Shown piece after piece: positions 1-64,000 of a stretch of DNA of 64,000 bases; positions within the stretch are counted from its first letter, which is position 1, and each line of letters opens with the position of its first letter. The notes beneath the pieces are model-generated. The model was not told where the DNA came from. It did not search any database and saw only the letters and a program-made list of their open reading frames with translations. This DNA is from Candidatus Methanophagaceae archaeon. GTDB taxonomy: Archaea; Halobacteriota; Syntropharchaeia; Alkanophagales; Methanospirareceae. The stretch is taken from assembly GCA_003194435.1 (NCBI GenBank), contig PQXC01000010.1, positions 1 to 64,000 on the forward strand, written 5' to 3'. The translations under genes were made by a program, and so were the position numbers.

Positions 1-930
1 AGAAGATTCTGGACCGATTATGACAACAATTATTCAGCATATTCTACTGGTGAGATAATATTTATCAAAAACATAATCAAAAAGTTCAAGGAGTATTACG
101 GTGATGAAATAAAAGAGCATATCGCAATAATATCTCCATATAGGGCACAAATAGATAGGATCGAGGAAGAAATTCCCGATATTGAGTGTGGAACGGTGCA
201 TGCATTTCAAGGTCAGGAGAGGAGCGTGGTTATCTTTGCTACTACTAAATACTGGAGAGGCAGGAGTAATGGCTTTGGATATTTATTGGAGGGTGAGGTG
301 AGTAGAAACCTTCTGAATGTTGCGGTTTCAAGAGCAAGGGAGAAGCTAATAATCGTAGGAAGCAGAGAACTTTTCGATAGAGTAGAAATATACAGAAGAC
401 TTTATGAACATACCATGAGGACAGGTTATGTAGCCCCCGAACATCTCAGCGGTTATGATTTTACAACGAGATGCGATGGGTGCGATAGAGATATGGGAGA
501 GTTCAGATATAACGACAGATACTGCAGAGAATGTTTTATACTACATCATTTGAGGACTTTTTTGAACGAGATGCCAAGGGAATATAACGCTGTGGATACA
601 CATCTTTTGAGGTCTTCCGATGAAGTAAGGATTGATGATTGGTTTCATCATAATGGGATACAACATGAGGTTGAAAGAAGAGTTCCAGTCAGTAATAGAC
701 TGATGTATTGCGACTGGTACTTGCCTCAGGGGAATGTATACGTGGAATACTGGGGCTTGACCAACGAGGAGTGGTATAGAGAGGCAAGAAGAGTAAAAGA
801 AAGGCTGTACAGACAGGCTCATCTGGATTTGAGAAGTATAGAGCCTGAAGATATGGCTAATTTGGATGAGATACTTCGATATAAATTTAGGGATATATTA
901 GAGAGGAGACATACAGAAGACCACGGATAG
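1..930 (+). CDS. SF1 (UPF1/Dna2-like) helicase C-terminus with zinc motif and nuclease-like domain; 5' truncated by window
   Basis: The frame is open from the first base, so the N-terminal helicase lobe lies outside. The first ~120 visible residues carry superfamily 1B motifs: ISPYRAQ, then TVHAFQGQE (motif V) and LLNVAVSRAREKL (motif VI). A CDGC...CREC pair around visible residues 157-179 looks like a small zinc site. The last ~110 residues fit a PD-(D/E)XK layout: an acidic residue in SSDEVRIDDW, then CDWYLP followed by VYVEYWG, then a basic helix with KERLY. Such helicase-nuclease fusions act in DNA repair or defence; which applies here cannot be told. It converges on the next gene with a 2-base gap. 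Helicase assignment is sure, the nuclease is inferred from pattern only. Confidence 0.85.
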   Translation, partial: RRFWTDYDNNYSAYSTGEIIFIKNIIKKFKEYYGDEIKEHIAIISPYRAQIDRIEEEIPDIECGTVHAFQGQERSVVIFATTKYWRGRSNGFGYLLEGEVSRNLLNVAVSRAREKLIIVGSRELFDRVEIYRRLYEHTMRTGYVAPEHLSGYDFTTRCDGCDRDMGEFRYNDRYCRECFILHHLRTFLNEMPREYNAVDTHLLRSSDEVRIDDWFHHNGIQHEVERRVPVSNRLMYCDWYLPQGNVYVEYWGLTNEEWYREARRVKERLYRQAHLDLRSIEPEDMANLDEILRYKFRDILERRHTEDHG

Positions 931-932
931 TG

Positions 933-2129
933 CTAAATGCTGGGAAATGAGCAACAATGTAACAGTTCATTATATGTTTTAGGGGGATGCCCCAGAATGG
1001 TTCTCAAGCCTTTCTTACCATACCGCTCATAAAATCGCTTCAGCAGTTCGCTCCCGTACTTTGCAACTGTAACCTCGCGCATGATTGCACTTGGTCCTTT
1101 TATCCTCTTCAGGTTCCTGTCTCGCTCATCCTTGAAGAATAGATAATCCTCATTGTTAGCTAAGAGGCGCTCGGAAACAAACGAGGAATAGCCCTCAATT
1201 ATCGCACCGAGGACAGAGCGCTCTTCCACAAGCGTTGTTATCTCGCTCCTCAGCTCCTCTGCGTTAGCAGGCAACGTGAACTGCGGTACGGGTGTGGGTA
1301 TGGATATGAGCTTGAAATCAAAAGGGAATTTTGTAAGTTTAGCGGGGTTAACGGGTGGAATAGCGATAGTGAGAGCCATACGTTTCTCTATTTGAGGTAA
1401 GCCTGCAAATTTGGCATTGAGCTCGTCAATAAGCGACTCATTTGATGCCAGGCTGTGGTAGAATTCCGTTTCCAGTGATAGAATCTCCTTCTTCAGCGCA
1501 ACATCTCTATCATACAATTCGGGAACCTGAGCATGTGCGAGTTCATGCACAACGAGATTCAGTGCAAAGCCCGTTTCAAACTTCAATGCAGCTTTGAATG
1601 CCATCTTCAGCGTCTCGCCTTCGTTCATCTTACGAGCAAGGTTTGCCAGTGTCTCTCTCCGCATACCAGAGGTGTAAATGAAGATGCCGTGTTTAAAGCA
1701 AAAACCGGACATCTCGTGCATAAACTGGATATCAGAGTGGAGTGTGCTCCCAGCAATGTAGAATTCTATCGGGTTATCTGCCACCACAGCAGGCTGTATG
1801 GAATGAATATCTTCAAATTCAAAGAGTTGCATATAGATGGATTGCAATTTGTCGGGTATCTCCGCTGTGAATTTCTTCAATAGCGCAGCACGCCAGTCAT
1901 CTTCGTTATTCACCACAGAGAGCGTGGCATCTATGGGCATATCCATATCAGCGAATTCTTCCAATTCCGGGCGGTATTGAACGAAGTTTGCGCTCAACAG
2001 CTCCTCGAGCTTGTGGAATTGATAGCCTCTCTCTGTTATATCAGCCTCTAACATATCCAGATCAGAATAAAGCTCCTCAAACCGCTTATTCTCCGATTGT
2101 ATCCGCTCCAGCAGGATATCAACGATCAT
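933..2129 (-). CDS. Uncharacterised HExxH putative metalloprotease
   Basis: About 398 aa. I do not recognise the family. The one telling motif is NLVVHELAHAQ near residue 195, a gluzincin-type HExxH in a helix that could bind zinc; the third ligand is not obvious. The first ~50 residues are rich in E and L and probably form a coiled coil. There is no signal peptide or membrane segment, so a cytoplasmic protein is expected. ATG at 2129 is preferred over the TTG three codons upstream. MATE transporter gene 2145-3590 lies just upstream on the same strand with a 15-base gap, so the two may be co-transcribed. Confidence 0.6.
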   Translation of the reverse strand: MIVDILLERIQSENKRFEELYSDLDMLEADITERGYQFHKLEELLSANFVQYRPELEEFADMDMPIDATLSVVNNEDDWRAALLKKFTAEIPDKLQSIYMQLFEFEDIHSIQPAVVADNPIEFYIAGSTLHSDIQFMHEMSGFCFKHGIFIYTSGMRRETLANLARKMNEGETLKMAFKAALKFETGFALNLVVHELAHAQVPELYDRDVALKKEILSLETEFYHSLASNESLIDELNAKFAGLPQIEKRMALTIAIPPVNPAKLTKFPFDFKLISIPTPVPQFTLPANAEELRSEITTLVEERSVLGAIIEGYSSFVSERLLANNEDYLFFKDERDRNLKRIKGPSAIMREVTVAKYGSELLKRFYERYGKKGLRTILGHPPKTYNELLHCCSFPSI

Positions 2130-2144
2130 GCTTCTCAATAATTA

Positions 2145-3590
2145 TTAATTATATATGATTCCTTGTGTTAATCTTGTGGTTTCAGCAGCTTTCAGCCCCC
2201 GTATATACAGCCGAGCCCATGCGAATGCTACTGCTACACCAGCGGTGTTCGCTGCAACCAGCCCCCACCAGACTCCCACCAGACCCAATCCAAGATTGAA
2301 CCCAAATACGACCGTAAATAGTGGAGTCAGTATAAGTGTTCGTAAAATCGTGACAATCAGTGCGTTCATACCTTTACCTGTGCCCTGGAAAAGCGAAGAA
2401 GAGAGCATGCCAAATGATATTGTTGGGTGGTAAAAACTGATTATCCTGAGGAAAGTCGTCAAACCAGGTGCGATACGTGCCGCCTCCTCCGCATGTGTAA
2501 ATACCGCTGCTATCTGAGGTGCGAAGATGAAGGTTGCCACCGCTATAACTGTCTCCATCAAAAAGCCAATCTTCACTGCATAGAGATGAGCAATACTTAC
2601 CTTCTCAAATGAGCGCGCACCAAAAGCAGCACCACTTACCGGGACAAGAGCAGTAGCGATACCCAGCGTCGGCAGAACTGCTATGCTCACCACACGCCAT
2701 CCAGTGGAATAGATTGCCACGCCATCGGTGTTACCTGCCGTTACCATTACTATTATAGCGTTCATTATCAGCATCATGAATGACATGGAAATCATCATCA
2801 CTGAAGATGGCAGACCAACTCTGAAGATGTCCATAATAATCTCCTTGCTCCATTTGAAATCGCTGAATGAGAACGATACATAGGTATCTCTTTTGAATAG
2901 AAACCAGTTTAGCATGATAATGGATGAAACACCAAGCGATATGACCGTAGCCCATGCAGCGCCTGCAACACCCAGACCAAAGTAGTAGATAAAAATCGGG
3001 TCCAATACGATATTCAGACCAGCACCGAGTGCCATGGCATACATGGCTCGCCTGGCATCTCCTTCTCCACGCAGTATTGAATTCGCAACGTTAGTGAAAA
3101 ATATGAAAATACTACCGGCAAAGATAACCCTGCCATAAGCTACTGTCATACCTGTGGTCTTACCCGCACCTATCAGAGCGAATATGTCGTGAGCAAGAAC
3201 GAAAAACGGTATGGTAAAGGCAACTGCGAATAACAGCATTATAACGATTGTATGAACTGCTACATTGTCTGCACCCGGCTTATCACGAGCACCAATCCTG
3301 CGGGATATTGCAGACCCTGCACCTACACCCAACCCATTAGAGAGCCCCATAGCGAGGAAGAAGAAGGGATAGACGAAACCAATTGCCGCGAGTGCATCAG
3401 CACCAATACCCGAAACCCAAATCGCATCAACAAGATTGTAGATTGTTTGTACGGACATAGCCGCGATCATGGGTAATGACAGTTTGATAATGGCTCTTTT
3501 GGGGTCGCCAAGTAATGTCTCCACGCCCTTCGTTTCCTTATTCCCCGATAGAGCACCATAAGTGCCCTTTTTTGATAATTTATTATTCAC
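2145..3590 (-). CDS. MATE family multidrug/toxin efflux transporter
   Basis: 481 aa, the usual length for a MATE exporter, with about twelve hydrophobic segments in two similar halves. The opening LLGDPKRAIIKLSLPMIAA and the GLGVGAGSAISRRIGA stretch are typical of the family, and a related motif recurs in the second half as VPVSGAAFGAR. These proteins export organic cations or drugs using Na+ or H+ gradients at the cell membrane; the substrate cannot be inferred. The start used is GTG at 3590. No ATG gives a better start, because the family's conserved N-terminal sequence begins within the first 30 residues. Confidence 0.88.
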   Translation of the reverse strand: MNNKLSKKGTYGALSGNKETKGVETLLGDPKRAIIKLSLPMIAAMSVQTIYNLVDAIWVSGIGADALAAIGFVYPFFFLAMGLSNGLGVGAGSAISRRIGARDKPGADNVAVHTIVIMLLFAVAFTIPFFVLAHDIFALIGAGKTTGMTVAYGRVIFAGSIFIFFTNVANSILRGEGDARRAMYAMALGAGLNIVLDPIFIYYFGLGVAGAAWATVISLGVSSIIMLNWFLFKRDTYVSFSFSDFKWSKEIIMDIFRVGLPSSVMMISMSFMMLIMNAIIVMVTAGNTDGVAIYSTGWRVVSIAVLPTLGIATALVPVSGAAFGARSFEKVSIAHLYAVKIGFLMETVIAVATFIFAPQIAAVFTHAEEAARIAPGLTTFLRIISFYHPTISFGMLSSSLFQGTGKGMNALIVTILRTLILTPLFTVVFGFNLGLGLVGVWWGLVAANTAGVAVAFAWARLYIRGLKAAETTRLTQGIIYN

Positions 3591-3705
3591 CTGAGTATCC
3601 TCTTGCTCTTGTATTCTTTATTCTATTTTCTATTCTCCACCAACAGCACGGATGCCTTATATCTCTCTATATCGCTCTAATTATGCAAATCATGTAATTT
3701 AAGGA

Positions 3706-4221
3706 CTAAGGACAGTCTCGAGTACAAAGCAAGTTAAGCATGTATTTGCATTTATCACAGAGTTCTGCTGGCTTCTTCTTCGCTTCGTTTACCGAATTTG
3801 AGAACTGCATCACACATTTATTGGAGCAGTGCTGCAGCCCGAATACGTGCCCCATCTCGTGTATCGCCTCCTTCTTTATCAAATTGAGCGAATCAAGCCT
3901 GTATGTAGAGAGAACCGCTCCTTTACCCGGCTTTGCAATCCCAAATACAAAATTCATGCCACGCACAAATATGTCCTCGCTCACTATCCATAATAAATAG
4001 ACTGAACTGTCTGTCGTAGCCCTGGCGCTGGTGCTGGTAATAGAATTGAGTAGAATCGAGGCGTTGTATTGCATCCTGCTCCTATCATAGGCTTCCTTAT
4101 CCACATCCTTTACAACCGCCTCGCTTCCTGGTTCTATTCTGAATACCGCTTCAAGCGCTTCTATCACTTCTGTCACAACCTCTCTACTCTTGCTGTCATA
4201 GAACAATTGCAGTTTCTTCAT
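3706..4221 (-). CDS. amzA: Archaemetzincin-type zinc metalloprotease
   Basis: 171 aa, the normal size. The signature HEMGHVFGLQHC binds catalytic zinc, followed by the family's structural cysteines CVMQF and CDKCKYM. Archaemetzincins are small cytoplasmic peptidases of unknown natural substrate, found in archaea and some vertebrates. The ATG overlaps the stop codon of secY by four bases (ATGA), so it is translationally coupled and belongs to the L15-SecY transcript. In many archaea adenylate kinase or another spc-operon gene occupies this place. Confidence 0.9.
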   Translation of the reverse strand: MKKLQLFYDSKSREVVTEVIEALEAVFRIEPGSEAVVKDVDKEAYDRSRMQYNASILLNSITSTSARATTDSSVYLLWIVSEDIFVRGMNFVFGIAKPGKGAVLSTYRLDSLNLIKKEAIHEMGHVFGLQHCSNKCVMQFSNSVNEAKKKPAELCDKCKYMLNLLCTRDCP

Positions 4222-5681
4222 TCCTCACCAAAGAACCTTCGTATCGCCGGGTACATCTCCATCATCTGCTCCGATGCCACTTGCTCATAAAGGTTATAAG
4301 CAATACTCACAGCCAGTAATAGCCCGGTACCTGAAGCCTGACCAAGTGTACCAAATATATTTGCCAGTACACACAGTCCACCAAGAAGTGCACCACCCAT
4401 TATCGCTATTCGTGGTATATAGCCCTCCATCATTCGCTCTATCGTTGCTGGATTCCTGCGGTGTCCAGGTATCTGCAGCCCAGAGCGATGTATCTGCCGT
4501 GCAACATCTTTAGCACCCATACCTGTGGTATTTATCCAGAACAGTGCAAATATCGCACCCCCTACCACCATAAAAGTCAGATCAATACCAAGGCGCAGAG
4601 CTATTTGCCAGCCCGCGTGTGGTGTTGACATGAGTGCTGGAAACCAATCCCAGGGTCCATAGATCGGACTCAGATAATACATCAAACCAGATACTGCATT
4701 GCCCCATTCATCATACGTCCCGAATACGGTAACTCCATGCATCCAGAGTGCTCGCCCGAAACCCTGAATACTCATTTGCAGCGCTCTTACGAGTATCATT
4801 GGCAGTACACTCGCATATAACAGCTTGATAGGGAACCTACCACGGGCTCCTCGCGCCATCGAATGTGCCAGCGGTATCTCCAGGCGCGTGCTCTCCAGAT
4901 AAACAACAATGAAGAACACCGCGATAGTGGATATGAGAGCGATCAGGTGATGTTGAAAGAGGAATGTAATACCACCTTCCAGTATCTCATACGCTTCCAC
5001 ATGCAGTGGCGAGCCGGGCCAGAGTAACTGGAACCACCTGGGAATTACACCAACCGGCAGCCCGCTCAGGTCTGGTTGCCAATTAATGAGTCCGGTAATT
5101 ACCTGCTGCGATACGCCGGCGAGAATGAAGAGCGAGACACCGGACCCTATCCCCCACTTTGATACTACCTCATCCATGAAATATATAAGCATCCCACCGA
5201 GAAATACCTGAATGAACAACAGTATAGAGATAATTTGTAGAGATACACCGAGTTTTGAAGCTATTCCCGCATCAGGCTTATAGAAGCCCATTACATAGAC
5301 CAGGCTCATAAAGAGTGCGAATACCACAACGAGAATCTTCTGGATGTTCTGGTAGAATGCCTGGTCGCTGGAGTTACTCAAGTCCAGTTTAATTATCCCG
5401 GCGCCTACGAGTAGCTGCAGAATGATTGACGCATCTACAATCGGCATTATACCCAGGGCAGTCAGTGAGAATCGCTCACCTGCGAATATAGCGCGCCATC
5501 TACCAAAAAGGTCCAATGATTCAGGAGAGAGCCCAAAAAGGGGCACATTACCAAGTGCAAAATAGAGTATGAGTATGCCCAGAGTCCATCCCAGCTTGGT
5601 CTTGAAATGGACATGCCAACCCGGGCGCTCAACCATCGGGAATCTATCCAGAATCGGTGTCAGTATCTCTCTTAAGTTCAT
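4218..5681 (-). CDS. secY: Preprotein translocase subunit SecY
   Basis: 487 aa with ten hydrophobic segments, forming the channel of the Sec translocon in the cell membrane. The amphipathic N-terminus (LREILTPILDRFPMVERP), the plug region after TM1, and the cytoplasmic loop PIKLLYASVLPMI match archaeal SecY. It follows the L15 gene after a 40-bp spacer of tetranucleotide repeats and overlaps amzA downstream. The ATG at 5681 has only a weak Shine-Dalgarno sequence because the spacer is so repetitive. Confidence 0.96.
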   Translation of the reverse strand: MNLREILTPILDRFPMVERPGWHVHFKTKLGWTLGILILYFALGNVPLFGLSPESLDLFGRWRAIFAGERFSLTALGIMPIVDASIILQLLVGAGIIKLDLSNSSDQAFYQNIQKILVVVFALFMSLVYVMGFYKPDAGIASKLGVSLQIISILLFIQVFLGGMLIYFMDEVVSKWGIGSGVSLFILAGVSQQVITGLINWQPDLSGLPVGVIPRWFQLLWPGSPLHVEAYEILEGGITFLFQHHLIALISTIAVFFIVVYLESTRLEIPLAHSMARGARGRFPIKLLYASVLPMILVRALQMSIQGFGRALWMHGVTVFGTYDEWGNAVSGLMYYLSPIYGPWDWFPALMSTPHAGWQIALRLGIDLTFMVVGGAIFALFWINTTGMGAKDVARQIHRSGLQIPGHRRNPATIERMMEGYIPRIAIMGGALLGGLCVLANIFGTLGQASGTGLLLAVSIAYNLYEQVASEQMMEMYPAIRRFFGEE

Positions 5682-5721
5682 TTACTTACTCACTCACTTA
5701 CTCACTTTATTCTTTATTCAT
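5682..5721. repeat. Tetranucleotide-repeat spacer between L15 and secY
   Basis: The 40 bases between the L15 stop and the secY start are a near-continuous run of ACTT/ACTC units on the plus strand (GTGA/GTAA on the coding strand). This leaves no clear Shine-Dalgarno sequence for secY. It looks like a slipped-strand expansion. Confidence 0.7.
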
Positions 5722-6177
5722 TCACTCCTCAATTGGCATTTCAATCATTTCAATCCTGCCACCCGCTTCCTCTATCTTCTCCTTTGCTATACCTGATATC
5801 TCATTCACTCTCACTATCAGCTTCGGCTTTCCTCTCAATTCTCCCCTGCCCAGTATCTTCCTTATTCCGAGTTGTGTGGCATCGAGGAAAACAGCATCAC
5901 CTCGCTCTTCCGCTTTACCTGTTTTTATCAGCTCCTCCAGCTTCTCTGCCAGTTCACCCACGTTCATTATTGCGTCGTAAGTTTTAGAATTAGAATGGCG
6001 TGCAGAACCAGAGCCCTGTTTCCCTTTCTTCATGCCCTGCTTCAAGGAACGGACGAAATGATGCGCATAAGCGCCCGCATTACCTGAACCACCCTTACTT
6101 CCTTTGCCTCGCCTCTTCTTGTGTGAGCCCCCGCCACAGGTTCTTGTACCCCTTATCTTCTTTACTCTCTTCTTCAT
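5722..6177 (-). CDS. rpl15: Large ribosomal subunit protein uL15
   Basis: 151 aa. The basic N-terminus with RTCGGGSHKKRRGKGSKGG is the diagnostic glycine-rich rRNA-binding tail of archaeal/eukaryotic uL15 (L27a-like). The C-terminal half carries AVFLDATQLGIRKILGRG and the EEAGG turn. The ATG at 6177 begins MKKRVKKIRGTRTCGG, matching homologues; an upstream in-frame start would add 14 atypical residues. It heads the L15-SecY-amzA unit and diverges from tbp. Confidence 0.95.
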   Translation of the reverse strand: MKKRVKKIRGTRTCGGGSHKKRRGKGSKGGSGNAGAYAHHFVRSLKQGMKKGKQGSGSARHSNSKTYDAIMNVGELAEKLEELIKTGKAEERGDAVFLDATQLGIRKILGRGELRGKPKLIVRVNEISGIAKEKIEEAGGRIEMIEMPIEE

Positions 6178-6280
6178 CTCTACCCTTACCAACCCTAACG
6201 TGATGTACCCTATTTGCACAGAATTTATCCTTCTTATTTATATATGTTGCTTTTATATCACAACATTAGTTTCATATCAT

Positions 6281-6290
6281 ATTTTATATA
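6281..6290 (+). promoter_or_regulatory. Probable TATA box of the tbp-mvhD-hdrA unit
   Basis: ATTTTATATA lies about 25 bases before the tbp start codons at 6308/6311, which would give a leaderless or nearly leaderless transcript. A second candidate, TTTTATAT near 6251, would give a leader of about 30 bases containing the GGGAGG next to the start codon. Confidence 0.5.
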
Positions 6291-6307
6291 ATCGGGGGTC
6301 AGGGAGG

Positions 6308-6871
6308 ATGATGGAAGTAGATATAGATGTAGATATAAAAGTAGAGAACGTTGTGGCAAATGCGAGGATTGCTGATGAGTTAGATCTGAAATACATAGAA
6401 TCAAAGTTAGAAGATGCGGTATTCACGAAGAAGAAATTCCCCGGGCTGGTGTATAGGACACACAATCCGAAAGCTGCTTTCCTTATCTTCCGTTCGGGAA
6501 AAGTGGTTTGTACGGGCTCGAAGACCGAGGAAGGTGTGCGTAAAGTGATGGACATACTTGCCGCAGACCTCAGGCGTATAGGGATTGAAGTGGCAGAACA
6601 TCCGGAGTTCAGGGTACAGAACATCGTTGCTTCTGCCAATCTCGGAAAGGAACTTAATCTCGGTGCCATTGTTGTGGGTTTAGAACTCGAGGGCATGGAA
6701 TACGAGCCTGAGGTATTCCCCGGACTGGTATATCGTATAGAGGAGCCAAAAAGTGCTATACTGATATTCAGCTCGGGACGACTGGTTATAACGGGTGGGA
6801 AGACAGTTGAGGACTGCAAGAGGTCGGTGAGGGTTTTATTGAAGAAATTAAAGGATTTAGAACTGATTTAA
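6308..6871 (+). CDS. tbp: TATA-box binding protein
   Basis: About 187 aa with the two pseudo-symmetric ~90-residue TBP repeats: VENVVANARI...FPGLVYRTHNPKAAFLIFRSGKVVCTG and VQNIVASANL...FPGLVYRIEEPKSAILIFSSGRLVITG. It binds the TATA box and recruits TFB and RNA polymerase. ATG codons occur at 6308 and 6311. The N-terminus is a run of alternating VDID residues encoded by a hexanucleotide-like repeat that varies from other TBPs. mvhD follows after only six bases, an unusual operon partner for a general transcription factor. Confidence 0.97.
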   Translation: MMEVDIDVDIKVENVVANARIADELDLKYIESKLEDAVFTKKKFPGLVYRTHNPKAAFLIFRSGKVVCTGSKTEEGVRKVMDILAADLRRIGIEVAEHPEFRVQNIVASANLGKELNLGAIVVGLELEGMEYEPEVFPGLVYRIEEPKSAILIFSSGRLVITGGKTVEDCKRSVRVLLKKLKDLELI

Positions 6872-6877
6872 AGTGAG

Positions 6878-7297
6878 ATGTTTGAGCCCAGAATCGTGGC
6901 TTTCTGCTGTAATTGGTGCTCCTATGCAGCCGCAGACCTCGCAGGTATATCGCGCTTTCGGTACCCGCCAAATGTGCGCATAGTGCGTGTGATGTGCTCA
7001 GGGCGAGTAGAACCCGAATTTATCTTCGATGCCTTCAAACACGGTGCTGATGGTGTTATTATCACTGGGTGCCATCCCGGGGAATGCCATTATATATCGG
7101 GCAACCTGAATGCCGAGCGCAGGGTAGAGAACGTAAAGAAGGCAATGGAGTATCTGGGAATTGAACCGGGACGTCTCCGTCTGGAATGGATGTCTGCTGC
7201 CGAGGGCGAGAGATTTGCAGCGGTCATGCGTGACTTCACAGCCGAGATAAGAGCGCTGGGTCCTCTTATGCGTGGGAATGACGGGGATAAGAGATAA
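6878..7297 (+). CDS. mvhD: MvhD-like [2Fe-2S] electron-transfer subunit
   Basis: 139 aa, the usual size for the delta subunit of F420-non-reducing hydrogenase. Conserved cysteines are in FCCNWCSYAAAD, VMCSGRV and TGCHPGECHY. In the MvhADG-HdrABC complex MvhD passes electrons to the flavin of HdrA, where bifurcation occurs. Here hdrA starts immediately after its stop codon, so an MvhD-HdrA module is made without hydrogenase subunits or HdrBC nearby. The partner donor is therefore unknown; formate dehydrogenase, F420 or ferredoxin-linked modules are possible. Confidence 0.93.
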   Translation: MFEPRIVAFCCNWCSYAAADLAGISRFRYPPNVRIVRVMCSGRVEPEFIFDAFKHGADGVIITGCHPGECHYISGNLNAERRVENVKKAMEYLGIEPGRLRLEWMSAAEGERFAAVMRDFTAEIRALGPLMRGNDGDKR

Positions 7298-8623
7298 ATG
7301 ACAGATACGAGGAGTGTAGTGGTCATAGGTGGTGGTATCGCGGGCATACAGGCAGCAAGCGAACTCAGCGATATGGGGTTCCATGTGTATCTACTGGAGA
7401 AAGAGCCTGCGATAGGTGGACGAATGGCGCGTCTCAACAGGATATTCACCACAAATGAGAGTGCTATCGCATTACTGGAGCCGAAGATGCGGACGCTCGC
7501 AGCCAGAGAGAATGTGGAACTCATCACTTATGTGGAGATTGTGGCTGTTAAGGGTTCGGTAGGCGATTTTGAAATTACAATAGAGCATAAGCCACGCTAT
7601 GTTGATGCAAATAAGTGCACAGGTTGCCGGCGGTGTATGGAGGTATGCCCGGTGGAGCAGCCGAACCGCTTCAATGAGGGCTTTGGCACACTGAAGGCTA
7701 TTTATATCCCCTATGCTCACGCTGTCCCCTCATGCGCAGTCATAGATATTGAGAGTTGCCTGCGAAGCGGGGGTGAGGAGTGCGATGCCTGTATAAATGC
7801 ATGTGAATATAACGCGATAGATTTCACGCAGGCGAGGCATAAGCATAATAGCAAGAGTAAGAGTAAGCTGAAAGCGGGCGCTATAATTGTAGCAACCGGG
7901 TCTGCAACTTACGACCCCGAACCAGGGCACGATTATGGATACGGGCTATTAGATGATGTGATAACAACGATGGAGTTTGAGCGACTTACCGCTCCCGATG
8001 GTCCAACCGGCGGGAATCTCATCAGACCCTCAGACTGCCGGGAGCCGATGCGTGTGGGGTTCATCAATTGCGTTGGGTCACGGGATATAAACAGGAATCC
8101 GTATTGCTCTGGTGGTGTATGCTGCATGGAGAACATAAAGAATGCGATACTGCTGAAGGAGAAGCGCCCGGATGTGAGATGCTATATATTTTATATAGAT
8201 ATAAGAGCAGCTTTCAGGGGTTATGAAGCGTTTTATACACGTGCACGTGAGCTTGGTATCCGATTTATCCGCGGTAGACCCTCAGAGGTAATAGAGAATG
8301 AGAAAGGCAATCTGGAGATAAGAGTGGAAGATACGTTGAAGGGTATGGTGAGGACTATAGAGGTTGAGATGGTGGTTCTCGGAACTGGTAGTGTGCCAGG
8401 CGAAGATATTGAGAGGTTATCGGAGATGCTGAAGCTCCCGCTTACTACAGAAGATGGACTATTCAGGGAGTTGCATTCCAGAGTAGCGCCGGTAGATACG
8501 GAACAGAGAGGTATATTCATAGCGGGTGCAGTGGCAGGTCCGAAGGATATCGCACTTGCTGTTGCTCAGGGCAGTAGTGCAGCGGCGAGAGCAGCTTCCA
8601 CACTCCTCACGCTTAATGCTTAA
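7298..8623 (+). CDS. hdrA: Short HdrA-like flavoprotein (heterodisulfide reductase subunit A family)
   Basis: 441 aa, against roughly 650 for full HdrA. An FAD-binding Rossmann motif (VVIGGGIAGIQAA) starts at residue 8. A ferredoxin-type motif CTGCRRCMEVCP and a second cysteine cluster (CLRSGGEECDACINAC) are inserted near residues 105-165. The noncanonical cluster set is kept: CVGSRD and CSGGVCC. The usual DCSxC stretch after the flavin motif reads NESAIALLEPKM here, so those cysteines are lost. The N-terminal extra domain and C-terminal ferredoxin domain of full HdrA are missing. It is contiguous with mvhD and probably receives electrons from it. A serine/lysine repeat tract (SKSKSK) sits after the second cluster. 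Confidence 0.9.
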   Translation: MTDTRSVVVIGGGIAGIQAASELSDMGFHVYLLEKEPAIGGRMARLNRIFTTNESAIALLEPKMRTLAARENVELITYVEIVAVKGSVGDFEITIEHKPRYVDANKCTGCRRCMEVCPVEQPNRFNEGFGTLKAIYIPYAHAVPSCAVIDIESCLRSGGEECDACINACEYNAIDFTQARHKHNSKSKSKLKAGAIIVATGSATYDPEPGHDYGYGLLDDVITTMEFERLTAPDGPTGGNLIRPSDCREPMRVGFINCVGSRDINRNPYCSGGVCCMENIKNAILLKEKRPDVRCYIFYIDIRAAFRGYEAFYTRARELGIRFIRGRPSEVIENEKGNLEIRVEDTLKGMVRTIEVEMVVLGTGSVPGEDIERLSEMLKLPLTTEDGLFRELHSRVAPVDTEQRGIFIAGAVAGPKDIALAVAQGSSAAARAASTLLTLNA

Positions 8624-8743
8624 TTATATATTCGCGTCTGTGTATGGAAAGCTCGTGTGCCACCAGAGGTGAATGAAACAGGGAAATAAAAATGCGACTG
8701 GAGATTCTTTCAGTATGACTGATATGAGGTAAGAAAAGAGAAG

Positions 8744-9517
8744 ATGAAGAAGGCATTTGCAGGAAAAAGGAAAGTGCTAATAATTGGCATTGTTTTTGTA
8801 ATAGCAATCGTGGGTATCATGGCTACACCCATGGTAAAACAGCCAGATGAAGCGGGAAAACGAGCGGAACCCACTGAAAATGAACTTCCCACAGAGGTAA
8901 AGTCTGAAATAGAGCGCTTGCTACTTGAACCTGAAATACATCTAAGCAGATGGTCGGTGAATACAGCGGAAAAGAGAGTAGATATTTTTGTATACAAACT
9001 GACACCGGAGAATGAACGATTAAATGGCAAGATTATCGATGGATGGACGATGAACATAAGTGAAGATGTAGAATTTAAGAGGGGAGAAGAGAAGCTTAAC
9101 GCAGAGCTAAAACGACTCAAAGAGAAACCGGAGACGGAAATAGGTGCATGGTCGTATGGGTGGGATCCTCGAACAGGCTATAAGGACGTAAATATATTTG
9201 TTGGTAATCTCACACCAGAGAACCAGCAATTAAACGGCAAGACGATTAATGGATGGAAAGTTCATGTGTGGAAATCGTTACTACCGCCAAAGGAAGTGGC
9301 ACTACAAGACTCGAGGGTGAAAGAAAGAATAGAAGGAAAAGAATACGAAGTTAAGGAACATACAAGAAAGGCTGGTGGTGATAAAGAAATATTGGTAGAT
9401 GTTTATATACGCATAAAAGAGCCTAAAAAGACCGTTATTGCTACTGTTGATGTGGTAAAGCAGGAAGTAATAGAGATAAACGAGACAAGTTCGTGGATAT
9501 CCATACCCGAAAGGTGA
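8744..9517 (+). CDS. Membrane-anchored protein with two tandem LTPEN/LNGK repeats
   Basis: 257 aa, not recognised. Residues 10-28 are one hydrophobic helix after a basic N-terminus, so the rest should face the outside. Residues 55-105 and 121-175 are two copies of one domain: a charged helix, a PE..I..W motif, then V(D/N)IFV, LTPEN, LNGK and GW. A third, weaker VDVYIRIKEP strand follows. The repeats look like a small alpha/beta fold and may be a binding domain. The gene stands alone on plus between hdrA and gap; its stop is followed in the same frame by a radical SAM gene fragment. Confidence 0.7.
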   Translation: MKKAFAGKRKVLIIGIVFVIAIVGIMATPMVKQPDEAGKRAEPTENELPTEVKSEIERLLLEPEIHLSRWSVNTAEKRVDIFVYKLTPENERLNGKIIDGWTMNISEDVEFKRGEEKLNAELKRLKEKPETEIGAWSYGWDPRTGYKDVNIFVGNLTPENQQLNGKTINGWKVHVWKSLLPPKEVALQDSRVKERIEGKEYEVKEHTRKAGGDKEILVDVYIRIKEPKKTVIATVDVVKQEVIEINETSSWISIPER

Positions 9518-9616
9518 TGCGAGGATTTCCTCAGCACCAATTTCCCACTGCCGCAAAGCGAGCTCATCCTTAGTGGTGGTGAACCTTTGCTGCATCCAGC
9601 ATTGATGAGCATATAA
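9518..9616 (+). pseudogene. Fragment of a radical SAM protein gene
   Basis: Directly after the preceding stop codon, and in the same frame, about 32 codons encode a piece ending at TAA 9614-9616. It contains ELILSGGEPLLHPALM, the sequence that follows the iron-sulfur motif in SPASM/PqqE-type radical SAM enzymes. Neither the CxxxCxxC motif nor the rest of the barrel is present, so this is debris. The 450-bp gap 9518-9967 otherwise holds hairpins, a short ORF and the gap promoter. Confidence 0.6.
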
Positions 9617-9683
9617 AAATCCCCGGGACAAAACACCCAACGAGGGGAAAGGCGATGAAGGCAGATTAGCGAAGCAAATTTGA

Positions 9684-9704
9684 TCAAACTTTCTTAAAGT
9701 TTGA
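9684..9704. repeat. Perfect 9-bp hairpin
   Basis: TCAAACTTT and AAAGTTTGA face each other around a CTT loop. The left arm overlaps a TTTGATCAAA palindrome. No T-run follows on either strand, so it is more like a mobile-element or repeat trace than a terminator. Confidence 0.6.
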
Positions 9705-9839
9705 TGGTTCAAGGATAAGGTCCTGCGGTTTGAATTCGAGAGCGAAGACGAGTTCAAGATGCGGAAAGCGGAAATCTATTTAAATAGGATGGAAGGAAAT
9801 CCACTTGAGACAGTCCAAAACCGGTATTCAGGTCATTGA
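9705..9839 (+). other. Short coding-like ORF fragment of 44 codons
   Basis: Stop-bounded frame ending at TGA 9837-9839. The translation is charged and protein-like (RFEFESEDEFKMRKAEIYLN, then RMEGNPLETVQ), with no proper start and no recognised family. It may be the surviving end of a lost gene between the radical SAM fragment and gap. Confidence 0.3.
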
Positions 9840-9884
9840 TAAACAGCTACCTGTCCGATTTGTTTACCAACCTTTCCAATTCTT

Positions 9885-9918
9885 CCTGGTTCATGTACAT
9901 ATTCTATCATGAACCAGG
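9885..9918. repeat. 11-bp inverted repeat upstream of gap
   Basis: CCTGGTTCATG (9885-9895) and CATGAACCAGG (9908-9918) are perfect inverted arms around a 12-base AT-rich loop. It abuts the palindrome at 9918-9931 and ends about 50 bases before the gap start codon. Confidence 0.7.
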
Positions 9919-9948
9919 TGTCATATGACACAAAGGTTATTTTAATAA
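9918..9948 (+). promoter_or_regulatory. gap promoter: 14-bp palindromic operator candidate plus TATA box
   Basis: GTGTCATATGACAC at 9918-9931 is a perfect 14-bp palindrome. Immediately downstream, TTTTAATAAATA (about 9936-9948) is a good archaeal TATA box, placing transcription start within a few bases of the gap ATG at 9968. A dimeric regulator bound directly upstream of BRE/TATA would typically act as activator. The regulator is not identified. Confidence 0.55.
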
Positions 9949-9967
9949 ATAGCGGGAATAGAATTAT

Positions 9968-10984
9968 ATGATAAAAGTAGCGATAAATGGTTGGGGGAGA
10001 ATAGGCAGGATAGTATTTAGAGCTGCATTAAAAAATGATGCAAGTGCTGATATAGATTTCGTGGCAATAAATACTCATGCTGCAGAGGCGAACTGGATGG
10101 CGCATCTGTTAAAGCACGATTCTGTGCACGGCGTCTGCGACTGCGATATAAAGGCGGAGAAGGACAGGCTGATAGTGAACGGCAAGGAGATACCGATATT
10201 CGCGGAGACGGAGCCTGATAAATTGCCATGGGGCGAATTGGGTGTGGATGTGGTGGTGGAATCAACGGGTAAGTTCAGGAGCCGGGAAGACGCATCAAAG
10301 CATATCACCGCTGGCTGCAAGAAGGTTATAATAACCGCACCAGCGAAAGACCCCGATGTGACCGTTGTACCCGGCGTCAATGACGACATGTATGACCCCG
10401 CATCACATAATATCATATCCCTCGCCAGTTGCACCACCAATTGCCTGGCGCCAGTAGCGAAGGTGCTGGAGGACGAGTTTGGAATAACAAAAGCGTTCAT
10501 GACCACCGTCCACTCATATACGAGCGATCAAAGATTACTTGATGGCAGGCATCGCGATTTGAGACGTGCTCGTTCGGCTGCAATGTCAATAGTGCCAACG
10601 ACGACCGGTGCAGCAGCGGCGATAGGGGTGGTAATGCCCTCTCTTGCCGGTAAGATGGACGGCATATCGCTCCGTGTGCCCACTTTCGATGCCTCTATTG
10701 TTGACCTCGTGGCTGAGGTTGGACGAGAAGTGAACCCGGAGGAGGTGAACCAAGCCTTTGAAGCGGCGTCAAAGGGCTCTCTGAAAGGTATCCTTAGCAT
10801 CACTTACGAGCCTCTTGTATCCATAGATTACATCGGTACGAATTACTCCGCAGTTGTTGATGCGGGTTACACGAATGTACGGGGTGGTAACCTAGTGAAG
10901 GTGCTCGCATGGTATGACAACGAGTGGGGATATTCATGCAGAGTGGTGGATATGTTGAAGCAGATAGAAGAGAAGGGGTATTAG
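9968..10984 (+). CDS. gap: Bacterial-type (class I) glyceraldehyde-3-phosphate dehydrogenase
   Basis: 338 aa. NAD(P)-binding INGWGRIGR at the N-terminus, catalytic Cys in ASCTTNCLAP, the HSYTSDQRLLD segment with catalytic His, and WYDNEWGYS at the C-terminus identify the bacterial/eukaryotic class, not the class II enzyme usual in archaea. After the second strand the sequence reads AINTHAAE, so the Asp that selects NAD is Thr. In the gluconeogenic B. subtilis GapB the same place is Ala, so NADP use is likely (inference). pgk follows 16 bases downstream, giving a two-gene lower-glycolysis/gluconeogenesis operon. Confidence 0.96.
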   Translation: MIKVAINGWGRIGRIVFRAALKNDASADIDFVAINTHAAEANWMAHLLKHDSVHGVCDCDIKAEKDRLIVNGKEIPIFAETEPDKLPWGELGVDVVVESTGKFRSREDASKHITAGCKKVIITAPAKDPDVTVVPGVNDDMYDPASHNIISLASCTTNCLAPVAKVLEDEFGITKAFMTTVHSYTSDQRLLDGRHRDLRRARSAAMSIVPTTTGAAAAIGVVMPSLAGKMDGISLRVPTFDASIVDLVAEVGREVNPEEVNQAFEAASKGSLKGILSITYEPLVSIDYIGTNYSAVVDAGYTNVRGGNLVKVLAWYDNEWGYSCRVVDMLKQIEEKGY

Positions 10985-11003
10985 CAAAGAGGAGGGCAAA
11001 GTG

Positions 11004-12221
11004 ATGAATAATGAGGATTTAAAAGAGTTCCTGACCATTGACGATCTCGATGTGGAAAGTAAGACGATCTTCTTCAGGGCTGATATAAACTCGGTGGTTG
11101 TAGACGGGAAAGTGCAGATGAAGGAGCGGATAAAGGAGAATGCAAAGACAATTCGTGAACTCTCAGCAAAAAAGGCGAGGGTTGTTATTCTCGCACATCA
11201 GGGTCGTGTAGGAGGTGCGGATTTCCTGCCTCTGGAGCAGCATGCGGAATTACTGAGGAACTTCGTTGACTTGAGGTATATTGATGACGTAATGGGACCG
11301 GCGGCGCGCGATGCGATAAGGAAGCTCTGGGATGGTGAAGTTCTACTACTTGATAATGTGAGGCTACTTGCGGAAGAGACGCTTCAGAGGACGCCGGAGG
11401 AGCATGCAAAGTCAATATTCGTGCAGAAACTCGCTCCACTCGCTGATATCTACATAAATGATGCTTTCTCAGTAGCACACAGGTCGCATGCATCGGTGGT
11501 GGGCTTCCCGAAGGTGCTGGAATCGGGTATAGGGCGATTAATGGAGCGTGAGTTGAGAGCACTGCGAAGAGCGGTCCATAGCATAAGGAGACCCTGCATC
11601 TATGTTCTTGGTGGTGTGAAGTCCGAGGAAGTATTTGATGTGATGGAACACACGTTGAAGCGAGGTAAAGTAAATGAGATACTCACCGCAGGCACTCTCG
11701 GTACCTTATTCCTGTATGCACGCGGTATAATTGAGCCGAGCGAAGAGGATAAGAGGAACAAGAAGTTCATGGAGAACCTGGCGAGGGCGAAGCGGATTCT
11801 GGAGCTCGGAGATGACAAGATAAAGTGCCCGAAGGATGTTGCAGTGGAGGTGAATGGTAAGAGGAGGGAGATACCCGCTAATTCTGTAAAGCCGAAGCAG
11901 AAGGTGTATGATATAGGGGAGGAGACGGCGAAGGAGTATGCAGAGGAGATAAAAGGAGCGAAGACGGTGATAATGAAGGGACCTGCAGGCTGGTACGAGC
12001 ATGAGGCATTCCGAAAGGGTACAGAGGAGATACTGCGTGCACTCGCATCCTCTGATGCCTTCTCGCTCATCGGCGGTGGGCATACCTCGGCTGCTATGAG
12101 CACGCTTGGAATAAACAAGCAGAATTTACCACACACTCACGTCAGCCTTGCAGGAGGTGCATTCTTACACTATCTACTGGAGAAGAATCTGCCAGGGATA
12201 GAGGTACTGAAAAGATACTGA
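11004..12221 (+). CDS. pgk: Phosphoglycerate kinase
   Basis: About 405 aa, typical of archaeal PGK. The FRADINSVV start, LAHQGRVG loop, INDAFSVAHRSHASVVGF and the C-terminal nucleotide motif LIGGGHTSAAM are family signatures. It interconverts 1,3-bisphosphoglycerate and 3-phosphoglycerate with ATP. ATG 11004 is seven bases after the GAGGAGGG ribosome-binding site; a GTG one codon earlier is possible but too close. It sits in an operon behind gap and converges on mtd. Confidence 0.96.
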   Translation: MNNEDLKEFLTIDDLDVESKTIFFRADINSVVVDGKVQMKERIKENAKTIRELSAKKARVVILAHQGRVGGADFLPLEQHAELLRNFVDLRYIDDVMGPAARDAIRKLWDGEVLLLDNVRLLAEETLQRTPEEHAKSIFVQKLAPLADIYINDAFSVAHRSHASVVGFPKVLESGIGRLMERELRALRRAVHSIRRPCIYVLGGVKSEEVFDVMEHTLKRGKVNEILTAGTLGTLFLYARGIIEPSEEDKRNKKFMENLARAKRILELGDDKIKCPKDVAVEVNGKRREIPANSVKPKQKVYDIGEETAKEYAEEIKGAKTVIMKGPAGWYEHEAFRKGTEEILRALASSDAFSLIGGGHTSAAMSTLGINKQNLPHTHVSLAGGAFLHYLLEKNLPGIEVLKRY

Positions 12222-12262
12222 CGCTGATACTGATATTGGGTGCTAATTAGCTAATTACATGA

Positions 12263-13090
12263 TTACGCACCTGGCTTCTCTAACAGTTTCTCCTTACTCC
12301 TTAGCTCGCCGCTTCTCGCATGCGGCTCACGAACCAGTCTATCTGCCTGTTTCTCCATCTCCCTTGCTTCAAAAGCGAGTTTCGATGCTTCTCGGAGTAA
12401 TTCATGCGCCGCCGCCACCATCGGTATATAATCCGCGGGGTCCTTCATCATGAAACAACCGCGTGCATCCATCTCTGCTACACGTTCCAGCATATTATAA
12501 GCGGCAATTGCCTTCGCCTTCGCATACGGGTTCGAGAACTTAGCCCGCTCTACTGCCTCCTCGGCTGTCACTATCATCTGTGGCAATTTCGCCTCCTTAC
12601 CTGCTTTTAGCGCTTCTATAACGCTGTCAATCTCCTCCTGCACCAGTCTCATAGCACCCGTGACCGATAGGACAGAAAGAACATCTGAATTGAAGATACT
12701 CATCTCAACCGGGTCTAAAAACTCACGCCTCGCTCCTATCATCGGGTCACCTGGTATTATCAGATACCCGAAACCGTTCTCCTTCAGCTCGTTCACTGCC
12801 TTCTTCGCTGGACCGTCAGAGATGACGATGCAGGGTTTGCCACGCTCCTTCACCATCTCACGTGCGCGTTTAGGACCTGGTAGGGCAGCATTTGGGCTTA
12901 TTACCACCACCATATCAGGGTCCCAATCGAGTAGCCGCGCGGTATCGGCTGCGACTTCCGGCGTCATCTTCGCTCCTGTGCCCAGCACCCGAACATCTAT
13001 ATCCTCTCTATCTGCTCGCTCATCCAGCAAGAGGTCCACTATCCTTGAAGTGCCTATATTCCCCAACTTCACAAATCCTACTTTTAACAT
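12263..13090 (-). CDS. mtd: F420-dependent methylenetetrahydromethanopterin dehydrogenase
   Basis: 275 aa, the family length. The N-terminal VGFVKLGNIGTSRIVDLLLDE, VVISPNAALPGPKRARE and DGPAKKA stretches are characteristic of Mtd, which oxidises or reduces the methylene/methenyl-H4MPT couple with coenzyme F420 in the C1 pathway of methanogens, ANME and Archaeoglobus. ATG 13090 has AGGTGA seven bases upstream, so it is chosen over TTG 13096. It diverges from porA across a 130-bp promoter region. This is the strongest metabolic marker in the window. Confidence 0.95.
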   Translation of the reverse strand: MLKVGFVKLGNIGTSRIVDLLLDERADREDIDVRVLGTGAKMTPEVAADTARLLDWDPDMVVVISPNAALPGPKRAREMVKERGKPCIVISDGPAKKAVNELKENGFGYLIIPGDPMIGARREFLDPVEMSIFNSDVLSVLSVTGAMRLVQEEIDSVIEALKAGKEAKLPQMIVTAEEAVERAKFSNPYAKAKAIAAYNMLERVAEMDARGCFMMKDPADYIPMVAAAHELLREASKLAFEAREMEKQADRLVREPHARSGELRSKEKLLEKPGA

Positions 13091-13117
13091 CTGCAATCAC
13101 CTTTTACGTTACTGCGA

Positions 13118-13126
13118 ATATATAAA
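13118..13126 (-). promoter_or_regulatory. TATA box of mtd
   Basis: ATATATAAA on plus (read TTTATATAT on minus) lies 28-36 bases before the mtd ATG, giving a very short leader that would just include the AGGTGA ribosome-binding site. Confidence 0.5.
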
Positions 13127-13190
13127 AAAACTTGCTATTTACTTTTACTTCACTTCACCAGGGTTCATCAAAAATCAAAAAACGAAAGCA

Positions 13191-13198
13191 TTTTTAAG
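13191..13198 (+). promoter_or_regulatory. TATA box of porA-porB
   Basis: TTTTTAAG, preceded by a purine-rich CGAAAG as BRE, lies 25-32 bases before the porA ATG at 13223. No Shine-Dalgarno sequence precedes that ATG, so the message is probably leaderless. Confidence 0.45.
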
Positions 13199-13222
13199 TG
13201 AGCTGGTTTATTTTTGATAGAG

Positions 13223-14401
13223 ATGACAAGAAGAGTGGGTTTGGAGGGTTCCTTCGCGGTCGCTGAAGCGGTTCGAATGGCAAATGCGGACGTCATCGCT
13301 GCTTATCCTATTACTCCACAGACACACATCGTTGAACGATTGGCGGAGATGATTGCAGATGGTGAATTAGATGCGGAATTTATCTGTGTTGAGAGCGAGC
13401 ATTCGGCGATGAGCGCGTGCGTGGGTGCTTCTGCGGCAGGTGCACGTGTCTTTACATGCTCGGCAGGTCAGGGGTTAGAACTGATGCATGAGGTGCTCTA
13501 CATACCGTCTTCAATGCGATTGCCCGTAGTTGCTGTTGCGGCTAACAGGGCGCTGTCCGCGCCGCTATCTATCTGGTGCGACCATTCGGATGCGATGTCA
13601 ATCAGGGATATAGGGTGGATACAGATGTTTGCAGAGAACAATCAGCAGGCGTTTGACCTCACTGTCTGTGCTTTTCGTGTAGCCGAGTCCGTTCTCTTTC
13701 CCGCAATGGTTCATATTGACGGCTTCTTTCTCTCGCATGTGATTGAAGATATAGAGTTGCCCGATGATGATGCGGTCAGGGATTTCATACCCGACTATGA
13801 GCATCCTTTTGTTTTAGACCCCGACAAGCCGGTGAGCATGGGCTGCTTTGCACCTCCCTTTATATATGCGGAGACGAAGAAGGCGCAGGAGGTGGCATTT
13901 GAGCATACGAAGTCGGAGCTAATGAGCGTATGGGATGACTTCGGGCGCACTTTCGGGCGTCATTACTCGCCTGTAGAGCCGTATAAGATGGAAGATGCGC
14001 GAATTGCGCTCCTGACCATGGGTAGTTACAGTGAGACGGCGATGCTGGCTGTGGATGAGATGCGAGAAGAGGGGGCGGATGTGGGGCTATTAAGGCTGCG
14101 TCTGTGGCGTCCTTTCCCGTTCGCTGAGCTCAGGGATGCGGTAAAGAACGTTGAGCTTGTCGTTGTTCTGGACAGAGCGGTATCATTTGGCATGGGTGGT
14201 CCCGTCTGTTCAGAGGTGAGAGCGGCATTATATCAGATGGAGAATAAGAATAAGCCGCATGTGATTGGGTTCATTGGCGGGCTCGGTGGCAGAGATATAC
14301 CGATTGCGGGTTTCAAATACATGGTAAAGCGTGCACAGGAGCGTGTTAAGGATAAGAAGGAGGAGATGGAGGAAACCGAGTTGTTTGGAGTGAGGGAGTA
14401 A
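13223..14401 (+). CDS. porA: 2-oxoacid (pyruvate-type):ferredoxin oxidoreductase alpha subunit
   Basis: 392 aa. YPITPQTHIVERLAEM near the N-terminus, ESEHSAMSACVGASAAGARV and the DHSDAMSIRDIGWI segment match PorA. With PorB it forms the catalytic core that interconverts pyruvate and acetyl-CoA + CO2 using thiamine diphosphate and ferredoxin; in an autotroph it works towards pyruvate. The gamma and delta subunits are not encoded nearby, so they must lie elsewhere or be replaced. ATG 13223 is used; an earlier TTG adds three residues. Confidence 0.93.
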   Translation: MTRRVGLEGSFAVAEAVRMANADVIAAYPITPQTHIVERLAEMIADGELDAEFICVESEHSAMSACVGASAAGARVFTCSAGQGLELMHEVLYIPSSMRLPVVAVAANRALSAPLSIWCDHSDAMSIRDIGWIQMFAENNQQAFDLTVCAFRVAESVLFPAMVHIDGFFLSHVIEDIELPDDDAVRDFIPDYEHPFVLDPDKPVSMGCFAPPFIYAETKKAQEVAFEHTKSELMSVWDDFGRTFGRHYSPVEPYKMEDARIALLTMGSYSETAMLAVDEMREEGADVGLLRLRLWRPFPFAELRDAVKNVELVVVLDRAVSFGMGGPVCSEVRAALYQMENKNKPHVIGFIGGLGGRDIPIAGFKYMVKRAQERVKDKKEEMEETELFGVRE

Positions 14402-14434
14402 AAGTAGAAGTAGAGGGGTAGAGGAGGAGAAGAT

Positions 14435-15382
14435 ATGGCAGAAGGTAAAGAGAAAGGAAAAGAGGGTGATTTGTTTATACCACGATTGGTAACAACAGAT
14501 GAGTATTTCGTATCCGGGCATCGTGCCTGTATGGGCTGTGGCGAAGCACTTGCTGTCAGACTTGTGTGTAAGGCACTGGGCAAGAATGTGATTATCGTTA
14601 TTGCAACGGGCTGTATGGAGGTCGTCTCGTCGCAACTGCCCTGGACTTCCTGGCGCGTTCCATGGATACATACCATATTTGAGAATGTAGGAGCTGTGGT
14701 CTCGGGCATAGAATCTGCATACAAAGCGCGTATTCGTAAGGGCAGGATAGCGCCGAAGGATGTCAAATTCGTCGGCTTCGCGGGCGATGGCGGCACTTCC
14801 GATATCGGCTTACAGGCATTATCGGGTGCGATGGAGCGAGGTCATGATTTCCTCTATGTCTGCTTCGATAACGAGGCGTATATGAATACCGGGATACAGC
14901 GGTCTTCTGCTACACCTTACGGCGCATGGACTACCACCGCACCGGTGGGCGAGAAGCAGCCTCTGGGTCAGATGACATGGAAGAAGAATATGCCAGAAAT
15001 CGCAGTTGCACACAGGATACCGTATGTAGCGACAGCATGCCCTTCCTATCCGCTGGATTTGATGGACAAAGTGCGCAGGGGTGTGGATATAGAAGGACCT
15101 GCATACATTCATGTATTATCACCCTGCCCCACAGGGTGGCGAACGCCTCCGAATCTGACGATAGAAGTGGGGCGTCTGGCAGTGGAGACCGGTGTGTTCC
15201 CGCTTTATGAGGTGATTGATGGTGAATACCGGCTGAGTTTGGAGCTACCGGAGCTGAAGCCGGTGCGAGAATATACAAAGAAGCAGGGCAGGTTCAGGCA
15301 TCTCTCCGATGACGCAATAGAGCGTATACAGGCGCGTGTAGAGGCTGATTATGCGAGATTGAAGAGCAAAGCTGGACTGTAA
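14435..15382 (+). CDS. porB: 2-oxoacid (pyruvate-type):ferredoxin oxidoreductase beta subunit
   Basis: 315 aa. CMGCGEALAVRLVCKALG provides two cluster cysteines, further ones are in ATGCMEVV and ACPSYPLD, and GDGGTSDIGLQALSGA is the thiamine diphosphate/Mg motif. The C-terminal PCPTGWRTPP matches PorB. A strong GAGGAGGAG precedes the ATG. The stop codon overlaps by one base with the start of the following oxidoreductase gene, indicating a single transcript. Confidence 0.94.
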   Translation: MAEGKEKGKEGDLFIPRLVTTDEYFVSGHRACMGCGEALAVRLVCKALGKNVIIVIATGCMEVVSSQLPWTSWRVPWIHTIFENVGAVVSGIESAYKARIRKGRIAPKDVKFVGFAGDGGTSDIGLQALSGAMERGHDFLYVCFDNEAYMNTGIQRSSATPYGAWTTTAPVGEKQPLGQMTWKKNMPEIAVAHRIPYVATACPSYPLDLMDKVRRGVDIEGPAYIHVLSPCPTGWRTPPNLTIEVGRLAVETGVFPLYEVIDGEYRLSLELPELKPVREYTKKQGRFRHLSDDAIERIQARVEADYARLKSKAGL

Positions 15383-17093
15383 TGGTAATAGTTGTGGGTT
15401 CCGGCGCGGGTGGTGCAACGGTAGCGAAGGAGCTGGCTGCTAAGCATATAACGGTGAAATTGATCGAGCGGGGACCGGCGATAGAGGAGAAGGATGCCTT
15501 CAGGTGCTATGCTGACACTGAATCGGAAGTGAAGGTTCTGCGAGCGATATGTCTGGGTGGAAGCACAACGGTATCAGCCGGTAATGGTGTGAGATGCCTG
15601 GAAACGGAATTGAGAGAAGCTGGTATTGATTTAAAGCATGAATTTGAGGCTGCGGAGCGTGAACTCGGGGTCTCTGTTCTTCCTGATGCCTTATTTGGCG
15701 AAGGAACAAAGCGGATTATGGAAGCTGCGGAGAGTCTCGGCTTCAAGATAGAGAAAACGCCTAAGTTCATAGACGCAGATAGATGCAAGCCCGATGGGAG
15801 ATGCGTATTCGGGTGTCCGGAGGGTGCTAAATGGACCGCATTGAGGTTTGTGCAAGAGGCGCGGAGAGAGGGTGCGAAGATAATTACGAATACAACGGTG
15901 GATGAGGTGGTGGTGAAGAGCGGGGAAGTGAAACGGTAGCGAAGGAGCTGGCTGCTAAGCATATACCGGTGAAATTGATCGAGCGGGGACCGGCGATAGA
16001 GGAGAAGGATGCATTCAGGTGCTATGCTGACACTGAATCGGAAGTGAAGGTTCTGCGAGCGATATGTCTGGGTGGAAGCACAACGGTATCAGCCGGTAAT
16101 GGCGTGAGATGCCTGGAAACGGAATTGAGAGAAGCTGGTATTGATTTAAAGCAAGAATTTGAGGCTGCGGAGCGTGAGCTCGGGGTCTCTGTTCTTCCTG
16201 ATGCCTTATTTGGCGAAGGAACAAAGCGGATTATGGAAGCTGCGGAGAGTCTCGGCTTCAAGATGGAGAAAACGCCTAAGTTCATAGACGCAGATAGATG
16301 CAAGCCCGATGGGAGATGCGTATTCGGGTGTCCGGAGGGTGCTAAATGGACCGCATTGAGGTTTGTGCAAGAGGCGCGGAGAGAGGGTGCGGAGATAATT
16401 ACGAATACAACGGTGGATGAGGTGGTGGTGAAGAGCGGGGAAGTGAAGGGTGTCAGGTGTGGTGACCGCGTATTCTCAGATGATACAGTTGTTCTTTCCG
16501 CTGGCGCTCTTGATACGCCATTGCTACTGGAGAAGCTCGGACTACCCACAACCTCAAAATCCCTATTCGTTGACACCTTTATAACAATCGGCGGCGTTCT
16601 CAAAGGCGTGGGGCTCAGCAGGGAAGTGACGATGAATTGCTACGTGAAGATGAAAGAGTTCATGCTTGCACCACATTTCTCGAAGCATCTCGTGGAAGCA
16701 CTGGCGATGCGGGGCATAAAAGTTTCACATGCGGACATACTCGGTATAATGGTGAAGATAAAGGATGAGGGGCGCGGGGTTGTTAATGGTGGTAAGGGCG
16801 TGAGCAAAGGAGTAACAGGTCGTGATGCGGCGAGATTATCAGAAGGAGCTTCTATTGCTGGTTCGATACTGGAGACGGCAGGTGTCGAACCCGGAACCTT
16901 CGTCGCCACACCGCTAAGAGGTGCGCATCCAGGCGGGACTGCGAGGATTGGTAGCGCTGTTGATAGGAACCTGGCGACAGAGGTGGACGGGCTATACGTG
17001 GTAGATGCGTCGGTGCTTCCAGCAGCGCCCGGTGCACCGCCTATACTGACAATCGTGGCACTTGCTAAGTATCTCTCAAAACGGCTCTCATAG
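15382..17093 (+). pseudogene. GMC-type FAD oxidoreductase gene split by a 515-bp internal tandem duplication
   Basis: Reads from ATG 15382 (VVGSGAGGATVAKELA, FAD dinucleotide motif) to a premature stop at 15937-15939 after 185 codons. The frame resumes in a second copy (GTG 15969) and runs to 17093, ending in GGTARIGSAVD...GLYVVDASVLP, the GMC C-terminal motif. Removing one 515-base unit restores one frame of 398 codons, the expected intact protein. Cysteines in DRCKPDGRCVFGCPEG suggest a metal or cluster site. It overlaps porB by one base. The 374-codon downstream frame lacks the dinucleotide motif, so a working enzyme is unlikely unless reading shifts. Confidence 0.8.
15417..16446 (+). repeat. 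Direct tandem duplication, 2 x 515 bp
   Basis: Units 15417-15931 and 15932-16446 align without gaps. I count seven substitutions (98.6 percent identity), four of them changing the amino acid (T to P, H to Q, I to M, K to E). The unit length is not a multiple of three, which creates the frameshift. Confidence 0.93.
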
Positions 17094-17831
17094 TCGCCTT
17101 ATAAGTGCACGTTCGTGGAACTTTATGGAAAGCATCAGGAAGATAAGTGCAGAGACGATAAGCAGTGTGAAGTCCAGGTATAGCGGGTAGTAAGAGTTCC
17201 CACTGATAGAGAATCGTGCGATGTCGGTGAAGTATGTGAGTGGAGATAATGATGCGATAGCCACACCCCACTGCGGAAGGGCTTCAATCGGGATGAATAT
17301 CCCGCTTATAAAGATGAGCGGGAACTTCACCAGTGTTGATAGCATCATGACGTTCGATACGAGGTCTGTCGGTATAGTAGAGAACAGGAGCCCGAGGGAA
17401 GAGAAAGAAAACGCACCTATGACTATTGCTATACTCAGAATGACCGGCGCCCTGACGCAAACGCCGAACGCAAGACCTATGATGACCGGTACGACGGAGA
17501 GGAGAACCCCAAATAAGAACGATGCGAGTATATCCCCAAATATCATTGTCCTGACGGTCAGGGGGCATGAGACAAGCCTTTCAAGTGTCTTCATCTGTGT
17601 CTCCCATGGTGCAATTACGGGTGATACAGAGGTGGAAGTGAAGAATAGGGTCATTGCAATAAGTCCTGGTATAAGGAACTCAGGTGATAGTTTCCTGTCT
17701 ATATAAAATGCTAAGAATAGGAATAGCGGGAATAAAATCCCGAATATCACAACCGGACCTTTCAGGTAGTACATCTGGATGTCCTTTTTTGTTATAGCCC
17801 ATGCCTTCCTAAGTTGTGTTATTGTCATCAT
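17088..17831 (-). CDS. ABC-2 type exporter permease
   Basis: 247 aa with six hydrophobic segments. The APWETQMKTLERLVSCPLT loop and FISGIFIPIEALPQWGVAIA segment are typical of ABC-2 (DrrB/NodJ-like) permeases for drug, lipid or polysaccharide export. It overlaps the ATPase gene by 23 bases. Its 3' end overlaps that of the broken GMC oxidoreductase by six bases on the opposite strand. Confidence 0.9.
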   Translation of the reverse strand: MMTITQLRKAWAITKKDIQMYYLKGPVVIFGILFPLFLFLAFYIDRKLSPEFLIPGLIAMTLFFTSTSVSPVIAPWETQMKTLERLVSCPLTVRTMIFGDILASFLFGVLLSVVPVIIGLAFGVCVRAPVILSIAIVIGAFSFSSLGLLFSTIPTDLVSNVMMLSTLVKFPLIFISGIFIPIEALPQWGVAIASLSPLTYFTDIARFSISGNSYYPLYLDFTLLIVSALIFLMLSIKFHERALIRRL

Positions 17832-18756
17832 CGTGTAAATGTAAACCTCCTTCTCCTTCGCCTGTGAGTCTCAGAAATATGTCCTCCAGAGACGGGAGAC
17901 AGACATTCAAGCTCACTATCTTCAATCCACTATGCAATGCGAAATCAACAATTGAGCATATCGTATCGTGTGGTTCGGTCGTGTATAGCCTGTATCCATC
18001 CCTTACACGCATTGCGTCCGGGAATCCAGCCAGCTTAACATCCCTGTTGAATACAACGTCAACTGCGAGCGCGCCACCTATCCGATGCCTCAAATTGTCT
18101 GGACTATCAATCGTCACAATCTTACCGTGGTTTATGACACCAATTCGCTCACAGAGCAGGTTCACTTCCTCCATGTTGTGGGACGTAAGGAAGACCGTCT
18201 TACCCGCCTCTGAGAGTTCAATAATCTTCTCCCTTATCAGCCTCGCACTCATGACATCGAGACCCGAGGTCGGTTCATCAAGAAATAGCAATTCCGGGTC
18301 GCTCACAAGTGCCATTGATAGCATAAGCCGCTGTTTCATACCCTTCGATAGCGTCTTTACCTTGCTATCTCGCCTCTCATAGATACCAAACTCCTTAAGA
18401 AGCTCTGCTGTCCGTATCTCCGCCTCTCGTTTCCCAATTCCGTAGAGCGATGCGATGAGCATCATATTCTTCCATGCAGAAAGGTCGGGATATGCATTTG
18501 CCGCCTCTGGCACAACGCCAATCAATTCCCTCGCCTTCAGCGTCTCAGCCACAACATCAAACCCCATAACGCTCGCATTACCCCCATCTGGCTTTATCAC
18601 ACCGGTTAGCATTCGCACAGTTGTGGTCTTACCTGCGCCATTTGGACCGAGGAAGCCGAATATTTCACCACTATGCACAGTAAAGGAGATACAATCAACT
18701 GCCTTGAACCCGTTAAAAGTCTTTTCAAGCGCTTTAGCTGTTATCGCTTCCTTCAT
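17809..18756 (-). CDS. ABC-2 type exporter ATP-binding protein
   Basis: 315 aa. Walker A GPNGAGKTTTVRML, signature LSKGMKQRL, Walker B LLFLDEPTSGLD and the H-loop TSHNMEE are all intact. The C-terminal ~90 residues are the extra domain of DrrA-type exporters. Its ATG overlaps the HTH regulator stop by four bases, so regulator, ATPase and permease form one coupled operon. Substrate unknown. Confidence 0.94.
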   Translation of the reverse strand: MKEAITAKALEKTFNGFKAVDCISFTVHSGEIFGFLGPNGAGKTTTVRMLTGVIKPDGGNASVMGFDVVAETLKARELIGVVPEAANAYPDLSAWKNMMLIASLYGIGKREAEIRTAELLKEFGIYERRDSKVKTLSKGMKQRLMLSMALVSDPELLFLDEPTSGLDVMSARLIREKIIELSEAGKTVFLTSHNMEEVNLLCERIGVINHGKIVTIDSPDNLRHRIGGALAVDVVFNRDVKLAGFPDAMRVRDGYRLYTTEPHDTICSIVDFALHSGLKIVSLNVCLPSLEDIFLRLTGEGEGGLHLHDDDNNTT

Positions 18757-19067
18757 TCATCCATACCCCCATCAAGCAGGTCAATCACTATCTGCCGGGA
18801 CTTGAGCCTCCATAGCTTCTCCGGCGCTCCACCACCTTCATCCCGATATCCAGCAACCTCGAGTATCCCCGCCTTCTTGAGCTCTGAGAGGTGATAATAC
18901 AGACACGATGCATTTATCCCTTCTCTGCTACCGAGATAACGTTGTATCTCCTTCGTGCTTCGTGTATCCTCACCAATATACTCGATGATTGTCCATCTTG
19001 TGGGGCAGTGAAGCGCTTTCATGAGCATCCTGAACCGCGCTCCTCTCCCTTTTCCTCTTCCACACAT
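18753..19067 (-). CDS. ArsR-like winged-helix transcriptional regulator
   Basis: 104 aa. LHCPTRWTIIEYIGEDTRST, an EIQRYLG helix and LYYHLSELKKAGILEV form a winged helix of the ArsR type. A basic N-terminus (GRGKGRGAR) precedes it. No metal-binding cysteine motif is visible. It is first in the operon with the exporter genes and probably regulates them; the AT-rich region 19068-19150 upstream is a likely promoter. Confidence 0.85.
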   Translation of the reverse strand: MCGRGKGRGARFRMLMKALHCPTRWTIIEYIGEDTRSTKEIQRYLGSREGINASCLYYHLSELKKAGILEVAGYRDEGGGAPEKLWRLKSRQIVIDLLDGGMDE

Positions 19068-19182
19068 GACCTGCCTTCGATCAATTATTAATTATAATAT
19101 TATAATGATATATTAAAATATTCAAGTGGTATATAAGAATATTAGATGAAAAACTACCAGCAAAGATCGCTGTGGAAACGGT

Positions 19183-20409
19183 TTAAAATGTCTTCAACTC
19201 TCCCCTGGTCGCTTTTTCTGTTATCTCACCTATATTCGAGAGCCAATCATCCATTATCCGTGCTACTTTATGCTCGATTGCTGCAACCCCTGCGCCGGTA
19301 CCGGCACTCTGCGGTATAATTTGTGCTGTTGCCACCTTCGGGTCATCTATTCGCCTGCCTATCTCCGATAATATCTTTATGTATACCTCTTGAATGCCAT
19401 CCACCGTATCCACGACCTCATTGGCTATTTTAATGGCGAGCAAATTATAGATTTTCCCTGTATGGTTCACGGGATTCTTTCCCGCTGCTCCTTCCATGCT
19501 TATCGGTCTATTCGGCGTGATAAGTCCATTACAGCGGTTGCCTCGACCCGCAGCACCGTCATCACCCATCTCCGCTGATGTACCGGTTACCGTGATATAG
19601 ACAGAGTGAGGAGTATCAGCCTGATTTACGGAAGTTGTGACTGCTCTTTCAGTATATCTTGTGGCGATCCCGGTAACAAACTGTTTTAAATCCTCTTTTA
19701 TCGCTTCGTAGTGGTCATAGTCCTCCACATACCTGGATACAAACGCATCACCTACTGTCAGGTTTATCCTGTCGCCCTGCCTGAGTACCATCACCTTCAT
19801 ATCCTCTCCTATTGCTTTCTCTCTGTAACGATAATCTGACATCACCATGCCTTCTGTATTGAGAGCAATGGATTCTGCCTCTGATAGTGGCGCATGAGCA
19901 ACGCCAAAGGAAGTATCATTTGCCACTGGTATCTCCTTATCCTTCTCTTTGAATACTGTTAACAGGTCTGAAGAGCCTTTACCCAGTTTGCTATCCACCA
20001 CAACATGCCTATCAACATCAAGATTACGCACGTTCTGCTTCAGATATTCACGTGCCGCCCGTAGTGCAATCACGTCTACCGGAATCTCTTCACCCTCAAA
20101 TTCTCGTGTCGCTCTGCCACCCAGCAGGATGTATATCGGAGATATGACCTCACCACCACCGTATCTCGGATTTGACCTGCCAGCCACGAGCTGCACTTTA
20201 TCTGTATTGTGATGCAGTATCGTCCCGCATCGCTTCTTATACTCTCTGCATAGCGCCACACTGACCGCGTCAGCAATGCCATCGCATAAACTGTCCGGAT
20301 GCCCCAGTCCCTTCCTCTCCACCATCTCGACCTCCTGCTCATCCACTGGCTTCCTGTTCATGAATTCAACCCTAATATTCCGCCTCTGTTCATTCTTACT
20401 CATATTCAT
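19183..20409 (-). CDS. mat: Archaeal S-adenosylmethionine synthetase
   Basis: 408 aa, the length of the archaeal MAT family, unrelated in detail to bacterial Met[38 protein letters not shown] and [13 protein letters not shown] are diagnostic. It makes AdoMet from ATP and methionine. ATG 20409 and ATG 20403 are both possible starts. Monocistronic in appearance. Confidence 0.97.
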
Positions 20410-20480
20410 ATCTTCTCTTCGTATCTCTATCTCGATTCTTCATTTAATAATTTTAAACTCTAACCCCTCTTAACTTAACT

Positions 20481-21488
20481 CTAACCTCTGCTAATAACAT
20501 CGTATTCATCGTATATACTGCCCACAATCACTTCCAGCAGGTCTTCCAGACAGACCAACCCCTCGGTCTTGCCCTGGTTATCCACAACAATAGCGATATG
20601 GAACCTGCCCCGTTGAAATTCCTTCAGTAAATCATCCACTCTCTTCGTATCCGGTATCAAATAAGGGGGTTTCATAAGCTTTCGTATCGAAGTCTCGCCC
20701 CTATCCCTATTCGCCAGCAGGTCCTTCGCGTATAGAATGCCCACGATGTTATCCTCCGTTCGCTCGAATACAGGAATCCTGGAGAAGCCCGTTCTCTTTA
20801 TCAACTCCACCGCAGCATCAACACTCTGATTGGCATCTATGCATACCATCGCATCTCTGGGAGTCATTACATTTCTCACCCTGATCTCATCGAGCTTCAA
20901 TACGCCCATCATCATCTCCTTCTCGTCCTCTTCTATCGCTCCTTCCTCCTCGCCTATATCCAGCATCGTCTCCACCTCCTCCTCGGTCAGTACATGCCTT
21001 TTATAAGGTGCCATACCCATAAACCGTTCAAAAGTGCCAGTAATTGCGGATACCACTTTGATGAACGGCATAAAGAGATAAGCCATTATCTTTATCGGCT
21101 TGGATACGATGATAGAGATCCGCTCTGCGTGGTGAACGGCGATAGTCTTGGGTAGAATCTCCGCGAAAGTGAGTATCAGGAATGTCATTACACCGGTTGC
21201 AACTGCCACGCCATAACTACCAAAGAATTCCATTGCAATTGATGTTGCCAATGCCGATGCCCCGATATTCACCATGTTATTGCCAATGAGGACAGTGGTG
21301 AGCATCGCTTCCTGCTGGTTCATCAGTTCATCTATCTCTTTCGCACCTTTCACACCCTGCTTCACCAGTGCTCTCGCTCTTACTTTACCAATTGCAATCA
21401 GAGCGGTCTCAGAGCCAGAGAAGAAGCCAGAGAGGAGTAATAGTAGAAGAAGGATTAAAAACTTCAAGCCAAGGAGCGACAATAACAC
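20481..21488 (-). CDS. CNNM/CorC-type membrane protein with CBS pair
   Basis: 335 aa. Residues 1-150 form the DUF21 (CNNM) membrane domain with GFFSGSETALIAI at the start; residues 190-320 hold two CBS domains (VMTPRDAMVCIDANQSVDAA and the VDNQGKTEGLVCLEDLLE region). The C-terminal CorC_HlyC domain is absent. Relatives transport or regulate Mg2+ and other divalent cations, with CBS sensing adenosyl ligands. GTG 21488 is supported by GGAGGG six bases upstream. Confidence 0.88.
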   Translation of the reverse strand: MLLSLLGLKFLILLLLLLLSGFFSGSETALIAIGKVRARALVKQGVKGAKEIDELMNQQEAMLTTVLIGNNMVNIGASALATSIAMEFFGSYGVAVATGVMTFLILTFAEILPKTIAVHHAERISIIVSKPIKIMAYLFMPFIKVVSAITGTFERFMGMAPYKRHVLTEEEVETMLDIGEEEGAIEEDEKEMMMGVLKLDEIRVRNVMTPRDAMVCIDANQSVDAAVELIKRTGFSRIPVFERTEDNIVGILYAKDLLANRDRGETSIRKLMKPPYLIPDTKRVDDLLKEFQRGRFHIAIVVDNQGKTEGLVCLEDLLEVIVGSIYDEYDVISRG

Positions 21489-21527
21489 CTTTTTCCCTCC
21501 TTCAATAGTAATATTGGTATTTGCATC

Positions 21528-22502
21528 TTAAAAAGTTTTCGAGACATCCAATCTCTTTCTTATGGGCGTAAGCAACTCGTTTAGATATCTCGAGGCATTC
21601 AGCTTCACGTCCTGCGGGTGTAACTTACCCAGCTCGTAATCGCGTTCAAACTGCTCATAACTATGATAAATCACATCACCACCATATTCCTGCTTGCGTT
21701 CTATCTTAACCTCTTCGAGAGCGCCAAAGATTATATATCGGTAGATTTGCAGTACAGGATTACCAGCAACAACTCTGGGTGGGCAGAAAGCAGCCCTTAT
21801 CTTACGCTCCACCTCCGATTCTGACTCGTGCACCGAGATGTAGTTATGGAGTGAGGAGGACATCTTCGCCCCATCCAGCCCGATTAAAAGTGGGGTATGG
21901 ATACATATAGGAGTTTTAAAGCCGAGCTTCGGTAAGTTCTCTCGTGCGAGCATGTGTATCTTCCGCTGATCTATGCCGCCAATTGCCACATCTATGTTGA
22001 GATATGCGATATCCATTGCCTGCATCAACGGATACAGCATCTGCGATACTTTGCGGTCTGTTTTACTGCGAGATAACTCATCCATGCTCCTCCTCGCTCG
22101 CTTCTCTGTCGTCACGGTTGCGAGTTGTAATAAGTCCAGCGTGTATTCAGCATCAAGCTGAAAAGAAGAGCCAAGTATGTACTCGGTCTCTTCACTCAGA
22201 CCAGCAGCGGCGAAGCATCTCCTGTTGTACTCTGCAGTCTCTCTTATCTGCTCAAAATTGCCTTTCTCATTTAGATACGCATGTACATCAGCGAGAAGCA
22301 CGATGATATGAAATCCGAGCCGCTGCAACTCCTTCAACTCTGTTATCAGTGGTAGATGCCCGATATGCACACTGCCACTCGGCTCAAAGCCTGCATACGC
22401 TCTTAACTGTGTGCCTGATGCAAGAGCCTCTTCCAGCTCAGCTCTCGTCACTATCTCCTCCACGTTCCTTAGCAGCACCTTCATCCGGTCGTGCTCTCTC
22501 AT
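21528..22502 (-). CDS. tyrS: Tyrosyl-tRNA synthetase
   Basis: 324 aa, the compact archaeal/eukaryotic type. The HIGH-class motif is in FEPSGSVHIGHLP and the KMSKS-class motif is DGAKMSSSLHNYI. YPLMQAMDIAYLNIDVAIGGIDQRK binds tyrosine. It charges tRNA-Tyr. The tRNA-Leu gene lies 41 bases upstream on the same strand, so both may be read from one promoter. Confidence 0.95.
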   Translation of the reverse strand: MREHDRMKVLLRNVEEIVTRAELEEALASGTQLRAYAGFEPSGSVHIGHLPLITELKELQRLGFHIIVLLADVHAYLNEKGNFEQIRETAEYNRRCFAAAGLSEETEYILGSSFQLDAEYTLDLLQLATVTTEKRARRSMDELSRSKTDRKVSQMLYPLMQAMDIAYLNIDVAIGGIDQRKIHMLARENLPKLGFKTPICIHTPLLIGLDGAKMSSSLHNYISVHESESEVERKIRAAFCPPRVVAGNPVLQIYRYIIFGALEEVKIERKQEYGGDVIYHSYEQFERDYELGKLHPQDVKLNASRYLNELLTPIRKRLDVSKTF

Positions 22503-22543
22503 GTTCCTTTATTTGTGAATCCTTAACTTAATGTTAATGCGGA

Positions 22544-22627
22544 TGCGGAGGGGGAGATTCGAACTCCCGAACCCCTTCGGGATGAGGCCCTGAACCTCAC
22601 GCCTTTGTCCAACTCGGCAACCTCCGC
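22544..22627 (-). tRNA. tRNA-Leu (anticodon CAG)
   Basis: 84 nt class II cloverleaf. The acceptor GCGGAGG pairs with the 3' side CCTCCGC, discriminator A. The anticodon stem TGAGG/CCTCA encloses TTCAGGG, giving CAG. A long variable arm (CATCCCGAAGGGGTTCGG region) and GTTCGAAT T loop are present. No intron and no encoded CCA. Confidence 0.95.
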
Positions 22628-22693
22628 ATTGGTCCCTCTGACCCTCCTTATCTTCATATTAACAAAATAAACATTATTTACTAAGTCTCAGAG

Positions 22694-22706
22694 TATAAAT
22701 ATATAA
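22694..22706 (+). promoter_or_regulatory. TATA box for the GltD/HdrD fusion gene
   Basis: TATAAATATATAA lies about 70-80 bases before the ATG at 22775, which predicts a leader of roughly 45 bases without a strong Shine-Dalgarno sequence. Confidence 0.5.
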
Positions 22707-22774
22707 CCGCAGACTTGCTATTTATCAATAACATCGAAATCGTCCATTGGTATAAGCATAAAGCATAAATTGGA

Positions 22775-25507
22775 ATGAGCACTGAACGAAAAGCCCCGTA
22801 TAAGGAATATTTACAATCGGGCGAAGGAATTGGATTTGGTATAGCCCGGGAAGTGCCGAGGTGTATATCAGCATGTCCTGCTGGCTGTGATGTTCATGGC
22901 TATCTGAGACTGGTTGAAGAAGGCAGGTACAGGGAAGCCTACCAGCTTATAATGGAGACGATACCTTTACCTGCATCTATCGGGCGAATCTGCCATCATC
23001 CATGTGAATTGAGATGCCGGCGAGGCTTCTTCGATGCTCCTATTGCCATCGCGGCAGTCAAGCGATTTGTGGGTGATTATGGTATACAAAAGGCAGAGAC
23101 AGAGACAAAGACAAGGACAAAGACAAGGACAGATAGCAAAACCAAAAGAGTAGCAATCATCGGTGCTGGACCCGCGGGTCTGACGGCTGCTTTACGGCTG
23201 GCGAGTAAAGGTTATGCAGTGAAGGTGTACGAGCGATTGCCCTCTGAAGGTGGCATGCTCCTCGCTGGTATACCCCCATACCGGTTGCCGAAGGAGGTAT
23301 TGAAAGAAGAGATAGACCTTATTAAGCGTTCCGGAGTGGAGATAGAAGCGGGTAAGGAGATAGATAAGAGCGAGTTTGAGCGGCTGCGTCAGGAGTATGA
23401 TGCTATCTTCATCGCTGTTGGTATGCAAGAGAGCAGGAGACTGGGAATAGAAGGCGAGGATATGGAAGGTGTTGTGGGCGGTGTTGAGTTCCTTCGTGAG
23501 TTCAATCTCAGGCATCTACAGGGCAGTAATATGAAAGAGGTGGAGATAGGGGCGGGGCATAAAATAGCGGTGATAGGCGGTGGTAATGTGGCTATGGACG
23601 TTGCAAGATGCTTGATTCGGCTGGGTTCGGATGTAACAGTTATATATCGGAGGTCGCGAGATGAGATGCCTGCGAGTGTGGAAGAGGTAAGAGAAGCGGA
23701 GGAAGAGGGAGTGAAATTCTTATTCCTGGCTAACCCTGTAAGGATTCTTGGGTCGTCAAGAGTGGAGAGACTGGAGCTTATCAGGATGAAGTTAGGAGCT
23801 CCGGATGAGTCTGGCAGGAGACGACCAGTGCCCATAAAAGGCTCCAGGTTCTCAATGGCTGTGGATATGGTGATACCGGCAATAGGGCAGGCAACGAATC
23901 TTCAGTTCCTCGAAGGTAGTGGTGTGGAGACGGTGCATGGGCTGATAAAAGTGGATGAGTTCTGTTGCACCACGGTGGAGGGTATATTTGCGGGTGGCGA
24001 TTGTGTTCACGGTGCTGCGTTCGCAGTTGATGCTATTGCCGATGGTAATGTCGCTGCGGACTCAATAGACCGTTTTCTGAGTGGCGTTGAGATGGGAGCG
24101 CAGTCAAAGTCAGAGCCAGTGCCACGAGCAGCCACAGAGCTGGCGGATGAAGAGGCATATATAACGGAGGAGTTGAGGAATGAGGAGGCGCTGGGCTTGA
24201 TAGCCAGAGCCAGGCGATGTGAAATGCCCGAGATAGATATAGAAGTGCGTAAAGCCAGCTTCAAGGAGGTGAAAACAGGTTTAGCGGAGGAAGCGGTAGT
24301 GGCGGAATCGGGTAGATGCATGAGGTGTAGAGGCTGTTTACTGACTGATTCGGGCTTGAAAGTCGAGATAGCTGATGTGGATGCATTCATAGCGAGGCTG
24401 ACATACGTTACGGGCGTGAACAAATGTGCGGAATGTGGCGAATGCACTGCTTCCTGCCCCGTTGCTGCGATAGACCCGGGCTTCTCGCCACGAAAACTCG
24501 CCGGTATGGCGATGCTGGAGGATGCTGATAAACTCGCATTGAGTGAAGAGATATGGTCCTGCATCACCTGTGGTATCTGCAACGCTATATGTCCGTATGG
24601 CGTGGATTTCCTGAGGTTCATTCAGGGTGTGAGGACCTTAGCAGTGGGCAGGGGCAAAGGCAATGTACCACATTACAGTGAGCAGGGGCGGCTGGCAGTG
24701 GAGGATATAAGTAACAAAGAGAGGTTGAGATGGCTTGATGGTGTGGAGGGACTGAAAGTAGGAGATAGGGGAGATGTTTACTACTTCTCTGGCTGTCTCT
24801 CTTTTCTCGACCGCGTATACCACGACCGAGCCAATTTGAGGTTGCTTGATATCGCACGCAGTGCAGTGAAGATACTCAATTCGATAGGGATTGTGCCCGC
24901 AGTGAGCAGTGAGGAGAGGTGTTGCGGGCACGACCTGCTCTGGCTGGGCGATGAAGAGGGGTTCAAGACACTGATGAGGGCAAATATAGAGCTGATAAGG
25001 TCGAGCGGTGCAAAAATTGTGGTTTTCACATGTGCTGAATGCCTCAGAACTTTTGATATTGACTACCGGCGATTTTATGGTGAGCTGGGGTTTGAGGTCA
25101 TGCATATCACTGAGTTTTTAAAGGATAAGCACCTCAATTTGAATACATCGGCTGAAGAGCTCATCACCACATATCACGACCCTTGTCGGTTGAGGCATCT
25201 GGGGCTATATGATGCGCCGAGGGCGATTTTGGCACGTATCCCCGGTGTTAAACATGTGGAGATGGCACATAACAGAGAACACACACTCTGCTGTGGTGTG
25301 AGTAGCTTTTTGAGCTGCAGCCCGATAGCAAGGGCGATGCAGATGTCAAGGTTAGCCGAAGCCGAAGCAACAGGGGCATCAAAGCTCGTTGTTACATGCC
25401 CTAAGTGCTGGATACATCTCGACTGTGCACTGGAGAGCCTGAAAATGGAAAGGAAGATAGAAATAGAGGACCTGACATCCCTGCTCGCAGCTCGACTCAA
25501 GTTTTAA
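22775..25507 (+). CDS. Fusion of GltD-like FAD oxidoreductase with HdrD-like iron-sulfur/CCG module
   Basis: 910 aa. Residues 25-90 form a GltD-type iron-sulfur domain (CISACPAGCDVHGYL, CHHPCELRCRR). Residues 125-440 carry two dinucleotide folds, FAD GAGPAGLTAALRLASKGY and NAD(P) IGGGNVAMDVARC, ending with IFAGGDCVHG. Around residues 500-610 come CMRCRGC, a ferredoxin pair CAECGECTASCP and CITCGICNAICP. The last 250 residues hold two CCG-like domains (ERCCGHD, TLCCGVSSF) as in HdrD/GlcF. A TK/TR repeat linker sits near residue 107. Electrons probably pass from NAD(P)H or ferredoxin through FAD and clusters to a disulfide or other two-electron acceptor. Partner unknown; the gene stands alone. 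Confidence 0.85.
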   Translation: MSTERKAPYKEYLQSGEGIGFGIAREVPRCISACPAGCDVHGYLRLVEEGRYREAYQLIMETIPLPASIGRICHHPCELRCRRGFFDAPIAIAAVKRFVGDYGIQKAETETKTRTKTRTDSKTKRVAIIGAGPAGLTAALRLASKGYAVKVYERLPSEGGMLLAGIPPYRLPKEVLKEEIDLIKRSGVEIEAGKEIDKSEFERLRQEYDAIFIAVGMQESRRLGIEGEDMEGVVGGVEFLREFNLRHLQGSNMKEVEIGAGHKIAVIGGGNVAMDVARCLIRLGSDVTVIYRRSRDEMPASVEEVREAEEEGVKFLFLANPVRILGSSRVERLELIRMKLGAPDESGRRRPVPIKGSRFSMAVDMVIPAIGQATNLQFLEGSGVETVHGLIKVDEFCCTTVEGIFAGGDCVHGAAFAVDAIADGNVAADSIDRFLSGVEMGAQSKSEPVPRAATELADEEAYITEELRNEEALGLIARARRCEMPEIDIEVRKASFKEVKTGLAEEAVVAESGRCMRCRGCLLTDSGLKVEIADVDAFIARLTYVTGVNKCAECGECTASCPVAAIDPGFSPRKLAGMAMLEDADKLALSEEIWSCITCGICNAICPYGVDFLRFIQGVRTLAVGRGKGNVPHYSEQGRLAVEDISNKERLRWLDGVEGLKVGDRGDVYYFSGCLSFLDRVYHDRANLRLLDIARSAVKILNSIGIVPAVSSEERCCGHDLLWLGDEEGFKTLMRANIELIRSSGAKIVVFTCAECLRTFDIDYRRFYGELGFEVMHITEFLKDKHLNLNTSAEELITTYHDPCRLRHLGLYDAPRAILARIPGVKHVEMAHNREHTLCCGVSSFLSCSPIARAMQMSRLAEAEATGASKLVVTCPKCWIHLDCALESLKMERKIEIEDLTSLLAARLKF

Positions 25508-25562
25508 GTTTTAATAAATCTATAAATCTAAAAGATAAGATATAAATATAAAGTAAAGTGCG

Positions 25563-26381
25563 ATGGAAGAGTTTGAGGTAGAAGAACTCTCAATCTACTG
25601 GAACGTGGATGAGGAGAAGTTCAAGGATAAGATAAGTAAGCACTACAATATCATGGTAGCTGGCTTCCCACCGCTCGGTAATATCATACCATACCACCTG
25701 AAGGAGCTTTTAAGCGATTCGGAGAAGATAATGAGCTTCTATTCCTATAACTTCCCACCAATGGTGGAGGCGCATGATGAGGAGTTTGTGATACCGCACG
25801 ACGAGCTCTGGTACAGTGAAGAGAAGCGATTGTTCTGTTACATTGGTAAATATCCGGAGACGGAATATCTGCCAAAGTCGGCATATAAACAGTCAGAGGG
25901 GCTGGCTCGTGTGGCAAAAGAGCTGCATGTCCGCGAATTATACACGGTGGGTGTGGTGATGCCCTTTCAGCAGCCTTTCAGGAATACCAAGCCGGGTATA
26001 GAGGCGTATATAGGCTACTTTGAGGGCTCGCATAAGGAACTGCCCCATGCTTCCGTGAAGATGACGAGGAAGAACATTGGCAGATACACAATCATTCGTA
26101 AGACGGGACTGCTTCCCGGGTTCGCATCGAAATTGGGCATTGAGAGTTATTCCATACTCGGGGTTGGTAAATATCCGGAGGACCTGCGAGCCTGTGCAGG
26201 GGCTTTAAGGGCGTTCAAGCGCATGTCAGGGCTGGAACTGGAGACCGGAGCGATAGAGAAGATGCTGCATGAGAGTGCAGAAGCCGTTGAGGAGCGTATA
26301 AAGCAGCAGATAGCGAAGTCTACCTCTACTTATCGTGGCGATGGTGTGGGTGCCGATAGCTCTCAATACATGTATGGCTGA
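25563..26381 (+). CDS. PAC2 family protein (proteasome assembly chaperone-like)
   Basis: 272 aa. The pattern IMVAGFPPLGNIIPYHL, then FYSYNFPPMV and IPHDELWYSEEKRLFCYIG matches the PAC2 domain, whose eukaryotic members help assemble 20S proteasomes. Archaeal members are less well understood. The final 20 residues, rich in S, T, Y and G, look disordered. rqcH begins on the base after its stop, so the two proteins are made together, linking it to protein quality control. Confidence 0.8.
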   Translation: MEEFEVEELSIYWNVDEEKFKDKISKHYNIMVAGFPPLGNIIPYHLKELLSDSEKIMSFYSYNFPPMVEAHDEEFVIPHDELWYSEEKRLFCYIGKYPETEYLPKSAYKQSEGLARVAKELHVRELYTVGVVMPFQQPFRNTKPGIEAYIGYFEGSHKELPHASVKMTRKNIGRYTIIRKTGLLPGFASKLGIESYSILGVGKYPEDLRACAGALRAFKRMSGLELETGAIEKMLHESAEAVEERIKQQIAKSTSTYRGDGVGADSSQYMYG

Positions 26382-28292
26382 ATGAAGGAATCGCTGAGCA
26401 GTGTGGATATAGCAGTAATTGTCAGGGAGTTACAGGAGGAGCTGATAGGAGCCAGAGTGGAGAAGGTCTACCAGATAGGGCGAGAAGAGATAAGATTAAA
26501 ACTCCATCAGAAGAACAGGGGTTCCATTGACTTAGTAATAGAGGCGGGTAAACGAATACACATAACGAGATACAGGCGAGAGGCGCCGCGAGTACCTTCT
26601 AACTTCGCAATGCTACTCAGGAAGCACCTCGGTGGCGGCAGGATTGTTGGAATTCAACAGTTCGAGTTCGATCGGATAGTGGAGTTGAGAGTGAATAGCA
26701 GAGAAGGCGAGCTCGGTCTGATAGCGGAGTTACTGCCGAGGGGTAATATCCTCCTGGTAGATGCTCGGGGTGAGATATTGCATCCTTTTAGACGGATGAG
26801 CTTCTCAGCGCGTGAGATAAAACCCCATGCGCGCTACGAGAGCCCGCCCTCAAGAGTAAACCCAATGCGAATGACCGCGGAAGAATTGAAGCTTATATGC
26901 AACACCTCAGATAGAGATGTGGTACGAATGCTTGCACTGGATCTGGGTCTGGGTGGAGTATATGCGGAAGAAGTCTGTGAGCGGGCATGCATTGATAGGC
27001 ACAGGCGAGCCAGTGAGCTTGAGGATGCCGAGGTGCAGACCGTATGGGATACGATACAGGAAGTATTGAAGCCCGTGATGACAGGAGAAGGGTTGAAACC
27101 GCATATCGTGATAGAGAACGGTGAGAGGGTGGATGTCCTGCCCTTTGAGTTGTGCAGGTATCGCGATAGCGATGCGGAGAAGATATTCTTTCCCTCATTT
27201 AATGACGCCGTGGATGAGTTCTTCACCGAGAGGATAGTGGAGAGCATAGAAGCGGCAGCACAGAACGAGCATGAGAGTAGGATCGCACGATACGAACGCA
27301 TATTGAAGGAACAGAAGGAGGCACTGCGTGATTTCCAGGCGAAGGAGGCAGAGTGCAGGAGAATAGGCGAGCTTATCTATGCGAGATACAGCGAGATAGA
27401 GGAAATCCTGCGTAAGATGGATAGTAAAAAGAAGATAGTGGAGGTGTCTCTGCCCGGATTGACACTGGAGATTGATACTTCTGTATCCTTATTCAAGAAC
27501 GCAAGTATCTGGTATGAACGTGCGAAAGCATTCAAGAGGAAGCGAGAGGGCGTGGAGCGGGCAATAAAAGAGACGATGGCGAAGCTGAAGCAAGCGCAAG
27601 AGCAGGCAAGGGCACGAGAAGTGGCAGTTGCGAAAGGCGCGATACCGGAGAAGCGGGCTGTGCGAACCAATAAGAAGGAGTGGTACGAGCGGTTCAGGTG
27701 GTTTGTGACCTCAGAAGGTGTTCTTGTGATTGCGGGCAAGGATGCAACCACGAATGAGATGCTGGTGAAGAAGTATATGGACAGGAATGACCTCTTCTGT
27801 CATACACAGGCGAGTGGTGCACCGGTTGTGATAGCGAAGTGCAATGGTGAACTCTCAGATAGGAGTTTGAAGGCGATAGCGCAATTCGCAGTTTCGTATT
27901 CCAGCTTGTGGAAATATGGGTTCTACGAGGGTGAGTGTTATTTTGTTAGAGGTGAGCAGGTGAGCAAGAGACCCCCGTCAGGCGAGTATATAGCCAAAGG
28001 TAGCTTTATAGTGCGGGGCAAGAGGCGGTATCTCAAGGCACCTTTAGGGCTATGTATAGGTATCGAGAATGGCAGACTGGTTGCGGTTCCGGAATTAGAG
28101 AAGGACAGGCTGGAGTTATTCGTGGAGCTGACGCCCGATAATGAGCTGGATAAGAATTCGCTCGCAAATAAGATTGTGGAGTTCTTCAATGCGCAAGGTG
28201 AGGGTGAGGGTAAAGCGGGGATGGTAACCCATGATGAAGTATTGAGTCTCTTACCGCCGGGTAAGTCGAGGATTAAGGCGAAGTCGGCATAG
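26382..28292 (+). CDS. rqcH: RqcH/NFACT family ribosome quality control protein
   Basis: 636 aa. An N-terminal NFACT-N domain opens with SSVDIAVIVRELQEELIGARVEKVYQ and HLGGGRIVGI. A central coiled coil (about residues 290-430) precedes the C-terminal NFACT-R domain with WFVTSEGVLVIAGKDATTNEMLVKKY and FCHTQASGAP. The family (Rqc2/NEMF) binds peptidyl-tRNA on stalled 60S/50S subunits; bacterial RqcH adds alanine tails. It is contiguous with the PAC2 gene. Confidence 0.93.
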   Translation: MKESLSSVDIAVIVRELQEELIGARVEKVYQIGREEIRLKLHQKNRGSIDLVIEAGKRIHITRYRREAPRVPSNFAMLLRKHLGGGRIVGIQQFEFDRIVELRVNSREGELGLIAELLPRGNILLVDARGEILHPFRRMSFSAREIKPHARYESPPSRVNPMRMTAEELKLICNTSDRDVVRMLALDLGLGGVYAEEVCERACIDRHRRASELEDAEVQTVWDTIQEVLKPVMTGEGLKPHIVIENGERVDVLPFELCRYRDSDAEKIFFPSFNDAVDEFFTERIVESIEAAAQNEHESRIARYERILKEQKEALRDFQAKEAECRRIGELIYARYSEIEEILRKMDSKKKIVEVSLPGLTLEIDTSVSLFKNASIWYERAKAFKRKREGVERAIKETMAKLKQAQEQARAREVAVAKGAIPEKRAVRTNKKEWYERFRWFVTSEGVLVIAGKDATTNEMLVKKYMDRNDLFCHTQASGAPVVIAKCNGELSDRSLKAIAQFAVSYSSLWKYGFYEGECYFVRGEQVSKRPPSGEYIAKGSFIVRGKRRYLKAPLGLCIGIENGRLVAVPELEKDRLELFVELTPDNELDKNSLANKIVEFFNAQGEGEGKAGMVTHDEVLSLLPPGKSRIKAKSA

Positions 28293-28306
28293 CACATAGC
28301 ATTCTT

Positions 28307-28723
28307 TTATCCTATTATCTGCAGTATAAGCCGTCTTGACCGCCGTTTATTGTCCAGTTCGATGAATACCACCTGCTGCCACGTCCCCAGCATCAGCTTT
28401 TTATTCCGGAAAGGGACAGTAAGGGATGGACCGATAAAAGAGGCTCGGACATGTGAATGTCCATTGCCGTCATGCCATCTATACTCATGCTCGTAATTTA
28501 TATCACGCGGGAATAGTCGCTCCAGTGCGTTTGGCAGGTCGTGCAGCAATCCTGATTCGTATTCGATGGTCGTTACTGCACCGGTAGAACCGGGCACAAA
28601 AATGGTGACAATGCCGTTCTCTATCTCCGATTCCCTCAACTTGCTATTTACTTCGCCTGTTATGTCTATTATATCCACTTCGCCACGTGTATCAAACCGC
28701 AGCTCCTTCGTCTCCACTACCAT
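28307..28723 (-). CDS. YjbQ (UPF0047) family protein
   Basis: 138 aa. ITGEVNSKLRES, GIVTIFVPGSTGAVTTIEYE, and the metal-binding H in DGNGHSHVRASF with GTWQQVVFIELD are the family signature. YjbQ proteins form trimers and some have thiamine-phosphate synthase side activity in vivo; the real role is unsettled. It converges on rqcH and diverges from the radical SAM gene through a 146-bp AT-rich region with no other feature. Confidence 0.9.
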   Translation of the reverse strand: MVVETKELRFDTRGEVDIIDITGEVNSKLRESEIENGIVTIFVPGSTGAVTTIEYESGLLHDLPNALERLFPRDINYEHEYRWHDGNGHSHVRASFIGPSLTVPFRNKKLMLGTWQQVVFIELDNKRRSRRLILQIIG

Positions 28724-28869
28724 TTTAATCCACCCTTGATTATATATTAAAAATTGAAAATTAATGATTATGTTAAAAAGAAGAGTTACGGTTATACATT
28801 AGATACATTAGTTAGAATAGACTGTTATTTTACATTCACTTCTTTGAATCATACAGATATAAGATGTAG

Positions 28870-29883
28870 ATGGACATGACCGACGTTAACAGTACGAAAA
28901 TAAAAATAAACAGACCTGTGGCTTCATGGCTCGATTATGAGTTCCTTATGGAGGAGCAGAAACCGGTAAGAAGCCTCACTGTAATACTTAGAACTGCTGG
29001 CTGCCAGTGGCGCAGATGCAGAATGTGTGGCTACTGGCATGAATCCTCCGCACATATAACACAGGCTGATATACTCGCTCAGCTTGATTATTCATTACGA
29101 GCCAGCCCGAAAGAGGATTTCATCCTGAAGCTCTATACCTCCGGTAGCTTCCTCGACGAGCGTGAGATATCAGCTACCACGAGGCGGCATATAGCACGGA
29201 TGCTGGAGCAACCACAAGGTAAAGATATAAAGATAAAGAAATTGGTAATAGAGACAAGACCGGAGTATGTCAGTGCAGCTAAAATAGATGATTTGCTGCA
29301 TATCGGGCATTGGCATCTTGAAGTGGCTATGGGTCTGGAAACAGCAGATGATTTCATCCGGTTACACTATATAGATAAGGGTTTCTCATTCGCGGATTTC
29401 AAGAACGCTGCGAGGCTCATTGCCGATTGCGGTGCCACAGTGAAGACCTACCTCCTGCTTAAACCCCCTTTTGTATCCGAGAGGAGTGCGCTCGAGGATG
29501 TAATAAAATCAGCCGAGCTTGTCGCTCCATTTAGTGGTGTAATATCTCTGAATCTCTGTAATGTCCAGCGCTACACACCATTAGAGGAGTTATGGAAAAG
29601 GGGCTATTACAGACCTCCATGGTTATGGAGCGCAGTCGAAGCGATACGTGCGATAAAACAGAAAAAGAAGCACATCGTGGTGATGTCCGACCCGGTGGGC
29701 GCGGGTCATCTCAGGGGACCGCATAATTGCGGCTACTGTGATACAGCAGTGAAGGAAGCGATAAAGGAATTCAATCTAACACAGGACTTGAATATCCTCG
29801 AAGGCTTGAATTGCGATTGCAAAGATAAATGGCATACACTGATGAGATGTGATGAGTTCCTATTTGGCTCGACCATCGAATGA
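28870..29883 (+). CDS. Radical SAM protein, probable archaeosine synthase subunit RaSEA
   Basis: 337 aa. The radical SAM cysteines are in TAGCQWRRCRMCGYWHE, a CX4CX2C spacing of the Elp3-like group. KLYTSGSFLDERE and VIETRPEYVS follow, and the C-terminal CGYCDTAV and CDCKDKW add cysteines. This fits the TIGR01210-type family shown in other archaea to finish archaeosine (G15) in tRNA with ArcS. ATG 28870 or 28876. Confidence 0.82.
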   Translation: MDMTDVNSTKIKINRPVASWLDYEFLMEEQKPVRSLTVILRTAGCQWRRCRMCGYWHESSAHITQADILAQLDYSLRASPKEDFILKLYTSGSFLDEREISATTRRHIARMLEQPQGKDIKIKKLVIETRPEYVSAAKIDDLLHIGHWHLEVAMGLETADDFIRLHYIDKGFSFADFKNAARLIADCGATVKTYLLLKPPFVSERSALEDVIKSAELVAPFSGVISLNLCNVQRYTPLEELWKRGYYRPPWLWSAVEAIRAIKQKKKHIVVMSDPVGAGHLRGPHNCGYCDTAVKEAIKEFNLTQDLNILEGLNCDCKDKWHTLMRCDEFLFGSTIE

Positions 29884-29976
29884 CTTACGGACATACAGAC
29901 ATATAGATAAGAACCCGATGAAAATTCTGAGCTAATTTATATCAAGATGTGCGGAATATAGGTTAGTAATAAAGCA

Positions 29977-30726
29977 ATGATAAAAGTTGGTGTTTGTGGT
30001 TTTCCGAGGTCTCATAGCGTTATTTTTGCGAATTTCAGGCTTGTGGAGGTACAGGCGACATTTTACAAGCCCGTACTCAAATCCACAGCAGAGCGGTGGC
30101 GTAGAGCTGCACCGAATGATTTCGAATTCTCACTGAAGGCATGGCAATTAATTACCCATGAACCCCGCAGCCCCACCTATCGTAAGGCGAAGCTGAAGAT
30201 AGACGCGAGTAAAGTCTCCAGATACGGTCTTTTCAGACCCACAAATGAGGTCTTCGAGGCATGGTCAGCAACAGAAGAGATAAGAAGAGCTCTGAACGCC
30301 AGGATCGTGGTATTCCAATCACCCGCAAGCTTTGTGGAGAGTCCCGAGCACATAAAGAACATGCACGACTTCTTCCACTCGATAGAGATAGACCGTGGTC
30401 GTGGTGATACAATAATGGTATGGGAACCGCGGGGCGAATGGAAGAGGAGCACAATAAGTACGATCTGTGAAGAACTGAACCTCGTTCATTGCGTAGACCC
30501 GTTCGCAGATCAGCCTGTGAGTGGTACCGATTTCGGCTATCTCAGGCTCCATGGCTCACCACCAGGAAGAAGGATGTACCATTACTCCTACACAGAGGCT
30601 GACTTGCAATTCCTGCACGAGCGATGCCGGTACTTCTCTCAGGTCTATGTCCTCTTCAATAACTACACGATGTTCGACGACGCATTGAAATTCAAAGCAC
30701 TGCTAAAGCAAGCGGGGAATAGATGA
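29977..30726 (+). CDS. DUF72 (YecE-like) protein
   Basis: 249 aa, a predicted TIM barrel. VEVQATFYKPV with AERWRRAAPNDFEFSLKAWQLITH is the diagnostic N-terminal half, and YLRLHGSPPGRRMYHYSYTEADL the C-terminal half. Function is unknown in the family; nuclease or sugar-related roles have been guessed. It converges on atpF with a 2-base gap. Confidence 0.88.
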   Translation: MIKVGVCGFPRSHSVIFANFRLVEVQATFYKPVLKSTAERWRRAAPNDFEFSLKAWQLITHEPRSPTYRKAKLKIDASKVSRYGLFRPTNEVFEAWSATEEIRRALNARIVVFQSPASFVESPEHIKNMHDFFHSIEIDRGRGDTIMVWEPRGEWKRSTISTICEELNLVHCVDPFADQPVSGTDFGYLRLHGSPPGRRMYHYSYTEADLQFLHERCRYFSQVYVLFNNYTMFDDALKFKALLKQAGNR

Positions 30727-30728
30727 TT

Positions 30729-31079
30729 TCATTTCAGGGCAACGCCTACTGCCCGCTTTATCAATTGCTCTATCTCACTGACCTTCTGCTCCATCGGTCC
30801 TCGCTTGTCTGGTATCTCTACGATGATCGGTGTAACCCCCCGCTTATTCTTATTTATCGCTCTTATCTTATCACGAACGCGTGCTTCTGCTGCAAGCCGC
30901 TCATTTATGATTATAAGGGTAAGGGCAGTTCCACCCTCACTCACCAATTTATCTAATAGATTGAGTGTCTCATTCTCCCTCTCTTTCTCATCTTGTGACT
31001 GTGACACTTCATACACAGCCTGCACACCCGCAAGTCGGAATCCAGTGGCTGTTTCCCGATCACCAATCACAGCAATCAT
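30729..31079 (-). CDS. atpF: V/A-type ATP synthase subunit F
   Basis: 116 aa. The opening IAVIGDRETATGFRLAGVQAVYEV and the ILINE-like IIINERLAAE identify the central-stalk subunit F. It overlaps atpE by four bases. Subunits A, B, C, D, I and K are not in the window: F follows E directly, without the usual atpC between. Confidence 0.93.
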   Translation of the reverse strand: MIAVIGDRETATGFRLAGVQAVYEVSQSQDEKERENETLNLLDKLVSEGGTALTLIIINERLAAEARVRDKIRAINKNKRGVTPIIVEIPDKRGPMEQKVSEIEQLIKRAVGVALK

Positions 31080-31741
31080 TCTTCACGAGCACGAAATAGA
31101 ACCTTTACTATATCCTCCCTCAACCCAGGGTAGAGACGCTTCATCCGCTCTTCGAACGTGTTGTTCACTTCTATCCTGCCGTCGCTTCTCCTTACTATTA
31201 CTCCCCCCACCGTCTTTATCCTTTCTTTTGATAGCCTCACTTCACAACCTACCTCACCTGATATCTCCTTAAGCATCTCCTCTGTCACAAATTGTGCATC
31301 CTCAGCACTGAGTACCACTTCCAGTTCAAGTTCACTACTGCTGCTGCTACTACTACGTTCACTACCTGCTGTAATACTCAATGCAGCATCCTTAATCAAG
31401 CCTGCTAAGATGCCGGGATACGATTTACCCCTGAAACCCTCCTCCTTCACACGCTGTACTCGTTTCAATGCCTCCTCAAAAGCTCGTTTTATCGCTTTCT
31501 CCTCCACATCCCATCTGAACTTCTTAGCATCCAGCCTCTTTGCTCTGATGATTCTTTCCTTATTCTCAGCCGCTTTTCGGCTCTCTGCTTCAATAAATCG
31601 CTTCTTTCGCTCCTCTATATCCGCCTTCGCGTTCTTGACCAGCTCCTCCACCTGCGCTCTCGCTTCTCTCAATATCCGCTCCTGCTCCTCTTTTGCTTCC
31701 TCCTTTATCCGCTCCACTAACTCTGATGCACCCACAAGCAT
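31076..31741 (-). CDS. atpE: V/A-type ATP synthase subunit E
   Basis: 221 aa. A long charged helix (about residues 10-75, EEAKEEQERILREARAQVEE) forms the peripheral stalk with subunit H, followed by a globular C-terminus ending VNNTFEERMKRLYPGLREDIVKVLF, the E-subunit signature. A run of serines plus ELELE near residues 128-141 is a low-complexity insertion encoded by triplet/hexanucleotide repeats. ATG 31741 is preferred to GTG 31744. Confidence 0.93.
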   Translation of the reverse strand: MLVGASELVERIKEEAKEEQERILREARAQVEELVKNAKADIEERKKRFIEAESRKAAENKERIIRAKRLDAKKFRWDVEEKAIKRAFEEALKRVQRVKEEGFRGKSYPGILAGLIKDAALSITAGSERSSSSSSSELELEVVLSAEDAQFVTEEMLKEISGEVGCEVRLSKERIKTVGGVIVRRSDGRIEVNNTFEERMKRLYPGLREDIVKVLFRAREE

Positions 31742-31761
31742 CACCTACCCTACCCTCTACT

Positions 31762-32109
31762 CTACCTTCCTGCCTGCTTATTTAAGCCCAGAATTCTTAC
31801 CAGCACAGCTTCCACCGCATTCTCCAACCTCGATTCGGCAATTGCACGCAACTTCTCCGCTTCTTCCTTCGCTTCTCTCAGTATCGCCTCCCCCTCATCC
31901 TCGCCCTCCTTCGCATACTTATCTGCTATCTCCTTCGCTCTCCTCTCCATATCCTCGCTCGCCTCAGCTTCCAGCTTCTTCAGCTCGTCCTCTGCTTCCC
32001 TAACCATACCTGCGGCTTCTTCCTTCGCCTCTTCTACCAGCTTCCTTGCTTCTTCCTCCGCTTTTTTTATCTCTTTTAGCGCTTCTACCGCCATTACTCT
32101 TAGATTCAT
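31762..32109 (-). CDS. V/A-type ATP synthase subunit H (peripheral stalk)
   Basis: 115 aa, almost wholly an E/A/K-rich coiled coil with 11-residue periodicity (KKAEEEARKLVEEAKEEAAG), as in AhaH/AtpH, which pairs with subunit E to form the stator. It is first in an H-E-F transcript. Its promoter must share the 87-bp gap with radA, which is transcribed the other way. Confidence 0.85.
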   Translation of the reverse strand: MNLRVMAVEALKEIKKAEEEARKLVEEAKEEAAGMVREAEDELKKLEAEASEDMERRAKEIADKYAKEGEDEGEAILREAKEEAEKLRAIAESRLENAVEAVLVRILGLNKQAGR

Positions 32110-32196
32110 GAGTCACTTAACCCATTATAAAGCTTTCTCATTTCTTTTCTCTGATCATGATTATGATTTATAATAGTAATCACAAGATTTTAGCAG

Positions 32197-33156
32197 GTGA
32201 AGAGGAGAGTGGAGCTGGAAGATTTACCAGGGGTTGGACCTGCAATAGCAGAGAAGTTACGTGAGGCTGGTTTAAATTCCCTGGAAGCAATTGCAGTAGC
32301 GTCACCTGCGGAGTTGGTAGCCACTGTGGAGATAGGGGAGGCGACGGCAGCGAAGATAATAAATGCAGCACGTGAAGCTGCGGATATCGGCGGGTTTGAG
32401 ACCGGGGACAAGATATTAGAGAGACGAGAGAGCATTGGCAAGTTGACCACGGGCTCTAAAGCTCTGGATGCGTTACTGGGTGGCGGGCTTGAGACGCGCG
32501 CTATGACGGAGTTCTATGGCGAATTTGGAAGCGGGAAGACACAGATAGCACATCAACTCGTTGTAAATGTCCAGTTACCACCGGAGGAAGGAGGTTTAAA
32601 CGGTTCCGCCATCATGATTGATACCGAGAATACCTTCAGACCTGAGAGGATAAAGGATATGGCGGAAGGTGTTGGACTTGATTTCACCGAGGTATTAAAG
32701 AATGTGCATGTTGCTCGTGCTTATAACTCAAATCATCAGATACTACTCGTGGATAAAGCGAAAGAGCTTGCAGATGAGTTGAAAGATACTGAAAAGCCTG
32801 TTCGATTGTTGATAATTGATTCTGCAACCGCGCATTTCAGGAGTGAATATGTGGGCAGGGGGACGCTCTCAGATCGTCAGCAGAAGATAAATAAGCATCT
32901 CCATGACGCTCTCAGGTTTGGAGACCTGAACAATGCGGTGGTGATGATAACGAACCAGGTGCAGGTGAGACCTGACGCCTTCTTCGGCGACCCTACGCGA
33001 CCTATCGGTGGACATATCGTTGGGCATACCGCCACTTTCAGGATATACCTCCGTAAATCCAAAGGAGAGAAGAGAATAGCGCGTCTGGTTGACTCACCCA
33101 ACCTGCCAGAGGCGGAAGCGGTATTCTCAGTTACTAAATCTGGAATACGAGACTGA
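32197..33156 (+). CDS. radA: DNA repair and recombination protein RadA
   Basis: 319 aa. An N-terminal helix-hairpin-helix domain ([20 protein letters not shown]) precedes a RecA/Rad51 core with Walker [10 protein letters not shown], Walker [12 protein letters not shown] and loop 2 around [14 protein letters not shown]. It forms filaments on single-stranded DNA for strand exchange. The start is GTG 32197, fitting the length of RadA homologues. A TATA-like TTTATAATAG lies upstream. Confidence 0.97.
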
Positions 33157-33227
33157 ACTGAGACTGAATACGAGTATAAAATTGAAAGTAAAAAGAGATA
33201 AAGCCTGGCGCACGAGATACGTGATAC

Positions 33228-33800
33228 TTACTCCCCCGATTCCATCTCCTCTTTGCAACTCTCGCACACCATCAAACCATCTTTCATTACCAGATCGTTG
33301 GAGAAGCAACCACATTTCTCACATATCCCCTGCCCGATTCCTTCTCCTTCGCTCTCCTGCCCTACTATATCACGCTCCACATGCATCTCGATCAAATCCG
33401 CCAGGATCGAATTCATCTGCGAAGAAACCGCGAGTATATCAACATCAGCCACAATTCCCACCAACTTCCCATCCTCTATTATCGGCAACTTCCTTATCTT
33501 CTCCGCTGCCATCTTCTTCGCGATATCCGAAAGACGGTCATTTGGCGAACCGGTTATCAAAGGTGTGGTCATCACATCCTTCAGTTTCACAGTGCTCGGT
33601 GTTGTGTCCTTACTCACAAGCTCATTGATTATATCCCCCTGCGTTACTATACCCACCGGCTGACCACTGTTATTTAACACAACTATGCTATCCACATCAT
33701 ACTTCCTCATCAGTTTCGCCGCTTCCTTGACGTTCATATCTTCATCTCCTGTCACTACCTCGCGCACCATTATATCCCGCAGCGGTATATCCGTCTCCAT
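33228..33800 (-). CDS. CBS-pair protein with C-terminal zinc ribbon
   Basis: 190 aa. Two CBS domains (IMVREVVTGDEDMNVKEAAK and VMTTPLITGSPNDRLSDIAK regions) are followed by CEKCGCF...CESCKEEM, a zinc ribbon. CBS pairs sense adenosine nucleotides or AdoMet; zinc-ribbon CBS proteins are common in archaea and have unknown targets. ATG 33800 is preferred; a GTG three codons earlier is possible. Confidence 0.9.
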   Translation of the reverse strand: METDIPLRDIMVREVVTGDEDMNVKEAAKLMRKYDVDSIVVLNNSGQPVGIVTQGDIINELVSKDTTPSTVKLKDVMTTPLITGSPNDRLSDIAKKMAAEKIRKLPIIEDGKLVGIVADVDILAVSSQMNSILADLIEMHVERDIVGQESEGEGIGQGICEKCGCFSNDLVMKDGLMVCESCKEEMESGE

Positions 33801-33856
33801 CTTCCTCACTTAATAAATAATTGGATTAAATAAGATAAATACTACCAGGTGCAGGA

Positions 33857-35074
33857 ATGAAATACGTGATTTTGATAGGGGATGGAATGGCTGATTATCC
33901 TATCCCCGAGTATGATGGCAGAACGGCTCTACAAATTGCATCTACCCCAAACCTCGATTTCATTGCTACCGAAGGAATCTGCGGCATGGTAAGAACAATT
34001 CCACACGGTATGGAGGCGGGTAGCGATATTGCCACGCTCTCGATTCTGGGCTATGATCCCGCGCGATATTACACGGGGAGGGGACCACTGGAAGCGATGG
34101 GGATGGGCATACCACTCGATGAAGGGGACATAGCTTACAGATGCAACCTTGTAACTGAGTCAGGTGGTAGAATCGTGGATTACAGCGGCGGACATATATC
34201 GAATGATGAGGCGAAGGAGTTGATAGAATCGCTCAATGCCAATGCGGAATTTAAAAGCAAGGGGATAATCTTCTATCCCGGCGTTAGTTATAGGAACGTT
34301 ATGGTCCTGAAGTCAGGAGATGAGGTAGAGGGTGGCGCACCTCCGCACGATATTATTGGTGCACTGGTTGATGCGGAATTACCCGATAGCGATTTATTGA
34401 AGCGTATTATCCTCACTTCGAGGCAGATACTTGATAATCATGATGTGAATAAGAGGAGAGCAGCTCAGAATAAGAACAAGGCGAATATGGTCTGGCTCTG
34501 GAGCGGTGGCAGGAAACCGATAATGCCTGAGTTCAGAGCGATGTATGGCGTGACTGGAGCGGTGATTTCCGGTGTTTATCTGGTTAAGGGTATTGCACGA
34601 TGTGTTGCTCTGGACGTGATAGATGTGCCTGGTGCCACGGGCTATATAGACACGAATTATGAGGGCAAGGCGGAATATGCATTACAGAGCCTGAGAGAGC
34701 GCGATTTTGTACTCGTTCATGTGGAAGCGCCAGATGAAGCGGCGCACAGCGGCGACATCGAACAGAAGGTGAAGGCAATAGAGGACTTTGATGCCCGTGT
34801 GGTAGGTAGAATATTGTCTGGTTTAGAATCAGAATATGCGGATACGGGCTATAAGATATTAGCCCTGCCCGACCATTACACGCCGGTGTCCCTGAAGGTG
34901 CATACAAAAGAACCTGTACCCTTTGCTCTCTACGATTCCCACGCTCATGCACACCACCGTGATATTGATGTTAGCACTGGATTTAACGAGCAATCAACGA
35001 TCAAAAGCTCCCTGCGGCTCAGTGCCCATAAGCAGGATTTGATGCGTTTTCTCTTCTCTCGCACTGATTTATAA
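33857..35074 (+). CDS. apgM: Cofactor-independent phosphoglycerate mutase, archaeal type
   Basis: 405 aa, alkaline-phosphatase superfamily. ILIGDGMADYPI begins with the metal site and GSDIATLSILGYDP carries the catalytic serine-equivalent region; HVEAPDEAAHSGD and ALPDHYTP supply further metal ligands. It interconverts 3- and 2-phosphoglycerate, completing with gap and pgk part of the gluconeogenic route. Confidence 0.95.
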   Translation: MKYVILIGDGMADYPIPEYDGRTALQIASTPNLDFIATEGICGMVRTIPHGMEAGSDIATLSILGYDPARYYTGRGPLEAMGMGIPLDEGDIAYRCNLVTESGGRIVDYSGGHISNDEAKELIESLNANAEFKSKGIIFYPGVSYRNVMVLKSGDEVEGGAPPHDIIGALVDAELPDSDLLKRIILTSRQILDNHDVNKRRAAQNKNKANMVWLWSGGRKPIMPEFRAMYGVTGAVISGVYLVKGIARCVALDVIDVPGATGYIDTNYEGKAEYALQSLRERDFVLVHVEAPDEAAHSGDIEQKVKAIEDFDARVVGRILSGLESEYADTGYKILALPDHYTPVSLKVHTKEPVPFALYDSHAHAHHRDIDVSTGFNEQSTIKSSLRLSAHKQDLMRFLFSRTDL

Positions 35075-35112
35075 TCACTGCAAATGAAGCTGAAACTCTG
35101 TTTCAGTTTTCG

Positions 35113-35394
35113 TTAAATTCCCCTTAATTCCCGCCTCATCTCTCTCATCACCTGCCTAAATGCACTCAGTTCCTCCTTAAAATTATCCGGCTTCGTCGTT
35201 ATCGCTGGCATCTTCGGGTTCTTAAACGTCAGCGCTTCCGTCTGGCAAACTCGGTCGCAAACGCCACAGCAAGTACAGCCATTGTAATCAATGACCGACT
35301 TCTTATCCACTATCTCGATTACCTCCTCTGGACATACCTCCGCACATTTACCACAACCTATGCATTTCATCGGGTCAACAACGGGAATCCACAT
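35113..35394 (-). CDS. 2[4Fe-4S] ferredoxin-like protein
   Basis: 93 aa. Two cluster motifs, CIGCGKCAEVCPEE and CTCCGVCDRVCQTEA, followed by a ~35-residue basic tail (REMRRELRGI). A small soluble electron carrier; the tail may dock it to a partner. Downstream on the same strand as the binding-protein gene, 107 bp away; the gap contains no clear feature besides AT-rich sequence. Confidence 0.93.
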   Translation of the reverse strand: MWIPVVDPMKCIGCGKCAEVCPEEVIEIVDKKSVIDYNGCTCCGVCDRVCQTEALTFKNPKMPAITTKPDNFKEELSAFRQVMREMRRELRGI

Positions 35395-35501
35395 CTTCTA
35401 TTGATTAGTTCTTTCTAAGAATATACAAAAATAAAAGAAAAGGGGAGGATAAAATAAAATAGCTCCTCTACGTTTCTACAATCTACAATCTTTTGGCTTA
35501 C

Positions 35502-36866
35502 TCACCCTTGCCTTTTCCGCACTATCAAATATGCAACGCCGAGAGTTCCTGCGATGGCAACTATCGCTTCGAAGCCGGGTTCTTCAGGCGTAGGCGTGGG
35601 TGTTGGTGTTGGTGTTGCTTCCAGTTCAAGCGGGATCCTCTCTCCCAGCACGATGCTTCCGTCATCGGCAATTGAGAATTCACAGTAAACTCCAGACACA
35701 TCGCCATGCTCATCAAAGGTGATTTCACCCGAAGCGCCCTGATAGTTTATCTCCTTCCCCTCACGAATAAGTCTTAATGCTTCTCCTATATCGCTGACTC
35801 CTTCACCCGGCGGATTTGCAACGTCCCTTATACTGTCCCGGATAGCTGTCCCGGAAGCTTTTCCCGCCTTCTCTATTGCCAGTGCCACGACTGCCGCAGC
35901 GTCATAACTGTTGGAACAGTAGGTTGTGGGTTCTTTACCATATTCCGCTATATACTTCTGTTTGAACGTTTCGTACGAAGGACCTATCGCTCTTGGGTCC
36001 GGTGTTGTACCTTTGAATCCCGCTATGATGTAGTTACCAGCAGTGTCTTTGCCCACCATCTCAGCCAGCGTTTCATCTCGTAGCCCCTCGGAAAGCAGCC
36101 AATCAATGTCTTCCATATACCCCTTCTCATAAGCCGTTTTCAGTATCACACTGCCGGTCTTCGGATATGAGCACAGCATTACGAAATCGGGCTTCGGTTT
36201 GCAAGCCTTTTCAACTTCCGAGTCGAAAATAGTTCCTGCCGGGTCGTATCTCACGGTCTCCAATACCTTACCGCCAAGCCTTTCAAACTCCTTCACGAAA
36301 ACGTCCTCAAAACCCACTCCATAGGGGTTATTCAGCACCAGCGTGCTTGCGGTTGTATATCCTTCCTTGATGGCAAGGTGTGCCATTGCTTTCCCCTGCA
36401 ATGCGTCTGATGGGCACGTCCGGAAGTAAAGGTCGTTGTCTGGATATGAGGTAAAGTCAGGAGCGGTGTTGGACGGAGAAATCTGAAGGACGCCGTTGCC
36501 CGTGGTAATGTCAATGATTGCCATGCTCGAGCCGCTACCGGTTGCACCGATGACCACAGGTACTTTGTCCACCTTAACGAGCTTGTTTGCTGCGTCCACA
36601 GATGCCGATTCCGACGTCTGTGTGTCTTCAACGATAAGTGTGAGATTCTTACCAAGCACACCACCGTTCTCGTTCACCTCTTTCACCGCCAGCCGTATTG
36701 CGTCAGTCATAGGTTGACCATAGGTGCCCAGGTCACCGGTCAATGCCTGCATAACTCCTATTTTCACCTCCTCTGCTGCTAACGCATTGCCACCTGATAG
36801 GAAGACTGCCAGAACCAGAGCGGCTATCACTAAACCTGAACCTGCCTTCTTCATCTTCATGTTCAT
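35502..36866 (-). CDS. livJ: Branched-chain amino acid-type ABC substrate-binding protein with PGF-CTERM anchor
   Basis: 454 aa. A signal peptide (residues 1-30, KAGSGLVIAALVLAVFLSGG) precedes a periplasmic-binding fold starting VKIGVMQALTGDLGTYGQPM. The C-terminus has a PTPTPTPTPEEPG linker, then PGFEAIVAIAGTLGVAYLIV and RKRQG: the PGF-CTERM sorting signal recognised by archaeosortase A, which replaces the tail by a lipid anchor. It faces away from livHMGF, although in most operons it is co-directional. Confidence 0.93.
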   Translation of the reverse strand: MNMKMKKAGSGLVIAALVLAVFLSGGNALAAEEVKIGVMQALTGDLGTYGQPMTDAIRLAVKEVNENGGVLGKNLTLIVEDTQTSESASVDAANKLVKVDKVPVVIGATGSGSSMAIIDITTGNGVLQISPSNTAPDFTSYPDNDLYFRTCPSDALQGKAMAHLAIKEGYTTASTLVLNNPYGVGFEDVFVKEFERLGGKVLETVRYDPAGTIFDSEVEKACKPKPDFVMLCSYPKTGSVILKTAYEKGYMEDIDWLLSEGLRDETLAEMVGKDTAGNYIIAGFKGTTPDPRAIGPSYETFKQKYIAEYGKEPTTYCSNSYDAAAVVALAIEKAGKASGTAIRDSIRDVANPPGEGVSDIGEALRLIREGKEINYQGASGEITFDEHGDVSGVYCEFSIADDGSIVLGERIPLELEATPTPTPTPTPEEPGFEAIVAIAGTLGVAYLIVRKRQG

Positions 36867-36886
36867 CCTTTTTCTCTTACAGCATC

Positions 36887-37654
36887 TTGAACTTTGCTAA
36901 TTTTGCACATGGCGACTTCTTAGCTCTCGGTGCTTACCTCACCTTTGTATTCAGTGCGATACTGGGTGTCCATTTTATACCCGCAAGCGCAATTGCGGTA
37001 GTTATTACAGCATTTATAGCTGTGTGTTGCGATTATGCAATCTGGAAGCCAATGCGTGAGAAAAGTGCTGGTAGTCTAACTTTGATCATCATCTCCATCG
37101 GTCTGGCACTATTCCTCAGGAATCTCATTATATTCCTCTGGGGCCCGGACATCAAACGCTACGACTTACCGGTAAAGCGAGGGATAGAACTGGGAAGCGT
37201 AGTCATCACTCAAAATCAAATTTTCGTCATAATGGTGGCGGTAATCTGTATGTTCTTGGTTCACTATCTATTGAAAAGGACCACAATTGGCAAAGCGATG
37301 CGTGCGTTATCCGATAATATTGACCTCGCAAAGGCTTCCGGAATTGATGTTGACCGGGTGATACGCTATACATGGGCTATTGGAATGGCTCTTGCTGCGG
37401 TTGGCGGCATCTTATACGGATTGATAACGAACATTAACCCGAATATGGGCTGGTTCATGCTACTTCCAATGTTCGCCGCAGTTATCCTCGGCGGTATCGG
37501 CAGTCCATACGGGGCAATGGTCGGAGGAGTAGTAATAGGCTTAGCACAAGAACTGAGCACGGCAATCTTACCCACGGAATATAAGCAAGCGGTAGCATTC
37601 TTCATACTGATTGTGGTTCTTTTTATAAGACCACGTGGGATATTGGGCTCATGA
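36887..37654 (+). CDS. livH: Branched-chain amino acid-type ABC permease LivH, 5' truncated
   Basis: 255 aa from TTG 36887. The first recognisable motif, NFANFAHGDFLALGAYLTF, normally lies ~35-40 residues into LivH after a first membrane helix. That helix is missing: the upstream frame is serine-rich antisense to livJ. The rest is complete, including the coupling EAA-like loop GKAMRALSDNIDLAKASGID. Only 20 bases separate this start from the divergent livJ start, leaving little promoter room. It may be inactive or use a shortened N-terminus. Confidence 0.8.
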   Translation: MNFANFAHGDFLALGAYLTFVFSAILGVHFIPASAIAVVITAFIAVCCDYAIWKPMREKSAGSLTLIIISIGLALFLRNLIIFLWGPDIKRYDLPVKRGIELGSVVITQNQIFVIMVAVICMFLVHYLLKRTTIGKAMRALSDNIDLAKASGIDVDRVIRYTWAIGMALAAVGGILYGLITNINPNMGWFMLLPMFAAVILGGIGSPYGAMVGGVVIGLAQELSTAILPTEYKQAVAFFILIVVLFIRPRGILGS

Positions 37655-37692
37655 TTAGTTAGTTTAGTAAAGAGGTGTAATCAAAGACAAAG

Positions 37693-38613
37693 ATGATAGA
37701 GATAGGGATAGAGATAGAGTATCTGCCTTATATAATCACAGTATTGCTGATTGCGTCTATTTACGCAATATTCTCGTTAGGTCTGAATTTAGAATGGGGA
37801 TTCACGGGGCTGGTTAATTTCGGGCACGTCGCATTTCTCGCAATAGGTGCATATACGACCGTATTGTTGAACCTGAGCGGTGTTCCACTCATTTTATCGG
37901 TGATTGCGGGTGTCGCTCTTGCAGGACTGTGTGGCGGTCTCCTGGGAATACCGACGCTCAAGCTCAGGGAGGATTATTTAGCAATCGTAACCATCGGGTT
38001 CGCGGAGATAATACGATTCTTCTTGCTAAACGAGGAATGGCTTACGAGGGGTCCGATGGGGGTGCATGTTTCTTCACGACCTTTTGAGGAACTGATACCG
38101 GGGGATTACAACTTTTTCCTATTCCCGTTCGTGCTGGGCGTGCTCGTAATATGTTACTTACTGCTGGAGAAGCTCGTCAAATCGCCCTGGGGGCGTGTGC
38201 TCAAGTCCATACGGGAGGACGAAGACGTTCCTGCATCACTTGGCAAGAACGTTTTCTCGTACAAAATTCAGGCACTTGTGTTAGGCTCCATGATAGCGGG
38301 ATTTGCAGGTTCACTTCTTGCTTTTTACTTGCAGTATATAAATCCGAGAAACTTTATGCCCATCGAAACGTTCTATGCGTGGATTGCCGTTGTACTTGGC
38401 GGGAGTGGCAACAACAGAGGCACGATTTTGGGCGCTTTTATCCTATGGGCTTTCTTCAGTGGTACACGTTTCGCTCAGGGCTATCTCCCTTTTAGTCCAA
38501 CACAAATGGGCGCGCTCAGAATATTATTTATTGGTTTGTTATTGATATTGATAATGATGTTCAAGCCTGAAGGGCTATTAGGCAAGAAAGAGGAGCTAAC
38601 ACTGACGAAGTGA
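37693..38613 (+). CDS. livM: Branched-chain amino acid-type ABC permease LivM
   Basis: 306 aa with about eight to nine hydrophobic segments. LGLNLEWGFTGLVNFGHVAFLAIGAY is the LivM signature and WGRVLKSIREDEDVPASLGKN the ATPase-coupling loop. The N-terminus MIEIGIEIE is an unusual hexanucleotide-repeat extension. Confidence 0.94.
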   Translation: MIEIGIEIEYLPYIITVLLIASIYAIFSLGLNLEWGFTGLVNFGHVAFLAIGAYTTVLLNLSGVPLILSVIAGVALAGLCGGLLGIPTLKLREDYLAIVTIGFAEIIRFFLLNEEWLTRGPMGVHVSSRPFEELIPGDYNFFLFPFVLGVLVICYLLLEKLVKSPWGRVLKSIREDEDVPASLGKNVFSYKIQALVLGSMIAGFAGSLLAFYLQYINPRNFMPIETFYAWIAVVLGGSGNNRGTILGAFILWAFFSGTRFAQGYLPFSPTQMGALRILFIGLLLILIMMFKPEGLLGKKEELTLTK

Positions 38614-38628
38614 AGGAGAAAGCATGCT

Positions 38629-39402
38629 ATGCCTATGCTATCGGTTCACAACGTTGAGAAGAGTTTTGGCGGTATAAAAGCACTGGATGGGTGTTCATTA
38701 GAGATAAGGAAGGGCGCAATTGTTGGTATTATAGGTCCCAACGGCGCGGGCAAAACCACACTGTTCAGAATAATCAGTGGATTTGAGAAGCCGGACAGTG
38801 GCACGATCGTATTCAACGGTGAAGATATCGGGGGTGCAGCGAGTTTTGAGATTGCACGTAAAGGGCTCATTCGCACCTTTCAAATTCCAAAAGCACTCAC
38901 GAAACTAACCGTAGAGGAGAATCTGTTGCTCGCACCGCAATTTCAATACGGCGAACGTATATGGAATGTATGGTTACGTCCTAAAGACGTTAAGCGGCAG
39001 GAGGCGGAGAATATAAAGAAGGCTCATGCCTTACTTGAGTTCCTCGGACTGCTTCATTTGAAGCATGAGTATGCAGGTGCGCTTTCTGGCGGTCAGAAGA
39101 AACTATTGGAGATTGCACGCGCGCTCATGGTGGACCCGAAGATGCTGCTCCTTGACGAGCCGTTTGCTGGTGTGAATCCCACGCTGGCGCTGAGAATCCT
39201 GGAATGGTTAAAGGAACTCCGCGACCGTGATAATGAGAATGACGGCATAACCATCATGGTCATCGAGCACGATATGCCCAAGCTCATGCAACTGAGCGAT
39301 TACATCTATGTGCTCAATAAGGGGAAAGTTATCGCGTCCGGCGCGCCCGAAGAGGTGCGAGCCAACGAGCGGGTGGTAGAGGCGTATCTTGGAGGCGCAT
39401 GA
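38629..39402 (+). CDS. livG: Branched-chain amino acid-type ABC ATPase LivG
   Basis: 257 aa. Walker A GPNGAGKTTLFR, signature LSGGQKKLLEIARALM, Walker B MLLLDEPFAG and the LivG-specific C-terminus ASGAPEEVRANERVVEAYLG. GAAGGAG lies about 10 bases before the ATG. Overlaps livF by four bases. Confidence 0.95.
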   Translation: MPMLSVHNVEKSFGGIKALDGCSLEIRKGAIVGIIGPNGAGKTTLFRIISGFEKPDSGTIVFNGEDIGGAASFEIARKGLIRTFQIPKALTKLTVEENLLLAPQFQYGERIWNVWLRPKDVKRQEAENIKKAHALLEFLGLLHLKHEYAGALSGGQKKLLEIARALMVDPKMLLLDEPFAGVNPTLALRILEWLKELRDRDNENDGITIMVIEHDMPKLMQLSDYIYVLNKGKVIASGAPEEVRANERVVEAYLGGA

Positions 39403-40109
39403 TAATGATGCTGCTCAAACTCTCCGATGTCGTTTCCGGCTATACCGATATGGATATCATCCGGGGTGTCTCACTGGAGGTACACAAAGGCGAGATAGTC
39501 ACAATAATAGGACCAAATGGTTCGGGTAAATCAACGCTCATGAAGACCATCTTCGGGCTGGTCAGGTTGAGGAGTGGGAAGATAGAGTTTGACGGCGTGG
39601 ACATCTCGCGATTGAGAACGGACAAGATAGTGAGGAGAGGGATGGCTTATGTCCCGCAGGAGCGGAACGTATTCCCTTCGCTTACGGTGATGGAGAACCT
39701 TGAGATGGGTGCTTTTATCCGGAAGGATAAGTTCAGGGAAGGGCTTGAGGAGGTCTTAACCATATTCCCCGAATTGAAGGACAAGACCGGGCAGAAGGTG
39801 GGCACGATGAGCGGTGGCGAGCAGAAGATGGTCGCAATAGGCAGGGCACTGGTCCTCAAGCCGACCCTTCTGTTGCTCGACGAACCGTCAAGCGGGTTAT
39901 CACCGAAGCTCATTGATAATCTATTCAAGAAACTCGTCAGCATCAATGAGCTGGGAACGTCGCTCATGATCGTGGAACAGAACGCAAAGAAATCGTTAAC
40001 GGTGAGTCATCGTGGGTACGTGCTTGAGATGGGTATGAAACGGTTTGAAGGCGAGGGAAAGAGCTTACTCACAAACGAAGAAGTGAAAGCGTTGTATCTT
40101 GGTGGATAG
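39399..40109 (+). CDS. livF: Branched-chain amino acid-type ABC ATPase LivF
   Basis: 236 aa. Walker A GPNGSGKSTLMK, signature MSGGEQKMVAIGRALV, Walker B LLLLDEPSSGLSP. The VPQERNVFPSLTVMENLEMG segment is typical of LivF. It ends the plus-strand liv genes just before tRNA-Ser. Confidence 0.95.
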   Translation: MIMMLLKLSDVVSGYTDMDIIRGVSLEVHKGEIVTIIGPNGSGKSTLMKTIFGLVRLRSGKIEFDGVDISRLRTDKIVRRGMAYVPQERNVFPSLTVMENLEMGAFIRKDKFREGLEEVLTIFPELKDKTGQKVGTMSGGEQKMVAIGRALVLKPTLLLLDEPSSGLSPKLIDNLFKKLVSINELGTSLMIVEQNAKKSLTVSHRGYVLEMGMKRFEGEGKSLLTNEEVKALYLGG

Positions 40110-40166
40110 AACATTTGCAACAAAAAGTTCAAAATGTATAACCTAATATTATATAATAGATGTCAT

Positions 40167-40252
40167 GTCGGGATAGCCAAGTGGTCTAAGGCGGTGGGTT
40201 GCTAACCCACTTCCCCTTACGGGGAGCGAGGGTTCGAATCCCTCTCCCGGCG
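40167..40252 (+). tRNA. tRNA-Ser (anticodon GCU)
   Basis: 86 nt class II tRNA. The acceptor GTCGGGA pairs with TCCCGGC (one G-U), discriminator G. The anticodon stem GTGGG/CCCAC encloses TTGCTAA, so the anticodon is GCT. Variable arm CCCCTTACGGGG and T loop TTCGAAT are clear. No intron, no encoded CCA. The next gene starts four bases later. Confidence 0.96.
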
Positions 40253-40255
40253 CTT

Positions 40256-40990
40256 ATGTCCCTGTTCAGCCCGATTATAGCCATATACGAGAAGATACTG
40301 AAGCGAATGGTTCTGAATTCCCAGATTGTTGTGAATCATATCCTTCTCGTATTGGATGAGAGTGACCTCCTACCAGAAGGGCGAATATCTATGTCTATGT
40401 CCGGTAACGCAACCACAAAGGGTTTGAAACGACTGAAGCTCTTCATCAAATGGTGCGATTCGCTAAAGATAGATGTTATAAGTATCTACATAAGCGTAAT
40501 TCGTGAAGGTGTGGGCAGGAAGCTGCTGGATGCGGTGCACGAACACCTCAGGGAAGCTGTAATCTCCGCATTGAGTGATGTGGATGTGGGAGCTTCTATT
40601 GCTGTATATACCGATTCTTACGCGTCTGCCATGTTCATTAATGCTAACGGGAGAGAGGAAGGTGGCGTAAAGAAGATAAATGTCTCTATCGGCATGGGCG
40701 GGCGAAGCGAATTGACGAAGGCGATAAGGGAGATAGCAAAGCATGTGGAGAGCGGGGAGATAGAGCCAGATGAGATAGATGAGAAGATGATTGAAGCCAA
40801 CCTGATATTCAAATCGGAACCTGACCTCGTTATCAGGTCTGGTGCCACGCGTTTAACCGATTTTCTGATCTGGCAATCGGTCTACAGTGAGTTCTACTTC
40901 ACCGATGTGAACTGGCGGAATTTCCGGAAGATAGATTTATTCAGGGCTGTTCGCGATTTCCAGTTGCGAGAACGTCGTTTCGGACGATGA
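40256..40990 (+). CDS. Divergent cis-prenyltransferase (UppS family) homologue lacking the DGNGRWA motif
   Basis: 244 aa. The C-terminal half is plainly UppS-like: GGRSELTKAIREIAKHVESG, PDLVIRSGATRLTDFLIWQ, SEFYFTDVNWRNFRKIDL and RERRFG. The N-terminal catalytic region is not: the usual DGNGRWA reads LDESDLLPEGR, and the ENW motif reads ISVIREG. Active UppS makes polyprenyl diphosphate for glycan carriers. This one may be a non-catalytic partner, as human NgBR is for DHDDS. ATG 40256 follows the tRNA; rimI overlaps its stop. Confidence 0.8.
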   Translation: MSLFSPIIAIYEKILKRMVLNSQIVVNHILLVLDESDLLPEGRISMSMSGNATTKGLKRLKLFIKWCDSLKIDVISIYISVIREGVGRKLLDAVHEHLREAVISALSDVDVGASIAVYTDSYASAMFINANGREEGGVKKINVSIGMGGRSELTKAIREIAKHVESGEIEPDEIDEKMIEANLIFKSEPDLVIRSGATRLTDFLIWQSVYSEFYFTDVNWRNFRKIDLFRAVRDFQLRERRFGR

Positions 40991-41403
40991 TAAGGCGATT
41001 CAAATGGACGGACCTGGATACGGTAATGGAGATAGAGAAGGAGGCATTTCCGAAATCTCCTTATAGTAGATTTACTTTCTCTTACTATGCATCAGCGTAC
41101 CGGAATAACTTCCTTGTTTATCTGGTTGAGAATAAGGTTGTGGCTTACATCATCTTCTATTCCGATGGTCATATAATCTCTATCGCAGTAAAAAAGGCAT
41201 ACAGGCGCAGAGGTATAGGCACCAGGCTTGTTGGTGAGGTATTAAAGAGAACAGGCGGATATGCGATGGTGGAAGTGCGAGCGAGTAATGAGGCGGCGAA
41301 GAAGTTCTACCGGCATCTGGGATTCTCACTGTATACGATAATCCCGGGTTATTATGGTGACGAAGATGCTCTTGTAATGACCCGAATGCCAAAGCCGGAT
41401 TGA
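40987..41403 (+). CDS. rimI: GNAT acetyltransferase, RimI-like
   Basis: 138 aa. IAVKKAYRRRGIGTRLVGEVL is the acetyl-CoA-binding motif A, followed by EVRASNEAAKKFYRHLGF. RimI-type enzymes acetylate protein N-termini; in archaea the homologue is the general N-terminal acetyltransferase. Coupled by a four-base overlap to the prenyltransferase-like gene. Confidence 0.87.
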   Translation: MIRRFKWTDLDTVMEIEKEAFPKSPYSRFTFSYYASAYRNNFLVYLVENKVVAYIIFYSDGHIISIAVKKAYRRRGIGTRLVGEVLKRTGGYAMVEVRASNEAAKKFYRHLGFSLYTIIPGYYGDEDALVMTRMPKPD

Positions 41404-41451
41404 ACTCTTTACTCTTTTATTTTTGTAATTGCCTCTCTAACTACTATAACT

Positions 41452-41880
41452 ATGACTATGATAGAGAGAACGTTCTTGATGATAAAACCAGAGGGTGTGG
41501 AGCGAGGGCTGATAGGGGAGATAATAGGGCGATTTGAGCGTAGGGGTTTTAAAATCCTGGCGCTGAATCTCACCAGACTGAGTAGAGAGCAAGCAGAGCG
41601 GCAATATGAGGAGCACAGAGGTAAAGAGTTCTTTAACGACCTTGTTTCTTATATCTCATCGGCTCCTGTTGTCACCTTTGTCATCGAGGGAGAGAATGCA
41701 ATAGCAATAGCGAGGGAGATGGCGGGCGCGACTGATCCCAGACAAGCCAGACCCGGTACTATAAGGGCGGACTATGGAATTGACGTACAGAGGAACGTGA
41801 TACATGCATCAGATTCTGAAGAGTCAGCGAGGCGAGAGATAGCACTCCATTTCGGTGACCTTATGAAAGAAGATGAATAG
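41452..41880 (+). CDS. ndk: Nucleoside diphosphate kinase
   Basis: 142 aa. [20 protein letters not shown], the ATP loop [18 protein letters not shown] and active-site histidine in [12 protein letters not shown]. It equalises NTP and dNTP pools. ATG 41458 (MIERTF) may be the true start rather than 41452; there is no Shine-Dalgarno sequence. Confidence 0.96.
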
Positions 41881-41907
41881 GTATCTATATCCACTATCCA
41901 GTATCCA

Positions 41908-42786
41908 ATGTTACAGATAGCATTTTATGGAAAGGGCGGAGTTGGTAAGTCAACAGTGAGCTCCAACATCGCTGCTGCACTGGCTGAACGTGGCTTATCT
42001 GTATTTATGATCGGCTGTGACCCGAAGCATGACTGCACAATGAATTTACGTGGTGACGTTGAGATACCGACAATTCTCGACCTCCTGAGGGAGAAAGGAA
42101 TAGAGCGAGTGGGTCTGGAAACGTTGATAGCGGGTAAGAGAATCGAACTCGATGAGATCATTTATAGGGGCTATGGTGGAATCTATTGCGCTGAGTGTGG
42201 GGGTCCAAAACCTGGCTTCGGATGCGCGGGCAGGGGTGTTATTGTCGCAATAGACCTGCTCAAGAGATTGAATGCCTTCAGTATACTGAAAACAGACGCG
42301 GTAATTTATGATGTACCGGGGGATGTAGTATGTGGCGGTTTCGCAATGCCACTGCGTAAGGGTCTGGCTGATGCGGTATATATAGTAACATCAGCGGATT
42401 ACCTCGCTTTATATGCCGCCAACAATATCTGCAGGGGCATAAGCGAGTTCGCAAATAAAGGTGGCTCTCCCCTCGGTGGTATCATCTACAATGTCAGAGG
42501 TATACTCGATGATGAGTCGGTTGTGCGTGACTTTGCAAGCGAAGTAGGCTCTCAGGTCGTTGGCTGCGTGCCAAACGCGCATGAAATTGCGGAAGCGGAG
42601 ATAGAGGGCAAGACGGTGATAGAGAAATCGCCAGAGAGCGATATTGCCAACCTGTTCCGTGAGTTAGCGGTTCAGGTCTATACAAACCGGTTAACCTCAG
42701 TACCCAGACCTCTGCCTCCGGATGAGATGAGGCACTTCGGACAGTTAATAAGGAAGAGAACAAGGGAGAGATACATGGATGGGTGA
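41908..42786 (+). CDS. NifH/BchL-family ATP-dependent reductase component
   Basis: 292 aa. P-loop YGKGGVGKSTVSSNIAAAL, switch GCDPKHDCTMNL, and both cluster cysteines (GCAGRGV and DVVCGGFAMPLR) for the bridging [4Fe-4S]. The KHDCT reading is closer to BchL/ChlL (KHDST) than to NifH (KADST). No nifDK or bchNB homologue is nearby. In Mcr-bearing archaea such proteins include CfbC, which drives reduction of Ni-sirohydrochlorin diamide for coenzyme F430, so that role is possible but not proven. Confidence 0.88.
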   Translation: MLQIAFYGKGGVGKSTVSSNIAAALAERGLSVFMIGCDPKHDCTMNLRGDVEIPTILDLLREKGIERVGLETLIAGKRIELDEIIYRGYGGIYCAECGGPKPGFGCAGRGVIVAIDLLKRLNAFSILKTDAVIYDVPGDVVCGGFAMPLRKGLADAVYIVTSADYLALYAANNICRGISEFANKGGSPLGGIIYNVRGILDDESVVRDFASEVGSQVVGCVPNAHEIAEAEIEGKTVIEKSPESDIANLFRELAVQVYTNRLTSVPRPLPPDEMRHFGQLIRKRTRERYMDG

Positions 42787-42875
42787 AATAATTCTCTATA
42801 ATGAGGAATATAGAAATTTTTATTTATCACATGCAATCAATAAATAATAGAGGTAAGAGGTAACGAGAAAAAAAT

Positions 42876-44810
42876 ATGTCAGAGCAAGAATTAAAAGATG
42901 CCGACGATCTCCTCGCTGGCATAGAAGTGAATAATACAGAGGAGATAGAAGTACCGAAATTACTGATAGACCAGGTACTGGGGCAGGAGCATGCAGTGGA
43001 GGTAGTAAAGAAAGCAGCGAAGCAGAGGAGGCATGTGATGCTGATAGGCACTCCAGGCACGGGCAAGTCTATGCTGGCGAAGAGTATGGCAGAGTTACTA
43101 CCCAGGGAAGAGCTACAGGATATACTTGTATATCCGAATCCAGAGGACAAGAACACACCAAAGATAAGGGTTGTACCTCGTGGTAAGGGTAAAGAGATAG
43201 TGGATGCGCAGAAGCAGGAGGTGCAGAAGCGTGTTCAAATGCGAAATACTTTCCTCATGTTCACCTTCCTCCTCATCATGGGGCTTGGTCTCTTTTATGC
43301 ATTAAGACCGGGAGGTAACATAAGCACCTTCTTCTGGGCTGTTATTGCTGCCGCTGTCGTTCTCCTCGTATTCAGATGGATGATGCCGAAGGAGGAGGCG
43401 ATGATACCCAAGCTGCTCGTATCCAATTATGGGCGTGAGACTGCGCCTTTCGTTGATGCTACCGGTGCACATGCGGGGGCTTTGCTCGGTGATGTCAGGC
43501 ATGACCCCTATCAGTCTGGAGGGCTGGAGACACCAGCGCACGACCGTGTGGAAGCCGGCGCCATTCACAAAGCGCACAAGGGTGTGCTCTTCATTGACGA
43601 AATTAACACACTCAGGATAGAATCGCAGCAGAATCTGCTCACAGCGATGCAGGAGAAGGAATACCCGATTACGGGTCAGTCGGAGCGTAGTTCTGGTGCA
43701 ATGGTGAAGACCGAGCCGGTACCCTGTGATTTCATCATGGTTGCAGCAGGGAACCTGGATGCCATTGCAGGTATGCATCCCGCTCTTCGTTCACGAATCA
43801 AGGGCAATGGATATGAGATATATATGAAAGATACAATGGAAGACACGATAGAGAACAGGAGAAAGCTTGTTAGATTCATCGCTCAGGAGGTGAAGAAAGA
43901 CCGGAAGATACCGCACTTCGAACGGAGTGGAATTGCAGAGATAATAAGGGAAGCGAGGCGGAGAGCGGGTAGAAAAGGGCATCTTACACTCGTACTCAGG
44001 GATCTCGGGGGGCTGGTACGCGTGGCTGGTGATATCGCACGTGCGGAAGGTGCAAAATATGTTACTGGTGAGCATGTACTGAAAGCGAAGACGATGGCAA
44101 GGTCGGTGGAGCAGCAGGTGGCGGATGAATACCTGGAGCAACGGAAGGATTACAAATTGTTCAAGACCGAGGGCTACGAGATAGGCAGGGTAAATGGTCT
44201 TGCCGTGGTGGGTGATACAGGAGTGGTGCTGCCGATAATTGCGGAAGTTACACCCGCTCAGTCGAGAGAGGAGGGCAGAGTAATTGCAACCGGTAGATTG
44301 CAGGAGATAGCACAGGAAGCGGTTCAGAATGTATCTGCAGTCTTCAAGAAATTCACAGGTAAGGATATATCCAGAAAAGATATCCATATCCAGTTTGTAG
44401 GTACCTATGAAGGTGTGGAGGGTGATTCCGCGAGCATATCCATCGCTACCGCCGTTATATCCTCCCTTGAGAATATCCCGGTCAATCAAAGTGTAGCCAT
44501 GACTGGCTCGCTCTCCGTACGAGGCGATGTATTACCCGTAGGGGGAATAACGCAGAAGATAGAAGCAGCTGCGCAGGCAGGTATCCGTGAAGTCCTGATT
44601 CCTCAGGCGAATCTCAATGATGTGCTTATCGAGGAGCAGTACAAAGATAAGGTGAAGGTGGTACCGGTATTGACAATAGAGGATGTACTGGAGCATGCAC
44701 TGGTGGGCAAATTAAAGAAGAAGTTCATAGAGAAGATAAAAAGTTTCACTACCGGTGTGGAGATGAAGATTCCCGAGGGTGTTGTTGATAAGCGAATAAT
44801 CAGGCATTGA
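42876..44810 (+). CDS. lonB: Membrane-bound ATP-dependent protease LonB
   Basis: 644 aa. Walker [11 protein letters not shown]; two membrane helices (about residues 125-170, [19 protein letters not shown]) inserted in the AAA module; Walker [10 protein letters not shown]-terminal Lon protease with catalytic serine in [13 protein letters not shown] and lysine in [12 protein letters not shown]. It is the main archaeal membrane protease. The AGGTAAGAGG upstream serves as ribosome-binding site. Confidence 0.95.
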
Positions 44811-44855
44811 TGTGATTGGGTGAGCGAAGCGAACGGAGCTTCATTCAAGCTGCAT

Positions 44856-45953
44856 TCATAATGTCCGAACCTCGTCAATCCCTATTCGCTTGAGGAAGAT
44901 GGATAGCAGATCCTGCTGGTAGTTCGTATATGCAACCCTGTCAGGGAGAGCAATAGCGATTTTACGGTCTGATAACTTCGGATACGCATATTCGAAGACC
45001 TGTCTGGCTTTATCTATCCATGCAGGTGGCTCTGAGGTTATAAATACCACAGGGTCCTCGCGCCACTCCCTGACATCATACCTGGATAAGGTATCAGTAA
45101 TGACCAGGTACAGGCTATCGCGGTCTATGAGCATATCACCGGTGATGAATAGGAAATCTTTGTTCATCTTAAAGCCACTGAAGTGCCCACTGAGCTTTTC
45201 TATATCCCCTTCAGGCATCTCAGCCAGAGTAGCAGCGATCTCCTTCCATTCCTTGGATTCCCTCTTTGATAACCCTATGAGTACCCTGATCACATCCTCC
45301 ACACGCTTGACAATAGGCATCTGAAAGAGCTCTCTCTCCCTGATCTCTGCCAGCATCTCCCTGGTGCGCATCAGTTCATCCTCACTCTGATGATACAGCC
45401 ACAAGAATTCTCGCCCTCGTTTCTGTCCATAGATACAGAGGTTATCAGCGATGAATTTCTGCTCCAGTGTATGGAATACCGAAGGAGAGAACCACTCTGA
45501 TATCTCCTTCTCTATCAGCCGGTACTGTGTATAGCCCGGAATTCCATGTATGCTCACCTTCAATAGCAACTCGATCATCTTTATCGCTGCTTTATCCCCC
45601 GCTTTTACCATTGTATCGAGATAGCCCGATAGCGGCTGAGGCTTCTGTACAAAGCCGGATACCACTTCATCGAAGACGGTTTCATAGCCGGGGCGGCAGA
45701 TATACTCATCAAAAGGTCCACGACCAAGTACCTTCTTCCTCCTCAAAGCTCTCAATAGCATCCTGCAGTCACCATCACGCAAAGCACTGAAGTTCCTGGT
45801 AAGTGCCTCTTCTGACGAATGCTCCTTCAACAGATACGTAAGTCGCAACAGCGTCTTTATATCTTCACTACCCTCCGCCAGCTTCAATACCTGATCTCTG
45901 TATTCTTCCGGCGTCGTCTTTACTCTCATCTCCTTTTTCATCTCTACTTTCAT
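44856..45953 (-). CDS. Uncharacterised protein downstream of ftsY
   Basis: 365 aa, no family recognised. It is charged, mostly helical, without membrane segments. The N-terminal half (DQVLKLAEGSEDIKTLLRLT, RMLLRALRRKKVLG) resembles helical repeat scaffolds. The C-terminal part, DSLYLVITDTLSRYD to VFITSEPPAWIDKARQ and IAIALPDRVAYTNYQQ, may be a small alpha/beta domain. It starts seven bases after ftsY on the same strand, so a role near membrane targeting or translation is possible but only inferred from position. Confidence 0.55.
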   Translation of the reverse strand: MKVEMKKEMRVKTTPEEYRDQVLKLAEGSEDIKTLLRLTYLLKEHSSEEALTRNFSALRDGDCRMLLRALRRKKVLGRGPFDEYICRPGYETVFDEVVSGFVQKPQPLSGYLDTMVKAGDKAAIKMIELLLKVSIHGIPGYTQYRLIEKEISEWFSPSVFHTLEQKFIADNLCIYGQKRGREFLWLYHQSEDELMRTREMLAEIRERELFQMPIVKRVEDVIRVLIGLSKRESKEWKEIAATLAEMPEGDIEKLSGHFSGFKMNKDFLFITGDMLIDRDSLYLVITDTLSRYDVREWREDPVVFITSEPPAWIDKARQVFEYAYPKLSDRKIAIALPDRVAYTNYQQDLLSIFLKRIGIDEVRTL

Positions 45954-45960
45954 CTCCTTC

Positions 45961-46896
45961 TCAACCTCCTAACAGCCGCTCAACAAAGCTATTGGCATCA
46001 AATTTCTCTAAATTTTCATAGCTCTGACCAGTACCGAGGAATATTATAGGTTTAGAGGTGGAATGAGCAATGGAGATAGCAGCTCCTCCTTTATCGTCTA
46101 TATCCGCCTTTGTCAGTATAGTGGCATCAATACCGATGAGTTCATCGAACCTCTTCGCACGTTCAACCGCGTCATTGCCCGCAATCGCCTCATCCACAAA
46201 GACCACCATGTCCGGATTCGTTACACGGCATATCTTCTTCAATTGCTCCATTAGATTCACCGAGGTATGCATCCTTCCCGCGGTGTCAGCGAGAACCACA
46301 TCTATTCTATTCGCCTTTGCATATTTCACCGCATCATAGACGACCGCTGCGGGGTCTGCACCATACTGATGCTTTATCACCTTCACACCCAATCTGGATG
46401 CATGTTCCTCTATCTGCTCGGTTGCACCAGCCCGATAAGTATCCGCGGATGCAATAACTACCGAATGCCCGGCAGAGAGCAATCTATTCGCAACCTTCGC
46501 TATGGTTGTTGTCTTACCTGTGCCATTTATACCAACAAAGGTGATATTAAGAGGTTTGTCCCCCGACTCAACGAACTCATCAAAATTGAGGTTATTAGGG
46601 GACAGAATCTTTAATAGTGCATCTTTCAATGCATCTTTTACTATTTCTGCGGTATTTGTACCCCTCTTTACCTTCTTCCCCAATAAATTCGCCTTCACGG
46701 TGGAACTAAGTTCTTCCACCACAGCTAATGCGGTATCACTCTCCAGAAGCGCTATCTCCAGCTCTTCCAGGGACTCACTCAGGTCTTTCTCGTCCAATAC
46801 CGTCTCACCGCTCAGCGTCGCCTTCCCTTTCTCTATTATTTTCTCCTCAACAACTTTGGAGAAGCGCCTGAGCTTGTTCTTCAACCGCTCAAACAT
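45961..46896 (-). CDS. ftsY: Signal recognition particle receptor FtsY
   Basis: 311 aa. A short acidic/basic N domain precedes the G domain: G1 GINGTGKTTTIAKVANRL, DTYRAGATEQIEEHA, DTAGRMH and TKADIDDKGG. C-terminal FLGTGQSYENLEKFD is specific to FtsY. It docks SRP-ribosome complexes to SecYE at the membrane. Co-transcribed with the unknown gene 44856-45953. Confidence 0.96.
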   Translation of the reverse strand: MFERLKNKLRRFSKVVEEKIIEKGKATLSGETVLDEKDLSESLEELEIALLESDTALAVVEELSSTVKANLLGKKVKRGTNTAEIVKDALKDALLKILSPNNLNFDEFVESGDKPLNITFVGINGTGKTTTIAKVANRLLSAGHSVVIASADTYRAGATEQIEEHASRLGVKVIKHQYGADPAAVVYDAVKYAKANRIDVVLADTAGRMHTSVNLMEQLKKICRVTNPDMVVFVDEAIAGNDAVERAKRFDELIGIDATILTKADIDDKGGAAISIAHSTSKPIIFLGTGQSYENLEKFDANSFVERLLGG

Positions 46897-46961
46897 TTCG
46901 TTAAATTAATTATGGTACGGTGAAATAAAAATCTAAGATAAATGAAAAGTGCCACAGGAAA

Positions 46962-46995
46962 AAAATAAAAAGGGGTTTATCATCTTTCCCCCTTA
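46962..46995 (-). terminator. Hairpin terminator after the histone gene
   Basis: On the minus strand an AAGGGG arm, a 12-base loop and CCCCTTTTT-ATTTTTT form a stem with a T-rich tail, 19 bases after the histone stop. Confidence 0.6.
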
Positions 46996-47013
46996 TTCTC
47001 AATTTCTGTTTAT

Positions 47014-47214
47014 TTATTCCACAGCCTCTATAATGTCCTCTCTCTTCACCGTCTTTCGCCCCGCATGCTTGGCGAGACTCACTGCTTTCTTAGCTATCTT
47101 CTCCGCTTCTTCTTCTAATATCTCTACCAGCGCTACACTTGCCTCTTCACTTACTCTCTCTGCTCCCGCTTTCCTCACTAATCTGGTTATAGGTGCAATA
47201 GGCAGTTCAGCCAT
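47014..47214 (-). CDS. Archaeal histone
   Basis: 66 aa, a single histone fold: [20 protein letters not shown], long central helix [21 protein letters not shown] and C-terminal [12 protein letters not shown]. It compacts DNA as dimers and higher polymers. ATG 47214 is placed correctly behind GGTGAT; two upstream ATGs would add four residues. Confidence 0.96.
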
Positions 47215-47284
47215 TTTCATCACCATGATTACGTAATGGGAGGGTATATATAAGCTTTTCGGTTATCCAGCCTCTGCAATGTTA

Positions 47285-49765
47285 TCAAAACCAGTGTCCC
47301 AATGTCTTTTGTCCCGCATCTTCAAAAGATGAGGTATCATAACCAAAAAGTTGCAACAACCTGTGTGCAACAGGTATTATCTGATGCTGACTATAATAAG
47401 CGATATCAATCTGATATCTCCTACCATCCGCGCATATCTCATTTCCATGGCTCTCCTCTATTATATCCACCGGGAATGCGCGATCGCTCGTCTTTCCTCC
47501 CCCTTTTATTATTATGTACGGTATCTTCGAGCCGATATCATAGTCAATCGAGGAAGCGGAAGCCAGAGCTCGCTCTGCCGCGATCACATGCGCCTGTTTC
47601 GTCTCATAGCCACTTATCCTCCTTGTGAGCGTCTTATAGATTACAAGTTTATGGAGAGGTATTTTACCTTCTTTTAGCTCCTTTAGCACTTCTTTAACAT
47701 ATTTCACAGCGGCTTCAGGGTCTTTTTCCCTCAATATCTGCTCTATCACTCTGGTCTGGACTTCCTTAGCCAGCTCGCACCAGTCCCCCCGGCGCACCTC
47801 CAATCCGCGAACTACGATCTCGTCCCGATCTGTAAGCGCGGCATATCTCTTCTTCTTACCGGTGAAGAATATAGCTTTGAAGAAGTTCTGAATCTCGAGT
47901 TCAAGCGGGAATTCCCGTGATATGAGCTCTGAGACCTCCTTCGCCTTCGCCATCAAAGTATCCCTGTCACTACCCGGTAATTTCACAAATATACTGTCGG
48001 TATCGCCATAAATGACCTTCAAGCCGAGCTCTTCTGCAAGATTCACTGTGCGCTTGATGAAATACCGACCCCACGCAGCGGTCGCCTCTGCGCATTCGCG
48101 TTTATAAAATTTGGCAGCGCTCCAGCCGGTATATCCGTAGAAGCTATTAGTGAGGATTTTGATACTCTGCTGCTGTATATCAAGCAACCGGTATTCCGGA
48201 GATTCCTTATTATATCGCTTCATTTCGGCTTTTAGCCGCCTCCGTCGCGCAATAAGGTCGCTCATTATGCGCTTGAAGAAGCCATCAGGCTCTTTCCTGA
48301 ACGCATGACCAACCTCGGGCGCGATAAAGACGTCCTTGACCGCTCCAGACTCCACGAAGGTATCGGGCGAGATATTGAAGGAGATCATGATGGAGGGATA
48401 CATGGCGGAGAAATCGAGAGCAATGACATTCTCATGCAAGCCCTTCTCCGGTGGTAGAACGAACCCCCCCTCGTAAGTCTTCTCACTGCCACGCTTCGGA
48501 GGTACGAGTTCACCCCTCTTGAACGCTTCAGCAGTGAGAAAAGCCTCCACCTGGCGCCCTCTACCCATCTTCGTCAGCTCGTCCAGGGGATAACCAACCA
48601 TCCTGGCGAGTTCGATCTGAAGCGGTAGCATCTTCTTTGCTATACCCAGTGTGCTCACTGCATCAGCCTTCGCATATTCGTATAACAGGTGGCGTTCCGA
48701 GGGAGTGAACCAGCAGTGGGTGATCTCACGTGGTGATAAATTCACGCGCTCATCTTTACGCATAACGCCGAGATATTCAGCTACATTCTCCAGTGTCTTC
48801 ACCTTCACAATGCTGAGGTCGCGTTTTACAAGTTTAAAGAGATCAACGTTCAATCTACCGGTGATGTTCACGCCGGGTAGCGCGCCCCCTCTCTCGAAAT
48901 GTACAGTAGAGTTGTCTGCGCCCAGGCGGAGGCGGATTCCATGCAGTCGCGCTCTCTCCCTTATGTACTGCCAGTCAAAGCTGTCTGAGTTGTAGCCAAC
49001 AACTATCTCAGGCTGGAAATCAGTTATGAACTGCAGAAAATCTGATATTACCCGTTTATCATCTCCTCTACTGTATTCTTCATCACTCATCACGAAGAGT
49101 CTGGACTCGAACCCATCGGAGGCGCTGGGGCTCGTGTATGCCGCAGATATAATAATGATGGGGTCCTTTCTGGGCGAAGGCATACCACCAGCAGAAGCAG
49201 CCATCTCGCAATCGAAAGCAAGGAGTTTAAATGCCGACAATCCACACCCGTTTCCTATACTCTTCACTTCTGTAGCGATTATACCTTCAGAATAACCCAG
49301 GTCTATCCTCTCTCCTTCCACACTCAGCATATCAAAAGGTCTCAATTGGTGGTCTATGAGATATCGAATTGTAAACAGGATATCCGCCTCCAGCACCATA
49401 AGACCAAGCTTCCGCACCTCCTCCCGCAATATCGGAACATGTCTGGGATGCGAAGTGAAGACCTTCAGAACGGTATGATTCACACCGAGCAGTTTCCGCT
49501 GACACAATTCCACACGCTTGACCCCTATCGGCTCCTCACCTGCATTCGTGAATACGCGAATAGACTCTATCTGTTCCTTCTTATCGTCTATATCGTCTTT
49601 ATATAAGGTTGAATCATGAGAGAGCGCATAGAAATAAGGTTCGAAGCTGCTATCCAGAGCAACGAAATTATTGCCTTCTTCTCCTTTACACCATAGTCTT
49701 ATCACAGGTTTTCCATCTTGCGTTAGATAATCTATATCAAATAGAAAACCCACTCTCTTCTCCAT
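47285..49765 (-). CDS. polB: Family B DNA polymerase
   Basis: 826 aa. 3'-5' exonuclease motifs: LLAFDCEMA (Exo I), VVGYNSDSFDWQYI (Exo II), YAKADAVSTLGI (Exo III). Polymerase motifs: DFSAMYPSIMISFNI (A), QQSIKILTNSFYGYTG (B) and YGDTDSIFVK (C). No intein. It is a replicative or repair polymerase of the archaeal PolB group. Upstream of the histone on the same strand, separated by 58 bp. Confidence 0.97.
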   Translation of the reverse strand: MEKRVGFLFDIDYLTQDGKPVIRLWCKGEEGNNFVALDSSFEPYFYALSHDSTLYKDDIDDKKEQIESIRVFTNAGEEPIGVKRVELCQRKLLGVNHTVLKVFTSHPRHVPILREEVRKLGLMVLEADILFTIRYLIDHQLRPFDMLSVEGERIDLGYSEGIIATEVKSIGNGCGLSAFKLLAFDCEMAASAGGMPSPRKDPIIIISAAYTSPSASDGFESRLFVMSDEEYSRGDDKRVISDFLQFITDFQPEIVVGYNSDSFDWQYIRERARLHGIRLRLGADNSTVHFERGGALPGVNITGRLNVDLFKLVKRDLSIVKVKTLENVAEYLGVMRKDERVNLSPREITHCWFTPSERHLLYEYAKADAVSTLGIAKKMLPLQIELARMVGYPLDELTKMGRGRQVEAFLTAEAFKRGELVPPKRGSEKTYEGGFVLPPEKGLHENVIALDFSAMYPSIMISFNISPDTFVESGAVKDVFIAPEVGHAFRKEPDGFFKRIMSDLIARRRRLKAEMKRYNKESPEYRLLDIQQQSIKILTNSFYGYTGWSAAKFYKRECAEATAAWGRYFIKRTVNLAEELGLKVIYGDTDSIFVKLPGSDRDTLMAKAKEVSELISREFPLELEIQNFFKAIFFTGKKKRYAALTDRDEIVVRGLEVRRGDWCELAKEVQTRVIEQILREKDPEAAVKYVKEVLKELKEGKIPLHKLVIYKTLTRRISGYETKQAHVIAAERALASASSIDYDIGSKIPYIIIKGGGKTSDRAFPVDIIEESHGNEICADGRRYQIDIAYYSQHQIIPVAHRLLQLFGYDTSSFEDAGQKTLGHWF

Positions 49766-49847
49766 TTACTTTCTATTCTAATAATCTTTTGATATAATAT
49801 TTTAAAATTTGAATTAGCGTTAGGTTAATTCAAAAGGACTCCTGGGA

Positions 49848-50996
49848 ATGAAGACAATTATTATAGGTGGTGGGAGAACGGGCAAAGAACTTGCTGCTCA
49901 GCTACCGGACTCGTTGATAATAGAGAAGAATCCGGAGAAGAGGGAGAAACTGGAGGGTTTGAAGGGTGTAGAGGTGGTTATAGGGGACGGTTGTGACGAG
50001 GATTTATTAAACCGTGTAGGGTTGAAGGATGCCAGTACTTTTATCGCCGTTACGGGCGATGATGATGTGAACTATCGTGCCGCACGAATTGCGAAGCGAT
50101 ATGGGGTTCCACGTATAATAGCCCGCGTGGAGGACCCGGAGGACAGAGCGCGTTTTCAGGATCTGGGCGTTGATTATGTCATGTTCCCAACGAAGATGAT
50201 AGCGAATCTCATTGTGGATTTGATGCGCCCACGTGAGGAGAAGGGTATAGATGTGCCATTCAAGAAGATTCTCGTACCTATTCTGGATGAGAGTACAGTG
50301 AATAGAGCGTTCAAGGAGGCTTTGCTCGTTGCTTCGGTTGCAAGAGCGGAGATCACCGTTGTCTCTTCTCCTGATATAGAGCGAGCGGAAATGGAGTTAC
50401 CAGCGAGGGAGATGGGTGTCCGTCTAAGGGTTTTAATGGAGGATGAGCGGCTGATGGATATAATAAAGCGGCATCTCCACTATCGCGGTTGTATAATAAT
50501 AGAGCGAGTGAAGGAGCATTTGTATTATCCCGATTGTATAATAATAGACCAGGAAGAAGTTGGATTTATGAATAGATTGCTCGGGCGGGGCATAGTGCTG
50601 AAACTGATAAAATGTGCTTCCCGACCAGTGCTGGTGGCGAGGACATACAGATACTACGAGCAAATACTCGCTATTTTGGATTCTTCTGCAACATCAGAGT
50701 CGGTTGGCAGGTACGCTCTTCTATTAGCCCATCTCTGTGATGCCAGGCTACATCTGCTCATACTTGAGAATATACCAGAGCTGGTGGAGTGGATAAAGAG
50801 GATAGGGGAGAAGGCTAATATACAAATAATAGAGAATTGGATAGAAGGTAATCCGATGATAGAGGCGGTGAAGGAGGTGAAGAGTGGTAAATACCAGCTG
50901 GCGGTGATACCATGGAGGGGAACCGGAGTTATCCGGGCTGACCTGATAAAGAAGATAATAAACGATGCACCCTGCTCGGTATTAACCGTTGTATAA
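49848..50996 (+). CDS. TrkA-N potassium regulator fused to UspA-like domains
   Basis: 382 aa. The N-terminal 130 residues are a RCK Rossmann domain (IIIGGGRTGKELAAQL, GDGCDEDLL, TGDDDVNYRAARIAKR). The remainder contains two weak UspA-like modules (FKKILVPILDEST and QILAILDSSATSES to APCSVLTVV). A short internal duplication gives HLHYRGCIIIE and HLYYPDCIIID. Lacks the RCK-C domain. It likely gates the antiporter encoded next, in response to NAD(H) or nucleotides. Confidence 0.85.
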   Translation: MKTIIIGGGRTGKELAAQLPDSLIIEKNPEKREKLEGLKGVEVVIGDGCDEDLLNRVGLKDASTFIAVTGDDDVNYRAARIAKRYGVPRIIARVEDPEDRARFQDLGVDYVMFPTKMIANLIVDLMRPREEKGIDVPFKKILVPILDESTVNRAFKEALLVASVARAEITVVSSPDIERAEMELPAREMGVRLRVLMEDERLMDIIKRHLHYRGCIIIERVKEHLYYPDCIIIDQEEVGFMNRLLGRGIVLKLIKCASRPVLVARTYRYYEQILAILDSSATSESVGRYALLLAHLCDARLHLLILENIPELVEWIKRIGEKANIQIIENWIEGNPMIEAVKEVKSGKYQLAVIPWRGTGVIRADLIKKIINDAPCSVLTVV

Positions 50997-51003
50997 GTAT
51001 AAG

Positions 51004-52164
51004 ATGATTATAAGTCCGTATATTCTACTGTTGACGATAGCGGGTTTTGCATTTGTAATACCCATTCTATCGGGTAGAATAGGTGTTCCAGCGGTGGTTG
51101 GTGAGATAATCTGCGGTATTCTCTTAGGTGCTCTGGGCTTATCAGTTGAAGGAGAGGGGCAGATAATAATAGACTTCTTAGCGAGCTTTGGGCTCATATT
51201 TCTGATGTTCCTCGTGGGTATGGAGATAGATTTCTCGATTATAGAGACGCGGGGTCCGAAGTCTTTCATCATCGGTTTCTTTATATTTCTCTTTACCATT
51301 GCCATTTCGGCATACCTGATGTCAAGACTGGGCTATTTTGGCACCCAGTACCATTATAGGATATTTGCCGCACTGCTACTCTCGAGTTCCGCAGTTGGCT
51401 TGACGGTACCAACGATAAAGGAGCTGGGGATGCTCAAGACCGATTACGGGCAGACGATACTGGTATCGGCATTCATTGCGGATTTCGCAACGGTATTGCT
51501 CATCACGGTGTACACACTGTATCTACAGAAAGGTTTAACAATGGAGATGCTCATGATTGCAGTTGTGTTTATCCTCTTCTTCGCGGTGTATCAACTTGGA
51601 AAACTCGCGATATGGCATTATCCAGAGCGGCTATCAGCGTGGTTCAAGTCAGATCAGCCATCAGAGATAGGAGTGAGGGCTTCCTTTGCTCTGTTGCTTG
51701 TCTTCGTTGCATTATCAGAGATAGCGAATGTGGAGGCGGTACTGGGAGCTTTTTTAGCCGGTGTTATGCTCTCTCTCCTCTTTCGCGGGGGTACGATACT
51801 GGAGCAGAAACTCTATGGCATCGGTTATGGATTCCTCATCCCGATATTCTTTATAAATGTGGGTATGCAGTTTGATATAGGGGCATTGGCGAAGGGCGGG
51901 ATTTATCTCCTACCAACGCTCCTTATTGTTGCATTAACGGTGAAGATAGTGCCTTCGTTACTCTTCATCATCTGGCATTCATTGCGGGAGAGCATAGCAG
52001 CGGGCATTTTGCTATCCTCTCGGCTGAGTTTGATAATAGCGATGGCTGCTATTGGGCTGGAACTGCACCTGATAGATAAGGCGATGGAGTCGGCAATCAT
52101 ATTACTTGCACTGATAACGAGTATAATCTGCCCTACAGTTTTCAGGCGTATGCATCGGCATTAG
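51004..52164 (+). CDS. CPA2-type cation/proton antiporter (KefB/NapA-like)
   Basis: 386 aa with 12-13 hydrophobic segments. LSGRIGVPAVVGEIICGILLG and FLVGMEIDFSIIETRG are typical; NVEAVLGAFLAGVML and FFINVGMQFD follow. There is no cytoplasmic regulatory domain, which is supplied by the preceding TrkA-USP protein eight bases upstream. Exchanges Na+ or K+ for H+ at the cell membrane. ATG 51004 is chosen over an upstream TTG. Confidence 0.92.
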   Translation: MIISPYILLLTIAGFAFVIPILSGRIGVPAVVGEIICGILLGALGLSVEGEGQIIIDFLASFGLIFLMFLVGMEIDFSIIETRGPKSFIIGFFIFLFTIAISAYLMSRLGYFGTQYHYRIFAALLLSSSAVGLTVPTIKELGMLKTDYGQTILVSAFIADFATVLLITVYTLYLQKGLTMEMLMIAVVFILFFAVYQLGKLAIWHYPERLSAWFKSDQPSEIGVRASFALLLVFVALSEIANVEAVLGAFLAGVMLSLLFRGGTILEQKLYGIGYGFLIPIFFINVGMQFDIGALAKGGIYLLPTLLIVALTVKIVPSLLFIIWHSLRESIAAGILLSSRLSLIIAMAAIGLELHLIDKAMESAIILLALITSIICPTVFRRMHRH

Positions 52165-52168
52165 CTAA

Positions 52169-53086
52169 CTAATGCATCTTCATCCGTGCGATAATCTCGC
52201 ATACTTTACATAACTTCGATGCTGAAGCTTCTCCACAGCGCTCACAGGTTAATAGCCGGCGTTGGTGTTCCGTAGATGGAGGCAAGAGCTCCATTAGATG
52301 CTCATAGCCGCGCAGCAGCGAATATTTTGTACCTGGATGCCGCATCTCGAATTCGTTCAGCATCCGCTTCACAGAGAATCGAAAAGAGAGTTTGGCATAA
52401 GGGCAGTGAGCAGTGAGCAGTGGTAGCCCTACGAGATATGCATATACAGCGATTTCCTTCTCCGGGATACTCCGCAGCGGCTTTATTCGTGGTACAAACT
52501 CGTCAATACGATGCATGTTCAGCCTTCTCAATCTCTCTATATCGCCCCTTATATAATTGATCATGATGGTCTGGACCTCGTCATCGAGGTTATGAGCGGT
52601 AAAAACCTTCGTACTGCCCAGCTCCTTCGCTTTACGCTCTATCACCCTTCGCCTCAGCACGCCGCAGAATGTACACGGTGCCTGCTCGAATCCCCTTGAT
52701 ACTATATCATCCAGTGTAAACCCGAACTCATGAGCGAAGGAGTATGTGAAGAGTTTCATATTCAGTTTGTTCGTGAGCTTTTCGGCATTATCCAATGTCA
52801 GCTTGCGAAAGCCTTTTATACCCTCATCCACCGCGATTGCAACGAACTGTAAATCCCTGCGATCATGAAAGAACTTATTCAGCATGTATATAAGTGCTGA
52901 ACTGTCTTTTCCGCCACTCAGTGCCACTGCAATCCTATCACCGCTCTCCACTCCCATCTGTCGCCTCAGCTCTTTCTTCACTTTCCTCTCTATGTACTCT
53001 ATGAAATGCTTTTCACAGAGATGAAGCCCGGAGTAGCGCTGATAGATAACAGCGGGTCTGTTGCAACCTCTTCTGCTACATTGCAT
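52169..53086 (-). CDS. tRNA 2-thiolation enzyme of the TtuA/Ncs6 family
   Basis: 305 aa. N-terminal zinc finger (CSRRGCNRPA...CEKHF), PP-loop ALSGGKDSSALIYML, catalytic cysteines in APCTFCGVLRRR and the C-terminal zinc ribbon LTCERCGEASASKLCKVC. The family binds a [4Fe-4S] cluster and thiolates U34 or U54 of tRNAs. It converges on the antiporter gene. Confidence 0.93.
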   Translation of the reverse strand: MQCSRRGCNRPAVIYQRYSGLHLCEKHFIEYIERKVKKELRRQMGVESGDRIAVALSGGKDSSALIYMLNKFFHDRRDLQFVAIAVDEGIKGFRKLTLDNAEKLTNKLNMKLFTYSFAHEFGFTLDDIVSRGFEQAPCTFCGVLRRRVIERKAKELGSTKVFTAHNLDDEVQTIMINYIRGDIERLRRLNMHRIDEFVPRIKPLRSIPEKEIAVYAYLVGLPLLTAHCPYAKLSFRFSVKRMLNEFEMRHPGTKYSLLRGYEHLMELLPPSTEHQRRLLTCERCGEASASKLCKVCEIIARMKMH

Positions 53087-53212
53087 CTTCCTCAGTATCC
53101 ATTATCCTTCATTTTATCTTTGTCTTACCATTACATTAATTACCATTACCATGCGGATTATTTGTTATTCGCACTTTTTCTACCCCTCTTATGAGAAATT
53201 CACGGATTTTAG

Positions 53213-53461
53213 TTAGATTAGGCTTGATATTACCTGCACCTTTGTTCCTTCTGGCAAGCCTCCCAGGTTCTCCCCGGTGAGCTCTATCAGCGGCTGCAAC
53301 TGGTTATGATCGGTGCATTCCTGAGTAACGTCTCGCTCCTTCTTGTTCTTCATGAACCTTGCTTCAGGGTCGGTTATACTTACAGCGCTCTGGACCTCCT
53401 CAACGGTTTTTATCTGCCCGGTATCAATGAATCGCCTCTTGAATTCTGCCACTTTCGGCAC
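53213..53461 (-). pseudogene. Remnant of an IS1182-like transposase gene
   Basis: 82 codons. VSITDPEARFMKNKKERDVT followed by QECTDHNQLQPLIELT and ENLGGLPEGTKV matches the middle of IS1182/ISNCY-type DDE transposases. About 20-25 residues normally found between the KNKK and DVTQ parts are missing, as are both ends of the gene. No terminal repeats are visible beside it, so this is debris. Confidence 0.65.
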
Positions 53462-53504
53462 AATTGCCTAGAAGTAATTCAAGCCGGGAGATGTAAAGGA
53501 AACT

Positions 53505-54845
53505 TTATTCACGAAACTTCTTCCATGATATAGCGGTGCGCCACATTACAGTCATATTTGTCATTAAAGCAATGATGAAGAGAGAAAAAAACACGGAAAT
53601 GGGATGTATGTAGCTGAGCACGCCGCCCATGAAAAGTATAAATAGCCTGAGGTCCCTATTGCCTTTATGTCGATAATTCAAATCGGCTATCGCTCTTGCA
53701 GCGGTATAACTAACCATCAAACTTCCTATAATAGCCAATGTGGAGGTAAAAATAATAGTTAAAGGAGCTAAGTAAAATCCAAACATCTTCGTTACCATCA
53801 GGTAATAAAACATTCCAAGTAGTATAATAGCATCTGCATACCTATCTAAGACAGCGTCAGTAAAACCTCCAATACTTGTGCTCATCTTCTTAAGCCTCGC
53901 TATTTCTCCATCACAACCATCCAGTATACTTGATAATTGAATGAAAATCCCGCCTGCAATTGGATGTGATAAGAAAAAAAGAATGGCACTCAGAGCAGCA
54001 ACCGCGAAACTCAATAAAGATACCTGAGTTGGTGTAACTCCCTTATATAGTTTGAGAATGAGCGGAGTGAATATCCTGGTTGAGACTTTTCGGTTTATAT
54101 GCCTCGATATGACACCATCTGCTGGTTTACCGAGCGAGCTCAGTATCCGCTTCTCTGCGTATCTCAAACTCGCAGGTGTATCAATATCGCACCAGAATCT
54201 GCCGTGTATATCAAGAACCCCCAGCTCATCTGATTGTATCAACCGCTGAACCGCTCCTGTCAGCGCCGTATCTCCACTTGCAATTGCAGCACTCAACGCG
54301 TTAAATATCGCAGGTGTGCAATAGAATATGCCACAGTCAATCGCATTGTACTCCTTTAGCCCCTTACCTATACGCTTTGGTCTCTCTCCTACTACAAGCA
54401 GTTTCGTGGCGTCCGCAAGGTCAAATACGTTCTCAGGTCTATCCACGCACAGTATGCACTTACCTGTACCAGGAGCATAACTCAGGAGCTGTTTCACAAT
54501 CCCCGGCTCAAAGACATGGTCACACATCAAAAGTATGAAATCCTCGTTATCCACCGCCTCTCTCGCCTTCCACACCGATAGCCCGTTTCCTTCGTCAAAT
54601 TCCTCGTTCCGAACGAATTTTATATTCACATCAGCATGAGTTTGAAATCGCGATTCCACATATCTCTTCACCTCTTCGCTTCTATACCCAACGGCGATTA
54701 CAAAATCGGTTATTCCACATTCTTTCAGCGATAATATCGCTCGCTCAATGACTGTGAGACCGAGCAAAGGAGTAAGAGGCTTTGGCGCGCTTATCGCAGC
54801 AGAGAGTCGCTCGCCTTTTCCCGCTGCCAGTATCACCGCTTTCAT
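53505..54845 (-). CDS. Bifunctional inositol-1-phosphate cytidylyltransferase/CDP-alcohol phosphotransferase (DIPP synthase type)
   Basis: 446 aa. Residues 1-235 are a nucleotidyltransferase (AVILAAGKGERLSAAISAPK, CDHVFEPG, FWCDIDTPASLRYAEKR). Residues 250-446 are a membrane CDP-alcohol phosphotransferase with the DGCDGEIARLKKMST...GGFTDAVLDRYAD metal motif (D..DG..AR...G...D...D). The fused form makes di-myo-inositol phosphate phosphate, a precursor of the heat-stress solute DIP, in Archaeoglobus and Thermococcus. Here it could serve that or an inositol lipid. No inositol-phosphate synthase is nearby. Confidence 0.87.
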   Translation of the reverse strand: MKAVILAAGKGERLSAAISAPKPLTPLLGLTVIERAILSLKECGITDFVIAVGYRSEEVKRYVESRFQTHADVNIKFVRNEEFDEGNGLSVWKAREAVDNEDFILLMCDHVFEPGIVKQLLSYAPGTGKCILCVDRPENVFDLADATKLLVVGERPKRIGKGLKEYNAIDCGIFYCTPAIFNALSAAIASGDTALTGAVQRLIQSDELGVLDIHGRFWCDIDTPASLRYAEKRILSSLGKPADGVISRHINRKVSTRIFTPLILKLYKGVTPTQVSLLSFAVAALSAILFFLSHPIAGGIFIQLSSILDGCDGEIARLKKMSTSIGGFTDAVLDRYADAIILLGMFYYLMVTKMFGFYLAPLTIIFTSTLAIIGSLMVSYTAARAIADLNYRHKGNRDLRLFILFMGGVLSYIHPISVFFSLFIIALMTNMTVMWRTAISWKKFRE

Positions 54846-54916
54846 TCCGGTATTTCATTTCATATTCCATCTTTTATTTTTTATCTTTGTTTTATTATCT
54901 TGTTAAGGGTGAGAAT

Positions 54917-56077
54917 ATGGTGATGGAACTGGAAAGAGAGAAGGTACTGAGTGCGATTTACCACTGTGTGAAGTGCAAGTTGTGTAGCATTGCGAGTTTT
55001 CATCCGGGCGATGAATGGCTGCCGTTATGCCCCAGCGGGCAATATTACGGCTATCAGGCGTTTTACGCACCGGGCAAGATGGAGATTTTTCGTGCGATAT
55101 TGGAGGGAGAGATAACCGAGCCATCGGAGGGGCTACTGAACGCGATATATGCCTGCACGGTATGCGGAGCGTGTTACGAGAAGTGCAAGCAGATAACGAA
55201 CGTGGAGCTGGGCGCACCGGAACTGTTTGAAGCGATGCGGCACGAGATGGCGACCAAGGGCTGGATTCTTGATGAGCACAGGGCTATTGTAGCGAAGATA
55301 AAAGAAACGAGGAATGCGTATGGCGAGAAATACAAATATGATGCGAAATCAACCGACAGTAATGCCGATGTCCTCTATTATATCGGCTGCACTGCACGAT
55401 ACAGAGTGCCTGAGATTGCAGATGCCATGCTCGCAATCTTCAATAAACTGGGTATAAAATATCAGGTGATGGATGAGGAATGGTGCTGTGGCTCGGTATT
55501 ATTCAGAACGGGACAGGTAGAGGCGGCGGAGGAGCTCGTGGCGCACAACGTTGAAGAGATAAAGAAGAGTGGTGCAAAGACCGTTGTTTTTACTTGCCCT
55601 GGCTGTATGAAGACTTTCAAGAATAATTATCCTGATATGGGTGTTGAACTGGTGCATGCTACGGAGTTTTTAGCACGGCGATTGGGGAATGGTATGAACC
55701 TGAATAAGGGCGATATGAAGGTGGCTTATCATGACCCTTGTCATTTAGGCAGGGATTTGGACATATATGACGAGCCAAGAGCGGTTCTGAGCGAAGTGGC
55801 AGAGATAAAGTCAATGAAGCGCGAGAGGGAGCAGGCATGGTGCTGTGGGTCTGGTGGCGGCGTGAAGTCCGCTTATGATGGGTTCGCACTGTGGTGTGCT
55901 ACCGAACGACTGAAAGAGGCGAGAGAAGCAGGTGCTGAGGCACTTGTGAGTGCGTGCCCGTTCTGTAAACGGAATTTGAGAGAGGCGGCAGAGAAAGAGG
56001 GGAAGGGAACGAGAGTGTATGATGTTGTGGAGCTTGTGAATAAGGGATTAGCCGCGGGCAAAAGCAATAACTTTTAA
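54917..56077 (+). CDS. Iron-sulfur oxidoreductase with two CCG domains (GlcF/LutA/HdrD-like)
   Basis: 386 aa. CVKCKLC...CP and CTVCGACYEKCKQ bind two [4Fe-4S] clusters; CCG domains (EEWCCGS, QAWCCGSGGG) with CPGCMKTF and CPFCKRN follow. This is the electron-accepting partner of the FAD subunit encoded next, in a 2-hydroxyacid (D-lactate or glycolate-like) oxidase. ATG 54917 has AGGGTGAG at the right spacing; the frame extends further upstream without a better start. Confidence 0.9.
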   Translation: MVMELEREKVLSAIYHCVKCKLCSIASFHPGDEWLPLCPSGQYYGYQAFYAPGKMEIFRAILEGEITEPSEGLLNAIYACTVCGACYEKCKQITNVELGAPELFEAMRHEMATKGWILDEHRAIVAKIKETRNAYGEKYKYDAKSTDSNADVLYYIGCTARYRVPEIADAMLAIFNKLGIKYQVMDEEWCCGSVLFRTGQVEAAEELVAHNVEEIKKSGAKTVVFTCPGCMKTFKNNYPDMGVELVHATEFLARRLGNGMNLNKGDMKVAYHDPCHLGRDLDIYDEPRAVLSEVAEIKSMKREREQAWCCGSGGGVKSAYDGFALWCATERLKEAREAGAEALVSACPFCKRNLREAAEKEGKGTRVYDVVELVNKGLAAGKSNNF

Positions 56078-56109
56078 ATACGCTCACACCCTGATTTTAG
56101 GTTAAAGAA

Positions 56110-57528
56110 ATGGGAATGAGATTGATAGAGGAATTGAGAGCGATAGTGGGCGAGGAGAACGCCACAGATGATATAGCGATCTGTACTTCGTATTCGAGAG
56201 ACCAGCACTGGCATTTCGTGCCTGCAAAGAATCCTGCATACGTTGTGCGACCAGGTAGTAAAGAAGAAGTGAGGCAGATTTTGATGCTTGCGAATCGTGA
56301 GAAGATACCGGTGATACCTCACAGCACGGGAATAAATGTGCGTGGTCTGACAATCCCGGTTCACGATGGCAGTATCTTATTGGACCTGGGGCGAATGAAT
56401 CGCATCATAGAGATAAATCCAGAAATGAAGACCGCTACCGTGGAGCCAGGTGTGACTTTTGGCATGCTGTTTGAGCAAACGCGTAAGTATAAGTTGCGAC
56501 CGGCATTTCCGGATGCACCGCTTACCGTGAGCGTGCTGGTAAATTATTACCTGCGCGGGATATATCAGACCGCTGCGACTGATGGGCATGACCACACGAT
56601 CTCGTATGAGATGATTCTACCGAATGGCGAGACGATAAAAACGGGCTCAAGAGCTCTCTCTAATATGCCTTACTTTAGATACGGCGTAGGTCCAGACTTT
56701 ACCGGTATATTCTGCGCACATCCCGGGACATGTGGTGTGGTAACCGAATTAACGGCGAAACTTTACAGGTTATATGACAACAGGAAAACATACTTCATCG
56801 GTTTTGACGATGTGAGCACGCCACAGAAGTTCATTTATAATTTGATGTATGATGAACTGGCAGCAAGTATAAGGCTGGTGGACAATCAGAGCTGGTTAAA
56901 GGGGATATGTGGCACCTTTGATTATCCATACGAGGAGCTACCGAAATTCGTCCTGTGCGTGCTGATAGAGGGCATAGATGGCATATTTGAGGCAAAAGAT
57001 AAGTTAGTGCGTGCGTATATGAAGGAATCACACGGGAAGGTTCTGGAGTTGCCGCATGAATTCGCAACTACATTCAAGCATGAGAGTCTGGGAGGTGCAG
57101 AGAAGAGCTGTATGGTCTTCGGCTTGGAGGGTAAGGGTAATTACCACTGCATCGGGTTCTATGGACCGTTGAAGCTGGCTACGCGATATTATGAAGCGCA
57201 TGAAAAGACGGCTTTGGAGGTTGGAATCCCCGCGAACAATGTCCATTTCTATCTCGACCCGATATCCAGTTTCCACGGTCAGCTATGCTACTTCGAGCTT
57301 GACATATTTTATGATGGTAGCGACCCCGAATTCGGTGCGAAGTTGAGGTCTTACAATGATAAGCAGTTCCATAAATTGTTGGATATAGGAATCTATGGCT
57401 GGTTCAGACCTTATGCGGGAATAATAGAACCCACAGTGGAACGAATAGGGTATCTTTCGGAGGTATGGAAGAAGTTTCTCAGGGTTATTGACCCGAACGG
57501 GATAATGAACCGTGGGAAGCTGTTCTAA
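56110..57528 (+). CDS. FAD-linked 2-hydroxyacid dehydrogenase (GlcD/Dld-like)
   Basis: 472 aa. PCMH FAD domain: NPAYVVRPGSKEEVRQILML, VIPHSTGINVRGLTIPV and CAHPGTCGVVTELTAK, then a C-terminal substrate domain ending VIDPNGIMNRGKLF. The typical PGG..T loop reads PHSTGINV, so substrate handling may differ from D-lactate dehydrogenases. Thirty-two bases after the FeS subunit; both form one unit feeding electrons into the CCG protein. Confidence 0.9.
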   Translation: MGMRLIEELRAIVGEENATDDIAICTSYSRDQHWHFVPAKNPAYVVRPGSKEEVRQILMLANREKIPVIPHSTGINVRGLTIPVHDGSILLDLGRMNRIIEINPEMKTATVEPGVTFGMLFEQTRKYKLRPAFPDAPLTVSVLVNYYLRGIYQTAATDGHDHTISYEMILPNGETIKTGSRALSNMPYFRYGVGPDFTGIFCAHPGTCGVVTELTAKLYRLYDNRKTYFIGFDDVSTPQKFIYNLMYDELAASIRLVDNQSWLKGICGTFDYPYEELPKFVLCVLIEGIDGIFEAKDKLVRAYMKESHGKVLELPHEFATTFKHESLGGAEKSCMVFGLEGKGNYHCIGFYGPLKLATRYYEAHEKTALEVGIPANNVHFYLDPISSFHGQLCYFELDIFYDGSDPEFGAKLRSYNDKQFHKLLDIGIYGWFRPYAGIIEPTVERIGYLSEVWKKFLRVIDPNGIMNRGKLF

Positions 57529-57530
57529 AA

Positions 57531-57707
57531 TCAAAAACCATATACTACGTTTACCGATCCACCACATTCTGGGATAGGGAATCGAAAAAACGGCGGAAGA
57601 GATCAACCTATCTTGATAAACTCGATAAAGAGCGCGGTTTAATCAGCAGCAAGAAGGGGATTCCGCGTTTTCGACCTAAGAGCATGCTCAAAGAAGCGAC
57701 TGGATGA
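57531..57707 (+). pseudogene. N-terminal remnant of an IS1634/IS4-like transposase
   Basis: An in-frame piece ending at TGA 57705-57707 reads YVYRSTTFWDRESKKRR, then STYLDKLDKERG and SSKKGIPRF. This is the opening pattern of IS1634-type transposases (YVY.S..YWD.E.K). Nothing of the DDE domain remains. The rest of the 269-bp gap to the aminotransferase contains no gene. Confidence 0.55.
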
Positions 57708-57797
57708 GGGTCATTTGGTCCGGGACTTATGCTCATTATTTTTCCCTTTTCTTTACCCGCATCGAGACATGTGTTTGGTTTTGGTAATATTATAATA

Positions 57798-58979
57798 TTA
57801 TAAGCCTGAAATGAACTTCCCAATGCGTTCTAAAGCCTCTTTTAACTCATATTCCGATACTGCATAGGAGCATCTTATGAAACCCTCGCCACACGCACCG
57901 AAGACATTACCCGGTATCACAACCACCTTCTCTGTCATGAGTAACTGGCGTGCAAACTCTTCCGAAGTCAGTCCGGTATTAGCGATGTAAGGGAAGGCGT
58001 AAAATGCACCCTTCGGCTCGAAACAACTCAGCCCTATCTCCTTCAGACCACGTACCATCAGTCTCCTCCGTCTATTATAAGCGGCAACCATATCTTCAAC
58101 TTCGGTACTGCATTTAAGTGCTTCTAAGGCAGCCATCTGCGCGGTAATCGGTGCACAGAGCATTATATACTGATGTATCTTCATCATCGCTCCTATAAGG
58201 TCCCTGGGTCCCATGGCATACCCAATTCGCCAGCCAGTCATAGCATACGCCTTTGAGAAGCCATTAAGCAATATTGTGCGCTCTTTCATGCCGTTCAGTG
58301 ATGCGAAGCATGTATGCTTGCCTTCGTAAGTCAGTTTGCCGTAGATTTCATCTGATATAACGAGCAAATCATGCTCGCTCGCTACATCTGCTATCTCTTC
58401 CAGGTCTTTACGCTCCATTGTCGCACCTGTGGGGTTATTCGGGTAATTCAGGATCACCGCTTTCGTCTTATCTGTTATCTTCGTTTCCATCTTGTCTGCA
58501 CGCAGTTTGAATCCGTCCCGCATCTCTGTATCCACACAGACGGGCGTTGCACCTGCGAATATCGTACAGGGCTTATAACTCACATAAGAAGGCTCATGCA
58601 CAATCACCTCATCATTGGAGTTGAGAACGGCACGAAGCGCGATGTCAAGGGCTTCACTCACTCCCGTTGTTATGAGTATCTCATCCTCAGGGTCGTAATA
58701 CACACCCGTCTCCCTGTATGTATAATCAGATAGTGCCTGTCTCAGTTCTGATAGCCCCCAGTTGGATGTATAGGATGTGTAGCCCTTCTCAAGTGCAAAT
58801 ATACACGCCTCCCTTATGCTCCATGGTGTTACGAAGTCGGGCTCACCAACACCTAAGGAGATTACATCATCCATACGCTGTGCGATGTCAAAGAATTCTC
58901 TTATCCCTGAACCTCTTATCTGGCTCACCCTATCTGCTACTCTATTCTTCATCTTCGATGTTTTTGCGCTATGCCCCAT
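57798..58979 (-). CDS. Class I pyridoxal-phosphate aminotransferase (AspC-like)
   Basis: 393 aa. SLGVGEPDFVTPWSIREA, substrate loop NYPNNPTGATM, DEIYGKLTY and PLP lysine in LNGFSKAYAMTGWRIGY, with the C-terminal arginine in FIRCSYAVSE. Probably transfers amino groups between aspartate, aromatic or branched amino acids and 2-oxoglutarate; specificity cannot be read from sequence. Monocistronic. Confidence 0.94.
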   Translation of the reverse strand: MGHSAKTSKMKNRVADRVSQIRGSGIREFFDIAQRMDDVISLGVGEPDFVTPWSIREACIFALEKGYTSYTSNWGLSELRQALSDYTYRETGVYYDPEDEILITTGVSEALDIALRAVLNSNDEVIVHEPSYVSYKPCTIFAGATPVCVDTEMRDGFKLRADKMETKITDKTKAVILNYPNNPTGATMERKDLEEIADVASEHDLLVISDEIYGKLTYEGKHTCFASLNGMKERTILLNGFSKAYAMTGWRIGYAMGPRDLIGAMMKIHQYIMLCAPITAQMAALEALKCSTEVEDMVAAYNRRRRLMVRGLKEIGLSCFEPKGAFYAFPYIANTGLTSEEFARQLLMTEKVVVIPGNVFGACGEGFIRCSYAVSEYELKEALERIGKFISGL

Positions 58980-59098
58980 TCTTAATTTTATTTATGGGAT
59001 GTTCTATTTAAAAGTTCACTCCGTGTCCACCGAAGATACTGGGGAGATGACTTAAGACATCCTTTCCAGGCTGATACTCGCTAAAGCATTCTATTCTA

Positions 59099-60253
59099 CT
59101 AATATTTCTCCAATCTATGCAGCACTGTTTCCAGCTCAATTCCGAGCCGGGTGGCAATCTCCTCCGCACTCAAACCCGCAGACCTCAAATCGTAAATTTT
59201 TTTCGTTTGCACAGCCTTCCTGCGCTTCCTTTCTGCAATTTCACGAATTGCTGCGATGTCTGCCGGCTTCGTCTCAACAAGACCTTTCGCCTCAATCGCT
59301 GCAAACACGCTTTTCCCTCGCTCTGTCCTCACTATGACCGTTGAGAATCCATCTGGAGAGCCGTCGCAACCCACAGAAATATCCGCAAGCTCGTTTGTGT
59401 AATCTGAACAGAGCAAGCAGTGGCGAGGAACCCACTTCTTCACTTCTGTTATCGGAATTGAGAGTGTTTTGTCGCTGAATACGAGCATTGCATCCTCTGT
59501 CACGCTGAACTTACGCACTTCAGCGATAGAACCCTCGCCCAAAACGCCCTCAACATAGTTTCTCAACGGGAGATATTCGTAATTTTCCCTGCAGAAGAGC
59601 CCTATTGTGAGAGAAATGGCGGGTGCGAGCTCAAATTTTGTGTGTTGCATGTGTCTTAACGCTCTCGTGTGGCAAGGAAGACCGACGATGCAAATACTGT
59701 CAAGATATTCTTCAAGAACCGCATCACGAACGAGCATTAAATTGGGTGAGATGCCGAACTTTGTGCGTGCAGATGCTATTACATCATCAAAATTCTTTGC
59801 AACTCTTGGAAAAGGCTCCCAAAATCCTTCCCTCATACCTGCAACTATTGCACCATCTATGCTTTTCTGCTCAAAAAGATGCTTAAGAATAGTTGAAACC
59901 ACGCCACCGTCCTGAGCGTTCTCGAGAATTCTTTCATCTTTTGACTTCGCAGCAAGTATGCGACTGAAAATGCCAAGCGGCTCTTCCTCCATGCGCCGTT
60001 TTCTTCCGAGGACTTCTTCTTCAAGCAGTCCTTCCTCCTCCTGCAGCTTTGGAACATAACAGGCGTCGTAGCAGAGTGAGCATTCCTCGCATGCCGCCTT
60101 CTTCTCTCGCCTTAAAGGCTCATCTGCCCACTCAAGATGGCGAAGCAGGCATGCCGAGACGCAGGCGCCGCAAAATGTGCAGAGCTTTCGGTCTACCACC
60201 TCAGAACGCAACCTCTCGTAACCGGGCATCTCCCCTCTTTTCATACTCTTCAT
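59099..60253 (-). CDS. FrhB/FdhB-like F420 oxidoreductase with 2[4Fe-4S] N-terminus and C-terminal helix-turn-helix
   Basis: About 384 aa. CTFCGACVSAC and CEECSLCYDACY form the ferredoxin part; FrhB domain motifs ARTKFGISPNLMLVRDAV, IVGLPCHTRALRHMQ, LTIGLFCRENYEY and CSDYTNELADISVG follow. The last ~35 residues (LRSAGLSAEEIATRLGIELE) read as a small helix-turn-helix, unusual for this family. It probably couples F420 to ferredoxin or to the tungsten enzyme encoded divergently. ATG 60253 with GAGGAG upstream is preferred to the more upstream TTG 60316. Confidence 0.85.
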   Translation of the reverse strand: MKSMKRGEMPGYERLRSEVVDRKLCTFCGACVSACLLRHLEWADEPLRREKKAACEECSLCYDACYVPKLQEEEGLLEEEVLGRKRRMEEEPLGIFSRILAAKSKDERILENAQDGGVVSTILKHLFEQKSIDGAIVAGMREGFWEPFPRVAKNFDDVIASARTKFGISPNLMLVRDAVLEEYLDSICIVGLPCHTRALRHMQHTKFELAPAISLTIGLFCRENYEYLPLRNYVEGVLGEGSIAEVRKFSVTEDAMLVFSDKTLSIPITEVKKWVPRHCLLCSDYTNELADISVGCDGSPDGFSTVIVRTERGKSVFAAIEAKGLVETKPADIAAIREIAERKRRKAVQTKKIYDLRSAGLSAEEIATRLGIELETVLHRLEKY

Positions 60254-60388
60254 CCCATCCACGCTCCTCACTTCCCTATTTCGCTGCTTCTTTCCATATT
60301 TTATTTCCCCGTCCAAATCACAAATATATTTCTATATCTTCATCTTCCGGCGAGAGAATTGTGCCACAATGCAATAAAAAATGAAATC

Positions 60389-60402
60389 GAAAAATATTTA
60401 AT
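60389..60402 (+). promoter_or_regulatory. AOR promoter: TATA box and oddly placed AGGAGGT
   Basis: AAAAATATTTAATT precedes the AOR gene. A perfect AGGAGGT (60403-60409) follows at once, but the ATG at 60435 is 25 bases further, too far for normal use. A start 25 bases after TATA would make a nearly leaderless message. Confidence 0.4.
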
Positions 60403-60434
60403 TAGGAGGTAAATAAATATAAATCTTGATAAAA

Positions 60435-62246
60435 ATGCCAGGAAAGATATTAAGAATAGACCTGACCTCGGAGAGGTTTGAGGAAGAGGAGATAGAGGAG
60501 GAGACAAGACGGAAATTCTTAGGTGGGAGAGGACTTGGAGCGAAGATTTTATACGATGAGCTTCCTGCTGGAACGGACCCTTTTTCCGCAGAAAACATCG
60601 TTGTGATCGCGACTGGACCTTTGACCGGGACGAAAACGCCGAGCAGTGGACGGCATGTTGTGGTCTCAAAGAGTCCAGCGACAGGAGGCATAACGTTTTC
60701 GAGTTCTGGTGGAACCTGGGCTGTTGAGCTTCGTAAGGCAGGATACGACGCAATAGTGATAAAAGGAAAAGCGGATAAGCCGACTTATTTGTGGATAAAT
60801 GATGGGAATGTGGAGTTCAGGGATGCGAGCAAATACTGGGGCAAGCTTGTGATTGATGTGGATGATGGGATAAGAGGGGAGACCGATGAGGAAGCAAAAG
60901 TGTTGCAGATAGGCATTGCGGGCGAGAAGAAGTCGTATACGGCGGCGATAATGAACGAGAAGTATAGAGCCGCGGGTAGAACGGGTTTAGGTGCAGTTCT
61001 GGGGAGCAAGAACCTGAGAGCAATCGCTGTTAGGGGCACGAAGGAGATAGAAGTCGCTAACTCTGTTGCATTGCGACGAGCGGCGGACAAGGCGCTGAAG
61101 ATAATCTCGGAGAACCCCGTAACGAAGGAAGGTGGAGGGCTAAACTCATACGGAACAGCGGTGCTTACCAATATCATCAATGCTTCGGGGATTTATCCCA
61201 CGAGGAACTTCCAGACCGGTGTGTTTCCAGATGCTGAGAAGATATCGGGTGAGAGAATGGCGGAGACGATTTTTGTGAGGACGACTGCGTGTCATGAATG
61301 CCCAATGGAATGTGGGAGATGGATAAAGATAGAAGGGGGTAAATATGCGGGATTAGAAGGAGAAAGTCTTGAATATGAGACGACATGGGCATTCGGTGGG
61401 CAATGCGGCGTGAACGAGCTGGATGCGCTCGCGAAGGTGAACTATATATGTAACGAATATGGACTGGACACGATTTCCGTGGGCAACACCATAGGATTTG
61501 CGATGGAACTCTTTGAGAGAGGAATAATAACGAAGGATGACGTTGGTTTTGAACTGAAATTCGGTGATGCGGATGCGATGGTGAAGATGACGGAACTGAT
61601 AGCGAAGCGAGAAGGATTTGGTGATGTCCTCGCCGACGGCACGAGGAAAGCAGCAGAGAGGATAGGTAAAGGTTCGGATTATTATGCGATGCAGGTGAAA
61701 GGACTTGAGATTCCTGCATACGACCCGAGAGGGGCGATGGGCATAGGGTTGAATTTCGCTACTGCGAACCGTGGAGGCTGTCACGTCAGCGGATATACGA
61801 TTGCGGCAGAGATAGTAGGGTCGCCGCTGAAGGTTGACCCGTTTGATGCGAGCGAAGATAAGGTGGACCTGACGATATTGTTCCAGAACTTAACTGCTGC
61901 GGTTGATTCCGCGTGTAATTGTCTGTTCTTAACCTTCGCGATAGGCGCAGAGGAATATGCGGATATGATTGCCGCCGTCACGGGCTGGGAAGGCTATGGA
62001 ACAGAAGAGTTTGTGAAGACCGGTGAGCGGATATTCGCACTGGAAAGGATGTTCAATAAGCGAGAAGGGTTCGGGAGGAAGGATGACACATTGCCTGAAA
62101 GACTGCTGAAGGAGCCGATGCCTGGGGGTCCTGCAAAAGGAAAGGTGCATCCCTTAGAGGAGATGCTAAAGGTGTATTATAAGAAGCGGGGGTACGACGA
62201 AAACGGGCATCCAACTGAGGAGAAGTTGAATGAACTGGGGTTATAA
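60435..62246 (+). CDS. aor: Tungsten-type aldehyde:ferredoxin oxidoreductase
   Basis: 603 aa. LRIDLTSERFEEEEIEEETR, FLGGRGLGAKILYDELPAG and the pterin-binding KSPATGGITFSSSGG open the protein. Cluster cysteines are CHECPMECGRW and, near the C-terminus, VDSACNCLFLTFA. AOR enzymes oxidise aldehydes to acids with ferredoxin, or the reverse when acids are reduced. The FrhB-like gene is divergent across ~180 bp. TTG 60426 is a possible earlier start. Confidence 0.96.
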   Translation: MPGKILRIDLTSERFEEEEIEEETRRKFLGGRGLGAKILYDELPAGTDPFSAENIVVIATGPLTGTKTPSSGRHVVVSKSPATGGITFSSSGGTWAVELRKAGYDAIVIKGKADKPTYLWINDGNVEFRDASKYWGKLVIDVDDGIRGETDEEAKVLQIGIAGEKKSYTAAIMNEKYRAAGRTGLGAVLGSKNLRAIAVRGTKEIEVANSVALRRAADKALKIISENPVTKEGGGLNSYGTAVLTNIINASGIYPTRNFQTGVFPDAEKISGERMAETIFVRTTACHECPMECGRWIKIEGGKYAGLEGESLEYETTWAFGGQCGVNELDALAKVNYICNEYGLDTISVGNTIGFAMELFERGIITKDDVGFELKFGDADAMVKMTELIAKREGFGDVLADGTRKAAERIGKGSDYYAMQVKGLEIPAYDPRGAMGIGLNFATANRGGCHVSGYTIAAEIVGSPLKVDPFDASEDKVDLTILFQNLTAAVDSACNCLFLTFAIGAEEYADMIAAVTGWEGYGTEEFVKTGERIFALERMFNKREGFGRKDDTLPERLLKEPMPGGPAKGKVHPLEEMLKVYYKKRGYDENGHPTEEKLNELGL

Positions 62247-62259
62247 CCCCTTCTTTTTT
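62237..62259 (+). terminator. Palindromic terminator overlapping the AOR stop codon
   Basis: GGGGTTATAACCCC (62237-62250) is a perfect palindrome that contains the TAA stop codon, followed by TTCTTTTTT. It resembles an intrinsic terminator. Confidence 0.65.
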
Positions 62260-62268
62260 ATTATTAAC

Positions 62269-62375
62269 GAGGCTGTCCAACAATTCAAAAACGGAAGAAA
62301 AAGAAGGGCAAATAGGGCTTCAAATCCAAAAAGAAGCGATTTTTTTAGTGCCAAAAGCAATTGCGAGACAGCCTC
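62269..62375. mobile_element. MITE-like 107-bp element or solo insertion-sequence ends
   Basis: The ends are inverted copies: GAGGCTGTC at 62269-62277 and GACAGCCTC at 62367-62375, extending to about 14 of 17 matching positions with a CAATT block. GAGGCTGTC is a common start for insertion-sequence terminal repeats. No transposase frame lies inside. The gap 62247-62598 also holds the terminator before it and a short ORF after it. Confidence 0.5.
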
Positions 62376-62422
62376 TAACCTTACCAAAAATATCATGATT
62401 CTTCACATTCTTCTTATCATGT

Positions 62423-62590
62423 ATGCGCATTTTGTGTAAAGAAATTAGAGGAACGCCAAAAGTCAAAGACCACCATCGGTGGTGTGGAGAATGTTGTGAA
62501 ACATTTAAGACTTCAAAAGTGAAGATAAGTGAGCCTATAAGGGAAAAGGAGATTGGGAGAAAAACTGCTAAAAAATGGCGCAATAAATAG
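62423..62590 (+). CDS. Small 55-codon ORF with cysteine/histidine cluster
   Basis: Reads from ATG to TAG 62588-62590. HHRWCGECC near residue 17 could be a zinc knuckle and the tail is basic (EIGRKTAKKWRNK). Its position between insertion debris and a pseudogene makes a transposase fragment more likely than a working gene. Confidence 0.35.
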   Translation: MRILCKEIRGTPKVKDHHRWCGECCETFKTSKVKISEPIREKEIGRKTAKKWRNK

Positions 62591-62598
62591 AAAAAGGA

Positions 62599-63568
62599 AT
62601 GACTTTTGAACATTTGGGAAGATACGAGGATGCTATAAGATAGGAGAAGTTGAATAACGCAAAACTTAAACTTGACGAAGAGAATTTCTCAAATGCAGCG
62701 AAACTTGCGAATGAATGTAGAAATAGCTTAAACTTGAAAATAAGAGACTATGAGACTATAAACAGGCAGCAGAAAGAAGTGCAAAACAATCCCTTGAGTT
62801 CGCATATTCAAAGATAAAGGAAGCAGAGAAACTCGGGATAAATATGTCAGATGTCAGATGCTAAGGATTTACATAAAAAGGCAATATTGGAATTCGACAA
62901 CAGAGAATACGAAAAAGCGATAGAATACGCAGAAAAGTGCAAGAAAGCAGCGGAAGATGAAATAAGTAGATATAACCATGCGAAGGGAGCAGATGCAAAA
63001 GCAGTAAAAATAGAATTTTCAAAAGAATTTGAGGTGAAAGGTCTGAAGGAATTAAACATTAATTCTGGAGAGGAAGAGAAATTAAGCATCGTATTGAAGC
63101 TAAATGAACTGGGTGATGTCCCTTTAGAGCTAAAAACAACTTATAAAGACGCTGAGGGTAAAGAATACAGTGCAGAGAATCTTTTCATGCTGAATGTTAC
63201 TGAGCCAGCAGAGGAGAAAAAGGAAGAAGAGAGAAGGAGAGAGGAAGGCACATGCTTTCTTCCCTGCCGAGCTTGAGCCTTTTTGCTCAGATATAGAATA
63301 CATAGGCGAAGGGGGATTTGCGAGGGTATTCAAAGCTGCTCGTATTAAGGATGGTAAGGAAGTGGCACTTCCGATACCATATCTTGAGATGGAGCTTTGT
63401 GACAGGAGCCGGGAAGAAGTGCCCAAACCGATGGGAGTGGAAGAAGCAGCTTCAATAATTTTTGATCTCGCTAAAGGTTTGAAGCATGCACACGGCAAAG
63501 GAATAATCCACCGCGACCTTAAACTCTCAAACATACTTTTCAAGCACGGAAAAGATGTGTCATCCTAA
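62599..63568 (+). pseudogene. Decayed TPR/helical-repeat protein with eukaryotic-like Ser/Thr kinase domain
   Basis: Pieces in shifting frames line up as one protein. A TPR-like FEHLGRYEDAIR meets an in-frame TAG at 62641. KLNNAKLKLDEENFSNAAKL, then after a frameshift KQSLEFAYSKIKEAEKLGI, are helical repeats. From 62851 a frame gives DNREYEKAIEYAEKCK and a beta-type domain (ELGDVPLELKTTYKDAEGKE). After another shift near 63230 comes a kinase: glycine loop GEGGFARVFKA, a hinge-like YLEMEL and catalytic loop GIIHRDLKLSNILF. The region with the ATP lysine and the C-lobe after NILF are deleted. Confidence 0.75.
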
Positions 63569-63633
63569 TGCCTACCTTACACTTAAATATAATTGATATG
63601 CTACACGTTACTATTACTATTAAAGTAAAAGTA

Positions 63634-63706
63634 AGTCCCGTGGTGTAGTGGTCAAGCATACAGGCCCTTGGAGCCTGTGACAGGGGTTCGAATCCTCTCG
63701 GGACTA
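63634..63706 (+). tRNA. tRNA-Gln (anticodon UUG) with C at position 33
   Basis: 73 nt. The acceptor AGTCCCG pairs perfectly with CGGGACT, discriminator A. Anticodon stem CAGGC/GCCTG encloses CCTTGGA, giving TTG; the base before it is C rather than the near-universal T33. T arm AGGGG/CCTCT contains one G-U. No intron or CCA. Confidence 0.9.
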
Positions 63707-63732
63707 TTATATCCTATCCCCTATCCCTTATC

Positions 63733-64000
63733 TTAACCTTTAAATGCCCTCAGCCGCTTCACCATCTTCACTGCCGCCTCTACTGCCCTCTTTGCATAAT
63801 CAACACGTTCCTGCGCCTGCAGACGTGTCATTCCCGGTCCTGCTACACCCAGCGCCACCGGCTTATCATACTCCAGTGCGAGGTCCATAATCCTGCGGGT
63901 GAGTTGCGCGGCAATCACCTCGTCGTGCTCGGTCTCTCCTTCTATTACGCAGCCCAGTGTTACCACTGCATCCACATCTTCGCTCCTCAGCAATTCCTTC
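63733..64000 (-). CDS. ribH: 6,7-dimethyl-8-ribityllumazine synthase, C-terminal part; N-terminus beyond the window
   Basis: The frame enters from the right edge. [20 protein letters not shown] holds the active-site histidine and phosphate loop; [25 protein letters not shown] is the C-terminal signature. It makes the direct riboflavin precursor, needed for FAD and, indirectly, F420-era deazaflavin chemistry. The ~88 visible residues look intact. Confidence 0.92.

Follow-up and report, generated by a model that had tools for sequence, protein, structure and literature searches.

The closest described systems are the triceptide RiPP clusters, the alpha-lytic protease pro region and the PepSY proteins. 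Triceptide clusters encode radical-SAM (rSAM) enzymes that form three-residue cyclophanes, and their precursors are cross-linked from residue i to residue i+2, with links from Trp to Asn or Asp among them (PMC11002830). The likeness to the loci described here is an rSAM gene beside a W-x-D/N protein; the putative substrates in our loci differ in their length of 130-743 residues, with the triplets near the start, and some of the loci differ in having an NTPase and an LTPEN-domain partner. The alpha-lytic protease pro region (PF02983; structures 2pro, 3pro and 4pro) is resembled by the strand and helix order predicted for the LTPEN unit, which in contrast has no Pfam match, reaches the pro region only at weak E-values and shares its chain with no serine protease. 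The PepSY proteins, in which we provisionally group YpeB, YpmB and the M4 propeptides, are approached by the predicted fold of a C-terminal module in the same chain (VIA Z 5.9-6.9), which differs in having no match to PF03413.

Here we describe a 257-residue LTPEN protein from a window of 64,000 nucleotides, the whole stretch of DNA analysed, which comes from a methane-consuming archaeon. The protein is probably a leftover partner of an rSAM cassette, because its domain adjoins or is fused to proteins of that cassette in other archaea. The analysis defines an undescribed domain family, for which a fold is predicted. It also links unannotated archaeal NTPase, rSAM, Cys/His, W-x-D/N and LTPEN genes into a cassette that is present in the order of the methane-oxidising ANME-1 archaea and elsewhere in the same phylum.

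The two-repeat protein and its domain family

The gene (8744-9517, plus strand) is an intact open reading frame of 257 residues with an ATG start and no internal stops. Its most hydrophobic 19-residue stretch, at the hydropathy peak, begins at residue 11 (mean Kyte-Doolittle 2.78) and forms an N-terminal membrane helix or signal anchor (residues 11-29; 8774-8830, plus strand); it follows five Lys/Arg residues, so that the remainder of the chain should lie outside the cell. An earlier note on this DNA had proposed an exported protein with a single membrane helix before its repeats; this one N-terminal stretch agrees with the proposal, and export stands as the likely consequence of the helix and the positive charge ahead of it. 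Behind the helix lie unit 1, at about residues 44-107 (8873-9064, plus strand; profile match 8885-9076, E 1.8e-25), and unit 2, at about residues 115-181 (9086-9286, plus strand; profile match 9089-9280, E 4.9e-24). The note had placed two clear repeat copies at residues 55-105 and 121-175, and they are real: residues 51-105 and 117-175 are identical at 25 of 55 aligned positions, with a Smith-Waterman score of 126 between the units against a maximum of 56 among 5000 shuffles of unit 2. Absent from the note were a third module unlike the repeats (residues 182-253; 9287-9502, plus strand) and an rSAM gene remnant after the stop codon.

The LTPEN domain has 65 residues and a conserved core of PE..I..W, V.IwVy.lTPEN and L..k.I.gW. 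With E<=0.001, a profile built from 25 units matched 27 of the phylum's 392 genomes, 14 in the family of the window's genome and 13 outside it, and each of the latter 13 carries at least two matches. Our first profile matched none of the seven genomes inside the class but outside the family; its weak matches in G110 (E 0.0035) and G115 (E 0.0066) were absent with the broader profile and were excluded. Within the window's own genome, where the note had suggested looking for other LTPEN proteins, searches with the whole protein and with the unit profile returned only the two units of the window gene.

The note's failure to recognise the domain was well founded. A known Pfam or NCBIfam domain was rejected for the window protein, which matched no family at E<=10, and among the LTPEN relatives scanned no above-cut-off model from either collection covered the unit. 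A solved relative of the LTPEN protein or of its unit by sequence was likewise rejected: the best match of the whole protein was a radial spoke protein at E 0.058, and the sole profile match below E 0.001 (21nr_A) proved to be a repeated chance stretch in four pieces, each with an i-Evalue of 230. Searched viral contigs held no relatives, PHROGs held no phage family for LTPEN or for the NTPase described below, and the anti-phage defence search (PADLOC) returned only viperin-type matches, from the two rSAM proteins. A literature search, in which subscription papers were thinly covered, found no description of the domain or the cassette. A 522-residue LTPEN protein (L058, 2967-4535) matched NCBIfam TIGR04292, a CGP-CTERM Cys-rich protein, at E 1.7e-35 and 122.6 bits against a cut-off of 200; its LTPEN unit forms the end of a protein related to this family.

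Predicted folds of the repeat unit and the C-terminal module

AlphaFold predicts one LTPEN unit as helix-strand-strand-helix-strand (H-E-E-H-E; pLDDT 80.3 and pTM 0.64, from a shallow alignment of six sequences), and models residues 31-257 as two such units followed by an H-H-E-E-E-E module (pLDDT 80.6 and pTM 0.55, again shallow, with nine sequences). The first Foldseek match of the unit is a ribosomal chain (7oya_D2, E 0.14); many of the ribosomal matches resemble protein S3, and some carry that name. The alpha-lytic protease pro region follows, weakly (2pro_B at E 0.17; 3pro_C with probability 0.82 and TMq 0.58), and the pro-region matches as a whole span E 0.17-0.29 and probability 0.80-0.82. 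VIA again placed a ribosomal chain best, at Z 7.1, and for the full model 4pro_C ranked second in Foldseek (E 0.084, probability 0.47). The window protein has no match to PF02983 at E<=10; a genome search with this model was silent too, as were its positive controls. No serine protease follows the units in the chain, as unit 2 is succeeded by only 76 residues, the C-terminal module.

This module is predicted to adopt a cystatin- or PepSY-like fold, with weak fold matches, and has paralogues in L064, L046 and L047; the copy in the window's own genome (G000:C2:2175-2396) is 50% identical and lies within a 302-residue protein. Its best VIA match is Escherichia coli copper amine oxidase (1qak_A; Z 8.1, rmsd 2.8, 69 residues aligned), and a designed cystatin fold (4r80_A) comes next at Z 7.3. 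Next, all under that tool's caution level of 8, come vibriolysin MCP-02 (3nqy_A, 6.9), an Aspergillus metalloproteinase (4k90_B, 6.5), YpeB (5boi, 6.4) and YpmB (2gu3, 5.9), whose matched chains we take to be propeptide or PepSY domains. The PepSY sequence model PF03413 matched neither the window protein (E<=10) nor anything in its genome, against matches in 4 of 14 control genomes. Prodomain-like modules may thus occupy both halves of the LTPEN protein; with all fold matches weak, this is suggestive only.

The cassette around LTPEN genes

Around the LTPEN relatives a recurring neighbour set was read from gene calls, made by a simple greedy caller that missed, for example, the rSAM gene of L189 and the full Cys/His gene of L108. 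The linkage of LTPEN to genes for an rSAM subfamily, a CbiA-like NTPase and a Cys/His protein is well supported. The NTPase has a lone Pfam hit, to CbiA at E 0.03, below the cut-off and in one of three proteins scanned; a solved relative by sequence was rejected, as none fell below E 0.66. It occurs in 14 of the 392 genomes and shares eight of them with LTPEN (G028, G161, G186, G209, G225, G281, G366 and G372). The two genes lie within 5 kb of each other in all eight, on the same strand in seven, and the nearby NTPase match is partial in three (G161, G225 and G281). The hypergeometric probability of this co-occurrence, 4e-7, overstates the case, since the genomes are related and not independent.

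The rSAM subfamily was found in 18 of the 392 genomes (E<=1e-25), and in six of these it lies within 2 kb of LTPEN (G001, G028, G048, G186, G266 and G372), on the opposite strand in G028 and G048 and split between two frames in G001. At these fixed distances and E-value cut-offs, and among related genomes, the rSAM subfamily, a piece of it or the NTPase lies within 6 kb of LTPEN in 13 of the 27 genomes, counting the pieces in G003 and in the window's own genome; the other 14 have neither, some of them on short contigs. G186 and G372 show the full order rSAM, NTPase, Cys/His and LTPEN on one strand, with genes that overlap or stand 11-16 bases apart. A second rSAM-type protein precedes the cassette rSAM in L106 (9962-10891), L188 (3-1055) and L189 (2808-3848); its N-terminus resembles a twin-arginine signal, and in L106, the only one scanned, the Pfam TAT_signal model fell just under the cut-off.

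In G161, G169, G186, G209 and G372 the LTPEN gene is immediately preceded, at a distance of 6-18 bases and in the same orientation, by the Cys/His gene; G266 has a Cys/His gene directly upstream as well, reading in two frames. These counts come from the gene lists of fetched loci and are lower bounds. Fusions join the same partners: in G042 and G015 an entire Cys/His domain and an LTPEN unit share one signal-bearing chain, and an 829-residue protein in G372 (contig C9) has half a Cys/His domain followed by two LTPEN units. Homology links the operon-encoded Cys/His domain with the N-terminal region of the G042 and G015 proteins (41% identity over 179 residues between G186 and G015, E 7e-40). 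One Cys and one His are kept in all nine aligned domains, an alignment from which incomplete domains were left out (L120, the second frame of L106, L112 6346-6864 and L046). From the shape of the motif we considered a transglutaminase- or cysteine-peptidase-like domain; as none of the Pfam and PDB profiles backs this or otherwise identifies the domain, the identity stays a lead.

Proteins of several kinds adjacent to rSAM genes carry W-x-D/N runs, such as MGWGDWGNWSD in L170 and MGGWGDWSGDWSGDWSDWSDW in L192, and the LTPEN loci with such runs are those of G028, G001, G186 and G031, the last within a short open reading frame. The G186 protein alone shows a clear run among the nine Cys/His proteins that were aligned. 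Three or more W-x-[DNEQ] triplets per 20 residues were present in 6 of 55 open reading frames near rSAM or NTPase genes and in 2 of 821 others (Fisher 1.2e-6, for a motif framed after part of the data had already been viewed), and one of the latter two, in L189, adjoins the rSAM gene missed by the caller; with at least two triplets the counts were 8 of 55 and 27 of 821. Relatives of the W-x-D protein of G021 occur in 7 of the 51 genomes of the family, G021 included, each with the rSAM subfamily on the same contig, and six of the seven directly adjoin the rSAM gene or, in G003 and G039, a piece of it. An aromatic-x-D/N motif in a gene adjoining an rSAM gene, the gene-level mark of triceptides, is thus present in the rSAM clusters, to which this comparison was confined. 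NCBIfam models of cyclophane maturases scored these rSAM proteins far under their cut-offs. The L192 protein at 4798-7029, 743 residues long and beside an rSAM gene, begins with seven W-(x)x-D units; its weak PHROG hit is to a major head protein (E 8e-4), and this contig may be viral or proviral.

These runs raise the prospect of an undescribed protein-tailoring system in archaea of this phylum, in which the rSAM enzyme, helped by the CbiA-like NTPase, would cross-link the W-x-D/N runs that Cys-rich, Cys/His and other proteins carry close to their start, LTPEN/PepSY-like membrane proteins would serve the Cys/His type as outside partners (prodomain, inhibitor or receptor), and the window protein would be the last remnant of one such system. 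We regard this wider scheme as speculative and rather improbable; if the rSAM enzyme does act on W-x-D/N runs, cyclophane-type tailoring would extend to larger archaeal proteins.

State of the window locus and competing explanations

Directly after the stop codon of the window gene, 27 codons (9518-9598, plus strand) match residues 42-68 of the 279-residue rSAM protein of L057 at 78% (tblastn, E 2e-9); the same DNA also matches rSAM genes of L048, L185, L186, L187 and L191. G003 likewise has rSAM fragments directly downstream of its LTPEN gene, and in G045 and in G007, which is of the same genus as the window's genome, such fragments lie next to shortened genes. Besides its LTPEN gene, the window retains only this 81-base remnant of the rSAM, NTPase and Cys/His arrangement, and the window gene is an orphan relative of the cassette, not an intact cassette. 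In its genome, an assembly 93% complete, searches for the cassette NTPase, for the rSAM subfamily and for the G021 W-x-D protein all found nothing; at that completeness their absence is likely but not certain.

Close relatives of the orphan gene are disrupted: the L046 copy is split between two frames, L047 has stops in its 5' part, L048 lacks 473 internal bases, not a multiple of three, and G045 keeps the C-terminal module alone. Against L046 the window copy gives a dN/dS of 0.29 over 199 codons (codons 44-242), with 0.25 for unit 1, 0.30 for unit 2 and 0.32 for residues 183-242; constraint appears weaker against L047 (0.41, 83 codons) and the L048 C-terminal module (0.65, 83 codons and 10 changes). 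With cassette parts absent, relatives broken, the window copy open and dN/dS at 0.29-0.65, we read the gene as a cassette orphan that is perhaps still used.

We tentatively favour an explanation in which the LTPEN chain is the outside, membrane-anchored partner of the cassette's Cys/His protein. The cassette would comprise the rSAM enzyme, the CbiA-like NTPase, the Cys/His protein and an extracytoplasmic LTPEN partner; the two LTPEN units and the PepSY/cystatin-like module would form a chain that binds the Cys/His protein outside the cell and acts in the manner of a prodomain, as chaperone or inhibitor; and in the window's genome the cassette would have decayed to the rSAM remnant, outlived by an orphan LTPEN gene. 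A signal peptide is not obvious by eye in the operon Cys/His proteins, which counts against their meeting an LTPEN domain outside. The earlier note had instead suggested a surface-binding family; nothing that we found points to surface binding, and neighbourhood and fusions suggest a partner of the rSAM/NTPase/Cys-His cassette. Because half of the LTPEN genomes lack rSAM and NTPase neighbours (14 of 27), the main rival is an extracytoplasmic module of general structural or ligand-binding use, which would have been shuffled into many exported proteins of archaea, the cassette being only one of its settings. Single units near the end of 491-522-residue proteins (L054, L056, L057 and L058) or alone, flanked by a signal and a C-terminal helix (L052 and L061), fit such a module, as does the lack of cassette NTPase or rSAM subfamily matches in the genomes of L052, L054, L056, L058 and L061. 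It accounts less readily for LTPEN lying within 5 kb of the NTPase in 8 of the 14 NTPase genomes, or for the Cys/His partner, which stands immediately before LTPEN in six genomes and is joined to it in one chain in two, and we consider it possible, if somewhat less probable than a cassette partner.

That the window gene is a decaying relic without present function would agree with the rSAM remnant behind it, the broken relatives (L046, L047, L048 and G045) and the dN/dS of 0.65 against the L048 module. However, the window copy remains open over 257 codons, some breaks in the relatives may be assembly errors, and dN/dS is 0.25-0.32 against L046, itself interrupted, so that the constraint may be partly old; we think a relic unlikely. 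An extracytoplasmic sensor or anti-regulator domain paired with nearby winged-helix regulators would draw on the HTH proteins of one kind in L052, L053, L057, L058 and L059 (that of L057, alone scanned, is HTH_20), but no HTH gene adjoins the window gene or stands in the G186 and G372 operons, and we give this idea very little credence.

Elsewhere in the window, a direct repeat of at least 300 bases (15408-15707 and 15923-16222; 97% identical, spacing 515 bases) is either a recent duplication or an assembly artefact. The stretch 35526-35654 (minus strand) resembles the C-terminus of the L059 TolB-like protein (51% over 43 residues, E 5e-6), the matched part of which hits Pfam PGF-CTERM, and perhaps encodes another exported protein. 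A GAPDH-like frame at 9968-10984, beginning MIKVAINGWGRIGR, adjoins a phosphoglycerate-kinase-like frame at 11001-12221, both named by eye; the former resembles what we take to be the bacterial-type enzyme, presumably unusual for archaea.

Follow-up and report, generated by a model that had tools for sequence, protein, structure and literature searches.

A single-chain GltD-HdrD flavoprotein of ANME-1 archaea, a candidate NADP(H)-linked partner of MetFV and/or HdrA-MvhD

The DNA analysed here (hereafter the window) is a stretch of 64,000 nucleotides from an ANME-1 archaeon. One forward-strand open reading frame with an ATG start encodes a protein of 910 amino acids, in which a GltD-type iron-sulfur flavoprotein is continued by an HdrC-like dicluster and two CCG domains (Table 1). 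An initial annotation had read this chain as a GltD FeS/FAD/NAD(P) unit with ferredoxin clusters and two CCG domains, and the Pfam searches and cysteine patterns agree: Fer4_20, Pyr_redox_2, Fer4 and CCG were all found, Fer4 in the form of Fer4_8. The CCG cysteines follow the patterns C674-X41-CC716/717-X35-CxxC753/756 and C804-X34-CC839/840-X34-CxxC875/878, and both motifs are complete. No HdrA region was found in the 910 residues, which gave only short dinucleotide-fold matches. The upstream neighbour of the fusion gene is a divergent tRNA-Leu gene (22541-22628), and downstream lies a PAC2-family gene that also follows the fusion in the nearest relative (L148) and that we judge to be unrelated to it. 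Elsewhere in the window, a 300-base direct repeat (15408-15707 and 15923-16222, 97% identical, spaced 515 bases) splits a FAD-type ORF in two (15382-15936 and 15969-17090), reflecting either a recent partial duplication or an assembly error.

Table 1. Coordinates of the fusion gene, its domains and two further loci in the window.
Feature	Position	Strand	Residues and motifs	Basis
GltD-HdrD fusion protein, whole gene	22775..25507	+	910 aa	Single ORF; 20 intact single-ORF orthologues in the order
Fer4_20 domain	22853..23089	+	Residues 27-105; Cys 30, 34, 38, 73, 77, 81	Pfam; invariant Cys; site table over 79 GltD rows
FAD/NAD(P) domain, Pyr_redox_2	23147..24046	+	Residues 125-424; GxGxxA 268-273, RR 292-293	Pfam; site table
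Displaced cluster-ligand segment	24215..24337	+	Residues 481-521; RCMRCRGC; Cys 515, 518, 521	HMMER alignment
HdrC-like dicluster, Fer4_8	24416..24604	+	Residues 548-610; eight Cys, 551-606	Pfam; HdrC chains 9sfi_E, 5odc_C
First CCG domain	24794..25042	+	Residues 674-756; five Cys, 674, 716, 717, 753, 756	Pfam; cysteine pattern; alignment
Second CCG domain	25169..25423	+	Residues 799-883; Cys 804, 839, 840, 875, 878	Pfam CCG; PF02754 scan
PAC2-family gene, 56 bases 3' of the fusion	25563..26381	+		Same strand
mvhD and short hdrA pair, 14 kb upstream of the fusion	6878..8620	+	139 aa and 441 aa	FlpD and HdrA-type matches

A search of the 53 genomes of the order recovered the intact fusion in 20 (884-1014 aa, 48-88% identity) and fragments in three more: G001, where a contig end cuts the gene, G025, where it is spread over two contigs, and G010, which holds a piece. 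Twenty-nine cysteines, those of all cluster motifs included, are invariant in 19 aligned fusions. A sample of 394 genomes drawn from the phylum yielded no fused copy outside the order, and of the 80 loci taken from the genome collection only five, all of them archaeal and from ANME-1 or its sister group, have the two halves in one ORF. Given these orthologue counts, the invariant cysteines and the lack of a fused copy in the genomes searched outside the order, the fusion is real and characterises ANME-1 together with its sister group (Alkanophaga). The 20 intact orthologues come from separate assemblies, which together with the cysteines rules out a sequencing error or gene merger, a concern raised by the initial annotation. 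At this level of identity and with the cluster cysteines kept, there is a vanishing probability that the ORF is an assembly artefact or a decayed joining of two unrelated genes that have no function in common. The form found in G007 (L165 5210-8251) has 1014 residues and, with its insertions, is about 100 aa longer than the others.

The flavin half adopts the GltD fold and has sites for FAD and NADP(H) (5jca_L, E 1.4e-94; fold match of the predicted model, pLDDT 86, TMt 0.82). Its best solved matches, in both sequence and fold, are NfnA of Thermococcus NfnABC, a subunit of Caldicellulosiruptor Nfn-ABC and StnC of Sporomusa, followed by NfnL and GltD. The CxxC segment with cluster ligands, which is N-terminal in NfnL and GltD, stands after the flavin domain in the fusion: HMMER domain 1 of 5jca_L (8-45) and of 4ylf_B (3-42) aligns to fusion residues 479/481-518, and the alignment with 8oh5 and 9bov covers residues 28-610, ending at 610. 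A plain glutamate synthase small subunit was rejected, the scores for the GltD/GltA profiles lying below cut-off (TIGR01316, 349.5 versus 471.75; TIGR01318, 288.3 versus 482.95).

In NfnL, E126 is a Glu ligand of the proximal [4Fe-4S] cluster and is important for coupled bifurcation (PMC9503767). In a site table of 79 GltD rows, this position is Lys (K96) in every fusion readable there; Lys also occupies it in the remaining GltD types of ANME-1 and in almost every bacterial form, while Glu is retained in six of six stand-alone archaeal homologues. The proximal cluster of StnC is ligated by Lys or Cys, and the StnC FAD is non-bifurcating (PMC10482914). Because K96 replaces the Glu ligand of NfnL much as Lys does in StnC, the flavin of the fusion is predicted to be non-bifurcating, and the role for ferredoxin that had been proposed for the chain finds no support. 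The closeness of this half to NfnA of NfnABC and to StnC, taken with K96, likewise argues for an NADPH-linked, non-bifurcating flavoprotein. An Nfn-like bifurcating enzyme, with the HdrD part replacing NfnA as the high-potential branch and ferredoxin on the low-potential side, would be in keeping with the identity of about 40-45% between the GltD half and NfnL and with the conserved Arg that contacts FAD N5 (R170, equivalent to NfnL R201). However, the same Arg is present in non-bifurcating StnC (PMC10482914), and the exchange of Glu for Lys makes bifurcation of this kind highly improbable. No NfnA/NfnS partner was recognised next to the fusion in the neighbourhoods read.

By the motif rule for NADP(H) binding of PMC12054007, the GxGxxA motif and the Arg pair favour NADP(H), in line with the earlier proposal of NAD(P)H as one redox partner. 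The Alkanophaga fusion (L012 5294-7969 and L164 5618-8293, the same contig) carries Ile at R170 and Val-Glu at 292-293; since the latter replaces the Arg pair, this fusion likely uses NADH rather than NADPH. C38 (nt 22886-22888) is Cys in every fusion readable there and in no other row of the site table, and is possibly an extra ligand of the cluster near the FAD. It is common to the Alkanophaga and ANME-1 fusions despite their separation in the tree of GltD halves, in which a single clade is not rejected by the AU test (p 0.178).

For the HdrD half, a tree of 100 HdrD-like rows places the ANME-1 and Alkanophaga fusions in one group with full SH-aLRT support, which shows that this half, as judged from the tree, had a single origin; outside this group, an MvhD-HdrD protein from a euryarchaeote (L016) comes closest. 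The predicted fold (pLDDT 89) is matched best by EtfD, then by a LutA model and HdrB chains, and EtfD is also the best match in sequence. A second HdrD-like protein in the window (431 aa, two CCG) adjoins a GlcD-type FAD_binding_4 protein of 472 aa (54782-57525, forward strand), and G047 has a comparable pair close to its fusion (L154 7758-10000).

A chain of this composition could be a stand-alone NADPH:heterodisulfide (CoM-S-S-CoB) oxidoreductase, or one acting on another disulfide, in which electrons would pass from NADPH through FAD and the clusters to the CCG sites; this comes near to what the initial annotation proposed. The completeness of both CCG motifs and their invariance in 19 fusions would suit such an enzyme, as would the match of the HdrD half to the HdrB chains 5odc_B, 8rwn_B and 7bkb_B (TM-scores near 0.5) and the solitary position of the gene in several genera among the neighbourhoods read. 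On the other hand, the best match of this half in both fold and sequence is EtfD and not an Hdr, and identical or nearly identical cysteine sets are present in bacteria, which are expected to lack CoM and CoB. Moreover, CoM-S-S-CoB reduction by NADPH opposes methane oxidation, and the reverse, NADP+ reduction by CoM-SH and CoB-SH, is uphill by about 0.18 V at textbook standard potentials. On these energetic grounds, we consider a stand-alone reductase unlikely and less likely than a partner of MetFV and/or HdrA-MvhD. No HdrE-like cytochrome b or membrane subunit was recognised next to the fusion in the neighbourhoods read, which leaves the membrane thiol acceptor suggested at the outset without support.

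Outside the order, the GltD and HdrD halves are separate, mostly neighbouring genes that lie almost always in HdrA/MvhD clusters, some of them with MetV-MetF. There, HdrA-MvhD(-MetVF) clusters encode five to seven subunits, of which the halves are only two, so the idea that the fusion replaces a multi-subunit Hdr is not borne out. One such locus (L014) has the gene order GltD-HdrD-HdrA_N-HdrA_C-MvhD-metV-metF, which matches the Alkanophaga order except that its first two genes are not fused, and this correspondence argues for descent from an HdrA-MvhD(-MetVF) complex. Within the order, 13 other genomes carry a split version with a separate GltD-type gene, mostly of 840-860 aa. Seven of their neighbourhoods were read: the GltD-type gene is clustered with HdrD-like, HdrA_N, HdrA_C and MvhD genes in G021, G006, G018 and G027, and G004 has the HdrD-like/HdrA_N/HdrA_C/MvhD cluster too, cut by a contig end; it stands beside MvhD and HdrA in G028 and beside MvhD in G024. 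Fusion and split version occur together in none of the 53 genomes (hypergeometric 4e-4 for 21 carriers, without correction for phylogeny).

These clusters raise the possibility that the fusion serves a confurcating HdrA-MvhD complex as its NADP(H)/CCG arm, the HdrA gene lying elsewhere and the linkage to MetFV being only occasional. CoM-SH/CoB-SH or another dithiol would then be oxidised at the CCG sites, with HdrA performing the flavin-based coupling. Besides the position of the split homologues, the HdrA_N and HdrA_C genes directly 3' of the Alkanophaga fusion speak for this explanation, as does the presence of HdrA homologues in all 53 genomes, several in most. The mvhD-hdrA pair of the window is possibly a separate partner of the fusion, and hdrA matches of about 441 aa are also present in G008, G010, G011, G013 and G007. 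HdrDE clusters are absent from all ANME-1 genomes of PMC9012536, which also agrees with an HdrA-MvhD arm. It counts against a primary link to MetFV that the HdrD-like subunit is frequent in those HdrA clusters of bacteria that lack MetVF, suggesting that its basic role is with HdrA and not with MetF. Nevertheless, in ANME-1 proper the fusion never adjoins HdrA in the neighbourhoods read, and we regard this explanation as a serious one, if rather doubtful.

Four genomes from three genera (G022, G023, G032 and G033) carry metV, metF and the fusion in this order on the same strand, with gaps of about 70-170 bases, Pfam identifying the genes before the fusion as encoding MTHFR and MetV-type proteins. 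The claim that the fusion is a lone gene thus holds for the window but fails in relatives, in which it follows metV-metF in these four genomes and stands beside HdrA in Alkanophaga. With about 2,000 genes per genome, adjacency to metVF by chance is estimated at about one in a thousand per genome. In the fusion tree the linked fusions fall into two distinct branches, and the MetF proteins of the two are only about 54% identical, so the linkage would have been gained at least twice, or once with several losses. The recurrence of metV-metF-fusion operons on two branches with distinct MetF types argues for a partnership with MetFV, as does the finding that fusion and split version never co-occur. 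Against this, the fusion does not adjoin metVF in the window, nor in most carriers (several contigs end nearby), and both CCG motifs are complete, as in disulfide-reducing enzymes, which a mere adaptor would not need.

The metabolic setting is consistent with the MetFV partnership. The genome that the window comes from holds McrA and a metF-metV-metF cluster; Mer and the F420:NADP reductase (NpdG/Fno) were not found in it, and the latter is missing from 52 of the 53 genomes of the order. In the cluster (L168 6593-9890, contig C25), two MetF copies, both of nearly full length, flank one MetV. The inverse pattern is seen in G014, which belongs to the same family as the genome of the window: it alone in the order has NpdG, no other member of that family has Mer above the cut-off, and MetF, the fusion and the split version were not found in it at the thresholds used. 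Coming from one genome that is 82% complete, this pattern is suggestive of a link between the fusion and the MetF route; G014 may be the putatively methanogenic ANME-1 with Mer to which PMC10322722 refers. How MetF-derived electrons re-enter ANME-1 metabolism has been named as an important open question, MetF lying beside HdrA in none of the ANME-1 genomes considered (PMC9012536). In acetogens, MetFV itself lacks an NAD(P)H site and relies on that of RnfC2 or HdrA (PMC8515935), a precedent that also speaks for the partnership.

The reading that we tentatively prefer is that the fusion acts as a soluble NADP(H)-linked electron-transfer flavoprotein, a partner of MetFV and/or of separate HdrA-MvhD units. 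It would have originated by fusion of the neighbouring GltD-type and HdrD-type subunits of an HdrA-MvhD complex, a complex type that in some Desulfobacterales loci also carries MetV-MetF. From its motifs, we infer an FAD, two GltD-type [4Fe-4S] clusters, one of them built with the displaced CxxC segment, the dicluster and two CCG sites. NADPH would react at the FAD and reduce it, and single electrons would then pass over the two GltD-type clusters to the HdrC-like dicluster and on to the CCG sites. In ANME-1, the fusion would allow electrons to pass between NADP(H) and MetFV, which has been proposed to replace Mer, and its CCG part would form the contact with, or the exit to, MetFV and/or an HdrA-MvhD unit separate from it. 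With both couples at about -0.32 V (textbook potentials), the reaction CH3-H4MPT + NADP+ -> CH2=H4MPT + NADPH is near equilibrium. The more specific proposal that a single GltD-HdrD chain is a new type of MetFV redox partner, tying methyl-H4MPT oxidation to the NADP(H) pool, is possible, and we hold it with less confidence.

ANME-1 archaea consume much of the methane of marine sediments, and the fusion provides a specific candidate protein for the question of where their MetF-step electrons go. If the MetFV partnership is correct, the GltD-HdrD chain would compensate ANME-1 for its lack of Mer and F420:NADP oxidoreductase and would represent a further solution for MetFV besides RnfC2, HdrABC-MvhD and plain ferredoxin. 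If it is wrong, the fusion would still constitute a compact electron path from NADPH to CCG sites. Identifying its natural acceptor would inform on the many unassigned HdrD-like proteins of bacteria.

Each part of the fusion resembles a known system. Like StnC of StnABC and NfnA of NfnABC (8oh5, 9bov, 9n5u), it combines a GltD-type NADPH module, a displaced ligand segment and a following dicluster, and it shares with them Lys at the proximal-cluster site. Its C-terminus, however, is HdrB-like with CCG domains where theirs is a NuoG/FdhF-like domain, and a partner like the HydBC-like StnAB of StnC was not recognised in the fusion neighbourhoods read. With HdrD of HdrDE and with HdrB/HdrC, the fusion shares a dicluster, two CCG motifs and an HdrB-like fold. 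Unlike them, it carries a flavoprotein and has no recognised HdrE-like membrane subunit next to its gene, and the tree groups it with the HdrD-like subunits of HdrA clusters.

GltD-type domains joined to an Hdr component are already known, in ANME-1 as well, from HdrL (PMC2702500), HdrA9-11 (PMC9012536) and type III HdrA (PMC12054007). In those proteins the Hdr part is HdrA, whereas in the fusion it is HdrC-HdrB (HdrD) without HdrA. The genome of the window also holds a GltD-HdrA paralogue, cut by a contig end; type III HdrA being this separate paralogue, it was rejected as an identity for the fusion. NCBIfam family NF045663 (pyridine nucleotide-disulfide oxidoreductase/dicluster-binding protein, 759 aa) seemingly combines GltD-like and CCG-like parts, as judged from partial matches. 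The fusion scores 249.5 bits against its cut-off of 530 and is not a member, and no members were found in the genomes of the class at E<=1e-60, nor in the 12 locus-linked genomes or controls. No description of a single GltD-HdrD chain was found in the literature searched, subscription papers aside.

The closest parallels for the MetFV partnership are MetFV-HdrABC-MvhD of Moorella thermoacetica and MetFV-RnfC2 of Acetobacterium woodii (PMC8515935), in both of which a further, NAD(P)H-carrying redox partner is coupled to MetFV. Here, the linkage is one of gene order, and the partner would be one GltD-HdrD chain without HdrA or RnfC2. Taken together, the fusion most likely descends from a multi-subunit complex of a type already known, and its single-chain GltD-HdrD arrangement is most likely new.
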